In this document: piece by piece, positions 1 to 64,000 of the stretch
Numbering within the stretch: position 1 is the first letter of the stretch
Layout of the letters: each line of letters starts with the position of its first letter
Source of the DNA: Sphingomonadales bacterium Ga0077559
GTDB taxonomy: Bacteria > Pseudomonadota > Alphaproteobacteria > Sphingomonadales > Sphingomonadaceae
Reading direction: 5' to 3'
DNA: 64,000 bases
NCBI GenBank assembly: GCA_001464315.1
Contig: LNFK01000065.1
Coordinates: 1-64,000 of the forward strand
The notes under the pieces: generated by a model
Told to the model about the DNA's origin: nothing
What the model saw: the letters and a program-made list of their open reading frames with translations, nothing else
Databases searched by the model: none
Made by a program: the position numbers and the translations under genes

Positions 1-214
1 TGTTGCGCGACATAAGCGCAGCGAGTTCAAACGAAAGCCCGCCGCCGCCAAACAAGATGATCGCGAATACGAAATCGCTAGCCGTCCAGGCCACTTCGCT
101 GGTGAAGCGCATCGCAATTAACGGCGTGAGGATGAGCGCGACCGCGATGCCCCAGCCTATAATGCGCCAGCGGTTTCGGCGCCAGCCCGGCGGCTGTTCG
201 GTAGTAATATTCAT
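1..214 (-). CDS. small membrane protein (partial, runs off the left edge)
   Basis: Reverse-strand reading from ATG (cat at 212-214) gives MNITTEQPPGWRRNRWRIIGWGIAVALILTPLIAMRFTSEVAWTASDFVFAIILFGGGGLSFELAALMSRN..., open to the edge; hydrophobic segments. Not in the supplied ORF track because it is truncated. Confidence 0.75.
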   Translation of the reverse strand, partial: MNITTEQPPGWRRNRWRIIGWGIAVALILTPLIAMRFTSEVAWTASDFVFAIILFGGGGLSFELAALMSRN

Positions 215-302
215 AAGATTGCCCTTTGTGACAATTGGAGGCTATGCATCTAGTGTGTTCAGACGTGAGCAGCATGAGCGGGGCATGAGCATTTGGTGAA
301 AA

Positions 303-1358
303 ATGAAATCGGTTAGTTTTCGCTTCGACCGCTTTACGCTCGACGTTAGCGAGAGGATGCTGCGCCGCGACGGGGCGGCGCTTGATGTCAGCAACCGCTA
401 TTTCGACGCTCTCGCTTTACTCGTTAGCGAAGCTGGTGGGTTGGTGTCGAAGGATCGCTTCATGGATGAAGTCTGGCGCGGGGTGCCGGTGACCGATGAA
501 GCGTTGACTCAATGTATTCGGACCTTGCGGCGCGAATTAGGCGACGATGCGGCTCGACCGCGCTTTATCGAAACGGTGCCCAAGCACGGGTACCGGTTTA
601 TTGCAGACGTCGAAGGTGCAGAGGTGCGCAACGTCGCTGGACCAGTGATGACAGACCATCGCTTGCGCGACTTTTTTGCGCTTGCTGGCTTGGGCGTGAT
701 CGGCGGCGGCTTGGCCGGATTGCTCGGCGGAATATTTTATGGTTTTGCCGGAGCAGCACAACCTTTGGCACCGGGCATGGGCGCGGCCTCCATCGTACTG
801 GTACTGACCTCAGTTTCAGTTCTTATCGCACTGATCGGTGCGGCAGGTGTCAGCTTCGGCATTGCTGCCGCCCGTTTCGCGAACAGCGATGCCTGGCAAT
901 GGACTGTTGGCGGCGGCGCGCTTGGCGGGTTGTTGGTGGGCGGTATCGTCAAGCTTCTCGGTCTCGATGCGTTCAACCTGCTTTTGGGCCAATCGCCCGG
1001 TAACATTACAGGCGCGCCGGAAGGGGCGGTGCTTGGGGGTGCAGTGGGCTTGGGCTTTTGGTTGAGCGTCCGGTTTGAGGGTACACTCTTCCGCAAGATA
1101 CTACCTGCTGCGCTTGCGGGAGGCATAGCGGGGGCAGTCATTCCTGCGATGGGCGGCCGATTACTCGGCGGCAGCCTCGCGCTGCTGTCGGACTTGCTTC
1201 CGCAATCGCGTCTCCGGCTTGACCAGATCGGCGCATTGTTTGGCGAAGATGGCTTTGATCGGATCAGCCAAATCGCCACCGGAGCCATGGAAGGAATGCT
1301 GTTCGCTGCCTGCGTTGCCGCCGCGATGTTGTTAGCGCGGCGGCAATTGGCAGACTAG
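303..1358 (+). CDS. winged helix-turn-helix (OmpR/CadC-type) transcriptional regulator with C-terminal transmembrane region
   Basis: N-terminus FRFDRFTLDVSERMLRRDGAALDVSNRYFDALALLV...VPKHGYRFIADV is typical of a Trans_reg_C domain; multiple hydrophobic helices follow. Confidence 0.85.
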   Translation: MKSVSFRFDRFTLDVSERMLRRDGAALDVSNRYFDALALLVSEAGGLVSKDRFMDEVWRGVPVTDEALTQCIRTLRRELGDDAARPRFIETVPKHGYRFIADVEGAEVRNVAGPVMTDHRLRDFFALAGLGVIGGGLAGLLGGIFYGFAGAAQPLAPGMGAASIVLVLTSVSVLIALIGAAGVSFGIAAARFANSDAWQWTVGGGALGGLLVGGIVKLLGLDAFNLLLGQSPGNITGAPEGAVLGGAVGLGFWLSVRFEGTLFRKILPAALAGGIAGAVIPAMGGRLLGGSLALLSDLLPQSRLRLDQIGALFGEDGFDRISQIATGAMEGMLFAACVAAAMLLARRQLAD

Positions 1359-1362
1359 CTTA

Positions 1363-3462
1363 TCAAGCCAGGTTACGTACCTTCGGCTCGCGGTCGAAGT
1401 GGCGCAGCTTGGCAGCGGCGATAAAGTCATTTCCAAGATCGGTGATACCGTCATCAGGTTCCACACGGGCTTTGTCCAATAATGGTTGTGCCGCATCATT
1501 GGCACCAATGGCTTTCAAGTGAACGAACGCATTGGCAACGAAATCGATAGCTGCGCTTTCCTTGAGCAGAAGTGCGGTCGCGCTCTCTGACAGCACTATC
1601 GCGACAGCATCGAACAACTGCGACGGCGTTCCGGCGAGTTGGCCATCGGCTTTGCGCAGTGACCCATCGGCGAGTTTTGCACCGCCGACCTTTGGCGCGA
1701 TCAGCACGGACTTACCCTTCGCAGCAGTGATTGCAGCGACGACCGCGTCAATTTCTGCGCCGTCCGACCCATCAGCATATAATATGCCAACGCTGCGGCC
1801 TTCAAGCGTATCCTTCATATTCTTCTGGATCGATACCGCAGGACTTGGTTCCAGATCGACAGGTTCGCGCGCTGCTTTAGCCTTCCGCGGCAGCTCGATG
1901 CCAAGCCCATCGGCAACACGCTGTGCGAGTTCCTCGGCTACATTGCGCAGATTGCCGACCATACGCGGTGGCACCTGATTAAGCTGGCCAACCTTCGACA
2001 GTTCAAACGTGAACGAGGATGCAACATGCGCGCGTTCGTTGTCGGTCAGCGAAATCCAGAACTGGCGTGCCTGACTGTAATGGTCGGCAAACAATTCGGC
2101 CCGGACGCGCAGCTTGTCACCTTCTTCATTGTCGCCGGTTGGCATAGTCGTGCTTTCAAAACCGGTCATTGGACATTCGCGCGGTCCGCCGGTTTCGCCG
2201 TGGTCGATAAGACTGTTTGGCTCATAGTTCGCCCGGCCTTTCGGCACCGCCGTTTGCATATGACCATCGCGCTGAAAATTGATTACCGGGCATTTTGGCG
2301 CGTTGATTGGTAGCTGGTGGAAATTGGTCGAACCCAGGCGCTTCAATTGCGTATCGAGATAAGAGAACAATCGGCCTTGCAGCAGCGGGTCGTTCGAGAA
2401 ATCGATACCTGGAACGATATTCGACGCGCAATATGCGACCTGTTCGGTTTCTGCGAAGAAATTGTCGGGGTTACGGTCAAGGACCATCCGCCCGATAATC
2501 CGAACCGGGATATCCTCTTCGGGAATGAGTTTTGTGGAGTCCAGCACATCATAAGGCTGCGCTTCGGCAAAAGCCCGGTCGAACACCTGAATGCCGAGCT
2601 CCCATTCGGGAAAATCGCCGGCGTCGATGGCTTCAAACAAATCCCGGCGATGATAGTCATTGTCGGCGGCTTGTAGCTTGAGCGCTTCGTCCCAAACTGT
2701 CGACTGCAGGCCAAGCTTTGGCTTCCAGTGGAATTTGACAAATGATGATTTGCCTGCGGCATTGATCATCTGAAACGTGTGCACGCCGAAGCCTTCGATC
2801 ATGCGAAGCGAGCGCGGAATTGTGCGGTCGGACATAGCCCACATCAGCATATGCGTCGTTTCGGGCATCAGCGACGCCCAGTCCCAGAACGTATCGTGCG
2901 CGCTGGCGGCTTGAGGGTAGCCGCAATTGGCTTCCATTTTTACGGCATGGGCGAGATCGGGGAATTTCATAGCATCCTGGATGAAGAACACAGGGATGTT
3001 GTTGCCGACCAGATCCCAATTGCCTTCGCTGGTGTAGAATTTGACCGCGAAACCGCGAACATCGCGCGGGGTATCAACCGAACCAGCGCCGCCAGCCACC
3101 GTTGAGAAGCGCGTAAAGACAGGGGTCTTGGTGCCTTTTTTAAAGACCGCTGCCTTGCTTAGGTCCGAAATGTCATCAGTTGCTTCGAAAAAGCCGTGCG
3201 CCCCTGAACCGCGCGCATGAACGACGCGCTCGGGAATACGTTCATGATCGAAATGGAAAATCTTTTCACGCAACACGAAATCTTCGAGCAATGTCGGCCC
3301 GCGCGCGCCAGCCTTCAGGCTGTTTTGGTTGTCGGAGACTCGAATGCCCTGATTAGTGGTCAAATGCGCATCGGAAGCCGAATGCTCGCCTTTTTCAGGC
3401 ACTGTCTGGTGGGTTTCACCTCCTGCGCCGAGTTTCGTTTCAAAAGGTTTGGGTTTCGCCAT
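1363..3462 (-). CDS. katE: catalase, large-subunit HPII/KatE type with C-terminal flavodoxin-like domain
   Basis: [76 protein letters not shown] motifs; long C-terminal extension. Start placed at [10 protein letters not shown] rather than the longest ORF start. Confidence 0.93.
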
Positions 3463-3592
3463 CGTCCATCTCCGGTTTAGTTTCCCGGAAGAAGCCCCGG
3501 GCGTCTGGTTATGAAACCCTGCCCATGCGAAAAGGTTGCGCCAAGTGTTCGGCGAATTTGTAAATCTGACTATTTGCTGGATGCCGCCGCTT

Positions 3593-4471
3593 TCATTTTT
3601 GAAATGTCGCCGAATACAGAGCCGACGGCGTGTCCGGGTCGTCAGCATCAGATATGCAGAGCAGTTCTATACCCGTTGCTGTACGACGTGCGGTGAGCCC
3701 CTCAATTTTGGCGGTTGGCTCTAATGGTTCAATAGCTATCACATCGAGATCGCCATCGAGCAGGATGATCGCGGCTCCCAAAATGTCACCATCGGCATAA
3801 CTATCGTCGGTCACTTCGGCGACTGCAGACATCAGCAGCCGGTCATCGCCGAGTGAACAGGCGTCGGTGACGGTCAGGGGGACGCCATCGACTAGTGGTA
3901 ACGCGAGTGTTTTGACCAAGCATGCCTTAACGGCTTCCTTGCCAGTCACTGCCGCCAATGCCGTTTCGAAAATACACGTTTCAGGGTGCGACATATTGCC
4001 GCGGTTGAACAGCAACAGCCGGTCGCCGCGCACAACCGCGCCTTCGAGATTTATCTCCGCCGCCAAAGGCACCAGCGCTGCGAATAAAGTTTGCAGATCG
4101 AGCACAATCACTTTGCCGTCGTCGAGGTCGATGAGGGCACCCCGCATACGTTGGGGGGTAGAGCCAGAGCCCATGGCGCAAATCAATCTGGATGGCGCAT
4201 CAACGGGCGAAGGTAACCGAAACAGGATTTCAAAGTCGGGCTTCACCTTTTTGCGCTTTTTCGCCTTACGCGGTAGGTCGCCAGGCAGGAGACGCACAAG
4301 GCGACCGGGGCCGTCTTCATGTTGACTGAAAACCGCCAGATGCTGTTCGTCATCGCCAACGACGCACAAAGCCTCTCCGATTTGCACAAGTCCACTGGCG
4401 GCGGAAAGGAAGCTATGCCCGGAAGCAAGCGGTTCGGCGACTTCCAGATTTCGAATATGGGTTAATATCAT
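3593..4471 (-). CDS. hypothetical protein, possible beta-propeller (DUF6929-like)
   Basis: ORF from [32 protein letters not shown]...; repeated [18 protein letters not shown] segments. Family assignment is tentative. Confidence 0.6.
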
Positions 4472-4606
4472 CGGCAAAGCATAGGCTGCGTTCGACAATG
4501 GGCAAGCGCTGGCAATGGGCATCTTGTATAATAACCACTTGGCCTGAAACGCTTGCCGATCTAGGCTGCGCGCAACATTATTTCGGGTCGAGAGGATTAT
4601 ATTCCA

Positions 4607-6760
4607 ATGCGTTTTGCGCTTTTGCTGAGTGTTGCAGCCATGAGTTTGACTATGCCAGGTTTCGCCGCCGGTGAAACAGTAGCGACCGACGCTGCAGTGA
4701 AACTCGATTACCCTAAAACCCGCAAGACTAATGTGGTCGACGAACAATTCGGCGTGGAAGTTGCCGACCCGTATCGCTGGCTTGAAGATGATGTTCGAGT
4801 TAATCTCGAGGTGGCGGATTGGGTGAAGGCTCAGAATGCGGTGACCGAAAATTATCTCGATACGCTGCCCGGCAAGGAGGTGCTCGCGGCGCGGATGAAG
4901 AAGCTGTTCGACTATGAGCGTTTTGGTTTGCCCGAAAAGGCTGGCGGCCATTATTTCTTCACAAAGAATGACGGGCTGCAAAACCAGTCAGTGCTGTATG
5001 TACGCAAAGGCCTGAGCGGCAAGGACCGTGTGTTGATCGACCCTAATGCCTGGGCAAAGGACGGCGCAACGGCACTGGATATCTGGGTACCCTCCAAAAA
5101 CGGCAGGCTGCTGGCCTATGCAATTCAGGATGGCGGATCCGACTGGCGGACAATCAGGGTGTTAGACACCAGAACCGGCAAGCCTTTGGCCGATGAAATT
5201 AAATGGGCAAAATTTACCAATATTTCTTGGGTGGGGAATGAAGGCTTCCTTTATTCGCGTTTCGCCGAGCCGACGGAAGGTGCAGCGTTTCAGCAGCTAA
5301 ATTACAACCAGACGGTGTATTTTCACAAAATCGGCACGCAACAGTCAGACGATCAAGTCGTGTATGCAACGCCGGACCGGCCGGTATTGGGCCACGCGGC
5401 TGAGGTCACTCAGGATGGCAAATGGGCATTGCTGACCTCGTCGGCTGGTACCGATGAAAAATATGAACTGAACATTATTCCACTTGGCAAAAAGCGTGAG
5501 TGGAAGGCGCAGCCATTGGTAACGGGTCTTGAACATGATTGGCAACTCGTTGACGGCGTCGGCAGCAAATTGTGGTTCGTGACCAACAAGGATGCGCCGA
5601 AGCTTAAAGTTGTTTCGGTCGATCTAGGCGCCAAATCGCTAAGCTTTACCAACGTTATACCCGAGCGCGCTGAAACGCTGACGCGCGCGCAGATCGTTGG
5701 TGACCGGATGATTCTGTCATACATCAAGGATGCTGCATCAATGGCTTTGATGACCGATCTGGCTGGAAAGCCGGTCCAGCAGATCGCACTTAACGCAATC
5801 GGTACCGCCAGCGGCTTTTCGGGCAGGCCGGGCGACAGCGAGACCTTTTACGGCTTTTCGAGCTTTAACCAGCCGGGCGCTGTGTACCGTTTCGATTCAA
5901 AGACCGGCAAGTCGACACCCTTCGCTTTACCAAAACTGAGCTTTAACCCGGTCAATTTTGTCGTCGATCAGATATTCTACCCGTCAAAGGATGGCACCAA
6001 GATCCCGATGTTCATCGTCCACAAAAAGGGGTTGGACATGAGCAAGGGCGCCCCCACGTTGCTTTATGGCTATGGCGGCTTCAATATTTCGCAGACGCCA
6101 AGCTATTCAGCAACGCGAATGGCGTGGATCCAGTCCGGCGGGGTCTTTGCGCTCGCCAATCTGCGCGGCGGCGGTGAATATGGAAAGCCCTGGCACGACG
6201 CGGGCCGCCTTATGAACAAGCAGAATGTTTTCGATGATTTTGCGGCGGCCGGCGAATATCTGATATCCAAGGGAATTTCGTCCAAGGGCAAGCTTGCCAT
6301 TGAAGGCCGCTCAAATGGTGGCTTGCTGGTTGGCGCCGCGGTCAATCAACGGCCTGACCTTTTTGCGGCTGGCCATGCGGCAGTGGGCGTGATGGACATG
6401 GTCCGCTTTGATCGCTTCACCGCTGGCCGCTATTGGGTCGACGATTACGGCTATCCCAACAAGGAAGCCGATTTCAAAATGCAGATGAGCTATTCGCCCT
6501 ATCACAATATCAAAACGGGCGTCGATTACCCCGCTGTAATCGTCTCAACAGCCGACACCGACGACCGCGTGGTGCCAGGGCACAGCTTCAAATATATCAG
6601 CGCGCTGCAGGCTGCGAAAACCGGCGGGAAACCCAAGATCATCCGTATTGAGACCCGCGCGGGCCATGGTTCTGGTAAACCAACCGACAAGCTGATCGAG
6701 GAATATTCAGATATTTACGCGTTTTTGGCGAAATGGACTGGCTTGGAACTGACCGAGTAG
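4607..6760 (+). CDS. prolyl oligopeptidase family serine peptidase (S9A), secreted
   Basis: Signal peptide; DPYRWLEDD; catalytic GRSNGGLLVGA; C-terminal GHGSGKPTDKLIEEYSDIYAFL. Confidence 0.93.
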   Translation: MRFALLLSVAAMSLTMPGFAAGETVATDAAVKLDYPKTRKTNVVDEQFGVEVADPYRWLEDDVRVNLEVADWVKAQNAVTENYLDTLPGKEVLAARMKKLFDYERFGLPEKAGGHYFFTKNDGLQNQSVLYVRKGLSGKDRVLIDPNAWAKDGATALDIWVPSKNGRLLAYAIQDGGSDWRTIRVLDTRTGKPLADEIKWAKFTNISWVGNEGFLYSRFAEPTEGAAFQQLNYNQTVYFHKIGTQQSDDQVVYATPDRPVLGHAAEVTQDGKWALLTSSAGTDEKYELNIIPLGKKREWKAQPLVTGLEHDWQLVDGVGSKLWFVTNKDAPKLKVVSVDLGAKSLSFTNVIPERAETLTRAQIVGDRMILSYIKDAASMALMTDLAGKPVQQIALNAIGTASGFSGRPGDSETFYGFSSFNQPGAVYRFDSKTGKSTPFALPKLSFNPVNFVVDQIFYPSKDGTKIPMFIVHKKGLDMSKGAPTLLYGYGGFNISQTPSYSATRMAWIQSGGVFALANLRGGGEYGKPWHDAGRLMNKQNVFDDFAAAGEYLISKGISSKGKLAIEGRSNGGLLVGAAVNQRPDLFAAGHAAVGVMDMVRFDRFTAGRYWVDDYGYPNKEADFKMQMSYSPYHNIKTGVDYPAVIVSTADTDDRVVPGHSFKYISALQAAKTGGKPKIIRIETRAGHGSGKPTDKLIEEYSDIYAFLAKWTGLELTE

Positions 6761-6886
6761 TCGTTCATAAAAATGGTGATTTATATGAACGGATGCTGAC
6801 AAGTTAGTTCAGCCATCAATCAGAACGAATCGCATAGTCAGTTGTTGTCCGCGGAGATTAACTCCACCGACAAAAGGAGACTGAAG

Positions 6887-7492
6887 ATGAATGTTTTGAC
6901 CAAAAGCTTGCTTGGCGCCGGAGCTGCTGCTGCAGCTTTGGTTACGTTAGCGGCTCCTGCACAGGCGCAGGGTCGCTATGACCGCTACGATCGCAATCGC
7001 GACGGCATCAGTGCCGGTGAGGTGATTGCTGGTGCCGTAATCCTTGGCGGGATCGCTGCGGTAATCGCATCGTCCGACGATGATCGGTATAATGACGGAC
7101 GTTATGATAATCGCAGTTATAATCGCAGTGGTTACGACAATCGTGGATATAATAACGGCAATGGTAGCCGCCGTGCGGTTAACCAATGTGTGCGCACGGT
7201 TGAGAACTGGGCGAATGGCTACAGCCGGTCGGACGTGACTCAGATCAGCAATATTGAACGGATACGTGGCGGCTACCGCGTAACCGGTAAGCTCGTCGTT
7301 CAGGACGGCTGGCGTGGGAATAATCGTGGCTATAGCTACGACCGCTACGACCGCGATGATCGTTATGGCCGCAACAACGGCTATGGCAACCAGGGGTATG
7401 GCCGTGGCTATGACAAGGGAAGGTTCACCTGCTTTGTCGAACGCGGACGGGTGGTCGATGTCGACTATCGCGGTTTGGAACAATGGCGCTAA
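6887..7492 (+). CDS. secreted/envelope protein with glycine-zipper-like helix and Y/R/D/N/G-rich low-complexity segments
   Basis: ATG preceded by aaaggagactgaag; signal peptide ending APAQAQ; hydrophobic GEVIAGAVILGGIAAVIAS; YDRYDR / YDNRGYNNGN repeats; C-terminal RFTCFVERGRVVDVDYR. Confidence 0.75.
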   Translation: MNVLTKSLLGAGAAAAALVTLAAPAQAQGRYDRYDRNRDGISAGEVIAGAVILGGIAAVIASSDDDRYNDGRYDNRSYNRSGYDNRGYNNGNGSRRAVNQCVRTVENWANGYSRSDVTQISNIERIRGGYRVTGKLVVQDGWRGNNRGYSYDRYDRDDRYGRNNGYGNQGYGRGYDKGRFTCFVERGRVVDVDYRGLEQWR

Positions 7493-7515
7493 GCCGCCAA
7501 GGATGTTCTAAATAT

Positions 7516-7549
7516 GGTTCAGCCTGGCGACAGGCTGAACCTTTTATTT
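7516..7549 (+). terminator. intrinsic terminator downstream of the 6887-7492 gene
   Basis: Perfect 11-bp stem GGTTCAGCCTG-GCGA-CAGGCTGAACC followed by TTTTATTT. Confidence 0.85.
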
Positions 7550-7590
7550 GGCGTTCCGGGGGGTAATGCTCCGTGCAACAGGAGGTAATT

Positions 7591-8127
7591 ATGGGGAATT
7601 TTCGTAAAGGTGCGCTCGCCATCGGCACGGCCGCAATTTTGATGACATCGACCGCGCCTGCGTTCGCTGCGGTATCGCTCGAGCGCGGTAAAACAGTGCT
7701 GTCATCGGCGGGTGAATATGACGGTTGGAACCGCAGGCGCTATCGCCACCGCGACCGCGTCGATGGCGGTGATATTTTGGCTGGCATCGCCATTTTGGCT
7801 GGCATTGCTATTGTCGCGGACGCCGCGAGTAAGGGTAGCGACCGGTCACGTGGTTCTGATCGTTATCCGGCCGAGCGCTATCCCGAAAACGAACGCAATG
7901 TTGCGCGTGAGGGATATCGTGACAACGATGTCGGTAGCGCGGTTGAAGCTTGTTCGAATGCTGCCGAGCGCGACGGCGCGCGGGTCGATGAGATCGATTC
8001 TGTCACTCGGGATGGACAGGGCTGGCGTGTCGAAGGAAGCCTGTCTGGCGGGAGCGACGACGGCTTCACGTGCGGCGCGACTAACGGCGATGTCGATTTT
8101 GTCCAGTTTGACGACCGTAACGGTTAA
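7591..8127 (+). CDS. secreted/envelope protein, diverged paralog of the 6887-7492 product
   Basis: ATG preceded by caacaggaggtaatt; signal peptide; GGDILAGIAILAGIAIVADAAS helix; C-terminal GQGWRVEGSLSGG...GFTCGATNGDVDFVQFDD aligns in layout with the upstream gene. Confidence 0.72.
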   Translation: MGNFRKGALAIGTAAILMTSTAPAFAAVSLERGKTVLSSAGEYDGWNRRRYRHRDRVDGGDILAGIAILAGIAIVADAASKGSDRSRGSDRYPAERYPENERNVAREGYRDNDVGSAVEACSNAAERDGARVDEIDSVTRDGQGWRVEGSLSGGSDDGFTCGATNGDVDFVQFDDRNG

Positions 8128-8214
8128 CTGAAATATGTCGCTTTAAGCGCGACGTAAACACTGCTGCTCTTTATCCATTAATCCGCTTTTTGCCTTCGGC
8201 ATTAGACAGATACC

Positions 8215-8249
8215 AAAACGGCATCGCCTTTTCAGGCGATGCCGTTTTT
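8215..8249. terminator. bidirectional intrinsic terminator between convergent genes
   Basis: Perfect 14-bp stem AAAACGGCATCGCC-TTTTCA-GGCGATGCCGTTTT with A/T tracts on both sides. Confidence 0.85.
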
Positions 8250-8300
8250 GCTTGTACCGGGCAAAGAGGAAGGGGACGCCCGGATCAATCCATTGTCAGG

Positions 8301-8651
8301 CTATCTGCAGCGACGCGAGCCCTTGTCGATCTCGCGGCCAAGCAGTGCTCCACCGGCCGCGCCGATGATGGTGCCAGTCGCCCGATCACCACGGGTGTCA
8401 ATTGCACGACCAGCCAATGCTCCGGCTGCGGCACCGACCACTAATCCAGTTGTGCCATTCTTGCGGCGGCAATAGGTTTTACCGTCTTTACCGCGCCAGC
8501 TGCGGAAACCGTCACGATTGCGGTTTTGGTTTGCTACGTCAGCTTTGTAACCGGCGGTAGCAGTAGTTACCGAAAATTGATCGGCAGCGAGAACGCCGGC
8601 GGCAGGTACAACCAGTGCAGCGGCGGCCAATGCAAAAATAGTCTTCTTCAC
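8301..8651 (-). CDS. glycine zipper 2TM domain (17 kDa surface-antigen-like) protein
   Basis: GTG start after GGAGAACAGTT; signal peptide; NGTTGLVVGAAAGALAGRAIDTRGDRATGTIIGAAGGALLGREID glycine zipper. Confidence 0.82.
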   Translation of the reverse strand: MKKTIFALAAAALVVPAAGVLAADQFSVTTATAGYKADVANQNRNRDGFRSWRGKDGKTYCRRKNGTTGLVVGAAAGALAGRAIDTRGDRATGTIIGAAGGALLGREIDKGSRRCR

Positions 8652-8686
8652 AACTGTTCTCCTTGTTTGAACCTTCTGGGGGATAC

Positions 8687-8711
8687 AACGTCCGAAATGA
8701 ACGAGGGTTGC
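8687..8711 (-). promoter_or_regulatory. possible EcfG-type (general stress) promoter for the glycine-zipper gene
   Basis: Reverse strand reads GCAAC-N16-CGTT, one mismatch to the published alphaproteobacterial EcfG consensus GGAAC-N16/17-CGTT; about 36 bp upstream of the GTG start. Confidence 0.4.
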
Positions 8712-8809
8712 ATGAATGTAAAACAACGCGGCAAGACGACCCATACCGACGATCGTTCGAGTGCCAATTGTCGCTTGCACCTTCCGCCTAACCGCCGGTA
8801 CAAAGCAGT

Positions 8810-9031
8810 ATGGCAAACATCATCGCATTCCTTCTCGGGCTGATCGCTCTCATCCTCGCTATTCCGGCGTTTATTCCATTATTGGGCTGGCTCAACTGGC
8901 TTATTCTCGTGATTGCAGGGACGGGAATCGCCTTTGGTGCGGCTTCGTCCAAAAACTCCGGGCGTAATTTCTGCATAGTGGTTGCGGTAATTTGCGCGGT
9001 CCGGCTGTGGCTGGGCGGCGGCATAATTTGA
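8810..9031 (+). CDS. small hydrophobic membrane protein
   Basis: MANIIAFLLGLIALILAIPAFIPLLGWLNWLILVIAGTGIAFG..., two or three hydrophobic helices. Confidence 0.55.
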   Translation: MANIIAFLLGLIALILAIPAFIPLLGWLNWLILVIAGTGIAFGAASSKNSGRNFCIVVAVICAVRLWLGGGII

Positions 9032-9039
9032 TCCATTAA

Positions 9040-9936
9040 TTGACTGGCAAGGTTGAAAGCGCAAAGCCAAACGGCTTGCCCCATGCGTTGGGCGCGTATG
9101 TTATCTGGGGCTTTGTCCCGGTTTATTTCAAACTGCTCGACCATGTGCCGCCAGTCGAAATCGTCGCGCAGCGGATATTATGGTCAATCCCGCTTTTGCT
9201 GGTCATCATGTATTTTCGGACTCAGCTTGGCGAGTATCTCGCGATTTTCCGGCACAAGGCGCATTTACGTAACCTGTTCGCTTCGGCGACTTTGATCGCG
9301 GTCAACTGGCTGATCTACATTTGGGCGGTGTCGACTGACCATATATTGGCGGCAAGCCTTGGCTATTATCTCAATCCGCTGGTGAACGTGCTTCTCGGGC
9401 GGATGTTTCTGGGCGAGCGGTTGCGGCCGTTGCAGCTGGTCGCGGTTGCGGTCGCCGCGGTGGGCGTTGCAATATTGATCGGCGATGCGCTCGATACATT
9501 ATGGGTGTCGGTGTCGCTTGCCTGCAGTTTCGGGCTGTATGGATTAATCCGCAAAATTACGCCAGTCGGATCAGTGCCGGGTCTGGCGGTTGAAACGACA
9601 TTGCTAGCTCCGCTGTCGCTAGCGGCTGCGCTCTGGTTCGCAACCCAAGGCACAGGCGGCTTCGGCGACGACTTTGAAACGACTGGTCTGCTGATATTGG
9701 CAGGCGCGGTGACGGCTATTCCGTTATTGCTGTTCGCTACGGCAGCCAGGCGAATGAGCTATGCCAGCCTTGGTTTCGTCCAATATCTCGCGCCGTCGAT
9801 TGCGTTTTTGCTTGGGGTGTTTGTCTACGGCGAGCCGCTGAGCACGACCAAATTGGCGTGCTTCATCCTGATCTGGGTGAGCATCGCGATATTCTGCGTC
9901 GATGCTTTGCGGACATATCGCGGCGTGCGCGTTTAG
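9040..9936 (+). CDS. rarD: EamA-family transporter RarD
   Basis: [32 protein letters not shown]...[14 protein letters not shown]..., typical RarD motifs. Confidence 0.9.
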
Positions 9937-10970
9937 GTTCTCAATCGCCAGCCAAGCGTTTCACCAGCGTGGAAGGGTACTATTGGGGTTCCGTCCAGAT
10001 CCAGCGTTTCGGGGACAGGCGTTGGCGCTCGTTCTAGCGTAACCATGCTTTCATTGAGTGGAAGGCCATAAAAGTGCGGACCATGTACGGACGCGAAGCC
10101 TTCGAATTTATCGAGCGCATTTTCCTCATCAAAGACCGCGATGTAACTTTCCAGCGCATAAGGTGCGTTGAAAATGCCGGCGCATCCGCAGGCGCTTTCT
10201 TTGGCCGATTTTGCGTGCGGCGCGCTGTCGGTGCCAAGGAAATATTTAGGGCTACCAGAGATCGCCGCCTTGCGGAGCGCAAGCCGGTGCATTTCGCGCT
10301 TGGCGACGGGTAGGCAGTAAGCATGCGGACGGATGCCGCCTGCAAACATTGCGTTACGGTTGATATGCAGATGCTGCGGCGTGATCGTTGCGCCAACATT
10401 TGGGCCGGTCGCGTCAACAAATGCGACTGCATCGGCGGTGGTGATATGCTCGAATACGATTCTGAGTTCGGGCAGATCGCGAACGAGACCGGACAAGGTG
10501 CGCTCAATAAATACAGCCTCGCGGTCGAAGATATCAACGGCATGGTCGGTAACTTCGCCGTGGATCAGCAGAGGCATTCCGACCTGCGCCATGCGCTCCA
10601 GTGCGGGCATGATGGCGGCGACATCGGTCACGCCGTGCGCGCTGCCGGTAGTGGCATGCGCAGGGTAGAGCTTGGCGGCGGTGAACACGCCCTCGGCAAA
10701 TCCGCGCGCGAGTTCTTTGCCGTCGGCGCTGTCGGTTAGATAGGCTGTCATCAGCGGCGTAAAATCAATGCCTTCCGGCACTGCCGCCAAAATCCGGTCG
10801 CGATAGGCGGCACAGGCCTCGACACTGGTTACCGGCGGCGACAGATTTGGCATCACAATGGCGCGGGCAAACTGGCGCGCAGTATGAGGCACAACGCCGC
10901 GCAGCATATCGCCGTCGCGCAAGTGGACGTGCCAGTCATCGGGCCGGCGGATCGTGAGTGTATCGGTCAT
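9933..10970 (-). CDS. pyrC: dihydroorotase (homodimeric, class II)
   Basis: [36 protein letters not shown]...; [15 protein letters not shown]. Confidence 0.96.
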
Positions 10971-11008
10971 GCCTTCCCTTTAGGCGAAGCAAACCCTATC
11001 TGTCACCT

Positions 11009-11749
11009 ATGCCAAATCCCCGCCTCTTCGACCGAGCCGTCATCCGCCTGTCCCCGACCGAAGAAGGCGAGGACGTATGCGGATTTTTGCAAGGGCTGGT
11101 AACGCAGGATACGTCTGGTGAATTGCCTTTATGGGCTGGTTTGCTGAGCCCGCAGGGGAAAGCGTTGTTCGATTTTTTCCTGTGGGCCGACGCTTCGACA
11201 GGCACAGGGCGAAAGGATGTACTGATCGATTGCGAAGCCGGGCAGGCCGAAGCGCTGATACGGCGGTTGTCGATGTACCGTTTGCGGCGCAAAATTTCGA
11301 TTGTGGCGGATGATGCTTTGGGCGTGTTTTGGTCGAAGGAGGAAACCGGCGATCCACGCCACGCTAAACTGGGCCGCCGCTGGTTAGCCTCAATTTCATC
11401 CGATGACGGAGATGTTAGCGCCGCCTACCGCACGCATCGTTTATCGCTCGGCATCACTGAAGGCATTGCCGAACTTGGCAGCGACCAGACTTTATGGCTC
11501 GAGGCCAACGCAGCCGAGCTGAGCGGCGTATCGTTCACCAAAGGCTGCTATGTCGGCCAGGAAAACACCGCGCGAATGAACTGGCGGCAAAAGGTCAACC
11601 GGCGACTGGTGGTGGTGCCGTTGGCCGACGCCGACCCAAAACGCCAGCGAATGGCCTATCCCGATCTTGGCCTGTCGGTCGAATTGCGTCGAGTGGAAGA
11701 TATTGCGAATCTCGCCCTACCCGAATGGCAACGCGCCGCGATCAGCTAG
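11009..11749 (+). CDS. ygfZ: YgfZ/GcvT-domain folate-binding protein
   Basis: GLVTQDTSGELPLWAGLLSPQGKALFDFFLW; signature KGCYVGQENTARM. Confidence 0.93.
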   Translation: MPNPRLFDRAVIRLSPTEEGEDVCGFLQGLVTQDTSGELPLWAGLLSPQGKALFDFFLWADASTGTGRKDVLIDCEAGQAEALIRRLSMYRLRRKISIVADDALGVFWSKEETGDPRHAKLGRRWLASISSDDGDVSAAYRTHRLSLGITEGIAELGSDQTLWLEANAAELSGVSFTKGCYVGQENTARMNWRQKVNRRLVVVPLADADPKRQRMAYPDLGLSVELRRVEDIANLALPEWQRAAIS

Positions 11750-12126
11750 TCGAGCAATTCAAGCCTGACTCGCGCCGTCCCGCTGCGGTGCATCCCGATC
11801 TCGCGGGCGGCGGCATGGCTGATGTCGATAACCCGGCTTTTGCCCCACGGACCTCGGTCATTGACGCGAACCACGACCTCTTTGCCATTTGCAAGATTGG
11901 TGACCACAACGCGGCTATGAAATGCCAATGTGCGGTGTGCTGCGGTCAACGAACCGGGATCAAATCGCTCCCCACTCGCAGTTCGATTGCCTGCAAGTTC
12001 GGAACCATAATAGCTGGCCATGCCTTCACCGATATGGCTTCGGCTATCGCCGGCTTGGGCCAATACGGGAGCCGCCAGAAGCGCGAGCACCGGCAAACGA
12101 CTCAATTTATGTTTAGACCCCGCCAT
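11746..12126 (-). CDS. rlpA: septal ring lytic transglycosylase RlpA family protein
   Basis: GMASYYGSELAGNRTASGERFDPGSLTAAHRTLAFHSRVVVTNLANGKEVVVRVNDRGPW (double-psi beta-barrel). Confidence 0.93.
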   Translation of the reverse strand: MAGSKHKLSRLPVLALLAAPVLAQAGDSRSHIGEGMASYYGSELAGNRTASGERFDPGSLTAAHRTLAFHSRVVVTNLANGKEVVVRVNDRGPWGKSRVIDISHAAAREIGMHRSGTARVRLELLD

Positions 12127-12206
12127 AAAGTTTCCGTGGGAGAATATATCTCTGACTGCAATATGGCTGGCGACACTCCGCTTCGCGTGCGCGCCAAACC
12201 GATGCG

Positions 12207-14930
<2,724 letters not shown>

Positions 14931-14974
14931 CTAAGCCGAAAATAATATAAAAATAATGAGGACGAGAATTAGAG

Positions 14975-16534
14975 ATGGATGTTGTTGCCGAACTGGAAAA
15001 ATTCTTTGGCGATTTTGGCGCGGTGATTGGCGCTTGGGGAGTCGAAAAGCCCGACGAAGCGGCGCTGGCTGACAGCAATGCGGTGCTGACTTGGGCCGAG
15101 TTGTCCGCGCTGACGGCGCGGATCGCGGCGCAACTTCAGCGCGACGGACTAGCGCATGGCCAGGCGGTTGCGATCCTAGGTACAACCAACATCCAATATG
15201 CTTTGGTCTATCTGGCAGCGGTGCGTGCGGGCGGTTGCTCTGCTCCGCTCACGACTTCGGCCGCTCCCGGACAATTGACCGCGATGCTCAAGGACTCAGG
15301 CGCGATGCATCTGTTTGTTGATGCCGCAAAGCTCGCGGATCTCGCTGGACATGATTTGGGCAGCGTGAAAATCGTGGTGTTGGATGGCGGCCATGACGAA
15401 CATCCCGGCCTCAACGATTGGATCGCAGAGGAGGGGGCGACTTTTACCGCGACCCCGCCCGCCGAGACCGATCCGTTCAACATCATCTATTCCAGCGGAA
15501 CGACTGGTACGCCAAAAGGCATCGTCCACTCGCACCAGATGCGCTGGCACCAGATGGCGGGGGGCTTCAAATCGATTTACACCCGTGACACGCGGTCGCT
15601 GGTCTCCACGCCGCTCTATTCCAATACAACGCTCGCGGTGTTCTTGCCGACGATGTGTCACGGCGGTTTTGCGCGGATGATGGAGAAGTTCGATGTCACC
15701 GGCTATCTCGAACAGGCGCAAGCTGACCGGATAACGCATACGATGCTGGTTCCAGTGCAATATCAGCGGTTGATGGCGCATGACGGTTTCGAGAGTTACA
15801 ATCTTTCGAATTATATCGTGAAATTCTGCACAAGCGCGCCATTTCCGGCCGAATTGAAAGCCGATGTTGTGAAGCGCTGGCCCGGCGGGCTGGTCGAGAT
15901 TTACGGGATGACCGAGGGTGGCGTGGTCTGCATGTTGCAGGCGCACAATTTCCCCGACAAGTTGCACACCGTTGGGCAACCGGTGACGGGGCATGAGCTG
16001 ATCGTGCTGGACGAAGACGACAACCGACTGCCGCCGGGTTCCAAGGGGATTCTTACAGGGCGATCTCCGACAATGATGTCGGGCTATAAAAACCAACCGG
16101 AAAAAACCCGAGAGATGGAATGGCGTGATGAAGAGGGGAATATCTGGCTGAAAACCGGCGATATCGGAATTGTCGATGAGGACGGATTTGTTTCGATTGT
16201 CGGCCGTGCCAAGGACTTGATCATTTCAGGCGGGTTCAACATTTATCCCAAAGATCTGGAGGAATTGCTTGAAGAGCAGCCCGAGGTTGCTGAAGCTGCG
16301 GTCGTCGGCATCCCTTCGCAGGCTTGGGGTGAAACGCCCGTTGGTTTCGTACGGCTAGCCGATGGAGCGGAAGTCTCACCCGACGAAGTGCTCCAGCGGG
16401 TCAATGCCCAACTCGGAAAAACCCAGCGTATTTCAGTGCTCTATTCAATCGAAGAAATGCCCCGCAGCCATATCGGCAAACTGCTTAAAACCGAATTGCG
16501 GGAAATGGCTGCTGCAAAGGATCAACCTGCATGA
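14975..16534 (+). CDS. class I adenylate-forming enzyme (acyl-CoA synthetase)
   Basis: IIYSSGTTGTPKGIVHSH, WLKTGDIGIVDEDGFVSIVGRAKDLIISGGFNIYPKDLEE. Confidence 0.94.
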   Translation: MDVVAELEKFFGDFGAVIGAWGVEKPDEAALADSNAVLTWAELSALTARIAAQLQRDGLAHGQAVAILGTTNIQYALVYLAAVRAGGCSAPLTTSAAPGQLTAMLKDSGAMHLFVDAAKLADLAGHDLGSVKIVVLDGGHDEHPGLNDWIAEEGATFTATPPAETDPFNIIYSSGTTGTPKGIVHSHQMRWHQMAGGFKSIYTRDTRSLVSTPLYSNTTLAVFLPTMCHGGFARMMEKFDVTGYLEQAQADRITHTMLVPVQYQRLMAHDGFESYNLSNYIVKFCTSAPFPAELKADVVKRWPGGLVEIYGMTEGGVVCMLQAHNFPDKLHTVGQPVTGHELIVLDEDDNRLPPGSKGILTGRSPTMMSGYKNQPEKTREMEWRDEEGNIWLKTGDIGIVDEDGFVSIVGRAKDLIISGGFNIYPKDLEELLEEQPEVAEAAVVGIPSQAWGETPVGFVRLADGAEVSPDEVLQRVNAQLGKTQRISVLYSIEEMPRSHIGKLLKTELREMAAAKDQPA

Positions 16535-17025
16535 CCCCGAAACCGGGCCCCGAACTCGACGTTGTCATTTCGGTTCTCCAAACCGCGCTGACGCCGGCAT
16601 TTCTGCTGGTCGCCGTGGGCAGCCTGCTCAATGTACTGACTGGACGTTTGTCGCGCATCGTCGACCGTTCGCGCGATCTGCAGCGACAGCATGCCGAAAC
16701 AGAAGGAGCAGCGCATGACCGCGTTGTTGCCGAATTGCGGATTATCGAGCGGCGTATGCGCGTGGTCGGATCTTCGATATTGTTTGCGGTATTGTCAGCG
16801 ATTGCTGTGTGCATCATGATTGCATTGTTGTTCCTTATGGGACTGTCTGAATATTCGGCGCCGTGGGTCGCAGTTGCGGTGTTTATGCTGGCGCTTTTGT
16901 TATTGGCCACGTGCCTGTTACAATTTGTTCGCGAAATCCGGCTGGCAACTTATGCCATTTACGTGCCGGAGGAGTATCTGGAGCTGCCGGAAAAGCCAAA
17001 ATTACAGCGGCGCCGAGTTAGCTAA
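16531..17025 (+). CDS. DUF2721 family membrane protein
   Basis: VLQTALTPAFLLVAVGSLLNVLTGRLSRIVDRSRDLQ; ATGA overlap with the preceding gene. Confidence 0.85.
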   Translation: MTPKPGPELDVVISVLQTALTPAFLLVAVGSLLNVLTGRLSRIVDRSRDLQRQHAETEGAAHDRVVAELRIIERRMRVVGSSILFAVLSAIAVCIMIALLFLMGLSEYSAPWVAVAVFMLALLLLATCLLQFVREIRLATYAIYVPEEYLELPEKPKLQRRRVS

Positions 17026-17531
17026 CCGTCTTTCCGACCAAGTTTTTCAACGCGCGCCATAACTTCACCCCGGATCGCCGGCGTGACAAATTTGCCAATT
17101 TCGCCGCCATAAAGTGCGATTTCTTTCACCAGCCGCGATGCGATTGGCTGCAACGAAACGTCCGCCATCAAGAACACGGTTTCGACGCGGTTGTTGAGCT
17201 GGCGGTTCATGCCGGTGAGCTGATACTCATATTCAAAGTCTGTGACACCGCGAATGCCGCGAATGACAGTGGTAGCGCCAAGCGATTCAGCAAAGTCCAT
17301 CAGCAACGAGTTGAACCCGACGACGCGGATTTTTGCATCGCCGATCGCAGCGACCTCGCGTACGACCATGGCGATCCGCTCATTATCATCGAACATCGGA
17401 GATTTGGCAGCGTTGGTGGTAACGCCGATAACAAGCTCGTCCACCAACTGCGCGCCGCGCCGGATAATATCCATATGGCCGAGCGTGATGGGATCGAACG
17501 TACCAGGATAAACGCCGATGCGGTGGCCCAT
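17022..17531 (-). CDS. coaD: pantetheine-phosphate adenylyltransferase
   Basis: GVYPGTFDPITLGHMDIIRRGAQLVDELVIGV; TTVIRGIRGVTDFEYEYQLTGMNR. Confidence 0.97.
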   Translation of the reverse strand: MGHRIGVYPGTFDPITLGHMDIIRRGAQLVDELVIGVTTNAAKSPMFDDNERIAMVVREVAAIGDAKIRVVGFNSLLMDFAESLGATTVIRGIRGVTDFEYEYQLTGMNRQLNNRVETVFLMADVSLQPIASRLVKEIALYGGEIGKFVTPAIRGEVMARVEKLGRKDG

Positions 17532-18433
17532 TAGCGGTCCCTTTCGGTGATATAATTTGCGATTGCACGTAGCAGGTCAGCTTCCGAGCCGTAGCTGTTC
17601 AAATGGTCATTAGCTTGGCTCACGAGCATTTCTGCCTGCTGCTTGGCACGGTCCAGGCCCATCAGTGATACAAAGGTGCCCTTGCCAGCCTCGGCATCTT
17701 TTTGCAGTGCCTTACCCGCCAGATCAGGGTCGCCCTCAACATCCAATATGTCGTCGGCAATCTGGAAGGCGAGGCCGATGTCGCGTGCGTAGCCGCGTAA
17801 ATGCGCGCGGCCATCGGGCGGAATGTGACCGAGAATCGCGCCCATTTCGACGCTCGCGGCTATCAATGCGCCGGTTTTAAGCGCCTGAAGACGCGTAACC
17901 GTCGGAAGGTCAAATTTCGATTTCTCGGCTTCCAGATCCATCATCTGGCCGCCAGCCATGCCGTCGGGACCGCTAGCGAGCGCCAGCGTTGCAATCAGTT
18001 CGCTGCGGATAAACGGGTCGGTGTGTGTCCGCGAACTTGCTAATATTTCGAAAGCCAGCGCATGCAGCGAATCGCCTGCGAGCACAGCTGTAGCCTCGCC
18101 AAAAGCGAGGTGAACGGTCGGTTTTCCGCGCCGCATGTCGTCATCGTCCATGCACGGCAAATCGTCATGGATCAGCGAGTATACATGGATTGCCTCAACC
18201 GCCGTGCCGACACGCAGTGCGACATCGCGGTCGACGTGGAATAGCGAGGCGGTTGCTGTAACAAGCAAGGGCCGCAATCTTTTGCCCCCACCGATCGCCG
18301 CATGGCGCATCGCCGCATAGAGCGGGTCGCGCGTGTCGCCGGGCAGCGCCAGTAACTGGTCGAATTCGGAGTCGACGTCAGCTGCAATTTGGTTGAGCGC
18401 ATCATCTAGCGACAAAAGGGCGGCATCCGTCAT
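17531..18433 (-). CDS. ispA: polyprenyl synthetase (farnesyl/geranyl diphosphate synthase)
   Basis: GGGKRLRPLLV; IHDDLPCMDDDDMRRGKPTVH; FQIADDILDVEGD. Confidence 0.93.
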   Translation of the reverse strand: MTDAALLSLDDALNQIAADVDSEFDQLLALPGDTRDPLYAAMRHAAIGGGKRLRPLLVTATASLFHVDRDVALRVGTAVEAIHVYSLIHDDLPCMDDDDMRRGKPTVHLAFGEATAVLAGDSLHALAFEILASSRTHTDPFIRSELIATLALASGPDGMAGGQMMDLEAEKSKFDLPTVTRLQALKTGALIAASVEMGAILGHIPPDGRAHLRGYARDIGLAFQIADDILDVEGDPDLAGKALQKDAEAGKGTFVSLMGLDRAKQQAEMLVSQANDHLNSYGSEADLLRAIANYITERDR

Positions 18434-18439
18434 CTGACG

Positions 18440-18679
18440 TCATCCCGCATCGAACGGCGTGGTGCCACCAGGTGCGCCATCGGGACCGAGCGTAATGGCC
18501 TCGATCCGAGCCTTGGCCGCGTCTAGCCGCTGCTGGCACAAGGAACGCAATTGGTTGCCGCGTTCGTACAAAGCAATGGATTCGTCGAGCGGTGCTTCCC
18601 CGCTTTCAAGTTTATGGACAATATCCTCAAGCGCGCGGAGCGCTTGTTCAAAATTCATTTCGGCTACTTCTTGCGTCAT
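18440..18679 (-). CDS. xseB: exodeoxyribonuclease VII small subunit
   Basis: MNFEQALRALEDIVHKLESGEAPLDESIALYERGNQLRSLCQQRLDAAKARIE, within the longer ORF 18440..19033. Confidence 0.94.
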   Translation of the reverse strand: MTQEVAEMNFEQALRALEDIVHKLESGEAPLDESIALYERGNQLRSLCQQRLDAAKARIEAITLGPDGAPGGTTPFDAG

Positions 18680-18797
18680 AAAGCTGCAATGCCGTCGCGT
18701 AGCTTTCGGGTCAAGCGTTTCACCATTTACAAATTTTGGGCTGGTTCGGCGTGATTTTACTTTCAAACGCAACATTGCTGCTGCAAACAAAGAGCCT

Positions 18798-19220
18798 ATG
18801 AAAAAAACTCTCCTCATTCTCGCCCCGTTGTCGATGCTCGCGTTAGCCGCATGCAACAAGTCCGAAACCCCTGTAGAAGGTGAAGCCGGCGCCGATACTG
18901 CTGCAACCGCCGCGCCAATCGAAATGCCGCCTGCGATAACCGCCAGCGGAACATATCGCTGCGCTGACAACACCATTCTGTACGTCGATTTCCTCGGCAA
19001 GAACGAGGCCGCCGATATTCGCGTGGGCGACAAGGCTGCGACCGCAGTACGTGTGACCGCGCCTGTTGCTGAAGAGCCTGCTGCGGGAACTGCTCCTGCC
19101 GCCGAAGCTGCACCGGCTGGCCCATTGAAGTCTGCTGACGGCGAAAGTTCGCTCTCGGGCAGCGGCGCTCAGATCAATGTAAAACTCGCCGGAAAAGGCG
19201 CGCAGACCTGCAAGAGCTGA
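18798..19220 (+). CDS. lipoprotein with MliC-like C-terminal domain
   Basis: MKKTLLILAPLSMLALAACNKSE lipobox; GTYRCADNTILYVDFLGKNEAADIRVG...; A/P/E-rich linkers. Confidence 0.7.
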   Translation: MKKTLLILAPLSMLALAACNKSETPVEGEAGADTAATAAPIEMPPAITASGTYRCADNTILYVDFLGKNEAADIRVGDKAATAVRVTAPVAEEPAAGTAPAAEAAPAGPLKSADGESSLSGSGAQINVKLAGKGAQTCKS

Positions 19221-19241
19221 GCCGGATTTTCTGAAACAACC

Positions 19242-19268
19242 AAGGGGGTCGGATTTTCCGGCCCCTTT
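19242..19268 (+). terminator. intrinsic terminator of the lipoprotein gene
   Basis: AAGGGGGTCGGA-TTT-TCCGGCCCCTTTTT hairpin with one bulge plus T-tract. Confidence 0.75.
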
Positions 19269-19271
19269 TTG

Positions 19272-20147
19272 TTACACCGCTGACTTCAACAACCAGTCAT
19301 GGAAAATCTTGACGGCACGCTGCTTGAGCGCGCGTGGGCGGCAAACGAACCAGTAGCTGTACGGGCTTTCGACCTCGATATCGAACAACCGCGTCAGGCG
19401 CGGGTCGCGCGCATCTGAGAAATGGCTGCCATGCATGATAGCCACACCAAGGCCGTTTGCAGCAGCCTCCAGCATCAACGGCCCGCTGTCGATATGGTCG
19501 ATAGCGGCGGGTTTGAGGCGCGGATGGCCAATTGCCTCGCGCCACGCGTCGAAAATCATCGGCATGTCGCTATGCACCATGACTGTGTGCTTCGAAAGGT
19601 CCTCGGGCGTTTTGATCGCCTGTTCCTTCGCCCATTGCTCTGATGCAATGGCATGGACGACATTGCTATCGAGCCGCACGCTATACAGCTTTGGGTCGAC
19701 CTCGGCGGCGATGATGATTGCCGCGTCGACGACATCGCCAAGTAGGTTTTCGGCATGGCCTGATGTATCGACATCGATATGGAGCTTCGGGAATGCTTTA
19801 CGCAATTCGGGCAGGCGCGGGATAAGCCGCTGAGTCCCGAACAGCGGCAACACGCCCAGCCGCAAACGATATTCGCCGCCGCGTCCGGCGAGTTCTTCGA
19901 CAGCCTCGGCCATTGCGTCCATTGCGGGCTCGACAGCGGCCAACAATTGTTCGCCATCGGCGTTAATGACCATCGCCTGCGCGCGGCGGTCGAACAACGA
20001 TTTGCCGATAAAATCCTCAAGCGCTTTAATCCGGCGGCTCAACGCAGGCGGTGACAACGCCAACTCGCTGGCGGCGGCCTTGGCCGAGCCAAGTTTTGCC
20101 ACGCGCAAAAAGGCTTCTAAAGATCGTAATGGCGGTAATCGCCGCAT
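19272..20147 (-). CDS. LysR-family transcriptional regulator
   Basis: MRRLPPLRSLEAFLRVAKLGSAKAAASELALSPPALSRRIKALEDFIGKSLFDRR. Confidence 0.92.
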   Translation of the reverse strand: MRRLPPLRSLEAFLRVAKLGSAKAAASELALSPPALSRRIKALEDFIGKSLFDRRAQAMVINADGEQLLAAVEPAMDAMAEAVEELAGRGGEYRLRLGVLPLFGTQRLIPRLPELRKAFPKLHIDVDTSGHAENLLGDVVDAAIIIAAEVDPKLYSVRLDSNVVHAIASEQWAKEQAIKTPEDLSKHTVMVHSDMPMIFDAWREAIGHPRLKPAAIDHIDSGPLMLEAAANGLGVAIMHGSHFSDARDPRLTRLFDIEVESPYSYWFVCRPRALKQRAVKIFHDWLLKSAV

Positions 20148-20241
20148 GACTGTCTCCTGGGATTTTGTCGCGCTGCAACAAAAGTTGATTGATTCCACGA
20201 TCGTCGGAACGCCGCAGTATTCATTGTGAAACCTATATGAC

Positions 20242-20264
20242 AGAGTTGCATATTATGCAACTCT
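20242..20264. promoter_or_regulatory. perfect 23-nt palindrome, putative operator
   Basis: AGAGTTGCATA-T-TATGCAACTCT, 11-bp arms, upstream of the LysR gene and of the putative sRNA. Confidence 0.6.
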
Positions 20265-20316
20265 AATTGTGTTGTTCGCACTTGCACAATAGTCGATTTC
20301 CTCGCATTAAGGTCAG

Positions 20317-20378
20317 GCCTTATAGGCATCCTCTCCTAAAGACTTTTTCAGGGTCGACTTCGGTCGGCCCTTTTTTTT
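20317..20378 (+). ncRNA. putative small RNA ending in an intrinsic terminator
   Basis: No supported + strand ORF; possible -35 TTGCAC (20282-20287), 17-nt spacer, weak -10; ends in the terminator at 20351-20378. The start is inferred. Confidence 0.4.
20351..20378 (+). terminator. strong intrinsic terminator with UUCG tetraloop
   Basis: GGGTCGAC-TTCG-GTCGGCCC followed by TTTTTTTT (one G-U pair). Confidence 0.85.
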
Positions 20379-20440
20379 GCTTAGTGGCGTTTGCCGGGCG
20401 AAGGAATATGTTGAAAAGGCTGTAGTGACCGCGCCGTGGC

Positions 20441-21742
20441 TCAGTCCGACAATATTAATGCTTTCCGGCCCCAGATGATCAGGAAAAGCAGCGCAGCACC
20501 CGTTAATGCAAAGGTCGCCGGTTCCCACCAATTGAATAGCGCAACGCCGACGGCAGGTGCAAAAATATAGGCGGCTCCGTTTATCGAGGCGATTTTACCA
20601 GCAACATCGCCTTGTTCGTGCCGCTTGACTGCAAGCGAAGCCCCAGCCGTAAAGCCAGGACGGAAAAGGCCAAAGCCAAGCGACGCAATCGCAAAGCCTG
20701 TGCTGATCCCGTAAAAATCATGGCTGACGCCGGTAAGAAGTACGCCGATGAGTGCGAGAATCGAACCCAGCAACACCGAACTGCGCGCGGCGAGCGACAG
20801 CATCGGAATCAAGCCCCATTGCGCGAGCAACGTCGCCATCGCGCCGATCAGCATCACCGATCCGCTCGCCTGCACCGCCTCGAGCGGATCATCTTGCAAC
20901 CCCAGGCGGTCGCGGACGAGGAAGCCGACGACGCCCAGCAATATCGCCTGCGCGTGGCCGCCGATCAAACCGGCGACCAACCATGCAACCATCCGGTCGT
21001 CGCGCCATTTCAAACGGACTTCGCTTACCTGCTGCACGCTGCCCAGTGCCTCGCCTTCAACTTCCTCCGCATCAGGTGAGTTCATCGAGGCCGAGTTCGG
21101 ATAGGCCGCCACTGCGCCGCGCGCCGCAAAACGCGGCGTATCGTTCGGTAACATGATGTAGAGGGCGATCAGCACTCCAACCCCAAAGGCGGCAAACATG
21201 ACGAGCGGGCCAGCCAAGCCGAATGGCGGGAACAGGAAGTAATGCGCGGTGGCAGGGCCAATGACCGTTCCGACGCCGAATGACGATGCCAGCATTGAAA
21301 GCGCCTTGGTGCGTTCGGCGCGCTCGGTGCGGGCGGCGACATAGGCCTGCACTGCGGGCGGCGCGGCTGAACCAAAGCCGCCGTAAAGGCTTCGAAAAAT
21401 TGCGAACAGGATGAAAGTCGTGATAGGGCCAATCAAGCCAGCAAGGCCAAACCAAAGCACCATTCCGCACAGGCCCATTGATGCGATAAAACCGATTACG
21501 CCGACACTCATCAACTGCTTGCGGCCTCGCCGATCGGACATTCTTGCCCACTTGGGCGCTGTGATAACCCAGAGCAACGCTGACCAGCTGAAGGCGAGGC
21601 TCACCCAGACATCGGGCATGTCCAACTGGCTTGCAATGGCGGGCAGAGCGGATTGCATCGCGGTGTTGCCAGCGGCGGCCACCAGCATGACGAGGAACAA
21701 GACGACGACGCGGCCATTGGGAATTGCGGGAACCGCGCTCAT
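20441..21742 (-). CDS. MFS transporter
   Basis: Twelve-helix hydrophobic pattern; ITAPKWARMSDRRGRKQLMSVGVIGF between early helices. Confidence 0.9.
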   Translation of the reverse strand: MSAVPAIPNGRVVVLFLVMLVAAAGNTAMQSALPAIASQLDMPDVWVSLAFSWSALLWVITAPKWARMSDRRGRKQLMSVGVIGFIASMGLCGMVLWFGLAGLIGPITTFILFAIFRSLYGGFGSAAPPAVQAYVAARTERAERTKALSMLASSFGVGTVIGPATAHYFLFPPFGLAGPLVMFAAFGVGVLIALYIMLPNDTPRFAARGAVAAYPNSASMNSPDAEEVEGEALGSVQQVSEVRLKWRDDRMVAWLVAGLIGGHAQAILLGVVGFLVRDRLGLQDDPLEAVQASGSVMLIGAMATLLAQWGLIPMLSLAARSSVLLGSILALIGVLLTGVSHDFYGISTGFAIASLGFGLFRPGFTAGASLAVKRHEQGDVAGKIASINGAAYIFAPAVGVALFNWWEPATFALTGAALLFLIIWGRKALILSD

Positions 21743-22062
21743 GATTTTTGCCAGTCATAGCTGCGGATGACTTCGGCGACATGTAGGCTATACTCGCTAT
21801 ACCAGCGGCCGCGACCGGCGTTGCGGACGGCGGCATGATCGCGATGGTCGCGCCATGCCTTCGCTGCCGCTTCATTGATCCAATAGCTGACGGTTATCCC
21901 GAGTCCGCCTGTTCCACGTACCGAGTCAATCGCAATATAGCCTGGCTGCGCTGCGGCGAGCATGTCCATGTCATGTGCCGCTCGGTCATATCCCTCTGGG
22001 TCGCTACCCGTGCGCTGTGCGACGAATATGACGGATATTGTGCCGGACGGAAGCGTTGCCAT
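21739..22062 (-). CDS. antibiotic biosynthesis monooxygenase (ABM)-fold protein
   Basis: TISVIFVAQRTGSDPEGYDRAAHDMDMLAAAQPGYIAIDSVRGTGGLGITVSYWINEAAAKAWRDHRDHAAVRNAGRGRWYSEYSLHVAEV. Confidence 0.85.
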   Translation of the reverse strand: MATLPSGTISVIFVAQRTGSDPEGYDRAAHDMDMLAAAQPGYIAIDSVRGTGGLGITVSYWINEAAAKAWRDHRDHAAVRNAGRGRWYSEYSLHVAEVIRSYDWQKS

Positions 22063-22193
22063 TTCAGCGGCATAGGACTGATTAACGCAAAAGTGCAACC
22101 CGGCCTTTGCAGATACTTGCTTAATCCGGTTGCAAAAAGTGCGCCGATTTGCGAGTGCACGCGCTGTTCAAAAAAATGTCGCGGAATTGTCAT

Positions 22194-22820
22194 ATGAGCC
22201 TATCGACCTTGGCCAAAGCGCCGTTGTTGGACCGTGTTAAGGCGCGGATCAGCCGTTTTTTCGGCCCATGGGGCGTTTTTTTCAAAGGGTTCGTCAAGCA
22301 CCCGGTGATGGTTGGCTCTATCATTCCGTCATCGGATCGCACCGTCGACAAAATGCTCGCGCCGGTCGATTGGGAAAATACCAAGCTGTTTGTCGAATAT
22401 GGCCCGGGTATTGGTACTTTTTGTCAGCCGGTGCTGAGCCACATGCGTCCCGATGCAACTTTGCTGGTCATCGACCTCAATGAAGATTTCATCATTTACC
22501 TGCGCAAGACGATCCGCGACAGCCGGTTTATCGCGGTGCACGGCTCTGCTTCGGACGTGAACGAGATTATCAATCAGTTCGGGTTCAAGCATGCGGACTA
22601 TATCCTGTCCGGCCTGCCTTTTTCAACCCTGCCAAACAATCTGGGCCCGATCATTGCGGAAGAAACGGCAAAGGCGATCCGACCCGGTGGCGCTTTCCTG
22701 GTCTATCAATTCCGCGCGCGTGCTCGCGATTTCATGACGCCGCATTTCCGCAAAATCGACAGCGGGTTTGAACTGTGGAATATCTTGCCCTGCCACCTGT
22801 TTTGGGGCTGGAAAGAATAA
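22194..22820 (+). CDS. SAM-dependent methyltransferase (phospholipid N-methyltransferase PmtA-like / KsgA-like fold)
   Basis: FVKHPVMVGSIIPSSDRTVDKM; VEYGPGIGTFCQPVL; YILSGLPFSTLPNNL. Confidence 0.8.
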   Translation: MSLSTLAKAPLLDRVKARISRFFGPWGVFFKGFVKHPVMVGSIIPSSDRTVDKMLAPVDWENTKLFVEYGPGIGTFCQPVLSHMRPDATLLVIDLNEDFIIYLRKTIRDSRFIAVHGSASDVNEIINQFGFKHADYILSGLPFSTLPNNLGPIIAEETAKAIRPGGAFLVYQFRARARDFMTPHFRKIDSGFELWNILPCHLFWGWKE

Positions 22821-24002
22821 TCACTTATTTTTGAGCAGGCCGAACTTGATCCGCCTGCCGACGGTATAATCGACCGAATTGACGAGGAAATAGGCCAAGC
22901 CTGCCTTAAATCGACTCCACCAGCTGTCCCGGCTTTTTAGTAGGATACGCGTTTGCTCTTCGGACTGTCTAACAAGATCGTCGATGAGTTCGCGCATATG
23001 TCCGGCAAACGCGGCATCCTTGATCCGCACCATGATTTCGAGATTGATGAACATGCTGCGCACATCGAGATTCGCCGACCCGATATAGGTCACATCATCG
23101 ATTACCATCAATTTCATATGCAAGGGGCGTGGCTGGAACTCGTAAATATGCGTTTTGCGTTTTAGCAGATATCGATAGAGCACGCGCGCTGCAGGAATGG
23201 TTGCGCCGTTATCGGTCTTGCCCGCCATGATTAGCCGAGAACCCTTATTGCGCTTTGATACCCGCGCCATCCTTCGCAATATCGTTTGCGACGGCGAGAA
23301 ATAGGCCGAGACGATATCGAACCTTTTCGCCACTTCCAGCGATCGTTTGAAGGTCAGCCCCCATGGCGAAATGCGATTGGTTGGCCCACCTAGCAACCAT
23401 TGCAGTTCGCGGATGCCGGGATGCCAGTTACGGATGACATCGCGGACACCGCGAAAGCTTACTTTCCCGTCTTGTGAAACTTCATTTAACTCGTCGAAAT
23501 AGTCAGTAAGTCGGGAAACTTCCGGACCGGAAACCAGCAGGCCTAAATCCTCCCAGCTATTTTCACCCTTACGTCCGAAATATTGGTCGGTGATGTTAAA
23601 GCCTCCGACCAGCGCATAAGCATCATCGGCAATCAGCATTTTCTGGTGATTGCGGATGAAATAGCCAAAGCCTTTACGGGTGCCGAACGAATGATAATTC
23701 CCGCCCGCAGCGATAAGCGGATCGAAAAAATGGTCGCGAATGGCGCTTGATCCGAAACTGTCGATGATCAACAGGACGCGAATGCCGCGGCTTGCAGCCG
23801 CCGTCAATGCGTCGCGCACTTCTGTGCCGGTGGCATCATCGGCGAACATGTAAAAGAACATGCGAATGGATTGGGTGGCGGCTTCGATTAGACTGATGAC
23901 AGCGGCCAGCCGGTCTTCGGGGGAATGGACCAGATGCAGGTCGTGACTGGCGACTTTGAAATGGTTCCCCGGGAAATCGGGTGTGATGGTTTTGGCCGCC
24001 AT
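22821..24002 (-). CDS. phospholipase D-like / cardiolipin synthase family protein
   Basis: Two HKD motifs: NHQKMLIADDAYALVGGFNITD and LHMKLMVIDDVTYIGSANLDVRS. Confidence 0.92.
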   Translation of the reverse strand: MAAKTITPDFPGNHFKVASHDLHLVHSPEDRLAAVISLIEAATQSIRMFFYMFADDATGTEVRDALTAAASRGIRVLLIIDSFGSSAIRDHFFDPLIAAGGNYHSFGTRKGFGYFIRNHQKMLIADDAYALVGGFNITDQYFGRKGENSWEDLGLLVSGPEVSRLTDYFDELNEVSQDGKVSFRGVRDVIRNWHPGIRELQWLLGGPTNRISPWGLTFKRSLEVAKRFDIVSAYFSPSQTILRRMARVSKRNKGSRLIMAGKTDNGATIPAARVLYRYLLKRKTHIYEFQPRPLHMKLMVIDDVTYIGSANLDVRSMFINLEIMVRIKDAAFAGHMRELIDDLVRQSEEQTRILLKSRDSWWSRFKAGLAYFLVNSVDYTVGRRIKFGLLKNK

Positions 24003-24054
24003 GTGCTGCCCCTACTGTCTCGCGCCATCTGCGGCAAGCAAAGCCGCCTTGTCA

Positions 24055-24083
24055 TTGACAATTGGCAGTGTAATTCGTAACGG
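24055..24083 (+). promoter_or_regulatory. putative sigma70-type promoter of rpoZ
   Basis: TTGACA - 17 nt - TAACGG upstream of rpoZ; the -10 is weak. Confidence 0.35.
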
Positions 24084-24124
24084 CGATCAACTTTCCCGAA
24101 ATTTGTGAAGAATCAGGAGCCAGC

Positions 24125-24469
24125 ATGGCACGCGTTACTGTTGAAGATTGCATTGATAAGATCACTAATCGTTTCGACCTCGTTCTGCTCGCTGCCGAAC
24201 GTGCACGCGAGATTTCGGGCGGCGCTGAGCTGACCGTCGACCGCGACCGCGATAAAAACCCTGTTGTCGCTTTGCGCGAAATCGCCGAGGAAACGGTCCG
24301 TCCCGATCTTTTGCAGGAAGGTCTCGTGCAGTCGCTCCAGAAGGTGCAGGTTGACGAGGATGAAGAGGCCGATGAAGTCGGCTCGATCAGCCTGTCGGCA
24401 GAAGCGCTTCGCCTCACAGCGGCTGCGCCTGCACGCGGTGCAGGCATGCAGCGGGATTATGACCGGTAG
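24125..24469 (+). CDS. rpoZ: RNA polymerase omega subunit
   Basis: [58 protein letters not shown]. Confidence 0.98.
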
Positions 24470-24497
24470 AAATCTCGCTTCACCAATATGAGCGATG

Positions 24498-24529
24498 AAG
24501 GCCCGGTTTATCCCCGGGCCTTTTCTTTT
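24498..24529 (+). terminator. intrinsic terminator of rpoZ
   Basis: AAGGCCCGG-TTTATCC-CCGGGCCTT followed by a T-rich tract. Confidence 0.85.
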
Positions 24530-24562
24530 GGCATTCAATTGCAGCGCTGATAAACGGCAAAT

Positions 24563-25831
24563 ATGAGCGAAGAACTAGCAGGCGCTGCAGATATCATAAC
24601 CGGCGCGGCTATCGCGCGGGCGGTGGAGCCTGATGCTGGGGGTGGTAAAAGCGAGGCGACCATTTGCCTCAATTGCGGTACCGCTTTGGCGGGTGCGCAT
24701 TGCCATCAATGCGGACAAAAGGCCCAAATTCACAGAACGCTCCATGCGTTCGGGCACGATATATTGCACAGCGTCCTGCACTTCGACGGTAAGATCTGGC
24801 GCACCTTGCCGATGCTGTTTTGGAACCCTGGCGATTTAACCCGGCGTTATGTGCATGGCGAGCGGGCAAAATTTGTATCGCCCCTAGCACTTTTCCTGTT
24901 CTCTGTTTTTCTGGCGTTCGCCGCTTTCAATTGGCTTTTGCCAGACGATACAGACAGCAATCCGGCGGTCACCATTCAAACCGCGCAGCAGAAATATCAG
25001 AAAGACCGCGCCGAGATAATGGGTGACATCGCAAAGCTGGAAAAGGAAAAGATTGAATCCCTAACCAATCGGCCGTCCGATGCCGACAGGATCGACAAAG
25101 AAATCAGTCGATATCGTGCAAATCTCAAAATCCTTGACGACAGCAAAGGTGAGGAATTGCGCCAAGCGCAAATCGCCATGCAACAATTCGATCTGGAAAA
25201 AACCAAGCTTCAAACCGAAATCGCAAAGTTGGAAGCTGGCATTGCTGAAGCACGCAAAGCAGGCAAGCCAACCCAAGCGATGGAAGATCAGCTCGAGGGC
25301 CAGAAAATGGGTTTCCGGTTGATGAATACCGCGGCCAACACTTTGAATAAAAGCGGCGAAGACCTCGAAGACTGGCGCTTTACCGACCTCGATTTTCCGG
25401 GCGCCGATGCACTTAACAAGGCTGTAGAAAAGGCCAAGAACAATCCGCAATTGCTCCTCTATAAGGTGCAGTCGAATGCCTATAAGTTCAGCTGGGCGCT
25501 GATCCCGATATCGGTGCCGTTTGTATGGCTGTTATTTTTCTGGCGTCGGCAGTTCAAAATGTTCGATCATGCGGTTTTTGTGACCTATTCGCTTACGTTT
25601 ATGATGTTGCTCGGCACTGTCTGCGCGTTGCTTATCAGTTTTCCGGCGACAGAGCCCGTCGGTGGGATACTGCTCGCATTTTACCCGCCTATTCACATGT
25701 ACCGACATCTTCATCATGCTTATCAAACGACGCGATCCGGTGCATTTTTGCGAATGTGCCTGCTATCGTTCTTTGCAATGACCGCGCTTGCATTATTCGC
25801 CGTTCTGATCGTCGCTCTTGGCGTGACGTGA
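24563..25831 (+). CDS. DUF3667 domain membrane protein with zinc ribbon and inserted coiled coil
   Basis: CLNCGTALAGAHCHQCGQKAQIHRTLHAFGHDILHSVLHFDGKIWRTLPMLFWNPGDLTRRYVHGERAKFVSPLALFLFSVF. Confidence 0.88.
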   Translation: MSEELAGAADIITGAAIARAVEPDAGGGKSEATICLNCGTALAGAHCHQCGQKAQIHRTLHAFGHDILHSVLHFDGKIWRTLPMLFWNPGDLTRRYVHGERAKFVSPLALFLFSVFLAFAAFNWLLPDDTDSNPAVTIQTAQQKYQKDRAEIMGDIAKLEKEKIESLTNRPSDADRIDKEISRYRANLKILDDSKGEELRQAQIAMQQFDLEKTKLQTEIAKLEAGIAEARKAGKPTQAMEDQLEGQKMGFRLMNTAANTLNKSGEDLEDWRFTDLDFPGADALNKAVEKAKNNPQLLLYKVQSNAYKFSWALIPISVPFVWLLFFWRRQFKMFDHAVFVTYSLTFMMLLGTVCALLISFPATEPVGGILLAFYPPIHMYRHLHHAYQTTRSGAFLRMCLLSFFAMTALALFAVLIVALGVT

Positions 25832-26419
25832 CAGAAGACGCAGCCTAATTTTACCGCTTTCAAGGAACGGCGCAACAATTGCTGCCATCCTTGCCTGGCG
25901 CTCGGTCACCAATGCACGATTGAAAAACGTATTGGCGATGACGTCAGCGATTTGCAGTCCGGGCAATCGGTGGCTGAGTTCAAGCTGCGCGCTGCCGCAC
26001 GGGCCAATGACTTTTGCTATGTCGTTGCGGATCAGCGCTAAGGTTTCGGGTCCATAGCGTCCATCGTCGATGACCACGCTCGCGCAGGAGCCCGACGCTG
26101 GCAACACCGCGCCGATGACATCTTCCAGCAACGCGGCGTAGATCGCGATATCATGATCACCCCGGTCGGTGCCTTGTTCGGGTGCTAATGCCGATATGGC
26201 TATGCCGATGGTGGCTGACCAGTCGGTTGGTTTCAGTATTTCGAAAAGCAGAGCGCGTTCGGCCAAATCGATGCGGCTGCCCTTGAGTTCGCTTTGAAGA
26301 CCGGTCACTTCGCGGAAGCGGTTGAGCACCGTTTCGGCGGCCCCTGGTTCAATAGATAGCGCTGCCAGTGTCATTACACCCCGCCCGACGCCGCCCGATT
26401 CATCGCAGTAGATTGGCAT
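25793..26419 (-). CDS. DUF3800 domain protein
   Basis: MPIYCDESGGVGRGVMTLAALSIEP...VVIDDGRYGPETL...LELSHRLPGLQIADVIANTFFNR (Asp-rich RNase H-like pattern). Confidence 0.72.
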   Translation of the reverse strand: MPIYCDESGGVGRGVMTLAALSIEPGAAETVLNRFREVTGLQSELKGSRIDLAERALLFEILKPTDWSATIGIAISALAPEQGTDRGDHDIAIYAALLEDVIGAVLPASGSCASVVIDDGRYGPETLALIRNDIAKVIGPCGSAQLELSHRLPGLQIADVIANTFFNRALVTERQARMAAIVAPFLESGKIRLRLLSRHAKSDDQNGE

Positions 26420-26449
26420 ATTCCCCTTTCGGCTGTGGCAGCGCGGGCA

Positions 26450-26812
26450 TTAGCAGGGAAAACGTCGAATTACTATTTCGCGCCATGCGTCGCGGACCGT
26501 CTGTGACCGGCGACGCGCTTGGGGGATGCGGCTGAATTCAGACAAAAACTGATCAGCGGTCAGGCGATATTTTTTGGGCGCACAAAAAAGCGGTATGCCC
26601 GAAGCACGGGCCTTTTCATTTTCTGCCTTTACCGAGTCGGCTGCGGTTTCGAAAACCCGCACCATGGGTTTCAAGTCTTTGGCGAACATTGCGCCCATGC
26701 CTTTTTTCTTAAGCGCAACCGCCTTGGTGTAAAAAGTTTCGGCATCCATCGCCTGCGCAGGAACGGCGCATAGCAGCAAGGTGCTGCCTGCGAATAACAG
26801 CTTGAACGTCAT
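26450..26812 (-). CDS. small secreted protein, Rap1a/Tai-like C-terminus
   Basis: MTFKLLFAGSTLLLCAVPAQAMDAETFYTKAVALKKKGMGAMF...FCAPKKYRLTADQFLSEFSRI...VRDAWREIVIRRFPC; signal peptide and terminal RFPC. Confidence 0.65.
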   Translation of the reverse strand: MTFKLLFAGSTLLLCAVPAQAMDAETFYTKAVALKKKGMGAMFAKDLKPMVRVFETAADSVKAENEKARASGIPLFCAPKKYRLTADQFLSEFSRIPQARRRSQTVRDAWREIVIRRFPC

Positions 26813-26920
26813 TTTATATTGCGACCTCAACTCTCCCACCGATGCTGGTATCGGTTGGGAGGTGATGATGAAAGCCCTAAATGGGAATACAGGACGAAAC
26901 GCTATGGCGTCTTTCACCTA

Positions 26921-27295
26921 TTAACAGGGATAGCGCTTCTTCATCATCTCAGCGAACGCCGTCTTCACAGAAATCTGTTTGCGTTGTGTTGCGCTATATG
27001 TCCGGAAATGGGCGAGCAAATCATCCGACTTTAATGCTGCCTTCGTTGGCGGGCAGCTGTGTGGCGGTAGCTTTTTTGCTTTGTCGGATTTGATCCGGGC
27101 CCGGTATTCCTCGCCGGCCGCTTTGCCTTCGGCCTTGAGAACTCCGATATCGGACGATGCCAGCGCCAACATACCTTTGGCCTTTAGAGCGTCGGCCTTT
27201 GCGAGGAATGTCTCGACCTTCATGTCGCCCGCTGCCGATATTGCAGGCGAACATATTAGCAGTGCCATCATGGCCACCAAACCAGATTTAATCAC
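26921..27295 (-). CDS. small secreted protein, tandem paralog of the 26450-26812 product
   Basis: GTG start preceded by GGAGGG; signal peptide; MKVETFLAKADALKAKGMLAL...HSCPPTKAALKSDDLLAHFRTYSATQRKQISVKTAFAEMMKKRYPC. Confidence 0.65.
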   Translation of the reverse strand: MIKSGLVAMMALLICSPAISAAGDMKVETFLAKADALKAKGMLALASSDIGVLKAEGKAAGEEYRARIKSDKAKKLPPHSCPPTKAALKSDDLLAHFRTYSATQRKQISVKTAFAEMMKKRYPC

Positions 27296-27375
27296 AAACC
27301 CTCCATTCGCTTCACGCAAACAGAGGGTTATGAATTGGTCGATGAACTACAAATTAATCCGACGCCAGGATGTCG

Positions 27376-29322
27376 TCAGGCACCTTGCGGTTTGGCATCG
27401 CCCAATGGAGCAGACTTGCCGCGACCTGCTTTGGGGATCGCGGTACCAATTGTCGGAATGCTCGACGGCTTGGCGACCTTGCCATCGTCGCGTTCAAACT
27501 TGCCGGTAGCGAGCAATTGCTTGATCTCGTCGCCCGACAGCGTTTCGAATTCGAGCAGCGCGTTGGCCAGCAAATGCAGTTCTTCATTATGCTTCTGCAA
27601 AAGTTCGGTTGCGCGTGTGTGCCCGCCCTCGACCAGTTTGCGGATTTCGGCATCGATCTTCTTCGCGGTCTCGTCCGACATTGCCGAACGCTGCGACATG
27701 CCATAGCCGAGATAGCCTTCCTGCCGCTCTTCATATTGCAACGGGCCCAATGCGTCGGACATGCCCCATTGGGTGACCATGTCGCGGGCAAGGCTGGTGG
27801 CGTATTGAATATCGCTCGAAGCACCCGATGAAACCTTGTCATAGCCAAAGATCAGTTCTTCGGCAACGCGTCCGCCCATCGACACCGACAGGTTGGCGTG
27901 CATCTTGTCGCGGTGATAGCTATAATTGTCGCGCTCGGGCAAACGCATAACCATTCCCAGCGCGCGGCCACGCGGGATGATCGTTGCCTTGTGGATAGGA
28001 TCCGACGCCACTTCATGGATCGAGACGATTGCGTGACCTGCTTCATGGTAAGCCGTCATTTTCTTCTCGTCGTCCGTCATCACCATCGATTTACGTTCGG
28101 TGCCCATCATCACCTTGTCTTTTGCATCCTCAAATTCCTGCATGGCGACAAGGCGCTTGCCGCGACGGGCAGCAAGCAGCGCAGCCTCGTTGACGAGGTT
28201 CGCAAGGTCGGCACCGGAGAAACCAGGCGTACCGCGTGCAATGACCCGGCCGTCAACATCGGGAGCCAGCGGCACTTTTTTCATATGCACTTCGAGGATT
28301 TTGACGCGGCCATCGATATCGGGACGCGGTACCACGACCTGACGGTCAAACCGGCCCGGACGCAGCAAGGCGGGATCAAGCACGTCGGGGCGGTTGGTTG
28401 CGGCAACGATGATGATCCCTTCATTGGCTTCGAAACCATCCATTTCGACAAGCAGCTGGTTGAGCGTCTGTTCGCGCTCGTCATTCTGGTTGCCCAGGCC
28501 TGCGCCGCGGCTGCGGCCGACGGCATCGATTTCGTCGATAAAGACGATGCAAGGCGCGTTCTTCTTGGCTTGTTCGAACATGTCGCGCACACGGCTCGCG
28601 CCCACGCCGACGAACATTTCGACGAAATCCGAACCAGAGATCGAGAAGAACGGCACGCCAGCTTCGCCAGCAATTGCGCGTGCAAGCAAGGTCTTGCCGG
28701 TACCTGGCGAACCGACCAGCAATGCGCCCTTGGGAATCTTGCCACCAAGGCGCGAAAATTTATGCGGGTCTTTCAGAAACTCAACGATTTCCTGCAGCTC
28801 TTCCCGCGCTTCGTCGATCCCGGCAACATCCTCGAATGTGACCTTGCCATGCTTTTCGGTCAGCAACTTGGCCTTGGACTTGCCAAAGCCCATCGCGCCG
28901 CTCGCGCCGCCGCCTTTTTGCATTTGACGCAGTACGAAGAAGGCGATGCCCATGATCAACAAGAACGGCAACGCCTGAATGAGCAGATACTGCAAGATGC
29001 TAGGCGACTCGACTGCCTTACCCTGCACATCGACACCTTTTTCATCGAGCAGCGGGTACAGCCCGCTATCGCCAGGAACCGGAACAGTCGCGAAAATCTC
29101 GTCATTCTGGAGCTTGCCGGTAATGCGTTCAGGCGCGATGGCGACCGATTTTACTTCACCCGCTTCGACCTTTTCGCGGAAGCTAGAATAGCTGATGCCT
29201 TTGGCGGTCTCCGAAGTGCCGCTGAACATCGAAGCAATCAGCAACAGGGCGACGATGATCGCTGACCATATTGCCATGTTACGCAGCAGCGGGTTGCCTT
29301 TGGGTTCCTGTTCGTCGTTCAT
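27376..29322 (-). CDS. ftsH: ATP-dependent zinc metalloprotease FtsH
   Basis: [54 protein letters not shown] zinc site. Confidence 0.98.
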
Positions 29323-29431
29323 CTATTTTGCCTTGTTCGCTTGTCCGGGAGCGAGTGGCCGCCGGATTTCAAATTCAATGTAAGGGCGAAACGGTGAATG
29401 GCAATATAATGAATAGCGATTTTTGGCGAGT

Positions 29432-30385
29432 TCAAGGCTCGGTCCGTCGGGACGGGGCATCTGAGAAAAACCAGATGTCGCCGCCCTTGCACAAAATATT
29501 TCCGATCATCGCCGTTTGCCCCGCATTGAGCTCATTGAGAAGATGATCGATTGCACTGCCTCGCGGTTGCAAGTTCGGATCCAGTTTTGAAATGCAGAGC
29601 AACAACAATCGCCGTTTTAGATCGCGCGGAAGTCCGCTGGCATCACATTGATAAACCATATCATTTTGCGAAATGCGCTGCTTTGCGACGAAATCGGTCA
29701 TCCACGCAAGCGCTTCGGCCACCTCGTTTAGCGCATGTGCCGTGCGGTCAGTTCGGCCCAAATTGAAGGGGTGCCGTGACTGTGCCAACCATTGCCGTAT
29801 CGTCACCCTATCAAACTCTGCGTTGTCGTTACTGGGATCCCGGACCGGTTCCACGCCAGCGTCGGCGCAAATTTTTTCTAACTCTGATTTGGAAAAGCCA
29901 AGCAAAGGGCGAATGATTCGGCCATTGCGGTGACGAATGGCGGCCAAGCCGTCAATACCACTGCCGCGCGCCAGCCGCATCAGGATGGTTTCAAGCTGGT
30001 CATCGCCATGATGTGCGGTTGCTATTAAGGGACAGCCTGCTTCGTCCGCCGCCGCAGCAAGCAATGCGTAGCGGGCGTCCCGAGCGGACGACTGGATGTT
30101 GCCGCTGATCTTGTGCCTGGGTGCCAATATGATGTGCGGCACGTCCAGCTTTTTGCAGATGTCGGCGACATAAGCAGCTTCATCGGCCGCTTCCGGGCGC
30201 AGGCGATGATCGACGGTCGCTGCTATGACAGGATTATCGCCGAGGCGCGCCGCCAGCAGAAGCATCGCAAGGCTGTCCGGCCCACCCGAGACGGCGAGCA
30301 AGATCGGCTCGCCCTTTTTAACATCTAAACGGATCAGAGCATCGCGAAATTTATCAAGATATTCTGAGGCGACCGTTACTTGCAC
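29432..30385 (-). CDS. tilS: tRNA(Ile)-lysidine synthase
   Basis: LLAVSGGPDSLAMLLLAARL PP-loop; TAHHGDDQLETILMRLARGSGIDGL. Confidence 0.94.
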   Translation of the reverse strand: MQVTVASEYLDKFRDALIRLDVKKGEPILLAVSGGPDSLAMLLLAARLGDNPVIAATVDHRLRPEAADEAAYVADICKKLDVPHIILAPRHKISGNIQSSARDARYALLAAAADEAGCPLIATAHHGDDQLETILMRLARGSGIDGLAAIRHRNGRIIRPLLGFSKSELEKICADAGVEPVRDPSNDNAEFDRVTIRQWLAQSRHPFNLGRTDRTAHALNEVAEALAWMTDFVAKQRISQNDMVYQCDASGLPRDLKRRLLLLCISKLDPNLQPRGSAIDHLLNELNAGQTAMIGNILCKGGDIWFFSDAPSRRTEP

Positions 30386-31272
30386 TTCGCTCTGGTCTTG
30401 CCACCCGCGATACGATCCGCGAGGCGGCCACTGGCGACATCAGGATAGGCTTTGGTCAATTCACCAAATGCCTCGCATGCTTCGGCGGTCTTTCCGAGAT
30501 CGGTGAGCGCTGAGCCTAGGAAAAACAGGCTGTCCGGTGCGCGTTCGCCGCGCGGGTCATTCTTGTAATTATCGTAAAACACCTTGACCGCCGTTGCCGG
30601 CTTTTTGTCATCAAGCCATGCACGGCCGAGCAGATTACGCGCAAAGCTCGCACGTTTATGTTTGGGATTTTTCGTCACGGTTTCTTCAAGCGTCACTTGC
30701 GCTTCGGGATAGAATTTTGCCTCCCAAAGCCGGTAGCCATAATTGTATCCATCTTCGAAACCATCGCCGGTGGCAGGCCTTTCGATGGCGGCAACAGCGG
30801 CGATGCGGGCTGAGCTCGGTTTGGCGGTGGCCGCCGGAGGTGTCGCAGGCTTAGGCTTTGCCGTCACCGGGGTGGCCGCCGGAGGCGTAGAAAGCGCGGG
30901 TGCGGCGGCAGGCTCGGCCTGCGCCTTCAATTGCGCCTCGATAGCCTTGAGGCGGACGTCCATCGACCGCGCGCTATTGCCCTGCTGTTCGATCTGTCCC
31001 GTCAGCGTCGCAAGCTGGGTTTCGAGCGCATCGACCCGTGCGATCAGATCTGCCGTCGCGGTCGAAGACGAACTGGTCGTCTTCGGCGCTGTTGGGGACT
31101 GTATTTCTGGCTCGAAAAATTTGCCTGCGCCATTGGGGAAAACCTGCCGCTGTACGGCGCGCATTTCTTTCTCAAGCTTGCCGATCCGCCCATCGACATT
31201 TGCGTCTTGCGATATGGCGGGCGATCCGAGCATCAGTATCGTGCTACCCAATAATGCGAGCCGAAAATTCAC
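30376..31272 (-). CDS. cpoB: Tol-Pal system protein CpoB/YbgF
   Basis: Signal peptide, N-terminal coiled coil, A/P-rich linker, C-terminal TPR. Confidence 0.88.
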   Translation of the reverse strand: MNFRLALLGSTILMLGSPAISQDANVDGRIGKLEKEMRAVQRQVFPNGAGKFFEPEIQSPTAPKTTSSSSTATADLIARVDALETQLATLTGQIEQQGNSARSMDVRLKAIEAQLKAQAEPAAAPALSTPPAATPVTAKPKPATPPAATAKPSSARIAAVAAIERPATGDGFEDGYNYGYRLWEAKFYPEAQVTLEETVTKNPKHKRASFARNLLGRAWLDDKKPATAVKVFYDNYKNDPRGERAPDSLFFLGSALTDLGKTAEACEAFGELTKAYPDVASGRLADRIAGGKTRAKCK

Positions 31273-31385
31273 AGGCTTTCTCTCCCGTTCGAAATTTGTT
31301 GTTCAACTTATAGCCTGCGCGAGTCGCGCGATAAAGGGCCATCCACGCGATTTCGGTGTAAAGTTACCCCAAATCGCTGAAAAGT

Positions 31386-32285
31386 TTAGTTTCCGGGGCT
31401 GCTTACGCTGGATTGCGGCTCAGACGACGGGCTATTTGGCGGCGAGGAACGCGCCAGCAATGCCGCTGCACTGACTTCGACATCGGCAATCGTTGAATCC
31501 GCTTCCCCCAGCGGAGGAATGGCAATGCCGCCAACAGTAACCTTCAACATTTGCGGTCGCCCTGTGACAATCATCGGCTTGCTGGCGTTGGCGGGTACGG
31601 TAAATTTGTCACCCGCCTTCATCTCATTTTCGTACAATCGCTTGTTATCAGCGTCATAGATTTTGACCCAGACATTGTCGGTCGCGGTCAGGACCACCTC
31701 GCCTCCGGCGGGCGGCGCTGTTGCTGCGGCGGGCGCAGCGATCGCCGCTTGTTCCTTTACTATTGGCGCGGCAACATCGGCCGCGCCATCGAAGGCAATG
31801 CTGCGCCAAATCAGATAGGCTGCGACCAACACCACGCCAACAGCAGCGGCGGTCCACGCAAGTGTACGTGACGGCACACGCGAGGGGTCGGCAGGGTCGT
31901 AGTTTTGCGTCGGGACTTGGTAACCATCATGTCCACCCTGAGCCAACTCACTGCGCAATTCAGTGTTGAGTTTGGCAGGGTCCAACCCTATGGCACGGGC
32001 ATAGGAACGGGTAAAACCGAGCGTATAAGTCGTGCCGGGCAACGCTGCGAAATCAGAATTTTCGATTGAATCCAGATGACGCATGGGAACGCGCGTTTTG
32101 CCGGCCAGATCGGAGAGGCTCATGCCAAGCCGTTCTCGCTCCGCCTTCAGTTGCTCACCTACTGTTTGAAACCGAAATTCTTCATCGATCGGGGAATCTG
32201 CTTCCACGTCTGTCTCCACAACCCCGGTTACCTCTACCTCTGTCGGGCAGATACCTGATAATGACATACCGCAAGGCATTGTCAA
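31386..32285 (-). CDS. RodZ-like protein (HTH_25 + TM + DUF4115)
   Basis: VGEQLKAERERLGMSLSDLAGKTRVPMRHLDSIENSDFAALPGTTYTLGFTRSYARAIGLD; TM helix; C-terminal DNVWVKIYDADNKRLYENEMKAGDKFTVP. Exact start uncertain. Confidence 0.9.
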   Translation of the reverse strand: MTMPCGMSLSGICPTEVEVTGVVETDVEADSPIDEEFRFQTVGEQLKAERERLGMSLSDLAGKTRVPMRHLDSIENSDFAALPGTTYTLGFTRSYARAIGLDPAKLNTELRSELAQGGHDGYQVPTQNYDPADPSRVPSRTLAWTAAAVGVVLVAAYLIWRSIAFDGAADVAAPIVKEQAAIAAPAAATAPPAGGEVVLTATDNVWVKIYDADNKRLYENEMKAGDKFTVPANASKPMIVTGRPQMLKVTVGGIAIPPLGEADSTIADVEVSAAALLARSSPPNSPSSEPQSSVSSPGN

Positions 32286-32324
32286 TGGACACTATACCAT
32301 TTCACATTGGTAAATGGTCCTGAA

Positions 32325-34589
32325 TCAGCCGATTTCAATGCCTTTCGACGCCGCCCAAGCCGCCAAGGTTTCGCGAATATTTTCAGGTGGCGAAATCAGA
32401 AGTTCGTCCATTTTTGCGGCGATTTCGGCGCGACTGATCGAACGGATCATCGCCTTTACTGGACCCACTGCGGCCGGAGTGATCGAAAGACGGCGAATGC
32501 CGATGCCGATAAGGGCAAGCGCCTCCAATGTGCGCCCACCCATTTCGCCGCAAACGGCAACGTCGACATCATGCCCTTCTGTCTCCTTAACCACGCGCCT
32601 GATGAATCGAAGAATCGCCGGACTTAACCAGTCGTAGCGTTCTGCAAGGCGCGGGTCGGCCCTGTCCGCAGCGAATAGGAACTGTGTGAGATCGTTGGTT
32701 CCGATCGACAGGAACTGGATTTTTGGTAGCAATATGTCGAGCGTTTCGGCGAGCGCAGGTACTTCCAGCATTGCCCCATATCGGATTTTGTTCGGAAGCA
32801 ATTTTTTCTGTTTGCCGAGAAAGGCCATTTGCCCCTCAAATATAGCCTTCGCAGCATCGAATTCCCACGGCTCGGAAACCATCGGGAACATGACATTCAG
32901 TGTTCGTCCTGCTGACGCCTCGATCAACGCACGCGCCTGTGCTTTCATCAGGCCCGCATGATCGAGCGAGAGCCTTAACGCGCGCCAGCCAAGCGCAGGA
33001 TTTTCTTCTTGGCTTGTTTCATCTTTTAGGTACGGAAGTGCTTTGTCACCGCCGATATCAAGCGTGCGGAAAATAACCGGCTTGTCACCAGCTGCCTCGA
33101 GCACGTCACGATAGAAACGCTGTTGTCGCTCGCGCTGCGGCAAGGTTGCCGAGATCAGAAACTGAAATTCTGTGCGGAACAACCCGACACCTTCTGCGCC
33201 GGTGGTCGCCAAGGCCGACATATCGTCGCGCAATCCGGCGTTTATCATTAATGTTATAGGCACGCCATCGTTTGTGACCGAAGCATCGTCGCGCTGCGCC
33301 GCATAGCGGGCTTTCTTTTTTTGCCGGTCGACAAGTCCACGCTGGAAAATCTCTTCCATGCCTGATGCCGGGCGCACGATAACACTTTTTTCATCGGCAT
33401 TGAGCAGCAGCATGTCGCCGTCCCGGACCTTATGCCTGATACCCTGCACCCGGCCAAGCACCGGAATTCCCATGGCCCGCGCAACGATAACAACATGCGC
33501 GGTCAGCGAGCCTTCTTCGAGAACCACCCCGCGCAACCGGCGTTTATCATATTCGAGCAATTCGGCCGGACCCAAGTTGCGCGCGATCAGGATGGAGTCT
33601 TTTTTGAGGCCCAGTTGCGCTGCCGTGCTCATTTGCCCCGAGACGATGCGCAGCAACCGGTTCGACAAGTCCTCCAGATCGTGCATGCGGTCGGCCAGCA
33701 GCGGATCGTCGATTTGCCGCATGCGCATCCGGGTTCGTTGCTGCACGCGTTCGATGGCCGCTTCGGCCGTGAGCCCGCTATCGATGGCTTCGTTTATCCG
33801 GCGGCTCCAACCCTCGTCATAAGCGAACATCTTGTAGGTCGCGATGACCTCCTCATGTTCGCCGCCCGTGCCGAAATCGATCTGGCTGGCCATGCGGTCG
33901 ATCTGCTCACGCATCTTGTCGAATGCCGAATAGACGCGCTGGCGTTCGGCCTCGGTATCTTCGGCGACTGTATGTTCGATTCGCACCGTCGGCTGATGGA
34001 ATATCGCGACGCCGGCCGCTGCGCCTTTCACCAGCGGCAGGCCGGTGAGGCTGATCGTTCCGGTTTCATTATCGCCGCCTGTATTTGGGTCGTCGATCAG
34101 ATCGGCGTTGGCGATTAGCTCGGACAAAACCATGGCAACCGTTTGCAACGCCTCGATTTCGACTTCTTCATATCTGCGCGGTTCGACATGTTGCACCGCC
34201 AGTACGCCCACGGCACGTTCGGATCTAACGATTGGCACGCCGGCAAAACTGTGAAAGCGCTCCTCGCCGGTTTCGGGAACGTAGCGGAAATTGGGATGTG
34301 CGGCGGCTTCGTCGAGGTTGAGCGTCTCGACATTTTCGGCGATTGTGCCAACCAGACCCTCGCCAAGCCCCAGCCTTGTCACATGTACCGCCGCCTCATT
34401 CAGTCCGCGGGTAGCAAACAACTCAAGAGCGCCGTCGCGCAGCAAATATATCGAGCAGACTTCACTGCTCAGCGCCTCGCCGATAATGTTCACGACGTGA
34501 TTCAGCTTGCCCTGCGCATGGTTTTTGGACGCCATAACCTCATGCAGGCCGGTCAATATATTGCGGGCAGAACGGGTGGCGCTTTCCAT
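32325..34589 (-). CDS. ptsP: phosphoenolpyruvate--protein phosphotransferase with GAF domain (PtsP, nitrogen PTS EI)
   Basis: N-terminal GAF; GSLTAHVVIVARAMGIPVLG; RTLDIGGDKALPYL; CGEMGG. Confidence 0.95.
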   Translation of the reverse strand: MESATRSARNILTGLHEVMASKNHAQGKLNHVVNIIGEALSSEVCSIYLLRDGALELFATRGLNEAAVHVTRLGLGEGLVGTIAENVETLNLDEAAAHPNFRYVPETGEERFHSFAGVPIVRSERAVGVLAVQHVEPRRYEEVEIEALQTVAMVLSELIANADLIDDPNTGGDNETGTISLTGLPLVKGAAAGVAIFHQPTVRIEHTVAEDTEAERQRVYSAFDKMREQIDRMASQIDFGTGGEHEEVIATYKMFAYDEGWSRRINEAIDSGLTAEAAIERVQQRTRMRMRQIDDPLLADRMHDLEDLSNRLLRIVSGQMSTAAQLGLKKDSILIARNLGPAELLEYDKRRLRGVVLEEGSLTAHVVIVARAMGIPVLGRVQGIRHKVRDGDMLLLNADEKSVIVRPASGMEEIFQRGLVDRQKKKARYAAQRDDASVTNDGVPITLMINAGLRDDMSALATTGAEGVGLFRTEFQFLISATLPQRERQQRFYRDVLEAAGDKPVIFRTLDIGGDKALPYLKDETSQEENPALGWRALRLSLDHAGLMKAQARALIEASAGRTLNVMFPMVSEPWEFDAAKAIFEGQMAFLGKQKKLLPNKIRYGAMLEVPALAETLDILLPKIQFLSIGTNDLTQFLFAADRADPRLAERYDWLSPAILRFIRRVVKETEGHDVDVAVCGEMGGRTLEALALIGIGIRRLSITPAAVGPVKAMIRSISRAEIAAKMDELLISPPENIRETLAAWAASKGIEIG

Positions 34590-34650
34590 GATACCGCCCG
34601 TAGCACGGGCTATTTCACCAAGCGATACCCGGCATAAATTTTATTCGTAA

Positions 34651-34818
34651 TCAGGCCGGAGTCGATTCCTGCGTCAATTGATCCTTGAGTTGAAGCTTTT
34701 GCTTTTTCAGCGAATGGATAAGGCTTGTGTCGGGGAGGGTTCTGCGCTCTTCGCGCTCCAGTTTCTCGTCAAGTTCGGCATGTTTGATGCGAAGTGCGGA
34801 AATATGATTATTATTCAT
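34651..34818 (-). CDS. DUF465 (YdcH-like) small protein
   Basis: MNNNHISALRIKHAELDEKLEREERRTLPDTSLIHSLKKQKLQLKDQLTQESTPA. Confidence 0.88.
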   Translation of the reverse strand: MNNNHISALRIKHAELDEKLEREERRTLPDTSLIHSLKKQKLQLKDQLTQESTPA

Positions 34819-34985
34819 TTCGTTCTCCTTTTTTGAGAATCTACGACCGGGGACATGAGTAAAACATGAAACCGACAAGCTGTCTGCCCCCAATTTTTCA
34901 GTCCGTCCGATCTGCCGAACGCCCAAGGGACTGTTGCAGCAATTTTGGCGGTGACTTGTGAAGCACATTGCGTTTAGAGGGTGTT

Positions 34986-35183
34986 ATGAACGACGAGGGT
35001 TATCAGCAGTTACTCGAACAACTGAAGGTCGAGCATCGGGACCTGGACGATGCGATTAACGCTCTACGTGCGCAAACGATGGTCGACCAATTGCAGATAG
35101 CACGGCTCAAGAAAAAAAAGCTTGTCCTTAAAGATCGGATCATGCGTCTCGAAGACCAGCTGTTGCCCGATATTATTGCCTGA
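34986..35183 (+). CDS. DUF465 (YdcH-like) small protein
   Basis: MNDEGYQQLLEQLKVEHRDLDDAINALRAQTMVDQLQIARLKKKKLVLKDRIMRLEDQLLPDIIA. Confidence 0.88.
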   Translation: MNDEGYQQLLEQLKVEHRDLDDAINALRAQTMVDQLQIARLKKKKLVLKDRIMRLEDQLLPDIIA

Positions 35184-35292
35184 TACTTTAACCAATTTAC
35201 GATTTTAGTCGAAGCGTTTCATCGCGGCACAGTCGCTGCCGCGGCCCAGATCTGGATGATTAGTTCTAACATCAGCGCCCGATATCTGTCAT

Positions 35293-35751
35293 ATGTTTGC
35301 CATGTATAACTCGCATCACGAACTCACGCCAAAACTGCTAGATGCGCTTTACACAGAAGCGATGCTGTTGGCCGATGAGGCGCGATCCTATTTTGACCGC
35401 GATCAGCTTTCGGGCAATCTTTCGCCCGAAATATCGGTGGCGTTTTCGTGCGAGTCGCTAAAAGTGACAACGCGGCTGATGCACAGTATCGCATGGCTTT
35501 TAAACCAAAAGGCGCTGCGCGCTGGTGAATTGTCGCAAGACGATGCGAACAGCGATGCGCGAGATTTGGGCTATGCACCAGCCAGCGATAGCTATCAGGT
35601 CGCGCGTTTCAGTGAAGAGGCGCAGTCGCTTATTGCGGCCAGCGAAGACCTGTATTTTCGTCTACAGCGGTTCAGCAGCAAGATGCGCGACCAGAGCGCA
35701 ACTATGCCCGAACCGCTCGCCATGATGGAACGCATCCGGGCTAATTTTTGA
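35293..35751 (+). CDS. rcdA: DUF1465 family protein (RcdA, regulator of CtrA degradation homolog)
   Basis: LYTEAMLLADEARSYFDRDQLSG...VAFSCESLKVTTRLMHSIAWLLNQKALRAGE. Start may be 35302. Confidence 0.85.
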   Translation: MFAMYNSHHELTPKLLDALYTEAMLLADEARSYFDRDQLSGNLSPEISVAFSCESLKVTTRLMHSIAWLLNQKALRAGELSQDDANSDARDLGYAPASDSYQVARFSEEAQSLIAASEDLYFRLQRFSSKMRDQSATMPEPLAMMERIRANF

Positions 35752-35785
35752 ACGGCTTCATCATTTACGCCTACACAATTTAGGC

Positions 35786-36094
35786 TCAATGTCTCCTCCC
35801 AGCCCAAACGACTCGCCCAATTATGGAGAACGCCGTGGCGTCAACGTCAGGCCAATCGGGATAGGCTGGATTGTCAGACAAGACTGATATTCGTCCCGCC
35901 GGAGCTTTGGCCAATCTCTTCACTATAAGCACATCATCTAACCGGATAACGTGAACGCCGTCCCTTAACGGTGTTTCGGAAGCTTGATTGTCGACCATGA
36001 AGCCATCGCTGTGATTCGACGTCGGCGCCATCGAGTCGCCATCGACGCGAATGAGCGGATGTATTATTATTGGACGATTAGCGGCTTGTCGCAT
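35786..36094 (-). CDS. stand-alone S24 (LexA/repressor-like) peptidase domain, no HTH
   Basis: VDGDSMAPTSNHSDGFMVDN...LRDGVHVIRLDDVLIVKRLAKAPAGRISVLSDNPAYPDW...IIGRVVWAGRRH; Ser/Lys positions retained. May be a truncated pseudogene. Confidence 0.7.
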   Translation of the reverse strand: MRQAANRPIIIHPLIRVDGDSMAPTSNHSDGFMVDNQASETPLRDGVHVIRLDDVLIVKRLAKAPAGRISVLSDNPAYPDWPDVDATAFSIIGRVVWAGRRH

Positions 36095-37022
36095 TCATCC
36101 GGTGCAACGTTGCCAAGGCCGCAGCGAGTGCAGAATCGATATCATCGTCTTTCACTGCTGTAGTTGGCACAGCCTCCAATGTCGGCCGTTCGATGCGTGA
36201 GGGTTCGATGATGATATCGGCTTGTTCCGAAGATTTACCAAAACGTATCATCGGTTCGTTCTGGACAGCTTCTTGAATGCCTGGACGACTTGCGGCGAGT
36301 TCGGTGGCAACAGCCTCAAGTTCGGCGAGTTGCTTTTGGCGTTCGGCCACCGTAGCTTCAAGATGGGCAACCATTTCCGCGAGTGTCGGCTCGACGTCGA
36401 CCATAGCGATTGGTTCGGGTTCGATCTGTGGCTCTGCTAGCGTATCCGGGACAAAAGCAGGCTCAGTTAAAACGCTAATGGGAATGACATCGGGTTCTGT
36501 GCCGACGATTGCTTCGGGCAGTTCGGCCAAATCGAGAACGGGCAGGTCTTGCGAAGCAACCAGCGGTCTGCGCGGCGGTGCGTCGGGGTGGCTGTCGCCA
36601 TTACGTAATTTCGGCAAGTCGGCGAGTTCGGTGATGTCATCTTCGCCTTTGGCCCATGGCATTTTGGGCATTGCGATTGACGGCAATTTGATGTGCGCCA
36701 AACGGTCCTTAAACGACGGTGCCGCATCGGCGGCCGCCCATTCAGATGCGGGTACCGACGGAGCCACAGGCTTCTCCTGACGCAATAGGACATAAGAGAG
36801 TAAGGCCAGTGTAAACGCGCCTGTGCCAAATGCGATGAGCGCGCGTGCGGTATCACCCAAAGGTGCGCGCGCAGCAGGAACCAGCTCCGAAAGTCCGGTG
36901 GAACCGGCAATGCCCTCCAATATCGCGACTGGTACAAACATCGTGGCAACGGCGGCGACGATCGCACCAGCCATGGCCATTGCAATGGCGCGTATCTGGT
37001 TATTGGGAACGCTCTTCCGCAT
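36078..37022 (-). CDS. hypothetical membrane protein with long acidic cytoplasmic tail
   Basis: Two N-terminal hydrophobic helices then an E/P-rich region and a coiled coil (HLEATVAERQKQLAELEAVATELAA). Confidence 0.7.
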   Translation of the reverse strand: MRKSVPNNQIRAIAMAMAGAIVAAVATMFVPVAILEGIAGSTGLSELVPAARAPLGDTARALIAFGTGAFTLALLSYVLLRQEKPVAPSVPASEWAAADAAPSFKDRLAHIKLPSIAMPKMPWAKGEDDITELADLPKLRNGDSHPDAPPRRPLVASQDLPVLDLAELPEAIVGTEPDVIPISVLTEPAFVPDTLAEPQIEPEPIAMVDVEPTLAEMVAHLEATVAERQKQLAELEAVATELAASRPGIQEAVQNEPMIRFGKSSEQADIIIEPSRIERPTLEAVPTTAVKDDDIDSALAAALATLHRMNATSR

Positions 37023-37050
37023 ATTTGCTTCCTGCTACTGGCCCTCTGCC

Positions 37051-38274
37051 TTACGCGGCTCGGGAAATTCCCTTCTGCCCTAGCAGCGAATGGTAAACAG
37101 GTTCGTAACGATAAATATTCTTGTGCCAGCTGCGTTCCGCTTCGACAAATTGTCGAGCGCGGCTGCGCATGGAGGGCCAATCGGCACGATTGGCGAACAG
37201 GGCATCCAGCGATTGTGCAAGATCTTCGGAATTGTCAGCCTTGAACAATTTTCCGGTATCGCCGTCGCGGATCAATTCTCGGTGCCCGCCCACATCGGAG
37301 GCTGCAACCAACCGCCCCTGCGCCATTGCTTCGAGCGGTTTCAAGGGTGTCACGAGCTCGGTTAACCGCATGCGTTTGCGCGGATAGGCCAGAATGTCGA
37401 CCAGACTATAATAACGTTCGACCTCGTCATGCCGCACCCGCCCGGTAAAATGGATGCGGTCGGCGGCAGGCGATGCTGTCGATTGCTGGCGCAGCGCCTG
37501 CTCCGTGGGGCCGCCGCCGACCAGTAGCAGATGCGCGTCGCTGTGCATTAAAGGCATTGCCGCAATCAGGTCATCAAGGCCTTCATAGTCGTAAAAGCTG
37601 CCGATATAGCCGATCACGTCTTTGCCCCTGACGCCGAGTTCTGCTGCGAGAGACTCGTCCGGCGGTGACGGTGAACCGAAAAGTTCGAAATCGACGCCGT
37701 TGGGCGACACGATGATTTTATTCGATGATACGCCGCGCGTAATTAGGTCGGCTTTCAGGCCTTCGCAGATCACTGCGATATGATCGGCGTTGCGCACCAC
37801 GTGATTTTCAAGCGCCCGGGTCATCCGGTATTTGGCCGAACCTTCGGTGCCGGTACCATTACCCACCGCCGCATCCTCCCAGAAGGCACGAATTTCATAT
37901 ACCAGAGGAATAGCGAGCCGCTGTGATGCCCGAAGCGCGGCCAGGCCATTCAATGCAGGCGAATGGGCGTGCAAAAGGTCAAATGGCCATTCGTCATGCA
38001 ACGCGACAATAGCGTCAGCAAGTTGCGCCACTTCGCGCCATTCGCGCAATGGACTGGGTCCGGTCGCTTCGGCCAAGGTGCGGTGGAAGGTCAGGCCTTC
38101 GACATGTTGCATCGGCTCGTTTGGCAATTCGCCATGCTGATATTGCCGCACACCGGTTATTCCCGCGATATCCCATCCGGCTGCTGCTTGCGCTTTCATG
38201 ATCGCGCGCGTGCGAAACGTGTACCCGCTGTGCAACGGCAGGCTATGATCGAGGACGTGCAATATACGTGACAT
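37051..38274 (-). CDS. glycosyltransferase family 4, exosortase A system-associated (TIGR04063-like)
   Basis: MSRILHVLDHSLPLHSGYTFRTRAIMKAQAAAGWDIAGITGVRQ; YEIRAFWEDAAVGNGTGTEGSAKYRMTRALENHV. Confidence 0.88.
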   Translation of the reverse strand: MSRILHVLDHSLPLHSGYTFRTRAIMKAQAAAGWDIAGITGVRQYQHGELPNEPMQHVEGLTFHRTLAEATGPSPLREWREVAQLADAIVALHDEWPFDLLHAHSPALNGLAALRASQRLAIPLVYEIRAFWEDAAVGNGTGTEGSAKYRMTRALENHVVRNADHIAVICEGLKADLITRGVSSNKIIVSPNGVDFELFGSPSPPDESLAAELGVRGKDVIGYIGSFYDYEGLDDLIAAMPLMHSDAHLLLVGGGPTEQALRQQSTASPAADRIHFTGRVRHDEVERYYSLVDILAYPRKRMRLTELVTPLKPLEAMAQGRLVAASDVGGHRELIRDGDTGKLFKADNSEDLAQSLDALFANRADWPSMRSRARQFVEAERSWHKNIYRYEPVYHSLLGQKGISRAA

Positions 38275-38364
38275 GGGCCAAATCACTGCCACAAAACGAT
38301 TAACGTGACGTCAACTCCCCGCTCCTATACAAAAGTTCACGCAAAAAGGGTTTGGGCAATCGAG

Positions 38365-38544
38365 ATGATCGACAATTTATCGATATTATTGAGCCACGCC
38401 CTGCTGGCGTTCGCGCTGTGGCAACTGATGAACCGGCCCGAACTTGACCTCGAAGACCCGCCGATTCCCGATGTCGAGCCCGAAGGTTTTGGGCGCCAGC
38501 GCATCTCAGCGAACCGCGAAAAGCAAGTGGCGCCCGATGCGTGA
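38365..38544 (+). CDS. small membrane-anchored hypothetical protein
   Basis: MIDNLSILLSHALLAFALWQLMNRPELDLEDPPIPDVEPEGFG...; overlaps the next start by 8 nt. Confidence 0.5.
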   Translation: MIDNLSILLSHALLAFALWQLMNRPELDLEDPPIPDVEPEGFGRQRISANREKQVAPDA

Positions 38545-39910
38545 CCTGATCTTTGTCGGCTATGTTGCGCTCATCATGCTGATGGCGTTCAAACGGCCAT
38601 TTTTGTTCACGTTGATATATGCCTATGTCGACATCGTTTCACCGCAACGGTTGAGCTATTTTTTGCTCAATTCGATACCGTTGTCGCTGATCCTATTCGT
38701 GCTGGCGTTTCTCGGATTTTTGATCAGCGATGACAAAAAGGACGTCCGCGTATCGCCGCGCTGGGTGCTTCTGCTCGTGTTGCTTGGCTATTGCGGTTAC
38801 ACCACGACGGTTGCTGCAGAACCTGTTGCAGCGCTCGAAAAATGGAGCTGGGTCTGGAAAGCACTGGTCTTTGCGGCATTCTTGCCGTTGACCCTGCGAA
38901 CAAAATTACGGATCGAAGCGCTGGTTCTGACGATGGTGCTGTGCGCATCGACGCTGATCGTGACCGGCGGCATCAAGACAGCGGCGGGCGGGGGCGGCTA
39001 TGGTTCGTTGGTGATCCTGATAGACGACAATAGCGGCCTGTTCGAAGGCAGCATCATTTCGACCGTAGCGATTACGATCATTCCGTTAATCCTGTGGCTG
39101 GCCAAGCATGGCACGATTTTCAAACCCGAATGGAAGGTCAGCCTGTATGCAGCGGCGCTGATTTTTGCCTGTTTGCTTATTCCAGTGGGTACGCAGGCGC
39201 GCACGGGGATCGTCTGCATTGGCGCGCTGGGAATATTGCTGCTTCGCTACGCACGCTATCGCATGCTTTATTTGGTAGGCGCAACCCTGGTCGCGCTCGC
39301 CGCGATTCCGTTTCTGCCGTCGAGCTTTACCGACCGCGCCGACACCATCAAAAACTACAAAGCCGATGAGTCCGCTTCAACCCGGATCGCTGTGTGGGCG
39401 TGGACCTGGGATTATGTGAAAGAGCATCCGATGGGCGGTGGCTTCGACGTCTATCGCCAGAATCGCATCAGATATGACATTGCCCAAAAAGACATTCCGG
39501 GGCAGCCTACCGATTCCTATGCACCAGAGGTCAAGGAAATCGTCGATCAGGGCCGTGCATTTCATTCAAGCTATTTCGAGATGCTCGGAGAGCAGGGTTT
39601 TCCAGGCCTGTTCATGTGGCTGATTATCCAGGTCGGCGGGGTTTGGCGGATGGAAGTTATCGCGCGCATGTACCGCAAACGAAACCGCGAAGACGAAGCG
39701 TGGGTCGCACCTCTGGCAACGGCTTTGCAGAACAGCCAGATCATCTATCTTGTTGGATCATTGTTCGTCGGCATTGCATTTCAAGCCTTTTTCTTCATGC
39801 TAACCGCGTTACAAATTGGCCTTGACACCTATCTTTCACGGCGGCGGCGCGAGGCGGCGTGGAAGCCGATCAACCGCCAGCGGGCACAACTGGCTGCGCC
39901 TGTCGCGTGA
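38537..39910 (+). CDS. O-antigen ligase-like, putative exosortase A-associated O-glycosylation ligase (TIGR03097-like)
   Basis: MRDLIFVGYVALIMLMAFKRPFLFTLIYAYVDIVSPQRLSYF; GGIKTAAGGGGYGSLV; multi-TM; HPMGGGFDVY. Confidence 0.85.
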   Translation: MRDLIFVGYVALIMLMAFKRPFLFTLIYAYVDIVSPQRLSYFLLNSIPLSLILFVLAFLGFLISDDKKDVRVSPRWVLLLVLLGYCGYTTTVAAEPVAALEKWSWVWKALVFAAFLPLTLRTKLRIEALVLTMVLCASTLIVTGGIKTAAGGGGYGSLVILIDDNSGLFEGSIISTVAITIIPLILWLAKHGTIFKPEWKVSLYAAALIFACLLIPVGTQARTGIVCIGALGILLLRYARYRMLYLVGATLVALAAIPFLPSSFTDRADTIKNYKADESASTRIAVWAWTWDYVKEHPMGGGFDVYRQNRIRYDIAQKDIPGQPTDSYAPEVKEIVDQGRAFHSSYFEMLGEQGFPGLFMWLIIQVGGVWRMEVIARMYRKRNREDEAWVAPLATALQNSQIIYLVGSLFVGIAFQAFFFMLTALQIGLDTYLSRRRREAAWKPINRQRAQLAAPVA

Positions 39911-39973
39911 CCTCATGAACCGGTGCAGCCTCCTATGGTTGTAAGCAACGCCCATAGCCTCTAATGGCGACAC

Positions 39974-41146
39974 ATGACTGTACGGGCCGCACCAAAAACT
40001 CTTCAAATAGACGCTGATTCATTTTTGCCCCGATTACAGGGATATTCGGATACGCTTATCGAATGGGTACAGGGTAATGCGGTCGAGCTCGGCATCGCAC
40101 TGGCCGCCGCAGTTATTGTCTTTTTGCTGCTAAGCTGGCTGAAACGTATAGCGGCAAAGATCGCCCGCGAGAACGAAAATCGCGCTGAACTAAAATCAAT
40201 CATCGCACGAACGCTCGCCCGCACAAGCAAGTTTTTCCGTGTCATGGTCGCAGTCGAACTGGTCAATCGTTACGCCAATGCACCTGCTATGCTGGCGCGA
40301 ACAATCGATATATTGTTCACCATTGCCGTTGTTATCCAAGTCGCAATCTGGATGCGTGAAATCATTCTTGGGTTTGTTGAGCGGCGCGCGGGCAACGCGC
40401 AACACGAGCGCGATACGCTGGCAAGTGCGATGGTGCTGATTAGGCTTCTCGTAAGCTTCGCCGTGTTCGCCATTGCTGCCATAGTCATTCTCGATAATCT
40501 GGGTGTCAATGTAACCGGTTTGATTGCTGGACTTGGCGTTGGCGGCATTGCCATCGGGCTAGCCGCGCAGGGAATATTCTCTGACCTGTTTGCTGCTATT
40601 TCGATTATTTTCGACAAGCCGTTCAAGCGTGGCGACACGGTGAGCTATGACACCACGACTGCCCGGGTCGAAAAGATCGGTATGAAAAGCACGCGGCTAC
40701 GTGCTTTGACCGGCGAGGAAAAAATTATCTCGAACAGCAAGCTGTTGGATAAGGAAATTACCAACAACACGCTGACCATTTACCGGCGCGTCAGTTTCCC
40801 GCTTAGCCTGGTGTACCACACCCCGCCCGCTACTGCGGCTGCTGTACCGGACATCTTGCAGGGGATTGTTGAAGCCAATGACTGCGAATTCATCCGTGCT
40901 GGCTTCAATACATTCGGTCCGAGCGCGCTTGATTTTCAGCTGGTGTTCGATGTCCCCAGCGACGATGTCGAGATAATGTTTAAGGCGCGCCACGCCATTG
41001 GCATTGCGATTGTCGAGCGGTTTGACCGCGAAGGCATCGAGTTCGCCTATCCGACACAAACGACCTATACAGCGTCGCCTGATGGCACCTTGGTGATGCC
41101 TTATGCGTCACCCCCGGCATCGCCGAATCCGCGCACCAAAGCCTGA
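39974..41146 (+). CDS. MscS-family mechanosensitive ion channel
   Basis: NVTGLIAGLGVGGIAIGLAAQGIFSDLFAAISIIFDKPFKRGDTV. Confidence 0.94.
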   Translation: MTVRAAPKTLQIDADSFLPRLQGYSDTLIEWVQGNAVELGIALAAAVIVFLLLSWLKRIAAKIARENENRAELKSIIARTLARTSKFFRVMVAVELVNRYANAPAMLARTIDILFTIAVVIQVAIWMREIILGFVERRAGNAQHERDTLASAMVLIRLLVSFAVFAIAAIVILDNLGVNVTGLIAGLGVGGIAIGLAAQGIFSDLFAAISIIFDKPFKRGDTVSYDTTTARVEKIGMKSTRLRALTGEEKIISNSKLLDKEITNNTLTIYRRVSFPLSLVYHTPPATAAAVPDILQGIVEANDCEFIRAGFNTFGPSALDFQLVFDVPSDDVEIMFKARHAIGIAIVERFDREGIEFAYPTQTTYTASPDGTLVMPYASPPASPNPRTKA

Positions 41147-41261
41147 TTCGCTTTCACGCGGATTTGCCAGCCAAGCATGCCGTAACGGCAAAAGTGCAGG
41201 GCTTGTATTGCGGCCCTAATCGGGCCACGATGCCGCAAAATTTAGCGGAGAAGGATATCTA

Positions 41262-41720
41262 ATGAGCACCATCACCCCAGCCGAACTAGCGACCAAAGTC
41301 GGCGAGCAAATCGGCACGTCCGAATGGATATTGGTCGATCAGGGCATGATCAACAAGTTCGCAGATGCAACAGGCGACCACCAGTTTATTCACGTCAATG
41401 AAGAGATGGCGAAAATGACCCCGTTCGGCGGAACCATCGCCCATGGTTTTTTGACGCTGTCGCTGTTTCCGGTGATGAGCGCAAAGTCTGATTGCCCCAA
41501 GATCGAAGGCGTCAAAATGGGCGTAAATTACGGTGGCAACAAAACGAGGTTCCTGTCGCCTGTCCGTTCAGGCAAGCGGGTGCGCGGTCATTTCAAATTG
41601 CTTGAGCTTACCGAAAAGCGCCCCGGCCAATGGCAGCAAACATTGGAGTTTACGGTCGAGATCGAAGGCGAAGACAAGCCCGCCTTGCAGGCCGAATGGA
41701 TCAGCCAGTTTTTCGTATAA
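41262..41720 (+). CDS. MaoC family dehydratase (R-specific enoyl-CoA hydratase type)
   Basis: FADATGDHQFIHVNEEMAKMTPFGGTIAHGFLTLSL. Confidence 0.94.
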   Translation: MSTITPAELATKVGEQIGTSEWILVDQGMINKFADATGDHQFIHVNEEMAKMTPFGGTIAHGFLTLSLFPVMSAKSDCPKIEGVKMGVNYGGNKTRFLSPVRSGKRVRGHFKLLELTEKRPGQWQQTLEFTVEIEGEDKPALQAEWISQFFV

Positions 41721-41744
41721 TTTTTAATTTAAGGAACCATTCCC

Positions 41745-42923
41745 ATGCGTGATGCAGTCATCGTTTCAACCGCCCGTACCGCCATCGGCAAAGCCTATCG
41801 CGGCGGGTTCAATGCAACTTCCGGACCAACCCTAGGCAGCTATTCGTTGAAGGCCGCTGTTGAGCGTGCCGGCATCGACGGCGCGGAGGTGGACGACGTG
41901 CTTTGGGGTTCGGCACTTCAACAGGGTACCCAGGCAGGTAACCTCGCGCGTCAGGTTCTTCTGCGTGCTGGTTTGCCAATCACCACTTCCGGTATGACGA
42001 TGGACCGTCAGTGCTCGTCGGGCCTGATGTCGATTGCGACGGCCGCAAAGCAGATTATCGTGGACAATGTCGATATCATGGCGGCTGGCGGTCAGGAATC
42101 GATCAGCCTCGTCCAGACCAAGGAAATGCGCGTTGCGCCCGACCGCGATTTGATTGCGATGCACCAGAATGTCTATATGCCGATGCTGCAAACCGCCGAG
42201 GTCGTCGCCAAGCGGTACAATATCAGCCGCGACGCGATGGACGAATATGCCCTGCAATCGCAGCAGCGCACCGCCGCCGCACAAGCCGCCGGCTATTTCG
42301 ATGCAGAGATCGTTCCTGTCACCACGACGATGAACGTGACCAACAAGGAAACCGGCGATGTAACTCAGAAAGAGGTGACCATCGCCAAGGACGAAGGCAA
42401 TCGCGCCGATACGCAGCTTTCCGGTTTGCAGGCACTGCAACCCGTGCTCGGCCCAGACATGACCATCACCGCAGGCAACGCAAGCCAGTTGTCCGATGGT
42501 TCTTCGGCGAGCGTGCTTATGGAAGCCAAGGTTGCCGAGAAAAAGGGCCTCAACCCGCTTGGCCGCTACGTCGGCATGGCGGTCGCTGGCACCGAGCCAG
42601 ACGAAATGGGCATTGGTCCGGTTTACGCCATCCCCAAATTGCTTCAGCGGTTCGGCCTCGAAATCGACGATATTGGTATCTGGGAACTGAATGAGGCGTT
42701 CGCGGTGCAGGTCCTCTATTGCCGCGACAAATTGGGCATTCCGAACGAACTGCTCAACGTCAACGGTGGCTCCATCTCGATTGGCCACCCCTACGGCATG
42801 ACCGGCGCGCGTTGTACCGGCCATGCGCTGATTGAAGGCAAAAGACGCGGGGCCAAATACGGCGTCGTCACGATGTGCGTCGGCGGCGGCATGGGTGCGG
42901 CTGGATTGTTCGAGATTTTCTAA
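41745..42923 (+). CDS. acetyl-CoA C-acyltransferase (thiolase)
   Basis: [54 protein letters not shown]. Confidence 0.96.
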
Positions 42924-42944
42924 GCTTCCCGAAAGGAACCAGAT

Positions 42945-43238
42945 ATGAGCGCTGTAGGCGTAATCGCGACATTGACCGTCGCAGAGGGCAAGAATGCCGA
43001 GTTTGAAGCAGTGTTCGCTGAACTATCGGCGGCGGTGAACGCCAATGAACCGGGCAACGAATTTTATTCGCTGACCCGGTCAAAAGCCAATCCGCAAATT
43101 TACAAAGTGCTTGAACGTTATGTTGATCAGGCTGCCTTGGACGCGCACGGTAAAACCGATTATTTCCGTGCCGCGGGTCCAAAGCTCGCACCCTGTTTGG
43201 CAGCAGCGCCCGATATCGAATATCTGGACGCCTTTTAA
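42945..43238 (+). CDS. putative quinol monooxygenase (ABM domain)
   Basis: GVIATLTVAEGKNAEFEAVFAELSAAVNANEPGNEFYSLTRSKANPQIYKVLERYVDQAALDAHGKTDYFR. Confidence 0.9.
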   Translation: MSAVGVIATLTVAEGKNAEFEAVFAELSAAVNANEPGNEFYSLTRSKANPQIYKVLERYVDQAALDAHGKTDYFRAAGPKLAPCLAAAPDIEYLDAF

Positions 43239-43261
43239 AATCAAACCTGTTTCAAATATTC

Positions 43262-43286
43262 GGAACACCTTCGTGCATTGTTCGTT
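43262..43286 (+). promoter_or_regulatory. EcfG (general stress sigma factor) promoter
   Basis: Exact GGAAC (43262-43266) - 16 nt - CGTT (43283-43286), 27 bp before the start of a general-stress-type gene. Confidence 0.75.
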
Positions 43287-43316
43287 TCCTGTGTACCCCA
43301 CAGGAGACGAACAATG
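43276..43316 (+). promoter_or_regulatory. 18-bp inverted repeat enclosing the SD and start codon of the pyridoxamine-oxidase-fold gene
   Basis: CATTGTTCGTTTCCTGTG - TACCC - CACAGGAGACGAACAATG; all 18 positions pair (one G-U in RNA); right arm contains AGGAG and ATG. Confidence 0.85.
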
Positions 43317-43817
43317 ACGAACGACACCGAGATCAAAGAGAAATTCTGGAAAGCCCTAAAGTCCGACCGGACAATGTTCTTGGGCTTAGCCGACGGCGAA
43401 GACGGTCACGCACGGCCGATGACTGCGCAGCTGGATGATGAAGGCCTACAAGGCAATCTCTACCGCGGGCCGATCTGGTTTTTCACATCAACCGACAGCC
43501 AGTTATATCAAGAAATCGGGACTGGCGCCCGTGCGATGGCGCATTTCGCGTCGAAAGGGCATGAGGTTTGGGCGACCGTCCATGGCAATCTATCGCAGTC
43601 GCACGACGTTGCCGTCATCGAACGTTTGTGGAACCGCTTCGTCGCGGCTTGGTATGAGGGCGGCAAAGAAGACCCTAAGTTGGCCCTCATCCGGCTGGAC
43701 CCCGAAAGTGCCGAAATATGGATCGACGCGTCAAGCATGGTGGCAGGCATCAAGATGCTGCTCGGGATCGATCCCAAGGAAAACTATAAAGATAAGGTTG
43801 CCGAAGTAACTTTATAG
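43314..43817 (+). CDS. pyridoxamine 5'-phosphate oxidase-fold protein (general stress protein 26-like)
   Basis: FWKALKSDRTMFLGLADGEDGHARPMTAQLDDEG...GPIWFFTSTDSQLYQEI...ERLWNRFVAAWYEGGKEDPKLALIRLDPESAEIW. Confidence 0.92.
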   Translation: MTNDTEIKEKFWKALKSDRTMFLGLADGEDGHARPMTAQLDDEGLQGNLYRGPIWFFTSTDSQLYQEIGTGARAMAHFASKGHEVWATVHGNLSQSHDVAVIERLWNRFVAAWYEGGKEDPKLALIRLDPESAEIWIDASSMVAGIKMLLGIDPKENYKDKVAEVTL

Positions 43818-44807
43818 CAAATATGCGGGCGGGATGATTTTTCCGCCCGCAAAACCAAAACCTTTGGGCCGGTCTTGTGCCAACAAGGCCGGTCCATCAA
43901 GGTCCACCCAGTCAGCATCCTGTGCAACCAGAAACGCCGGCGCAATGCCGAGGCTGGTGGACAGCATGCATCCGACCATGATTTTCAAATCTTTAGCCTT
44001 AGCCGCTTCCGCGATTTTCAGGGCTTCGGTGAGCCCGCCCGCCTTGTCGAGTTTGATGTTCACCCCGTCATAATAAGGCGCGAGGCGTGCAACATCGGCG
44101 GCGCCGTGACAGCTTTCGTCGGCCAGTATGGGGAGCGGCGAGCTTATACCAGAAAGCATAAAGTCCTGTCCCTCCGGAACCGGCTGCTCGACCATTTCAA
44201 CGCCGAGTTTGGATAGGGCGTCTGCCTCGGCGGCGATATTGAGATCGCTCCAGCTTTCATTGGCGTCGACGATCAAACGGGCGTTGGGGGCTCCAGCCCG
44301 AACGGCGGCGACGCGGTCGCGGTCGGCCACTCCGGTCAGCTTCAGCTTAAGTAGCGCATATCCCTTTGCTGCGGCCGCAGCTGCATCGCGGTTCATCACC
44401 GCGGCGTCACCAAGCGAAATGGTGAGCGCTGTTTGCAACGGCCTAGGAGGAGTGTGCAGGCCAACCAGCTGCCACAATGCGAGCCCCGATGCCGTCGCTT
44501 CCAAATCCCACAAAGCGCAATCCAGCGCGTTCCTCGCGGCGCCCGGCGCCAACAGAATTTGTGTTAGATTTCGGGCTTCGACAACCCACAACGGCTCCAG
44601 TTCACCGATAATCCGGCCAACTTGCGCCAAGCAGCTTTCGGCGGTTTCGCCCTGATAATAGATCGCCGTGCCTTCGCCATAGCCGATATATTTGCCATCG
44701 CTCACCGCGACCACCAGCACATCGACGAATGTCTTTGCCCCGCGCGCGATGATGAACTGCCCCGCGACGGGCCAGCGTTCAACTGTTGCGGTTATTCGTA
44801 ACGCCAT
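43812..44807 (-). CDS. enolase-superfamily dipeptide epimerase / N-acetyl-D-Glu racemase (DgcA-like)
   Basis: FIIARGAKTFVDVLVVAVSDGKYIGYGEGTAIYYQGET; KLKLTG; LIVDANESWS; ILADESCHG; NIKLDKAGGLTEAL. Confidence 0.9.
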   Translation of the reverse strand: MALRITATVERWPVAGQFIIARGAKTFVDVLVVAVSDGKYIGYGEGTAIYYQGETAESCLAQVGRIIGELEPLWVVEARNLTQILLAPGAARNALDCALWDLEATASGLALWQLVGLHTPPRPLQTALTISLGDAAVMNRDAAAAAAKGYALLKLKLTGVADRDRVAAVRAGAPNARLIVDANESWSDLNIAAEADALSKLGVEMVEQPVPEGQDFMLSGISSPLPILADESCHGAADVARLAPYYDGVNIKLDKAGGLTEALKIAEAAKAKDLKIMVGCMLSTSLGIAPAFLVAQDADWVDLDGPALLAQDRPKGFGFAGGKIIPPAYLL

Positions 44808-44876
44808 GACCTCACCCGCCACTCGATTGACAGGCAGTGTGGCCATATAAGTTTGATGTTACAAGGACTAAGCACC

Positions 44877-46115
44877 TTAGCCTTGATGCGTGACAATCCA
44901 GTCCTCAACCACAGGCGCGATTTTTTCGCGCCATTTGCTGCCATTGAAAATACCATAATGGCCAACTTCGGGTGCCATATGATATTTTTTGAGCGTGTCG
45001 GGCAGGCCGGTTGCGACCGTCAATGCCGCCTTGGTCTGGCCCAGGCCGCTAATATCATCGCGTTCGCCTTCGATGGCGAGGATCGCGATATCTTTGATAG
45101 CGCCGGGATCGACCAGCTTGCCGCGATAATTGAACTCGCCCTTGGGCAGCAAATGTCGCTGGAACACGGTGTCCACCGTCTGCAGATAAAATTCGGCAGT
45201 CATGTCGCACACCGCACGATATTCGTCGTAAAATTCCTTGTGCCGGTCAGCGCCTTCGCCATCGCCTTTGACCAGGTCCGAAAACATCGACCAATGGCTG
45301 ATCATATGATTGCCAAGGTTCATCGACATAAAGCCCGAAAGCTGAAGGAATCCCGGATATACGCGGCGACCCGAGCCTTTGTAATATGGCGGTACCGTCG
45401 CGATTACGTTCTGCACAAACCAGTTGTGCGGGCGCTTGGTAGCGTGGTTATTCACCGCAGTCGGTGCCTCGCGCGTGTCGATCGGCCCGCCCATCATGGT
45501 CAACGTACGCGGACGCAACGGGTGGTCGCTTGCGCTCATGATTGCGGCAGCGGCATAAGCAGGCACCGATGGCTGGCATACGGCAAGCATATTCGCGCCG
45601 CGCCCGCCTGCATCGGGGCCAATGAATTCAAGCCATTCGATAAGGTAATCGATATAGCCTTCCAGGTCGAAACCACCACCGGTCAGCGGCACATCGCGAG
45701 CATCTTTCCAGTCGGTAATGTAAACATCATGTGTCGGCAGCATACGCTCCACCGTTCCGCGCAACAAAGTCGCGAAATGGCCCGACATCGGTGCGCAAAT
45801 GAGCAGCTTCGGTTTGTCGGTGCTGCCTTCATAGGTGAAATGCTTGAGCTGTCCGAATGGCTTACGCGCCTCGTCAATTTCGGTAACTGGCAGATGCTTG
45901 CCATCGATGTCGACAAAATCGAGGCCAAAGGCTGGCTTGCCGCGCGGCAGGACCGAATGTGCGAATACGTCGAGCGCCGATGCCGCCACCGGAGCAAGGC
46001 CACCATAATTGAACGGGCCATTGGTGAAATTGTTGAGCCAGTCGGCCTGCTTCTGCGCAATCCAGCCCGCGCCTGCAAGCCAGCTGCGTTGAATATCATA
46101 TCCGGTATAAAGCAT
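44877..46115 (-). CDS. phaZ: intracellular polyhydroxyalkanoate (PHB) depolymerase
   Basis: MLYTGYDIQRSWLAGAGWIAQ; LLICAPMSGHFATLLRGTVERMLPTHDVYITDWKDARDVP; VCQPSVPAYAAAAIMS; GERDDISGLGQT. Confidence 0.94.
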   Translation of the reverse strand: MLYTGYDIQRSWLAGAGWIAQKQADWLNNFTNGPFNYGGLAPVAASALDVFAHSVLPRGKPAFGLDFVDIDGKHLPVTEIDEARKPFGQLKHFTYEGSTDKPKLLICAPMSGHFATLLRGTVERMLPTHDVYITDWKDARDVPLTGGGFDLEGYIDYLIEWLEFIGPDAGGRGANMLAVCQPSVPAYAAAAIMSASDHPLRPRTLTMMGGPIDTREAPTAVNNHATKRPHNWFVQNVIATVPPYYKGSGRRVYPGFLQLSGFMSMNLGNHMISHWSMFSDLVKGDGEGADRHKEFYDEYRAVCDMTAEFYLQTVDTVFQRHLLPKGEFNYRGKLVDPGAIKDIAILAIEGERDDISGLGQTKAALTVATGLPDTLKKYHMAPEVGHYGIFNGSKWREKIAPVVEDWIVTHQG

Positions 46116-46259
46116 ATATGCCCCTAATCATGTCGGCTCGGACTGTGCGAGCCATGTGGATAACGCATAAGCGCCTATTGTGCATTGCACCATAAAAAAG
46201 TTAAATCGATTTCCTGTCTTTAATTGTGAGCATGACGTTGCACTGCTAGGCGGCGTGAC

Positions 46260-48086
46260 ATGAATGATTTATCCGCAGACTTGAAGAATGCGAGCGTCGC
46301 AATCGCCGAAGATAGCAAAACGACCGCTCCCTTGCCTGAAGGCAACAAGAAGCTCGGAAATCTTCGGATGGTCTGGAACCATACATCGGCCTATCCCAAA
46401 CAGATCATGTTCGCGCTGCTGGCGCTGACGGTGGCGGCGCTCGCGACATTGGCGATCCCTGCTGGTTTCCGGCTGGTGATTGACCGCGGCTTTGCTGCTG
46501 GCGGCGACCCGGCTGACATCGCACGCTGGTTCGAATATCTATTGCTGATTGTTGGCGTGATGGCGGTGGCGACAGCGTTCCGCTTCTATTTCGTGTCCTG
46601 GCTTGGGGAACGAACCGTTGCCGACATTCGGCTGTCGGTTAGCCGCAACCTGCTCCGCCAGAGCCCTGCTTTTTTCGAACATAACAGGCCTGCCGAAATT
46701 GCCAGCCGGATGACAAGCGACACAGCTGTTATCGAACAGGTTGTCGGAACTACTGTTTCCGTGGCGTTGCGCAACATAGTGATGGGAGTCGGCGGGACAA
46801 TCTATCTGTTCACGCTTGCGCCGCAACTCGCGATCGGGTTGCTGGTTGCCATTCCCGTGATCGTTGTTCCCATCGTTTTTATCGGGCGTAAGCTGCAATC
46901 GGCCTCACGTGCCAGTCAGGACCGGATTGCCGACGTGGGAACTATGATTTCGGAAACGCTTGGTGCAATGCGGATCGTTCAGGCGTTTGGCCAGGAAGGC
47001 CGGGAGGGCGAGCGATTCAGCGGCAGTGTCGAGAATACCTTTAGCACCGCAAAAAAGCGTATTCGCCTGCGGGCATTCATGACCGCCATTGTGATGGCGC
47101 TGATCTTCAGTGCGATAACACTTTTGATGTGGAAAGGCGCAATTGATGTGATCGAAGGCCGCCTGACGGGTGGAACCATCGCGGCGTTCGTATTGACGGG
47201 CGGACTAGTCGCCGGTGCTTTCGGCGCGCTCACCGAAGTCTATGGCGATCTGGTGCGTGGTGCCGGCGCTTCCGGGCGTCTCGCCGAGCTGCTCGCCGCC
47301 GAACCCGATATCGCGCCGCCAACCAAGCCGATAGCGCTGCCGGTGCCACCACGCGGTCAGCTTGAGTTCCAAAACGTCAATTTTCGTTACCCTACAAGGC
47401 CCGAAGTGTCAGCGCTGGAAAATTTCAGCCTGAAGGTCAGCCCTGGCGAAACCGTTGCTGTCGTCGGCCCGTCGGGCGCTGGCAAATCCACCTTGTTTCA
47501 GTTGGCGCAGCGCTTTTATGATCCTGAAAGCGGCGCAATTCGCATCGATGGTGTTGCGCTGACCAGCGCGGATCCGGCCGAAATCCGGTTGCGCATGGCT
47601 TATGTGCCTCAGGATACCGTGCTGTTTGCATCATCGGCGCGCGACAATCTGCGCTATGGCAACTGGCTGGCTGACGATGACGCCATTTGGCATGCCGCCG
47701 AACAGGCCAATGCTGCTACTTTCTTGCGCGAATTACCACAGGGACTTGATACTTATCTTGGCGAGGGCGGGGCGCGTCTGTCGGGAGGGCAGCGTCAACG
47801 GATCGCGATTGCGCGCGCGGTTCTCCGGCAAGCGCCGATTCTTTTGCTTGATGAGGCGACCAGCGCGCTTGATGCCGAAAGCGAGAAACTGGTGCAAGAT
47901 GCGCTTGAGCATCTCATGAAAAATCGAACCACCATAGTAATTGCGCACCGGCTGGCGACCGTCCGGTCGGCCGACCGCATCATCGTTATGGATCAGGGCA
48001 AAATCGTCGAGGAAGGCGATCATAATAAGCTCAGCGCTTCGGGCGGTCTATATGCCCGGTTGGCCAGCCTGCAATTCGACGCATGA
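46260..48086 (+). CDS. ABC transporter, fused permease/ATPase (exporter type)
   Basis: GPSGAGKSTLFQLAQRFYDPESGAIRIDGVAL; LSGGQRQRIAIARAVLRQAPILLLDEATSALD; six-helix TMD. Confidence 0.95.
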   Translation: MNDLSADLKNASVAIAEDSKTTAPLPEGNKKLGNLRMVWNHTSAYPKQIMFALLALTVAALATLAIPAGFRLVIDRGFAAGGDPADIARWFEYLLLIVGVMAVATAFRFYFVSWLGERTVADIRLSVSRNLLRQSPAFFEHNRPAEIASRMTSDTAVIEQVVGTTVSVALRNIVMGVGGTIYLFTLAPQLAIGLLVAIPVIVVPIVFIGRKLQSASRASQDRIADVGTMISETLGAMRIVQAFGQEGREGERFSGSVENTFSTAKKRIRLRAFMTAIVMALIFSAITLLMWKGAIDVIEGRLTGGTIAAFVLTGGLVAGAFGALTEVYGDLVRGAGASGRLAELLAAEPDIAPPTKPIALPVPPRGQLEFQNVNFRYPTRPEVSALENFSLKVSPGETVAVVGPSGAGKSTLFQLAQRFYDPESGAIRIDGVALTSADPAEIRLRMAYVPQDTVLFASSARDNLRYGNWLADDDAIWHAAEQANAATFLRELPQGLDTYLGEGGARLSGGQRQRIAIARAVLRQAPILLLDEATSALDAESEKLVQDALEHLMKNRTTIVIAHRLATVRSADRIIVMDQGKIVEEGDHNKLSASGGLYARLASLQFDA

Positions 48087-48140
48087 TGAAGCTGCGTTGG
48101 GCGAAGTCCGGGACTTGCCCTTAACGCATTTCGTCTCCAC

Positions 48141-48836
48141 ATGATGTCTATGTCCAACATCACGTCGCAGATAAATAAGCAGCCGCCGCTGAAAGCTGCG
48201 ATCATTCCGGTGACGCCGCTTCAGCAAAATTGCACGTTATTCTGGTGCACCGAAACCAACAAAGGCGCGCTGGTTGATCCCGGCGGGGATTTGGACAAGC
48301 TGAAGGCCGCCGTCGCGCAGACCGGAGTGGAGATCGAAAAAATCCTGATTACCCATGGCCATATCGACCATTGCGGTGAAGCGGGAATTTTGGCGAAGGA
48401 GCTGGGGGTCAGGATTGAGGGGCCGCAAAAGGAAGACCGCTTCTGGATTGCCCAATTGGCCGACGATGGGAAAAAATACGGGGTCAACGGGCAAGTGTTC
48501 GAACCTGATCGTTGGCTCGAGGACGGCGATACCGTGACAGTCGGCAAACTGACGCTGGACGTCATTCATTGTCCCGGACACACGCCCGGCCACGTCATAT
48601 TCTACCACGGCCCAAGCCGTCTAGCGATTGTCGGCGACGTGTTATTCCAGGGCTCGATTGGCCGCACCGACTTTCCGCGCGGAAATCACGCTGACCTAAT
48701 CAACGCAATTACACAAAAGCTATGGCCGCTGGGGGATGATGTTACATTCATCCCCGGCCACGGACCGACCAGCCAGTTCGGTTATGAGCGGGCAAACAAT
48801 ATGTTTGTCGCAGATGATGTGTTGGCGGCGCGTTAA
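48141..48836 (+). CDS. MBL-fold metallo-hydrolase (glyoxalase II-like)
   Basis: ITHGHIDHCGEAGILA; HCPGHTPGHVIFYH; GDVLFQGSIGRTDFPRGN. Start may be 48144 or 48150. Confidence 0.93.
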   Translation: MMSMSNITSQINKQPPLKAAIIPVTPLQQNCTLFWCTETNKGALVDPGGDLDKLKAAVAQTGVEIEKILITHGHIDHCGEAGILAKELGVRIEGPQKEDRFWIAQLADDGKKYGVNGQVFEPDRWLEDGDTVTVGKLTLDVIHCPGHTPGHVIFYHGPSRLAIVGDVLFQGSIGRTDFPRGNHADLINAITQKLWPLGDDVTFIPGHGPTSQFGYERANNMFVADDVLAAR

Positions 48837-49228
48837 AGCGCTGAGTAAACTTTCCACAACGCCCAACCAGCCAAGCCGAGCAGGGTGATCATAGTCGTCA
48901 GCGTACCAACCATCCGGCCCTTGCCAAGCGCGCCGCCGTCCATGCCAAGGCCATGCGCGAGCCGTCCGACGATGTAAAGAATGCCTAGGCCCCATAGCCA
49001 ATTGTTGGTGCCGCCCGTGGCTTCCAGCGCAGCAATCAGGATCAAAACGAACGGCGCGCTCTCCACAAAATTGGCGTGTGCGCGCATCCGCCGTATCAGA
49101 AATTCGTCGCCGCCATCACCTATCGACACCCCGCCTTTGGTCCGCGCCTGACCGCACCGGATCATTAGCCAAATATTGACCAGCGCGGCACCAGCAGCGA
49201 TGGTAAGGGTAACGGGTAGGCTCAACAT
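48833..49228 (-). CDS. MAPEG family protein
   Basis: RMRAHANFVESAPFVLILIAALEATG. Confidence 0.9.
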   Translation of the reverse strand: MLSLPVTLTIAAGAALVNIWLMIRCGQARTKGGVSIGDGGDEFLIRRMRAHANFVESAPFVLILIAALEATGGTNNWLWGLGILYIVGRLAHGLGMDGGALGKGRMVGTLTTMITLLGLAGWALWKVYSAL

Positions 49229-49425
49229 AACTTCTCTCCCTTTGTTGACGGAGCGCTTAACCGCTATCTCTCGGCTTGCAAAGCACAGAAAAAACGATAT
49301 AGCGCGCCGCTCACACGGACAATCACGGTTTTACAGGGCCGATTCTGGCGATAGCTTGCCATGACCAGCCTTATGACCTAACAGCGTCCAGAACCTATTG
49401 ATTTTGAAATGGAACAGGTGCCGAG

Positions 49426-49602
49426 ATGGCTGTCCCCAAAAGAAAAACTTCCCCTTCACGTCGCGGCATGCGTCGCAGCCATGATTCGCTTACGCCCGCA
49501 GCCTATCAGGAATGCTCGAATTGCGGTGAATTGAAGCGTCCGCATCATTTGTGCGACGCCTGTGGCCATTATAACGGTCGCGAAGTGGTTGCGGTCGCCT
49601 AG
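49426..49602 (+). CDS. rpmF: 50S ribosomal protein L32
   Basis: [58 protein letters not shown] (58 aa, below the ORF track cutoff). Confidence 0.98.
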
Positions 49603-49625
49603 TCCTTTTTTAAGGAGAATAGCTG

Positions 49626-50651
49626 GTGTCGATGAAACCGCGTATCGCCATTGACGCGATGGGCGGCGACGAAGGCGTGCCTGTGATGATCGCAGGCGCA
49701 GCACTTGCACGGCATCGGCATGAAAGTTTTCAATTTCTGCTTGTTGGCGATGAAACGCGCATCAAAGCAGCGCTCGATAACCATCCCAATTTGCGCGCTG
49801 CGTCCGAAATCCTGCATTCCAACGATGTGATAACCGCACACGACAAAGTCAGCGCTGCTTTACGCAAATCGAAAACCAGCTCGATGGGCATGGCGATCAA
49901 CGCGGTTAAATCGGGCAATGCAAGCGCGGCAGTCAGCGCTGGCAATACTGGCGCGCTGATGGCGACTGCAAAGCTCGCACTGCGCACGATGCCGGGTATC
50001 GACCGCCCAGCGCTGGCTGCACTTCTGCCAACACTTGAAGACACCGACGTGGTAATGCTCGATCTTGGTGCCAATACCGAATGCGAGGCTAAAAATCTGG
50101 TCCAGTTCGCCGTCATGGGCGCGGCGTATTCGCGGATTATTTTCGGCTTCGACCGCCCCCGTGTTCGGTTGCTCAACATCGGTACCGAAGAGATGAAGGG
50201 CACCGACGAACTTCGTGATGCCGCGCAACATCTGCGTGACGCCACCGGCTTGCATATGGATTTTCAGGGATTTGTCGAAGCCGACAAGATCAACCGTGGT
50301 GAATGCGATGTTGTTGTGTGCGACGGCTTCACTGGCAATATCGCGCTGAAATCGATTGAGGGTACGGCGCGGTTTGTAACAGACTTGCTTCGGCGTGCCT
50401 TTACCAGCTCGCTCCGATCAAAATTTGGATTTCTGGTATCGCGTCCAGCCACCGAGTTGCTCCGTCACCATCTCGATCCGAACAACCACAATGGCGCAGT
50501 ATTCATGGGGCTGAACGGCGTTGTTGTCAAAAGTCACGGCAGCGCGAACATCAAAGGTGTTGCGAACGCTGTTGAAGTCGCCGCGCGGCTGGTCGAAGAA
50601 GATATCACCGCGCGCATTACCCAGGATTTGGCTCGGGTGCAGGCTCCGTGA
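49626..50651 (+). CDS. plsX: phosphate acyltransferase PlsX
   Basis: [45 protein letters not shown] start, or ATG at 49632. Confidence 0.97.
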
Positions 50652-51616
50652 CCGAAACGGCCCTTCGCGCGGTTATCAAGGGCACAGGTTCGGCCCTACC
50701 GCGAACCCGGGTGTCGAATGCCGAACTGGCCGCCCGCGTCGACACGTCGGATGAATGGATTACCGAACGTACCGGCATTAAATTCCGCCATATTGCAGAG
50801 CCGGATGAAACAACCGCAACGCTGGCAACAGCCGCCGCGCGCAACGCGCTTGATGCTGCCGGGATGTCACCTGACGACATTGATCTGATTATTGTCGCGA
50901 CTGCCACCCCCGATCAAACCTTTCCCGCATCGGCGACGATCGTGCAGCATGCATTGGGGTGCAATGGCGGGGTCGCGTTCGATGTGGCAGCCGTTTGCTC
51001 TGGTTTCCTTTACGCTTTTTCTGTCGCCGAAAGCATGATTCGCGCCGGGTCAGCTAAAAACGCGTTGGTGATCGGCTCTGAAACCTTCAGCCGCATTCTC
51101 GATTGGGAAGATCGCGCAACGTGCGTGCTATTCGGTGACGGTGCCGGCGCAGTTGTACTATGCGGCGAGGTCGGCACCCGCGGGGCGCTTGCCACCAAGC
51201 TCCACGCCGACGGCAAGCATAATGAATTGCTATATGTCGACGGCGGTCCTTCCACGACGGGAACCGTCGGTAAATTGCGGATGCGCGGCCGCGAGGTATT
51301 TCGCCATGCGGTAACGAATCTGGCCAGCGTGATGCATGAAACGCTGGAGGCGGCTGATCTGGCTCCGCAAGATGTCGATTGGGTCGTGCCGCATCAAGCC
51401 AATGCAAGGATCATCGAGGCCACCGCAAAGAAGCTTGGGCTTGACCCGAACAAGGTTGTTCTAACCGTCGATCAGCACGCGAACACTTCAGCTGCATCGG
51501 TTCCTCTAGCGCTTGACGTCGCGGTCCGCGACGGCCGGATCAGACCTGGCGATATCGTGGTGTTGGAGGCGATGGGTGGCGGCTTTACTTGGGGCGCTTC
51601 TGTTGTTCGGATGTAG
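50648..51616 (+). CDS. fabH: beta-ketoacyl-ACP synthase III
   Basis: [50 protein letters not shown]. Confidence 0.97.
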
Positions 51617-51709
51617 GACAATTTTCGACGATCGTTGTTTTACAACATAAGATTTTTATTATATAACGGACACTTCTCAAAAGACGGGTCGCGCGTCGGG
51701 AGACGGTTT

Positions 51710-52000
51710 ATGGCAGATGCAGGTACTTTGACGCGGGCCGATTTGGCCGAAATGCTGAACCGGCAGGTCGGGTTGTCGCGTGCTGATGCCGCCGCGATGA
51801 TAGAATCGATCCTCGGGCACATGACCAACTCTCTGCTCGATGGCGAAAATGTCAAAATTTCAGGCTTCGGAACATTTGTTCTGCGCGACAAGGGGCAGCG
51901 CATCGGCCGTAATCCCAAAACCGGGATTGAAGTGCCCATAACGCCGCGTCGCGTTCTCACATTCCGTGCCAGCCAAGGCATGCGGCAAAAGGTTAAGTAG
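51710..52000 (+). CDS. ihfA: integration host factor subunit alpha
   Basis: [29 protein letters not shown]...[41 protein letters not shown]. Confidence 0.97.
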
Positions 52001-52006
52001 CCCCGC

Positions 52007-52366
52007 ATGACAGACAAGTCTGCCGACGCATTCCGCACGATTGGTGAAATGGCTGAGGCGCTGGGTGTGCGGACGCATATCTTGCGCTATTGGGAGGAGC
52101 AGTTCCCAATGCTGCGGCCTTTGACCCGGGCGGGCGGACGCCGTTTGTATCGCCCCGATGATGTGGCTTTGTTGAAGACTATTCACCGGCTGCTTCACAA
52201 TGAAGGCTATACCATAAAAGGTGCACGTAAATATCTGACGAGTGGGGTCAATGCTGAGCCGGTATCTGCCCCTGTTGCATCGACGACACCTGCCGGATCA
52301 GGAATCGATATGTCTGCATTGCGCGCGGTTCGTGATCGTCTGGCTTCGGCTCTGGCAGCCGCCTAA
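52007..52366 (+). CDS. MerR-family transcriptional regulator
   Basis: [68 protein letters not shown]. Confidence 0.95.
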
Positions 52367-52884
52367 ATCATCTCGCGCGCGTAAACTATGTCGCGGAAGG
52401 GCATATCGCCGACCATGAAAATAGTTTCGCCGATGTGCTTGAAGCCCGCGCGCTCATAGAAGGCGACGGCGCGGACGTTGCTTTCGTAAACAGCCAGTAA
52501 CACGCGCTTCGCGCCTCGCTTTTCGGCTATTATCAACGCCTGCTCCAGCAAGGCGCGCCCGTTACCGCCGCCTTGCCACGGTCCAAGCAAGTAGATACGT
52601 TTAAGTTCGATATCGCCGTCTTGTTGCAACTCTGGATGCTCGGGCGGGACCATCATGACATACCCAACCGGCGCACCGAGCAGTGTTTCCCCGATAACGA
52701 TATCGACCTCGGGGTTTCCCAGCTTGTCGGCATAATAGGCCGTATGATGCTCTGTATTGAGATGCTCGATCAACTGCTTGCCCGGATGGTCAAAGGCAAA
52801 TGTCGCAAGGAATGTTGCAGCGCCCAAATGCGCCAGCGCGTCGGCATCCTGTATACCTGCCTCACGCCAGATTACCGGCGTCAT
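52363..52884 (-). CDS. GNAT family N-acetyltransferase
   Basis: [57 protein letters not shown]. Confidence 0.93.
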
Positions 52885-53426
52885 TCGTCCTCGGGACCCA
52901 GTTCAGCATCGAGATCGCGCGGGCGGATGAAATGTGTCAATTTGCCGCATTTGCGGTCAACGTCCGCCCAGCTATCGATGTCGAGTTCCATTCGCGCCAG
53001 CGCCCCGGTCGGGTATTTCTCCCATACCATTTCGCGCAATGGTGAGCTGCCATCGTCTGGGACGATGTCGAACAGCAGATCCTCCATTCCAGGATTATGT
53101 CCGACCATAAGCACGCTCTTATGCTGATCCGACTGGTCACGCAGTACATCCATCAGCGTGGCGGAAGATGCGAGATAGATACGCCGGTCCCAGTTGGCAT
53201 CGATGCGTTCACCTGTCCCTTTGACGAACTGGTCGATGGTGTCGATCACGCGGACTGCGGGGCTGGCCACGACATGGTCGAAAACCAGTCCTTCGCGCTT
53301 CACCCAGGCGCCCATAATGACGGCGGCCTTCTCGCCGCGCTTGTTCAAAGGCCGGTCAAAATCACGGGGTATAGCATCATCCCAACTCGATTTGGCATGG
53401 CGCAGCAATGTCAGGATCAGCGTCAA
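52881..53426 (-). CDS. histidine phosphatase family protein (SixA-like)
   Basis: LTLLRHAKSSWDDAIPRDFDRPLNKRGEKAA; VLMVGHNPGMEDL. Confidence 0.93.
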   Translation of the reverse strand: MTLILTLLRHAKSSWDDAIPRDFDRPLNKRGEKAAVIMGAWVKREGLVFDHVVASPAVRVIDTIDQFVKGTGERIDANWDRRIYLASSATLMDVLRDQSDQHKSVLMVGHNPGMEDLLFDIVPDDGSSPLREMVWEKYPTGALARMELDIDSWADVDRKCGKLTHFIRPRDLDAELGPEDE

Positions 53427-56158
53427 ATCGGGTTTCTCTCATCCAGAATTTCTATGTCTTCCTGCCGCAAATCTATGACGGGGGAAAGACCTGATTTAAT
53501 CGATCTGACGGCTTCATCGAGCGTGACCCGGCGCACCGGCGTTCCCGGCGGAAAGGCCGTCATCAACCGACTTGGCACGGCAGAAGACAGCAGCACAAAA
53601 TGTCCTTTGTCGCCCGCGCTTCGGATCAGCCTCCCGAAAGCTTGCGCCAATTTCGCGCGGATCATCCGGTCGTCATAATCGGTGCCTCCGTAAGACAGAC
53701 GCCGCGCGCGATGCAATATGTCCGGGCGGGGCCACGGTACTTGCTCCATAATTACCAGCCGAAGCGAATGGCCGGGCACATCCACCCCGTCGCGCAAGGC
53801 ATCGGTGCCGAGCAGCGACGCGTGCGGATCATCGCGGAAAATATCTACCAGCGTGCCGGTATCAATCGGGTCGACATGCTGCGCGTAAAGCGGCAGCCCT
53901 TCACGCGCCAAACGGTCGGCAATTCGCGCATAGGTCGAACGCAACCGCCGGATTGCGGTAAACAGCCCCAAGGCGCCGCCGCCAGACGCGCTGATCAGCG
54001 ACGAAAAAGCCCCCGCCAGCGCCGCCATATCACCGCGCTTCACATCGGTGACGATCAACACTTCTGCTTGCGCCGCATAATCGAACGGGCTGGTCGCCGA
54101 AAAATGCTCGGCGGCGTGGTCAAGGTGAACCGCTCCCGTCCGCGCATCGGCATTCGCCCAGTCGCCTCCGCTACGCAGCGTAGCCGATGTCGCGAGCACT
54201 CCGTGGCTAGGCTTAAGCACGATATCGGCGACCGGCTTCATCGGGTCGAGCCAGCGCCGGTGCATCCCGACATCCATATCGCGGCCTTCGAACCGGTCGA
54301 TCGCCAGCCAGTCAACAAAGTCGGGATCAATAGGACCCACGGCGCGCCCCAGCATCGAAATCCAGGCACGCAATGTGTCGATCCGCCAACCAAGGCTTGC
54401 CATCGCGCCCTCGACCCGCGCGCGCGCGCCGCCATCTAGCCAGTCGGGCGGGTCAGCGATCATCGCCTCCAACCGCTGGCCCAATATCGTCAGCGGTCGT
54501 GCCAAAGCCTCCAGCGCAATCGCCGCATCAGCCACCGCGTCGACAACCGCTGCGTCGGGGTCGGCAAGCTCGGTTTCGAGACCATAGCCAGCTTCTGCCG
54601 CATTGCTTTCATCGCGTGCGAATACCATCGACCGGATTGCCGACAACAAGCGTTCGACCGGCCCCGACGACATGCCTTCCGCCACGCGGCCAAGCCAGCC
54701 ATCGCCGGGCAGGGCCTCCGCCGCGATCCGCGCCATCTCGATGGCAAGGCCGCCCTCTTCATCATAAGATGCAACGTCGGCAAGCCGTGCCGCGAGGCCT
54801 CGCCGTCGTCCACGTGCCTTGCCCTCGGGACCGATTACCCATCGGCGAAGCTCGACGGTTTCCTGCCCGGTTAGCGCTGCTGCAAACATCGAATCCGCTG
54901 CATCGAACAGATGATGGCCTTCGTCGAAGATAATCCGCGTCGGGTGGCTGACCTCGTCGCGACCGCGCGCGGCGTTGACCATCATCAGCGCATGGTTGGC
55001 AATAACGATATCGGCCTGCACCGAGGCACGTGCAGCGCGTTCGATGAAGCATTTTTTGTAATGCGGGCATCCGGCGTAAATACATTCGCCGCGCCGGTCG
55101 GTCAGCGCAGTCGATCCATTGCGGCGAAACAAGGTCGGCAGCCAGCCGGGCAAATCGCCGCCGATCATATCGCCGTCTTTGCTATAGGCCGCCCAGCGCG
55201 CGACCAGATGCGCCAGCGTCGCCGCGCGGCCCGCAAACCCACCTTGCAGCGCATCCTCCAAATTGAGCAGGCAAAGATAATTTTCGCGCCCCTTGCGCAC
55301 CACGACTTTTGCCTTGAATATTTCAGGGTCAGGATAAATCCGTTGTGCCTCGCGTACCAATTGCCGCTGCAACGCCTTGGTAAACGTCGAAATCCACACC
55401 GCACCACCGGCGGTGCTTGCCCACAAGGACGCGGGCGCGAGATAGCCTAAGGTTTTGCCGATTCCAGTGCCCGCTTCAGCCAACACCATATTGGGTTCAC
55501 CCTTGCGCGCGCGTGGCGCAAAAATCCGCGCGGCGGCCTGCGCAAAGTCGCGCTGGCCTTGCCGCGTTTCGGCGTCACCGCCGACCAGCGAGGCAAGCTG
55601 TGCCTGCACGGCGTCGGGGTTGAGCGTTACGACGCGGGGCGGCGGACGCAACGGCACTTCCTCCCATTCAGGCAATCGCGCAAACAACCAGCGTTCGGGC
55701 TTCTCGGGCTTTTTCAAGTAACACAGCACCAAGTTCGCCCACGGCCAGCGCACCCGCATCAGTGCCTGCGCGCTATCCCACGCGCCCTCGCGTTCGGGCC
55801 AGGCGGGATTGGATAGCGTCGCCAGCAGTTTTTGTGTGGCCGAAAACAACAGCCCGGGCACTGCTTGGTCATTAGGAGCCATCGGCAGGCCGAGTGCGCC
55901 CGCCAGCCCCTTCGGTGTTGGCACCACAAATCTGGCAGGATACACAAAGGCAAACAGCTCGAGCACATCCAGACCCGATAATTCGGCATAGCCCAAACGC
56001 TGCGCCACCAAAGGTGCGTTGAGCATCACCAGAGGCGTTTCCGCCGCGCGCCCAACGGCCTCTCCCTTGCCAACAGTACGTACCTCGCCATTGGTTAAGC
56101 CCAGCCAGATACCGGCATGGCTTGCATGAAGCGCTGGAAAGGCTAGGGGGGTTTCCAC
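53423..56158 (-). CDS. ATP-dependent DNA helicase, DinG/XPD-like with Fe-S cysteines
   Basis: VLAEAGTGIGKTLGYLAPASLWA; CIYAGCPHYKKCF; RIIFDEGHHLFDAAD; LGTDALRDGVDVPG. Proposed GTG start (VETPLAFPALHASHAG); exact start uncertain. Confidence 0.9.
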   Translation of the reverse strand: METPLAFPALHASHAGIWLGLTNGEVRTVGKGEAVGRAAETPLVMLNAPLVAQRLGYAELSGLDVLELFAFVYPARFVVPTPKGLAGALGLPMAPNDQAVPGLLFSATQKLLATLSNPAWPEREGAWDSAQALMRVRWPWANLVLCYLKKPEKPERWLFARLPEWEEVPLRPPPRVVTLNPDAVQAQLASLVGGDAETRQGQRDFAQAAARIFAPRARKGEPNMVLAEAGTGIGKTLGYLAPASLWASTAGGAVWISTFTKALQRQLVREAQRIYPDPEIFKAKVVVRKGRENYLCLLNLEDALQGGFAGRAATLAHLVARWAAYSKDGDMIGGDLPGWLPTLFRRNGSTALTDRRGECIYAGCPHYKKCFIERAARASVQADIVIANHALMMVNAARGRDEVSHPTRIIFDEGHHLFDAADSMFAAALTGQETVELRRWVIGPEGKARGRRRGLAARLADVASYDEEGGLAIEMARIAAEALPGDGWLGRVAEGMSSGPVERLLSAIRSMVFARDESNAAEAGYGLETELADPDAAVVDAVADAAIALEALARPLTILGQRLEAMIADPPDWLDGGARARVEGAMASLGWRIDTLRAWISMLGRAVGPIDPDFVDWLAIDRFEGRDMDVGMHRRWLDPMKPVADIVLKPSHGVLATSATLRSGGDWANADARTGAVHLDHAAEHFSATSPFDYAAQAEVLIVTDVKRGDMAALAGAFSSLISASGGGALGLFTAIRRLRSTYARIADRLAREGLPLYAQHVDPIDTGTLVDIFRDDPHASLLGTDALRDGVDVPGHSLRLVIMEQVPWPRPDILHRARRLSYGGTDYDDRMIRAKLAQAFGRLIRSAGDKGHFVLLSSAVPSRLMTAFPPGTPVRRVTLDEAVRSIKSGLSPVIDLRQEDIEILDERNPI

Positions 56159-56196
56159 CGCTTCAGAGTGGCGGAAACAGAACGAAAGAGCAACAA

Positions 56197-57771
56197 GTGA
56201 CTGATCTTCGCGATATCGCAATGGCATCAAAGGCATGGCCCTATGAAGAGGCACGCCGCTTGTTGAAACGCTATCCGCAGGGCAAGCCGGGTGACGCTCC
56301 GATCATTTTTGAAACCGGCTACGGACCGTCTGGCCTGCCGCATATCGGTACCTTCAACGAGGTGCTGCGCACGACGATGGTGCGCCGTGCATTTGAGGAA
56401 CTAAGCGACACGCCGACCAACCTGATTGCCTTTTCGGACGATATGGATGGCCTACGTAAGGTGCCCGACAATTTGCCTAACCAGTCGATGCTGGCTGAAC
56501 ATCTGGGCAAACCGTTGTCACGCATACCCGACCCGTTCGGCACGCATGAGAGCTTTGCGCATCACAATAATGCACGCCTGCGCGAGTTTCTCGACCGCTT
56601 CGGGTTCGAATATGAATTCCTGTCCTCGACGATTGAATATGCCAGCGGTCGCTTTGACGAAACGCTCATCAAGGTGCTCCGTCACTATCAGGATATCATG
56701 GATATCATGCTGCCGACGCTGGGCAAGGAGCGGCAGGCAACCTATTCGCCGGTGCTGCCCGTCAGTCAGAAATCGGGTATTGTGTTGCAGGTGCCGGTGA
56801 CCGTAGTTGACGCCGATGCGGGACTCGTATCGTTCGACGACGAGGGCGAGCGCATTACGCAGTCGATCCTCGGCGGGCAGGCGAAGCTGCAATGGAAAGT
56901 CGACTGGGCGATGCGCTGGGTCGCGCTTGGCGTCGATTATGAAATGTCGGGTAAGGACCTGATCGACAGCGTTACGCAAAGTTCGAAGATCACGCGCGCT
57001 CTGGGTGCGCGCCCGCCCGAGGGTTTCAACTATGAAATGTTCCTCGACGAAAAGGGCGAGAAAATTTCGAAGTCAAAGGGCAACGGCCTGACGCTCGACC
57101 AATGGCTGACTTATGGCACCGATGAAAGCCTCGCTTTTTATATTTTCCGCGAGCCGCGAAAAGCGAAAGCGTTGCACATGGGCGTCATCCCGCGCGCGGT
57201 GGACGAATATTTCCAGTTTCGCAGCAACTACGCGACCCAAGAGTTGGACAAGCAACTTGGCAACCCTGTGCATCACATCCACCGCGCCAAACCAGAACCG
57301 GTGCCGCAGGGTACGCCGCCCGTCACTTTTGGCTTGCTGCTGAACCTTGTCGGCGTGATGGGGGCGGATGCGACTGAGGAGCAGGTGTGGGGCTATCTTG
57401 GCAATTATGTCGACGACGCACGGCCGGAGGCGCAACCTGATCTGGCAAAGTTGGTGCCCTTGGCGCTGGCCTATAATCGCGATTTCATCGCGCCCACGTT
57501 GAAACGGCGTAAACCCGAAGGCAGCGAAATCGCTGCGCTTGAAAAGCTCGATGGTGAACTGATCGCACTGGCACCCGATGCGTCGGCAGAGGACATCCAG
57601 AATATCGTTTATACTATCGGCAATGAGGGCGGCTTCGAAAATCTGCGCGACTGGTTCAAGGCGCTGTATGAAACCTTGCTTGGCAGCAGCGCCGGTCCAC
57701 GCATGGGCAGCTTCATTGCCCTATATGGGATCGAAAACTCGCGCAAATTAATCGCCGAGGCGCTTGCGTGA
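56197..57771 (+). CDS. lysK: lysyl-tRNA synthetase, class I
   Basis: FETGYGPSGLPHIGTFNEVLRTTMVRRAF (HIGH); EKISKSKGNGLT (KMSKS-like). Confidence 0.94.
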   Translation: MTDLRDIAMASKAWPYEEARRLLKRYPQGKPGDAPIIFETGYGPSGLPHIGTFNEVLRTTMVRRAFEELSDTPTNLIAFSDDMDGLRKVPDNLPNQSMLAEHLGKPLSRIPDPFGTHESFAHHNNARLREFLDRFGFEYEFLSSTIEYASGRFDETLIKVLRHYQDIMDIMLPTLGKERQATYSPVLPVSQKSGIVLQVPVTVVDADAGLVSFDDEGERITQSILGGQAKLQWKVDWAMRWVALGVDYEMSGKDLIDSVTQSSKITRALGARPPEGFNYEMFLDEKGEKISKSKGNGLTLDQWLTYGTDESLAFYIFREPRKAKALHMGVIPRAVDEYFQFRSNYATQELDKQLGNPVHHIHRAKPEPVPQGTPPVTFGLLLNLVGVMGADATEEQVWGYLGNYVDDARPEAQPDLAKLVPLALAYNRDFIAPTLKRRKPEGSEIAALEKLDGELIALAPDASAEDIQNIVYTIGNEGGFENLRDWFKALYETLLGSSAGPRMGSFIALYGIENSRKLIAEALA

Positions 57772-58733
57772 CCACAGTCGCCGCCAAGTTGTATCACGAC
57801 GGCAAGGCCATCGAAACTATAGATATTGCCAAACCGATACCGCATGTCAAACCGGCCGATTTCATCTGGATCGGGCTGCACGAACCCGACGATGGAACTT
57901 TGAAACGCATTCAGGATCATTTTGGCCTTCATCCGCTCGCGGTCGAAGATGCGCTTGATCCCAAGCATTTGCCAAAGGTCGAACCTTATGGCGATCATTT
58001 GTTCTTAGTTATCCGGACGCCGCGGCTCGAAGGCGACAAGATCATTTACGGCAACACCGCGATTTTCATGGGGCGCCAGTTTATCATCACCGTTCGGCAT
58101 GGTTCGGAACGTAGCCACAGTCCGGTGCGAACGCAGCTTGAGGCAACGCCGTGGTTGCTAAAGCAAGGCCCTGATTTCGTATTGCACGCTATCCTCGACT
58201 ATATCGTTGATGGTTACAGCGATCTTGTCGACGCGATGGAGGAAAAAGTGCTGGCGATGGAAGACCGCGCCATCGGCAATTTCCTGAGCCGAGCGGAAAC
58301 CGCACGCGTGTTCATGTTGCGCCGAGAGCTGTTCAGGCTACAACGGATATTGGGGCCGACCGAAGATCTCGCCAACCGGTTTATCAATCTCGAGCTGCCG
58401 CAGATCGACGCGAACATTTACCCATTCATGCGCGATCTGCTCGACCACGTGCGGCGGCTTGTCTACCGGGTCGAAGGGCTGCGTGATACGCTGACTTCAG
58501 TCATTGAAACCAGCGGATTGCTTGAGCAGCAGCGGCAGGGCGCGATAACTCGGCAGTTGGCGGCGTGGGCCGCTATCCTTGCGGTGCCTACTGCGATTGC
58601 CGGAATTTACGGCATGAATTTCGAGCATATGCCAGAGCTTCGCTGGGAATATGGATATTATATAATCGTTGGCATGATGGCGACGATTTGCCTGTCGCTC
58701 TATATCCGGTTCAAGCGGGCTGGGTGGCTGTAA
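57768..58733 (+). CDS. corA: CorA-type magnesium/cobalt transporter
   Basis: C-terminal IAGIYGMNFEHMPELRWEYGYYIIVGMMATICLSLYIRFKRAGWL with GMN signature. Confidence 0.95.
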   Translation: MTTVAAKLYHDGKAIETIDIAKPIPHVKPADFIWIGLHEPDDGTLKRIQDHFGLHPLAVEDALDPKHLPKVEPYGDHLFLVIRTPRLEGDKIIYGNTAIFMGRQFIITVRHGSERSHSPVRTQLEATPWLLKQGPDFVLHAILDYIVDGYSDLVDAMEEKVLAMEDRAIGNFLSRAETARVFMLRRELFRLQRILGPTEDLANRFINLELPQIDANIYPFMRDLLDHVRRLVYRVEGLRDTLTSVIETSGLLEQQRQGAITRQLAAWAAILAVPTAIAGIYGMNFEHMPELRWEYGYYIIVGMMATICLSLYIRFKRAGWL

Positions 58734-59763
58734 CGCGCTGCAACACCGATAGATAATTTGGCTCGATAGTCATCCGGGGATGGTAATTGCCCTTGCCGAG
58801 CAACGCATGCGCGAGCGGAAGATTGTAGCATGGCACGCCCATGAAAAGGTGATGTTCGCTGTGAAAGTTCACCCAATAAGGCGCGACGGTAGCCCGCTCC
58901 AACCAATTCGCATAGGTCGTCCGCGCATGCGTGAACGGGTCATCGCTGCCGGTAGAGGTGCAGGCATGCTCAGCAATATTGCGGACGCGAAGGAACAGTT
59001 GGAAAGTCGTCACAAGCGCTACGATCCAAAGCAAAAACGGAATGACGCCCCAGAACGCGAGTGAAATCGCCAGCAGCACGAGTTGAACAGCCAAGAACCG
59101 CCCTACGGTTCGAGCGGTAGTCTTGGCGCCCTCCACATTGGCCACCGGCGCATCGATTCCGCTCCGGCTTTGCAGGTTTAGCGCGCGGCCCGCGCTGGTG
59201 TCACGTGTACCGTCGCCGCTTTCCTTGACCAGCATCGCCTTCACTCCACGCCAGGCCACCGCAAATTGCGACTTGCGCTGCTTGAAGAAGGTTTGCCCTG
59301 TCAGGTCACGCACAGCTTTGCGCCACAGGCTGTCACGGCTAGTCGGAAAAGGTGCCGATAAAGACAGATCGGGGTCCTCGGGCTGTTGCGTGAATTTATG
59401 ATGAGTCAGATGGTAGGCGCGATAGGCATGCAAGTCGCTTCCGGTCGCGGCGCCACTTGGCCACTGGCCTAGGAAATTGTTGAGCTTACGGTCGGGATGA
59501 AGCAGGCCATGCGCTCCGTCGTGCATCAAGATCGCAAGCCCCAATTGCCGACCCCCAAGTATCGCCAACACAAACGGCGTAACCAAAAGTCCAGCAAACC
59601 AGTGAAAGTCCCACGCCATCGCACCGCCGAACGCGGCAAGCGCAACAACCAGCCAAGCATGCGCGATCAACCAGGTACCGCGCCACTTGGAAACCGATGT
59701 GATCGATTTCCAGTCGTCGCTCCCGAATATCTGGCGCGGGTTGGCGGCTTTTACCGCTGACAT
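58711..59763 (-). CDS. fatty acid desaturase family protein
   Basis: HDGAHGLLH; HLTHHKFTQQPEDPD; HSEHHLFMGVPCYNLPLAH histidine boxes. Confidence 0.93.
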   Translation of the reverse strand: MSAVKAANPRQIFGSDDWKSITSVSKWRGTWLIAHAWLVVALAAFGGAMAWDFHWFAGLLVTPFVLAILGGRQLGLAILMHDGAHGLLHPDRKLNNFLGQWPSGAATGSDLHAYRAYHLTHHKFTQQPEDPDLSLSAPFPTSRDSLWRKAVRDLTGQTFFKQRKSQFAVAWRGVKAMLVKESGDGTRDTSAGRALNLQSRSGIDAPVANVEGAKTTARTVGRFLAVQLVLLAISLAFWGVIPFLLWIVALVTTFQLFLRVRNIAEHACTSTGSDDPFTHARTTYANWLERATVAPYWVNFHSEHHLFMGVPCYNLPLAHALLGKGNYHPRMTIEPNYLSVLQRVTATQPA

Positions 59764-59823
59764 TATGATTGTCTCTCCATTACGGTCAGACAATAGCTCA
59801 AACGACCAGCATCGCCAACTGCC

Positions 59824-60717
59824 TTACGTCACAACACGTCTTGCGAAGTCAGCCATCTTAGCTTGAGCGGCGCGTGACTCGCGGAAGTTGAAGATTGGCC
59901 AGTCGTGTAACATGCCCGGCAACTCGACATATTCCACCGACGGCAGTTTCGCCTTCAGTGCGCGAGCGTCTGTGACCAATATGTCATCGCCGCCGCCAAA
60001 GGCGAGGATTGGTGGCAGATCATTCCAGTCGCCGAAAATCGGACTGCAGCGCGGATCGGTCAGAGGCAAGTCGCCTGCATAGAGCTGCCCGCCCTCGGCA
60101 ATTCCGCTAAGTGTTAATATGCCGTCGCGGGGTTCGATCGTGGTCTGATCGGGATGCGCGGGATCGAGTTTTAGCCACGGATTGATCGGTATGAGCGCAG
60201 CAGGCAAAGCCATTCCCTCGTCCCGCACGAGTTGCGCCAATGCAGCAGTCAGCCCGCCGCCAGCGGAATCGCCGGACATGACGAATGGCTCGCCACCGCG
60301 TTCAGCTAAATAGCTGCGATAGAATTCCAGAGCCCATTTTGTGGTCGCTGCCGCATTGCTTTCAGGGGCAAGCGGATAGAGCGGCGCAGTGATCGCCCAT
60401 CCGTGAACTTGAGCCATGTGCGTGAGGAACTTCCAGTGGACCGGTGTCGCCGGGTAGACATAACCGCCGCCATGCCAGAATAATACATGCGCTGTAGGCA
60501 CTCGGTCCTTTGGTGCCAAATGCCACACATGCCGACCACCAAACTCGGTTTGTTTCATCGTCAATACGGCCCGCGCTTTGGCGTCCGGCTCTGGCAGCGC
60601 CGCGGCCCGAACCTTGGCAATATTCATCTGGAATTGCGGTCCGCCCGAAAACATCCGGCGATAATATCCGGTGGTTCGTAGAACAAAGCCCGTCAGGCTT
60701 GCGGCAAAACTTGGCAT
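59824..60717 (-). CDS. alpha/beta hydrolase (HSL-like)
   Basis: LFWHGGGYVYPATPVHWKFL; MSGDSAGGGLTAAL; GMLHDWPIF. Confidence 0.92.
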   Translation of the reverse strand: MPSFAASLTGFVLRTTGYYRRMFSGGPQFQMNIAKVRAAALPEPDAKARAVLTMKQTEFGGRHVWHLAPKDRVPTAHVLFWHGGGYVYPATPVHWKFLTHMAQVHGWAITAPLYPLAPESNAAATTKWALEFYRSYLAERGGEPFVMSGDSAGGGLTAALAQLVRDEGMALPAALIPINPWLKLDPAHPDQTTIEPRDGILTLSGIAEGGQLYAGDLPLTDPRCSPIFGDWNDLPPILAFGGGDDILVTDARALKAKLPSVEYVELPGMLHDWPIFNFRESRAAQAKMADFARRVVT

Positions 60718-60811
60718 ATCTCTCTCCCTGTTGGGCTAGGGCTAGATCATGCCACTTGCGCAATCAAGCGGTTGCCCTTCGCCCAAGTTATGTCAGGCGA
60801 AGGGCTAGTAT

Positions 60812-62626
60812 TTATTTCGAAGCAGCAATCCAGCCGTCGATTTTCTTTTCAAGCACCGTCAACGGCAGCGCGCCGGTGTTTAGCACCTGATTGTGGAATT
60901 CGCGGACGTCGAATTTCTTGCCCAGTGCCTTCTGTGCCTTTGCCTTGAGCCGCTGTATGGTGAGTGCGCCGATCTTGTAAGCCAATGCCTGGCTTGGAAT
61001 CGCGATATAGCGCTCGACTTCAGCGGTTGCGTCGGTTTTGCCCATGTCGCTGTTTGCGAGCATGTACTCAATTGCCTGTTCGCGGGTCCAGCCCTTGGAA
61101 TGCAATCCGGTATCGACCACCAGCCGCATCGCGCGGAGCATTTCGTCAGACAACGTCCCAAAGCGCTGATACGGGTCTTTGAACAAGCCCATTTCATAAC
61201 CGAGCGTCTCGGAATAGAGCGCCCAGCCCTCGACATAGGCGGTGTTGCCGCCAAAACGCATGAACGCAGGCAATGAAGTATTTTCCTGTGCGAGCATGAT
61301 CTGGAAATGATGCCCCGGCGCGCCCTCGTGAAGGTACAACGTTGTCATGCCCGGCGTGGTACGGCTGGGCAGGTCGTAGGCGTTGAAATAGAAAGTACCG
61401 GGACGTTTGCCGTCTGGCGTACCATTCTGGTAACTGCCGCCAGCTTCATATTTTTCGCGGAACTCTTCATAAGGTTTGATTTCGAGCGGAGCCTTCGGGA
61501 TAACCTTGAACTGTTGGCCGATAACCGCATCGACCTTTTTGCCGATGTCATAATAGCCTTGGGTCAGAGCCTCCCGGCTGGCGGCTTTGAATTTAGGGTC
61601 GGTCCGTAAATGCTCGAAAAACTCGGCCAGCGAACCCTTGAAGCCGACGTCGGCCTTTATCGTTTCCATGCCAGTCTTGATCCGGCCGACTTCGGACAAG
61701 CCCAATTTGTGAATTTCATCGGCCTTCATCGGCAGCGTCGTCGTTTGCTCGATCATATACTGATACAGACCTTCGCCGCCTTTCATCGCCGACAGGCCAA
61801 CTTGCTCACGTGCGAGTGGAAGATAGCTGTCGCGCAAAAAGTCGCGCAATCGGGCATTTACTGGGTAAAGACCCTTTACGATCATTTCCCTATATTCGGC
61901 GGTCAGCCGGGCCTTGTCGGCGTCGCTGAAACCTTCCGGAAACTTTTTGATCGGGCCGTAATATGGCGATTCTTCGGTGGACTGCGCTAGCTGCGTATTG
62001 AGCTGGTCGACGACATTGGTGATTGTCATTTTCGTTTCAAAAACGCCCGAAGCCATGCCCTGGCGGAACCTGTCGATCGATCTGTCGGTCAGCGTGATAT
62101 AATCCTTGTGACGTTTCAGGTTGTTTTCGTAATCCTGCACTGTCTTGAATGGTGCCGCGCCTTGGCCGCTAGCAAAGGTCGGATAGAATGTATGAAATCC
62201 GAAGAAATGGTTGACCGGGCGGACCACCGTCAGGTCCATAATTTCCTTCGAAAGGCCCTTCAGCGCATCATTCTGGTTCTGCTTGAACACATCATACGCA
62301 ATCTGGTCTGTGGCATTCAGTTTCGCGCGTTCTATGTTGCCTAGTGCAGCAATATTATCCTCTGCGGCTTTGCGTTCATTTGCGAAATATTCGTCGCTGA
62401 TAAAGTCCCCCAGCCGGTCCGCATAGCGCATATCGCCGCGGAATAGAGCGCCCAGCGGGTTGCGCTTGAGTTGCGCCTCATCATCGGCGGCAAAAATTGC
62501 TTTGAGCTTCTGGCCTTCAGCCGTGCTTGCTTCGGCCATTGGCGCAGGGCTCTGCGCAAATGCCGCAGGGCTGCTGATACCGATCAATGCTGCGGTGGCG
62601 AGCCATATGATTTTGCGGGATTTCAT
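60812..62626 (-). CDS. DUF885 family metallopeptidase-like protein, secreted
   Basis: Signal peptide MKSRKIIWLATAALIGISSPAAFAQ; TTLYLHEGAPGHHFQIMLAQE; YVEGWALYSETLGYEMGLFKDPYQRFG. Confidence 0.92.
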   Translation of the reverse strand: MKSRKIIWLATAALIGISSPAAFAQSPAPMAEASTAEGQKLKAIFAADDEAQLKRNPLGALFRGDMRYADRLGDFISDEYFANERKAAEDNIAALGNIERAKLNATDQIAYDVFKQNQNDALKGLSKEIMDLTVVRPVNHFFGFHTFYPTFASGQGAAPFKTVQDYENNLKRHKDYITLTDRSIDRFRQGMASGVFETKMTITNVVDQLNTQLAQSTEESPYYGPIKKFPEGFSDADKARLTAEYREMIVKGLYPVNARLRDFLRDSYLPLAREQVGLSAMKGGEGLYQYMIEQTTTLPMKADEIHKLGLSEVGRIKTGMETIKADVGFKGSLAEFFEHLRTDPKFKAASREALTQGYYDIGKKVDAVIGQQFKVIPKAPLEIKPYEEFREKYEAGGSYQNGTPDGKRPGTFYFNAYDLPSRTTPGMTTLYLHEGAPGHHFQIMLAQENTSLPAFMRFGGNTAYVEGWALYSETLGYEMGLFKDPYQRFGTLSDEMLRAMRLVVDTGLHSKGWTREQAIEYMLANSDMGKTDATAEVERYIAIPSQALAYKIGALTIQRLKAKAQKALGKKFDVREFHNQVLNTGALPLTVLEKKIDGWIAASK

Positions 62627-62821
62627 CGACAATTTCTCCAAGACAAACGCGCCGCAAAATGCAGCGATACACTTGAAAGGCTTCTGAGCATTGTCGACAG
62701 GCCGCAACGGAATTTCGACAGACGGCATTTACACGTTGCAAGCGATAATGCGCAGGCTATGCATCACGCATATCAGGTTGCGAAAACAGGCTTTACCCAC
62801 TTCGCAAATCATGGGGAGGTA

Positions 62822-63196
62822 ATGCGCGTGACTGCAAAGCAGGAAGCTTCGCTCAAAGTATTGCTCGTCGATGACGAGATGCTGGTGCGTTCGGGTACCG
62901 CGATGATGCTCGACGAGCTCGGGCACGACGTGACCGAAGCGGTATCTGGCCAAAAGGCGCTGCAAATTCTGGCGGACAATCCGCACTTTGATGTGATCAT
63001 AACGGATTACCGAATGCCCGACATGGACGGCATGGAATTGATTTCGGCGGCGCGAGATTTCATTCCCCATATGAAGGCCGTATTGATGACGGGCTATCAT
63101 GCCGACGATCCCCGCTTCGCCGATCTGCATGCGGGTAGTCTTAGTAAGCCATTCGGGCTTGAGGAGCTTGAAATAGCACTTGGCGGCATTTGCTAA
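62822..63196 (+). CDS. single-domain response regulator
   Basis: LKVLLVDDEMLVRSGTAMMLDELGHDVTEAVSGQKALQIL...DVIITDYRMPDMDGMELI...SKPFGLEELEIAL. Start shortened from the 62471 ORF. Confidence 0.9.
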   Translation: MRVTAKQEASLKVLLVDDEMLVRSGTAMMLDELGHDVTEAVSGQKALQILADNPHFDVIITDYRMPDMDGMELISAARDFIPHMKAVLMTGYHADDPRFADLHAGSLSKPFGLEELEIALGGIC

Positions 63197-63292
63197 ACAT
63201 TGCCTTTTTAAATCGATTTCAGCCTTTAATAGCGCTTTGCTTTATGCAAGGCGGATATCGTCTATCGCGACCAGAACTGGACCGGAGCGTAT

Positions 63293-64000
63293 ATGAAAGA
63301 GGCGATTGTCGGCACAGTAGGAGGATGGTCACCCGCACGACTTAACTGGAGGGCCATCGTGGTTGGCCTGTTGCTGATCATTGCTGGCATAGCCATTGCG
63401 TTTGCGGTTGGTTACAGTCGGCAACAACGTGAGCTTGCTGTAGGCTTAGAAAAGCACAGTTTCGAAGTTTTGCTCCAAACCCAAAAGCTGGAATCCGCGC
63501 TTGATAAGGCTGAGATCGGCAGTCGCGGATATCTTTTTACTGGCGATTCCCAATTTCTGAACATTTTTAACGAGGGTGTGAACGGCGTCCCGCGCGAACT
63601 TGTAAGGCTGAAAACACTCACACGCGATAATGACGCGCAACAGAGCAATATCGGCGAACTATCGCTGGTACTCAATCAACGCGTTTATCGCCTACGCCAA
63701 GCCATTCAGTTGTCAGTCCAAGGAAACCAAACAGGGGCCATTCAACTGGTTCGGCCCGGCGAAGGGTTTTCGTCGATGGCCGGTGCTCAGGCCATGCTGG
63801 ACAAGATTAACCGCCTTGAAAATGAACTTTTGGCGCAGCGGAGCAGACAGGAGAAGGCAGCGCAGCAAAAATCCGATCTGTTCATTATAGCTTTACTCGT
63901 GCTGATGCTGGCGATGATTGTTTATGGCATCCATACGCTGGTTACCGCAGCGAGGTCGCAAATGCGGGCTGCAGCGCTCGAGGCCGAACGTGAGCTGTCA
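63293..64000 (+). CDS. CHASE3-domain sensor histidine kinase (partial at right edge)
   Basis: MKEAIVGTVGGWSPARLNWRAIVVGLLLIIAGIAIAFAVGYSRQQRELAVGLEKHSFEVLLQTQKLESALDKAEIGSRGYLFTGDSQFLNIF... TM - CHASE3 - TM; open to 64000. Kinase domain not seen. Confidence 0.8.
   Translation, partial: MKEAIVGTVGGWSPARLNWRAIVVGLLLIIAGIAIAFAVGYSRQQRELAVGLEKHSFEVLLQTQKLESALDKAEIGSRGYLFTGDSQFLNIFNEGVNGVPRELVRLKTLTRDNDAQQSNIGELSLVLNQRVYRLRQAIQLSVQGNQTGAIQLVRPGEGFSSMAGAQAMLDKINRLENELLAQRSRQEKAAQQKSDLFIIALLVLMLAMIVYGIHTLVTAARSQMRAAALEAERELS

Follow-up and report, generated by a model that had tools for sequence, protein, structure and literature searches.

The transposase genes of IS10 and IS50 are guarded against transcripts impinging on the mobile element: such transcripts fold the transposase ribosome site into hairpins whose arms come from the element's end, and transcripts from the genes' own promoters do not. 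In phage T4, the early read-through mRNAs of gene e (lysozyme), soc, 49 and I-TevI fold up the ribosome site and the mRNAs from the late promoter are without the 5' arm; for gene e, whose late promoter encodes the 5' strand and whose hairpin occurs in related phages, a 100-fold effect on lysozyme was measured (PMC3014915). The general stress promoters of Alphaproteobacteria have been described separately. Mapped SigT starts of Caulobacter have the motif at -34/-35, with GGAAC-N16-TGCT at -34 as a stated case (PMC4287350). In Sphingomonas melonis Fr1, a gene for general stress protein 26 (GSP26) is EcfG-dependent, with GCAAC...CGTT 34 nt ahead of the coding sequence (PMC6599016), and in Sphingopyxis granuli, where EcfG promoters carry several -10 boxes (CGTT, TGTT, GGTT, CATT), the gsp promoter served in EcfG in vitro transcription (PMC7083833). 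Here we analyse a locus of a Sphingorhabdus-type genome, whose nearest named relatives are Sphingorhabdus, at which an EcfG-type promoter overlaps a long hairpin that covers the start of a GSP26-family gene. The whole 64-kb stretch of DNA that was analysed is referred to as the window.

A stress gene with an EcfG-type promoter and a hairpin at its start

By sequence, the encoded protein is a clear member of the General stress protein 26 family (PF16242; PDB 3u34, 3dmb): among solved structures its best match is PDB 3u34/3u35, annotated 'General stress protein' (E 5e-61), and GSP26 (3dmb) was also matched. Compared with this family the protein is ordinary, and the novelty is confined to its leader. 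The gene lies downstream of a co-directional run of three genes (Table 1), the last of which ends 23 nt ahead of GGAAC and 37 nt ahead of the left hairpin arm. No terminator-like site was found between the ABM gene and the hairpin, in agreement with the proposal of an earlier note on this DNA that transcripts could run in from the maoC-thiolase-monooxygenase genes. The hairpin itself was considered as an intrinsic terminator and rejected, since its stem is not followed by a U-run and the stretch between the genes holds no terminator-like site.

Table 1. Features of the stress gene locus (window coordinates)
Feature	Position	Strand	Basis or remark
MaoC-like dehydratase, first of the co-directional run	41262..41720	+	domain match
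Thiolase (acetyl-CoA acyltransferase), same run	41745..42923	+	
ABM-domain monooxygenase-like gene, co-directional, upstream; candidate source of read-through	42945..43238	+	PF03992
EcfG-type -35 element GGAAC	43262..43266	+	sequence; position kept in orthologs
Left (anti-ribosome-site) arm CATTGTTCGTTTCCTGTG	43276..43293	+	its DNA comprises promoter spacer, -10 and the bases just ahead of the predicted start
EcfG-type -10 element CGTT, within left arm	43283..43286	+	sequence
Hairpin loop, 5 nt; predicted EcfG start about 43296 inside	43294..43298	+	Caulobacter SigT spacing
Right arm CACAGGAGACGAACAATG	43299..43316	+	holds Shine-Dalgarno AGGAG (43302-43306) and ATG (43314-43316)
General stress protein 26 / Pyrid_ox_like FMN-binding-fold gene, 167 aa	43314..43817	+	PF16242, E 5e-34

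The promoter motif is an exact GGAAC-N16-CGTT with 27 nt from CGTT to the ATG, as the earlier note had read it. Across the genome, the exact pattern GGAAC-N16/17-CGTT has 54 matches, fewer than its reversed control; the pattern alone is not rare, and was rejected as stand-alone evidence. The significance of the promoter comes instead from its conserved position in orthologs. Scored as G[GC]AAC-N15-17-NG[CT]T at -47 to -63 from the ATG, an EcfG-type motif is present in 87/102 alphaproteobacterial orthologs, with about 0.4 expected in all from shuffled leaders, and in 0/18 orthologs from the Gammaproteobacteria, a class known to lack EcfG. In relatives, TGTT, GGTT, CGCT and TGCT occur as -10 variants, and the orthologs of Reyranella and other Rhodospirillales-type records (L090-L096, L098, L105, L107) have GCAAC-N16-CGTT, not GGAAC, in this position. 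PhyR, NepR and the ECF sigma factor are encoded side by side in this genome (phyR-nepR-ecfG), which, together with the conserved promoter position across Alphaproteobacteria, supports the assignment to EcfG made in the earlier note.

Two departures from this pattern were observed. Xanthomonas and Luteimonas (Gammaproteobacteria, L110-L142) carry a close ortholog (about 60% identity) that lacks the EcfG motif, which suggests that the gene was transferred without its promoter. In one metagenome-assembled genome (L009, same locus as L067), the -35 reads GAAAC, a decayed form of GGAAC, and the hairpin is intact; this gene may therefore have lost EcfG control yet kept the lock.

The hairpin is an uninterrupted stem of 18 bp, with 17 Watson-Crick pairs and one U-G, and its right arm contains both Shine-Dalgarno and ATG, as had been claimed. 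Its predicted folding energy is -35.3 kcal/mol, with z = -8.2 relative to dinucleotide shuffles. No other non-self-overlapping short-loop inverted repeat of the window is as long, and it is present once in the genome. The predicted cost of opening the start site, 25.9 kcal/mol, is the highest of the 36 window genes tested (mean 9.7, sd 4.6). A search of the leader against Rfam returned no family near its gathering score. At the genome level, where the stretches around motif matches were covered, a comparable hairpin was found at this gene only among 27 candidate EcfG starts, and the idea that such hairpins are a general feature of EcfG genes was rejected.

Two other structures of the window deserve mention. 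A gene for a 124-aa protein with no Pfam match (26921-27295, minus strand) has its start buried in a strong hairpin, AACCCTCTGTTTGC...GCGAATGGAGGGTT, in the leader 27270-27350 (z -4.7, predicted opening cost 23.6 kcal/mol); no EcfG motif was seen immediately ahead of it. The other, at 8215-8248, resembles a bidirectional terminator: a perfect inverted repeat of 15 bp whose ends are an A-tract and a T-tract.

Pairing and gene context in related species

Judged from ortholog leaders, the hairpin is conserved as pairing, not as sequence, in about 20 related species. In Sphingorhabdus and in Erythrobacter/Porphyrobacter, ribosome site, start codon and first codons have their pairing partner in the spacer/-10 region, with sequences that are genus-specific. 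The left arms of the other Sphingorhabdus (L006-L010; weaker in L011) are GGTATCGCTTGTTA-like and pair with ATGGCGAGCGATACC, which spans the ATG and codons 2-5; the Shine-Dalgarno is covered by an inner stem, CACTTCC/GGAGTG. In Erythrobacter/Porphyrobacter (L070-L081, L083, L086, L143) CTCCGCGTCGGCGCTAG pairs with ATGGCGACCGACGCGGAG. The register in this window is shifted relative to that of its sister species: there is a copy of ACGAAC on either side of the ATG, and it is the upstream one with which the left arm pairs. Three close congeners (L003-L005) have a 6-bp inner stem only, their left arm still lying upstream of the expected start. Beyond these genera, a locus of another genus (L149) carries CATGTTTCGTCTCCAC / GTGGAGACGAAACATG, a perfect repeat of 16 bp whose end is the ATG; in one placed outside Sphingomonadales in the tree (L114), the repeat measures 26 nt.

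Compared with shuffles of the left region only, 23/123 leaders reach z <= -3, most of them between -4 and -8, and the hairpins of single orthologs exceed left-arm shuffles at z of about -3 to -8. The outer pair of the Erythrobacter hairpin covaries, being U-A in 6 sequences and C-G in 4, at the wobble base of a synonymous Glu codon; in this alignment 93% of the cells are paired, and both-side changes number 8 versus 3.2 in shuffles (0/500). For decisive pair counts, the Sphingorhabdus alignment alone has too few sequences and a register shift. In a swap test, own arms out-paired swapped arms, with 0/20000 permutations doing as well for 12 representatives and 6/20000 within Sphingorhabdus; no excess was seen for 56 alphaproteobacterial loci without a strong hairpin, and the gammaproteobacterial control was likewise above chance (1/5000). 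This test is inflated by relatedness and is supportive only. Since the control also exceeded chance, we placed more weight on the left-arm shuffles and on the synonymous-site covariation. The earlier note had named conservation and covariation of the left arm in relatives as a check of its proposal, and pairing is indeed kept in two genera, with covariation.

Strong hairpins occur at 19/25 loci with a close upstream thiolase or ABM gene versus 4/76 without, and the long hairpin is absent in 6/25 orthologs despite the close upstream gene. In most Erythrobacter/Porphyrobacter, the thiolase directly precedes the promoter, its stop codon lying 1-3 nt ahead of GGAAC and only about 10 nt from the left arm, and in L003-L005 the thiolase is 231-527 nt away. 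The link between hairpin and operon context is not phylogenetically independent, with 3 usable pairs on the tree; the correlation was set aside, as the counts are strong but the tree pairs too few. On the tree, the hairpin probably dates back to the ancestor of the Sphingorhabdus-Erythrobacter clade (20/25 members; branch support 86), and is lost or weakened in L003-L005, L011 and L088. Two loci (L078, L086) have a large extra palindrome (e.g. CTGGAGCGGTTGGTCCGATGCAATCGGATCGACCGCTCCAG) between thiolase and promoter, about 60-110 nt upstream of the ATG, which is possibly a second insulating element.

Predicted start site, a probable promoter-choice switch and its alternatives

Counted from GGAAC as in the SigT promoters of Caulobacter, the EcfG start is predicted near 43296, inside the loop, in line with the earlier expectation of a start in or just before it. 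The predicted opening cost of the start site depends on the 5' end of the RNA: 26.1 kcal/mol if the RNA begins at or before 43262, 2-3 kcal/mol for 5' ends at 43290 or later, and 2.3 kcal/mol at 43294-43296. A similar scan of 23 strong orthologous loci gave a median cost of 18.6 kcal/mol for 5' ends up to GGAAC+12, 5.7 at +32 and 3.5 at +36. In 37 loci, the loop centre lies 4.5 +/- 1.9 nt from GGAAC+34, despite GGAAC-ATG spacings of 49-60. On average it is 4.5 nt downstream of the expected start, and the EcfG mRNA of many relatives would therefore retain a few nucleotides of the inner left arm. The median predicted opening costs of read-through versus EcfG RNA are 15.5 vs 5.6 kcal/mol with thiolase/ABM close upstream (n = 23), 12.1 vs 4.3 with the thiolase farther off (n = 13), 8.3 vs 5.1 in other contexts with GGAAC (n = 45), and 7.9 vs 5.5 at loci without GGAAC (n = 42).

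We consider it likely that promoter choice acts here as a translational switch that insulates the stress gene against read-through, the read-through mRNA being silent and the EcfG mRNA translated. Polymerase arriving from the maoC-thiolase-ABM genes would make an mRNA with both arms, which would fold into a very stable hairpin hiding Shine-Dalgarno and ATG, leaving the stress gene untranslated. Under stress, EcfG would initiate near 43296, in or just before the loop, to produce an mRNA without the left arm and with a free ribosome site near the 5' end, which would be translated. The start is taken from the spacing in a relative, and we infer both the silence of the read-through mRNA and the translation of the stress mRNA. 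As a corollary, the untranslated read-through RNA might be exposed to Rho or to decay. If this is true, a cell can place a stress gene last in a metabolic operon with neither a terminator nor leaky expression, and translation of a message depends on which promoter made it. RNA-seq coverage would then be misleading, as reads mapped to the gene would, without stress, be no sign that the protein is made.

Stress genes are commonly regulated through structure at the ribosome site, and the hairpin could regulate the stress transcript itself, from a start upstream of 43276, as a thermometer, as the target of a protein or small RNA, or as a general brake on translation. We regard this as unlikely, because the GGAAC spacing places the start in the loop and the leader matches no Rfam family. 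The thermometer form was rejected on energy: no melting is predicted at physiological temperature, and even at 60 C opening would cost a predicted 18.7 kcal/mol, which makes a thermometer implausible.

Long perfect stems are known to guard 3' ends or to be cut by RNase III, and this one comes just after the upstream stop codons; it could thus be mainly a 3'-end stabiliser or a processing site of the thiolase/ABM mRNA, with its overlap with the start of the stress gene as a by-product. Such a role is very improbable, since the right arm keeps to the ribosome site, the ATG and the first codons, the loop keeps to the expected start, and L114 has the same design without that upstream thiolase. There is equally little to recommend translational coupling, in which ribosomes finishing the upstream gene would open the hairpin and the stress gene would be translated from the operon mRNA in proportion to that gene. 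The short distance between thiolase stop and left arm in Erythrobacter/Porphyrobacter would suit it, but here the 37 nt that separate the ABM stop from the left arm are beyond the footprint of a terminating ribosome, and yet the hairpin is among the strongest. Least probable of all is a palindrome of mutational or DNA-level origin, with no selection at the RNA level (template switching, or an operator or cruciform at the start site): template switching can create perfect short-loop palindromes and the register of the arms differs from that of the sister species, but the pairing persists in about 20 species with differing sequences and covaries at a synonymous codon, and a protein operator would keep its sequence conserved. 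Each of these alternatives (thermometer, 3' stabiliser, coupling, mutational palindrome) fails at least one observation.

Beyond the promoter-choice switch at this gene, we raise, only tentatively, the possibility that translational insulators can evolve in bacterial chromosomes, built from an alternative-sigma promoter whose -10 and -35/-10 spacer also serve as the antisense arm to the ribosome site and first codons of the gene downstream. The identity of the sigma factor would be read out at translation, because the arm is lost once that promoter fires. Such an insulator would have arisen more than once (in the Sphingorhabdus/Erythrobacter lineage, in L114 and possibly in L149), wherever a stress gene came to stand last in an operon lacking a terminator.

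Comparison with known systems

The likeness to IS10 and IS50 ends at the purpose and origin of the arms, as no mobile element was seen here. With the EcfG (SigT) promoters described in Alphaproteobacteria (PMC6599016, PMC7083833, PMC4287350), the locus shares the GGAAC-N16-CGTT-type motif, the flexible -10 and the GSP26-family target; no RNA-structure layer at such promoters was found in the literature searched. The closest match in design is T4 gene e: both arms are present in the read-through RNA only, the gene-proximal promoter encodes the 5' arm, and transcription starts past this arm, the start here being predicted. Likewise, a helix over Shine-Dalgarno and AUG is predicted in the longer RNA, the -10 lies inside the left arm, and the pairing is conserved. 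The differences are that the gene is a bacterial chromosomal one, that the promoter is an EcfG stress promoter instead of a T4 late promoter, and that the right arm often reaches codons 2-7, with covariation with the coding sequence; the 100-fold effect is that of T4, and the effect here is predicted from sequence. No bacterial chromosomal precedent for a sigma-linked start silenced in read-through mRNA was found in the open-access literature searched. T4 gene e, soc, 49 and I-TevI already show the principle, and what would be new is a chromosomal, sigma-factor-linked case with coding-region covariation. The principle described in T4 would here be tied to a global bacterial stress regulon, and is backed by the covariation with the coding sequence.
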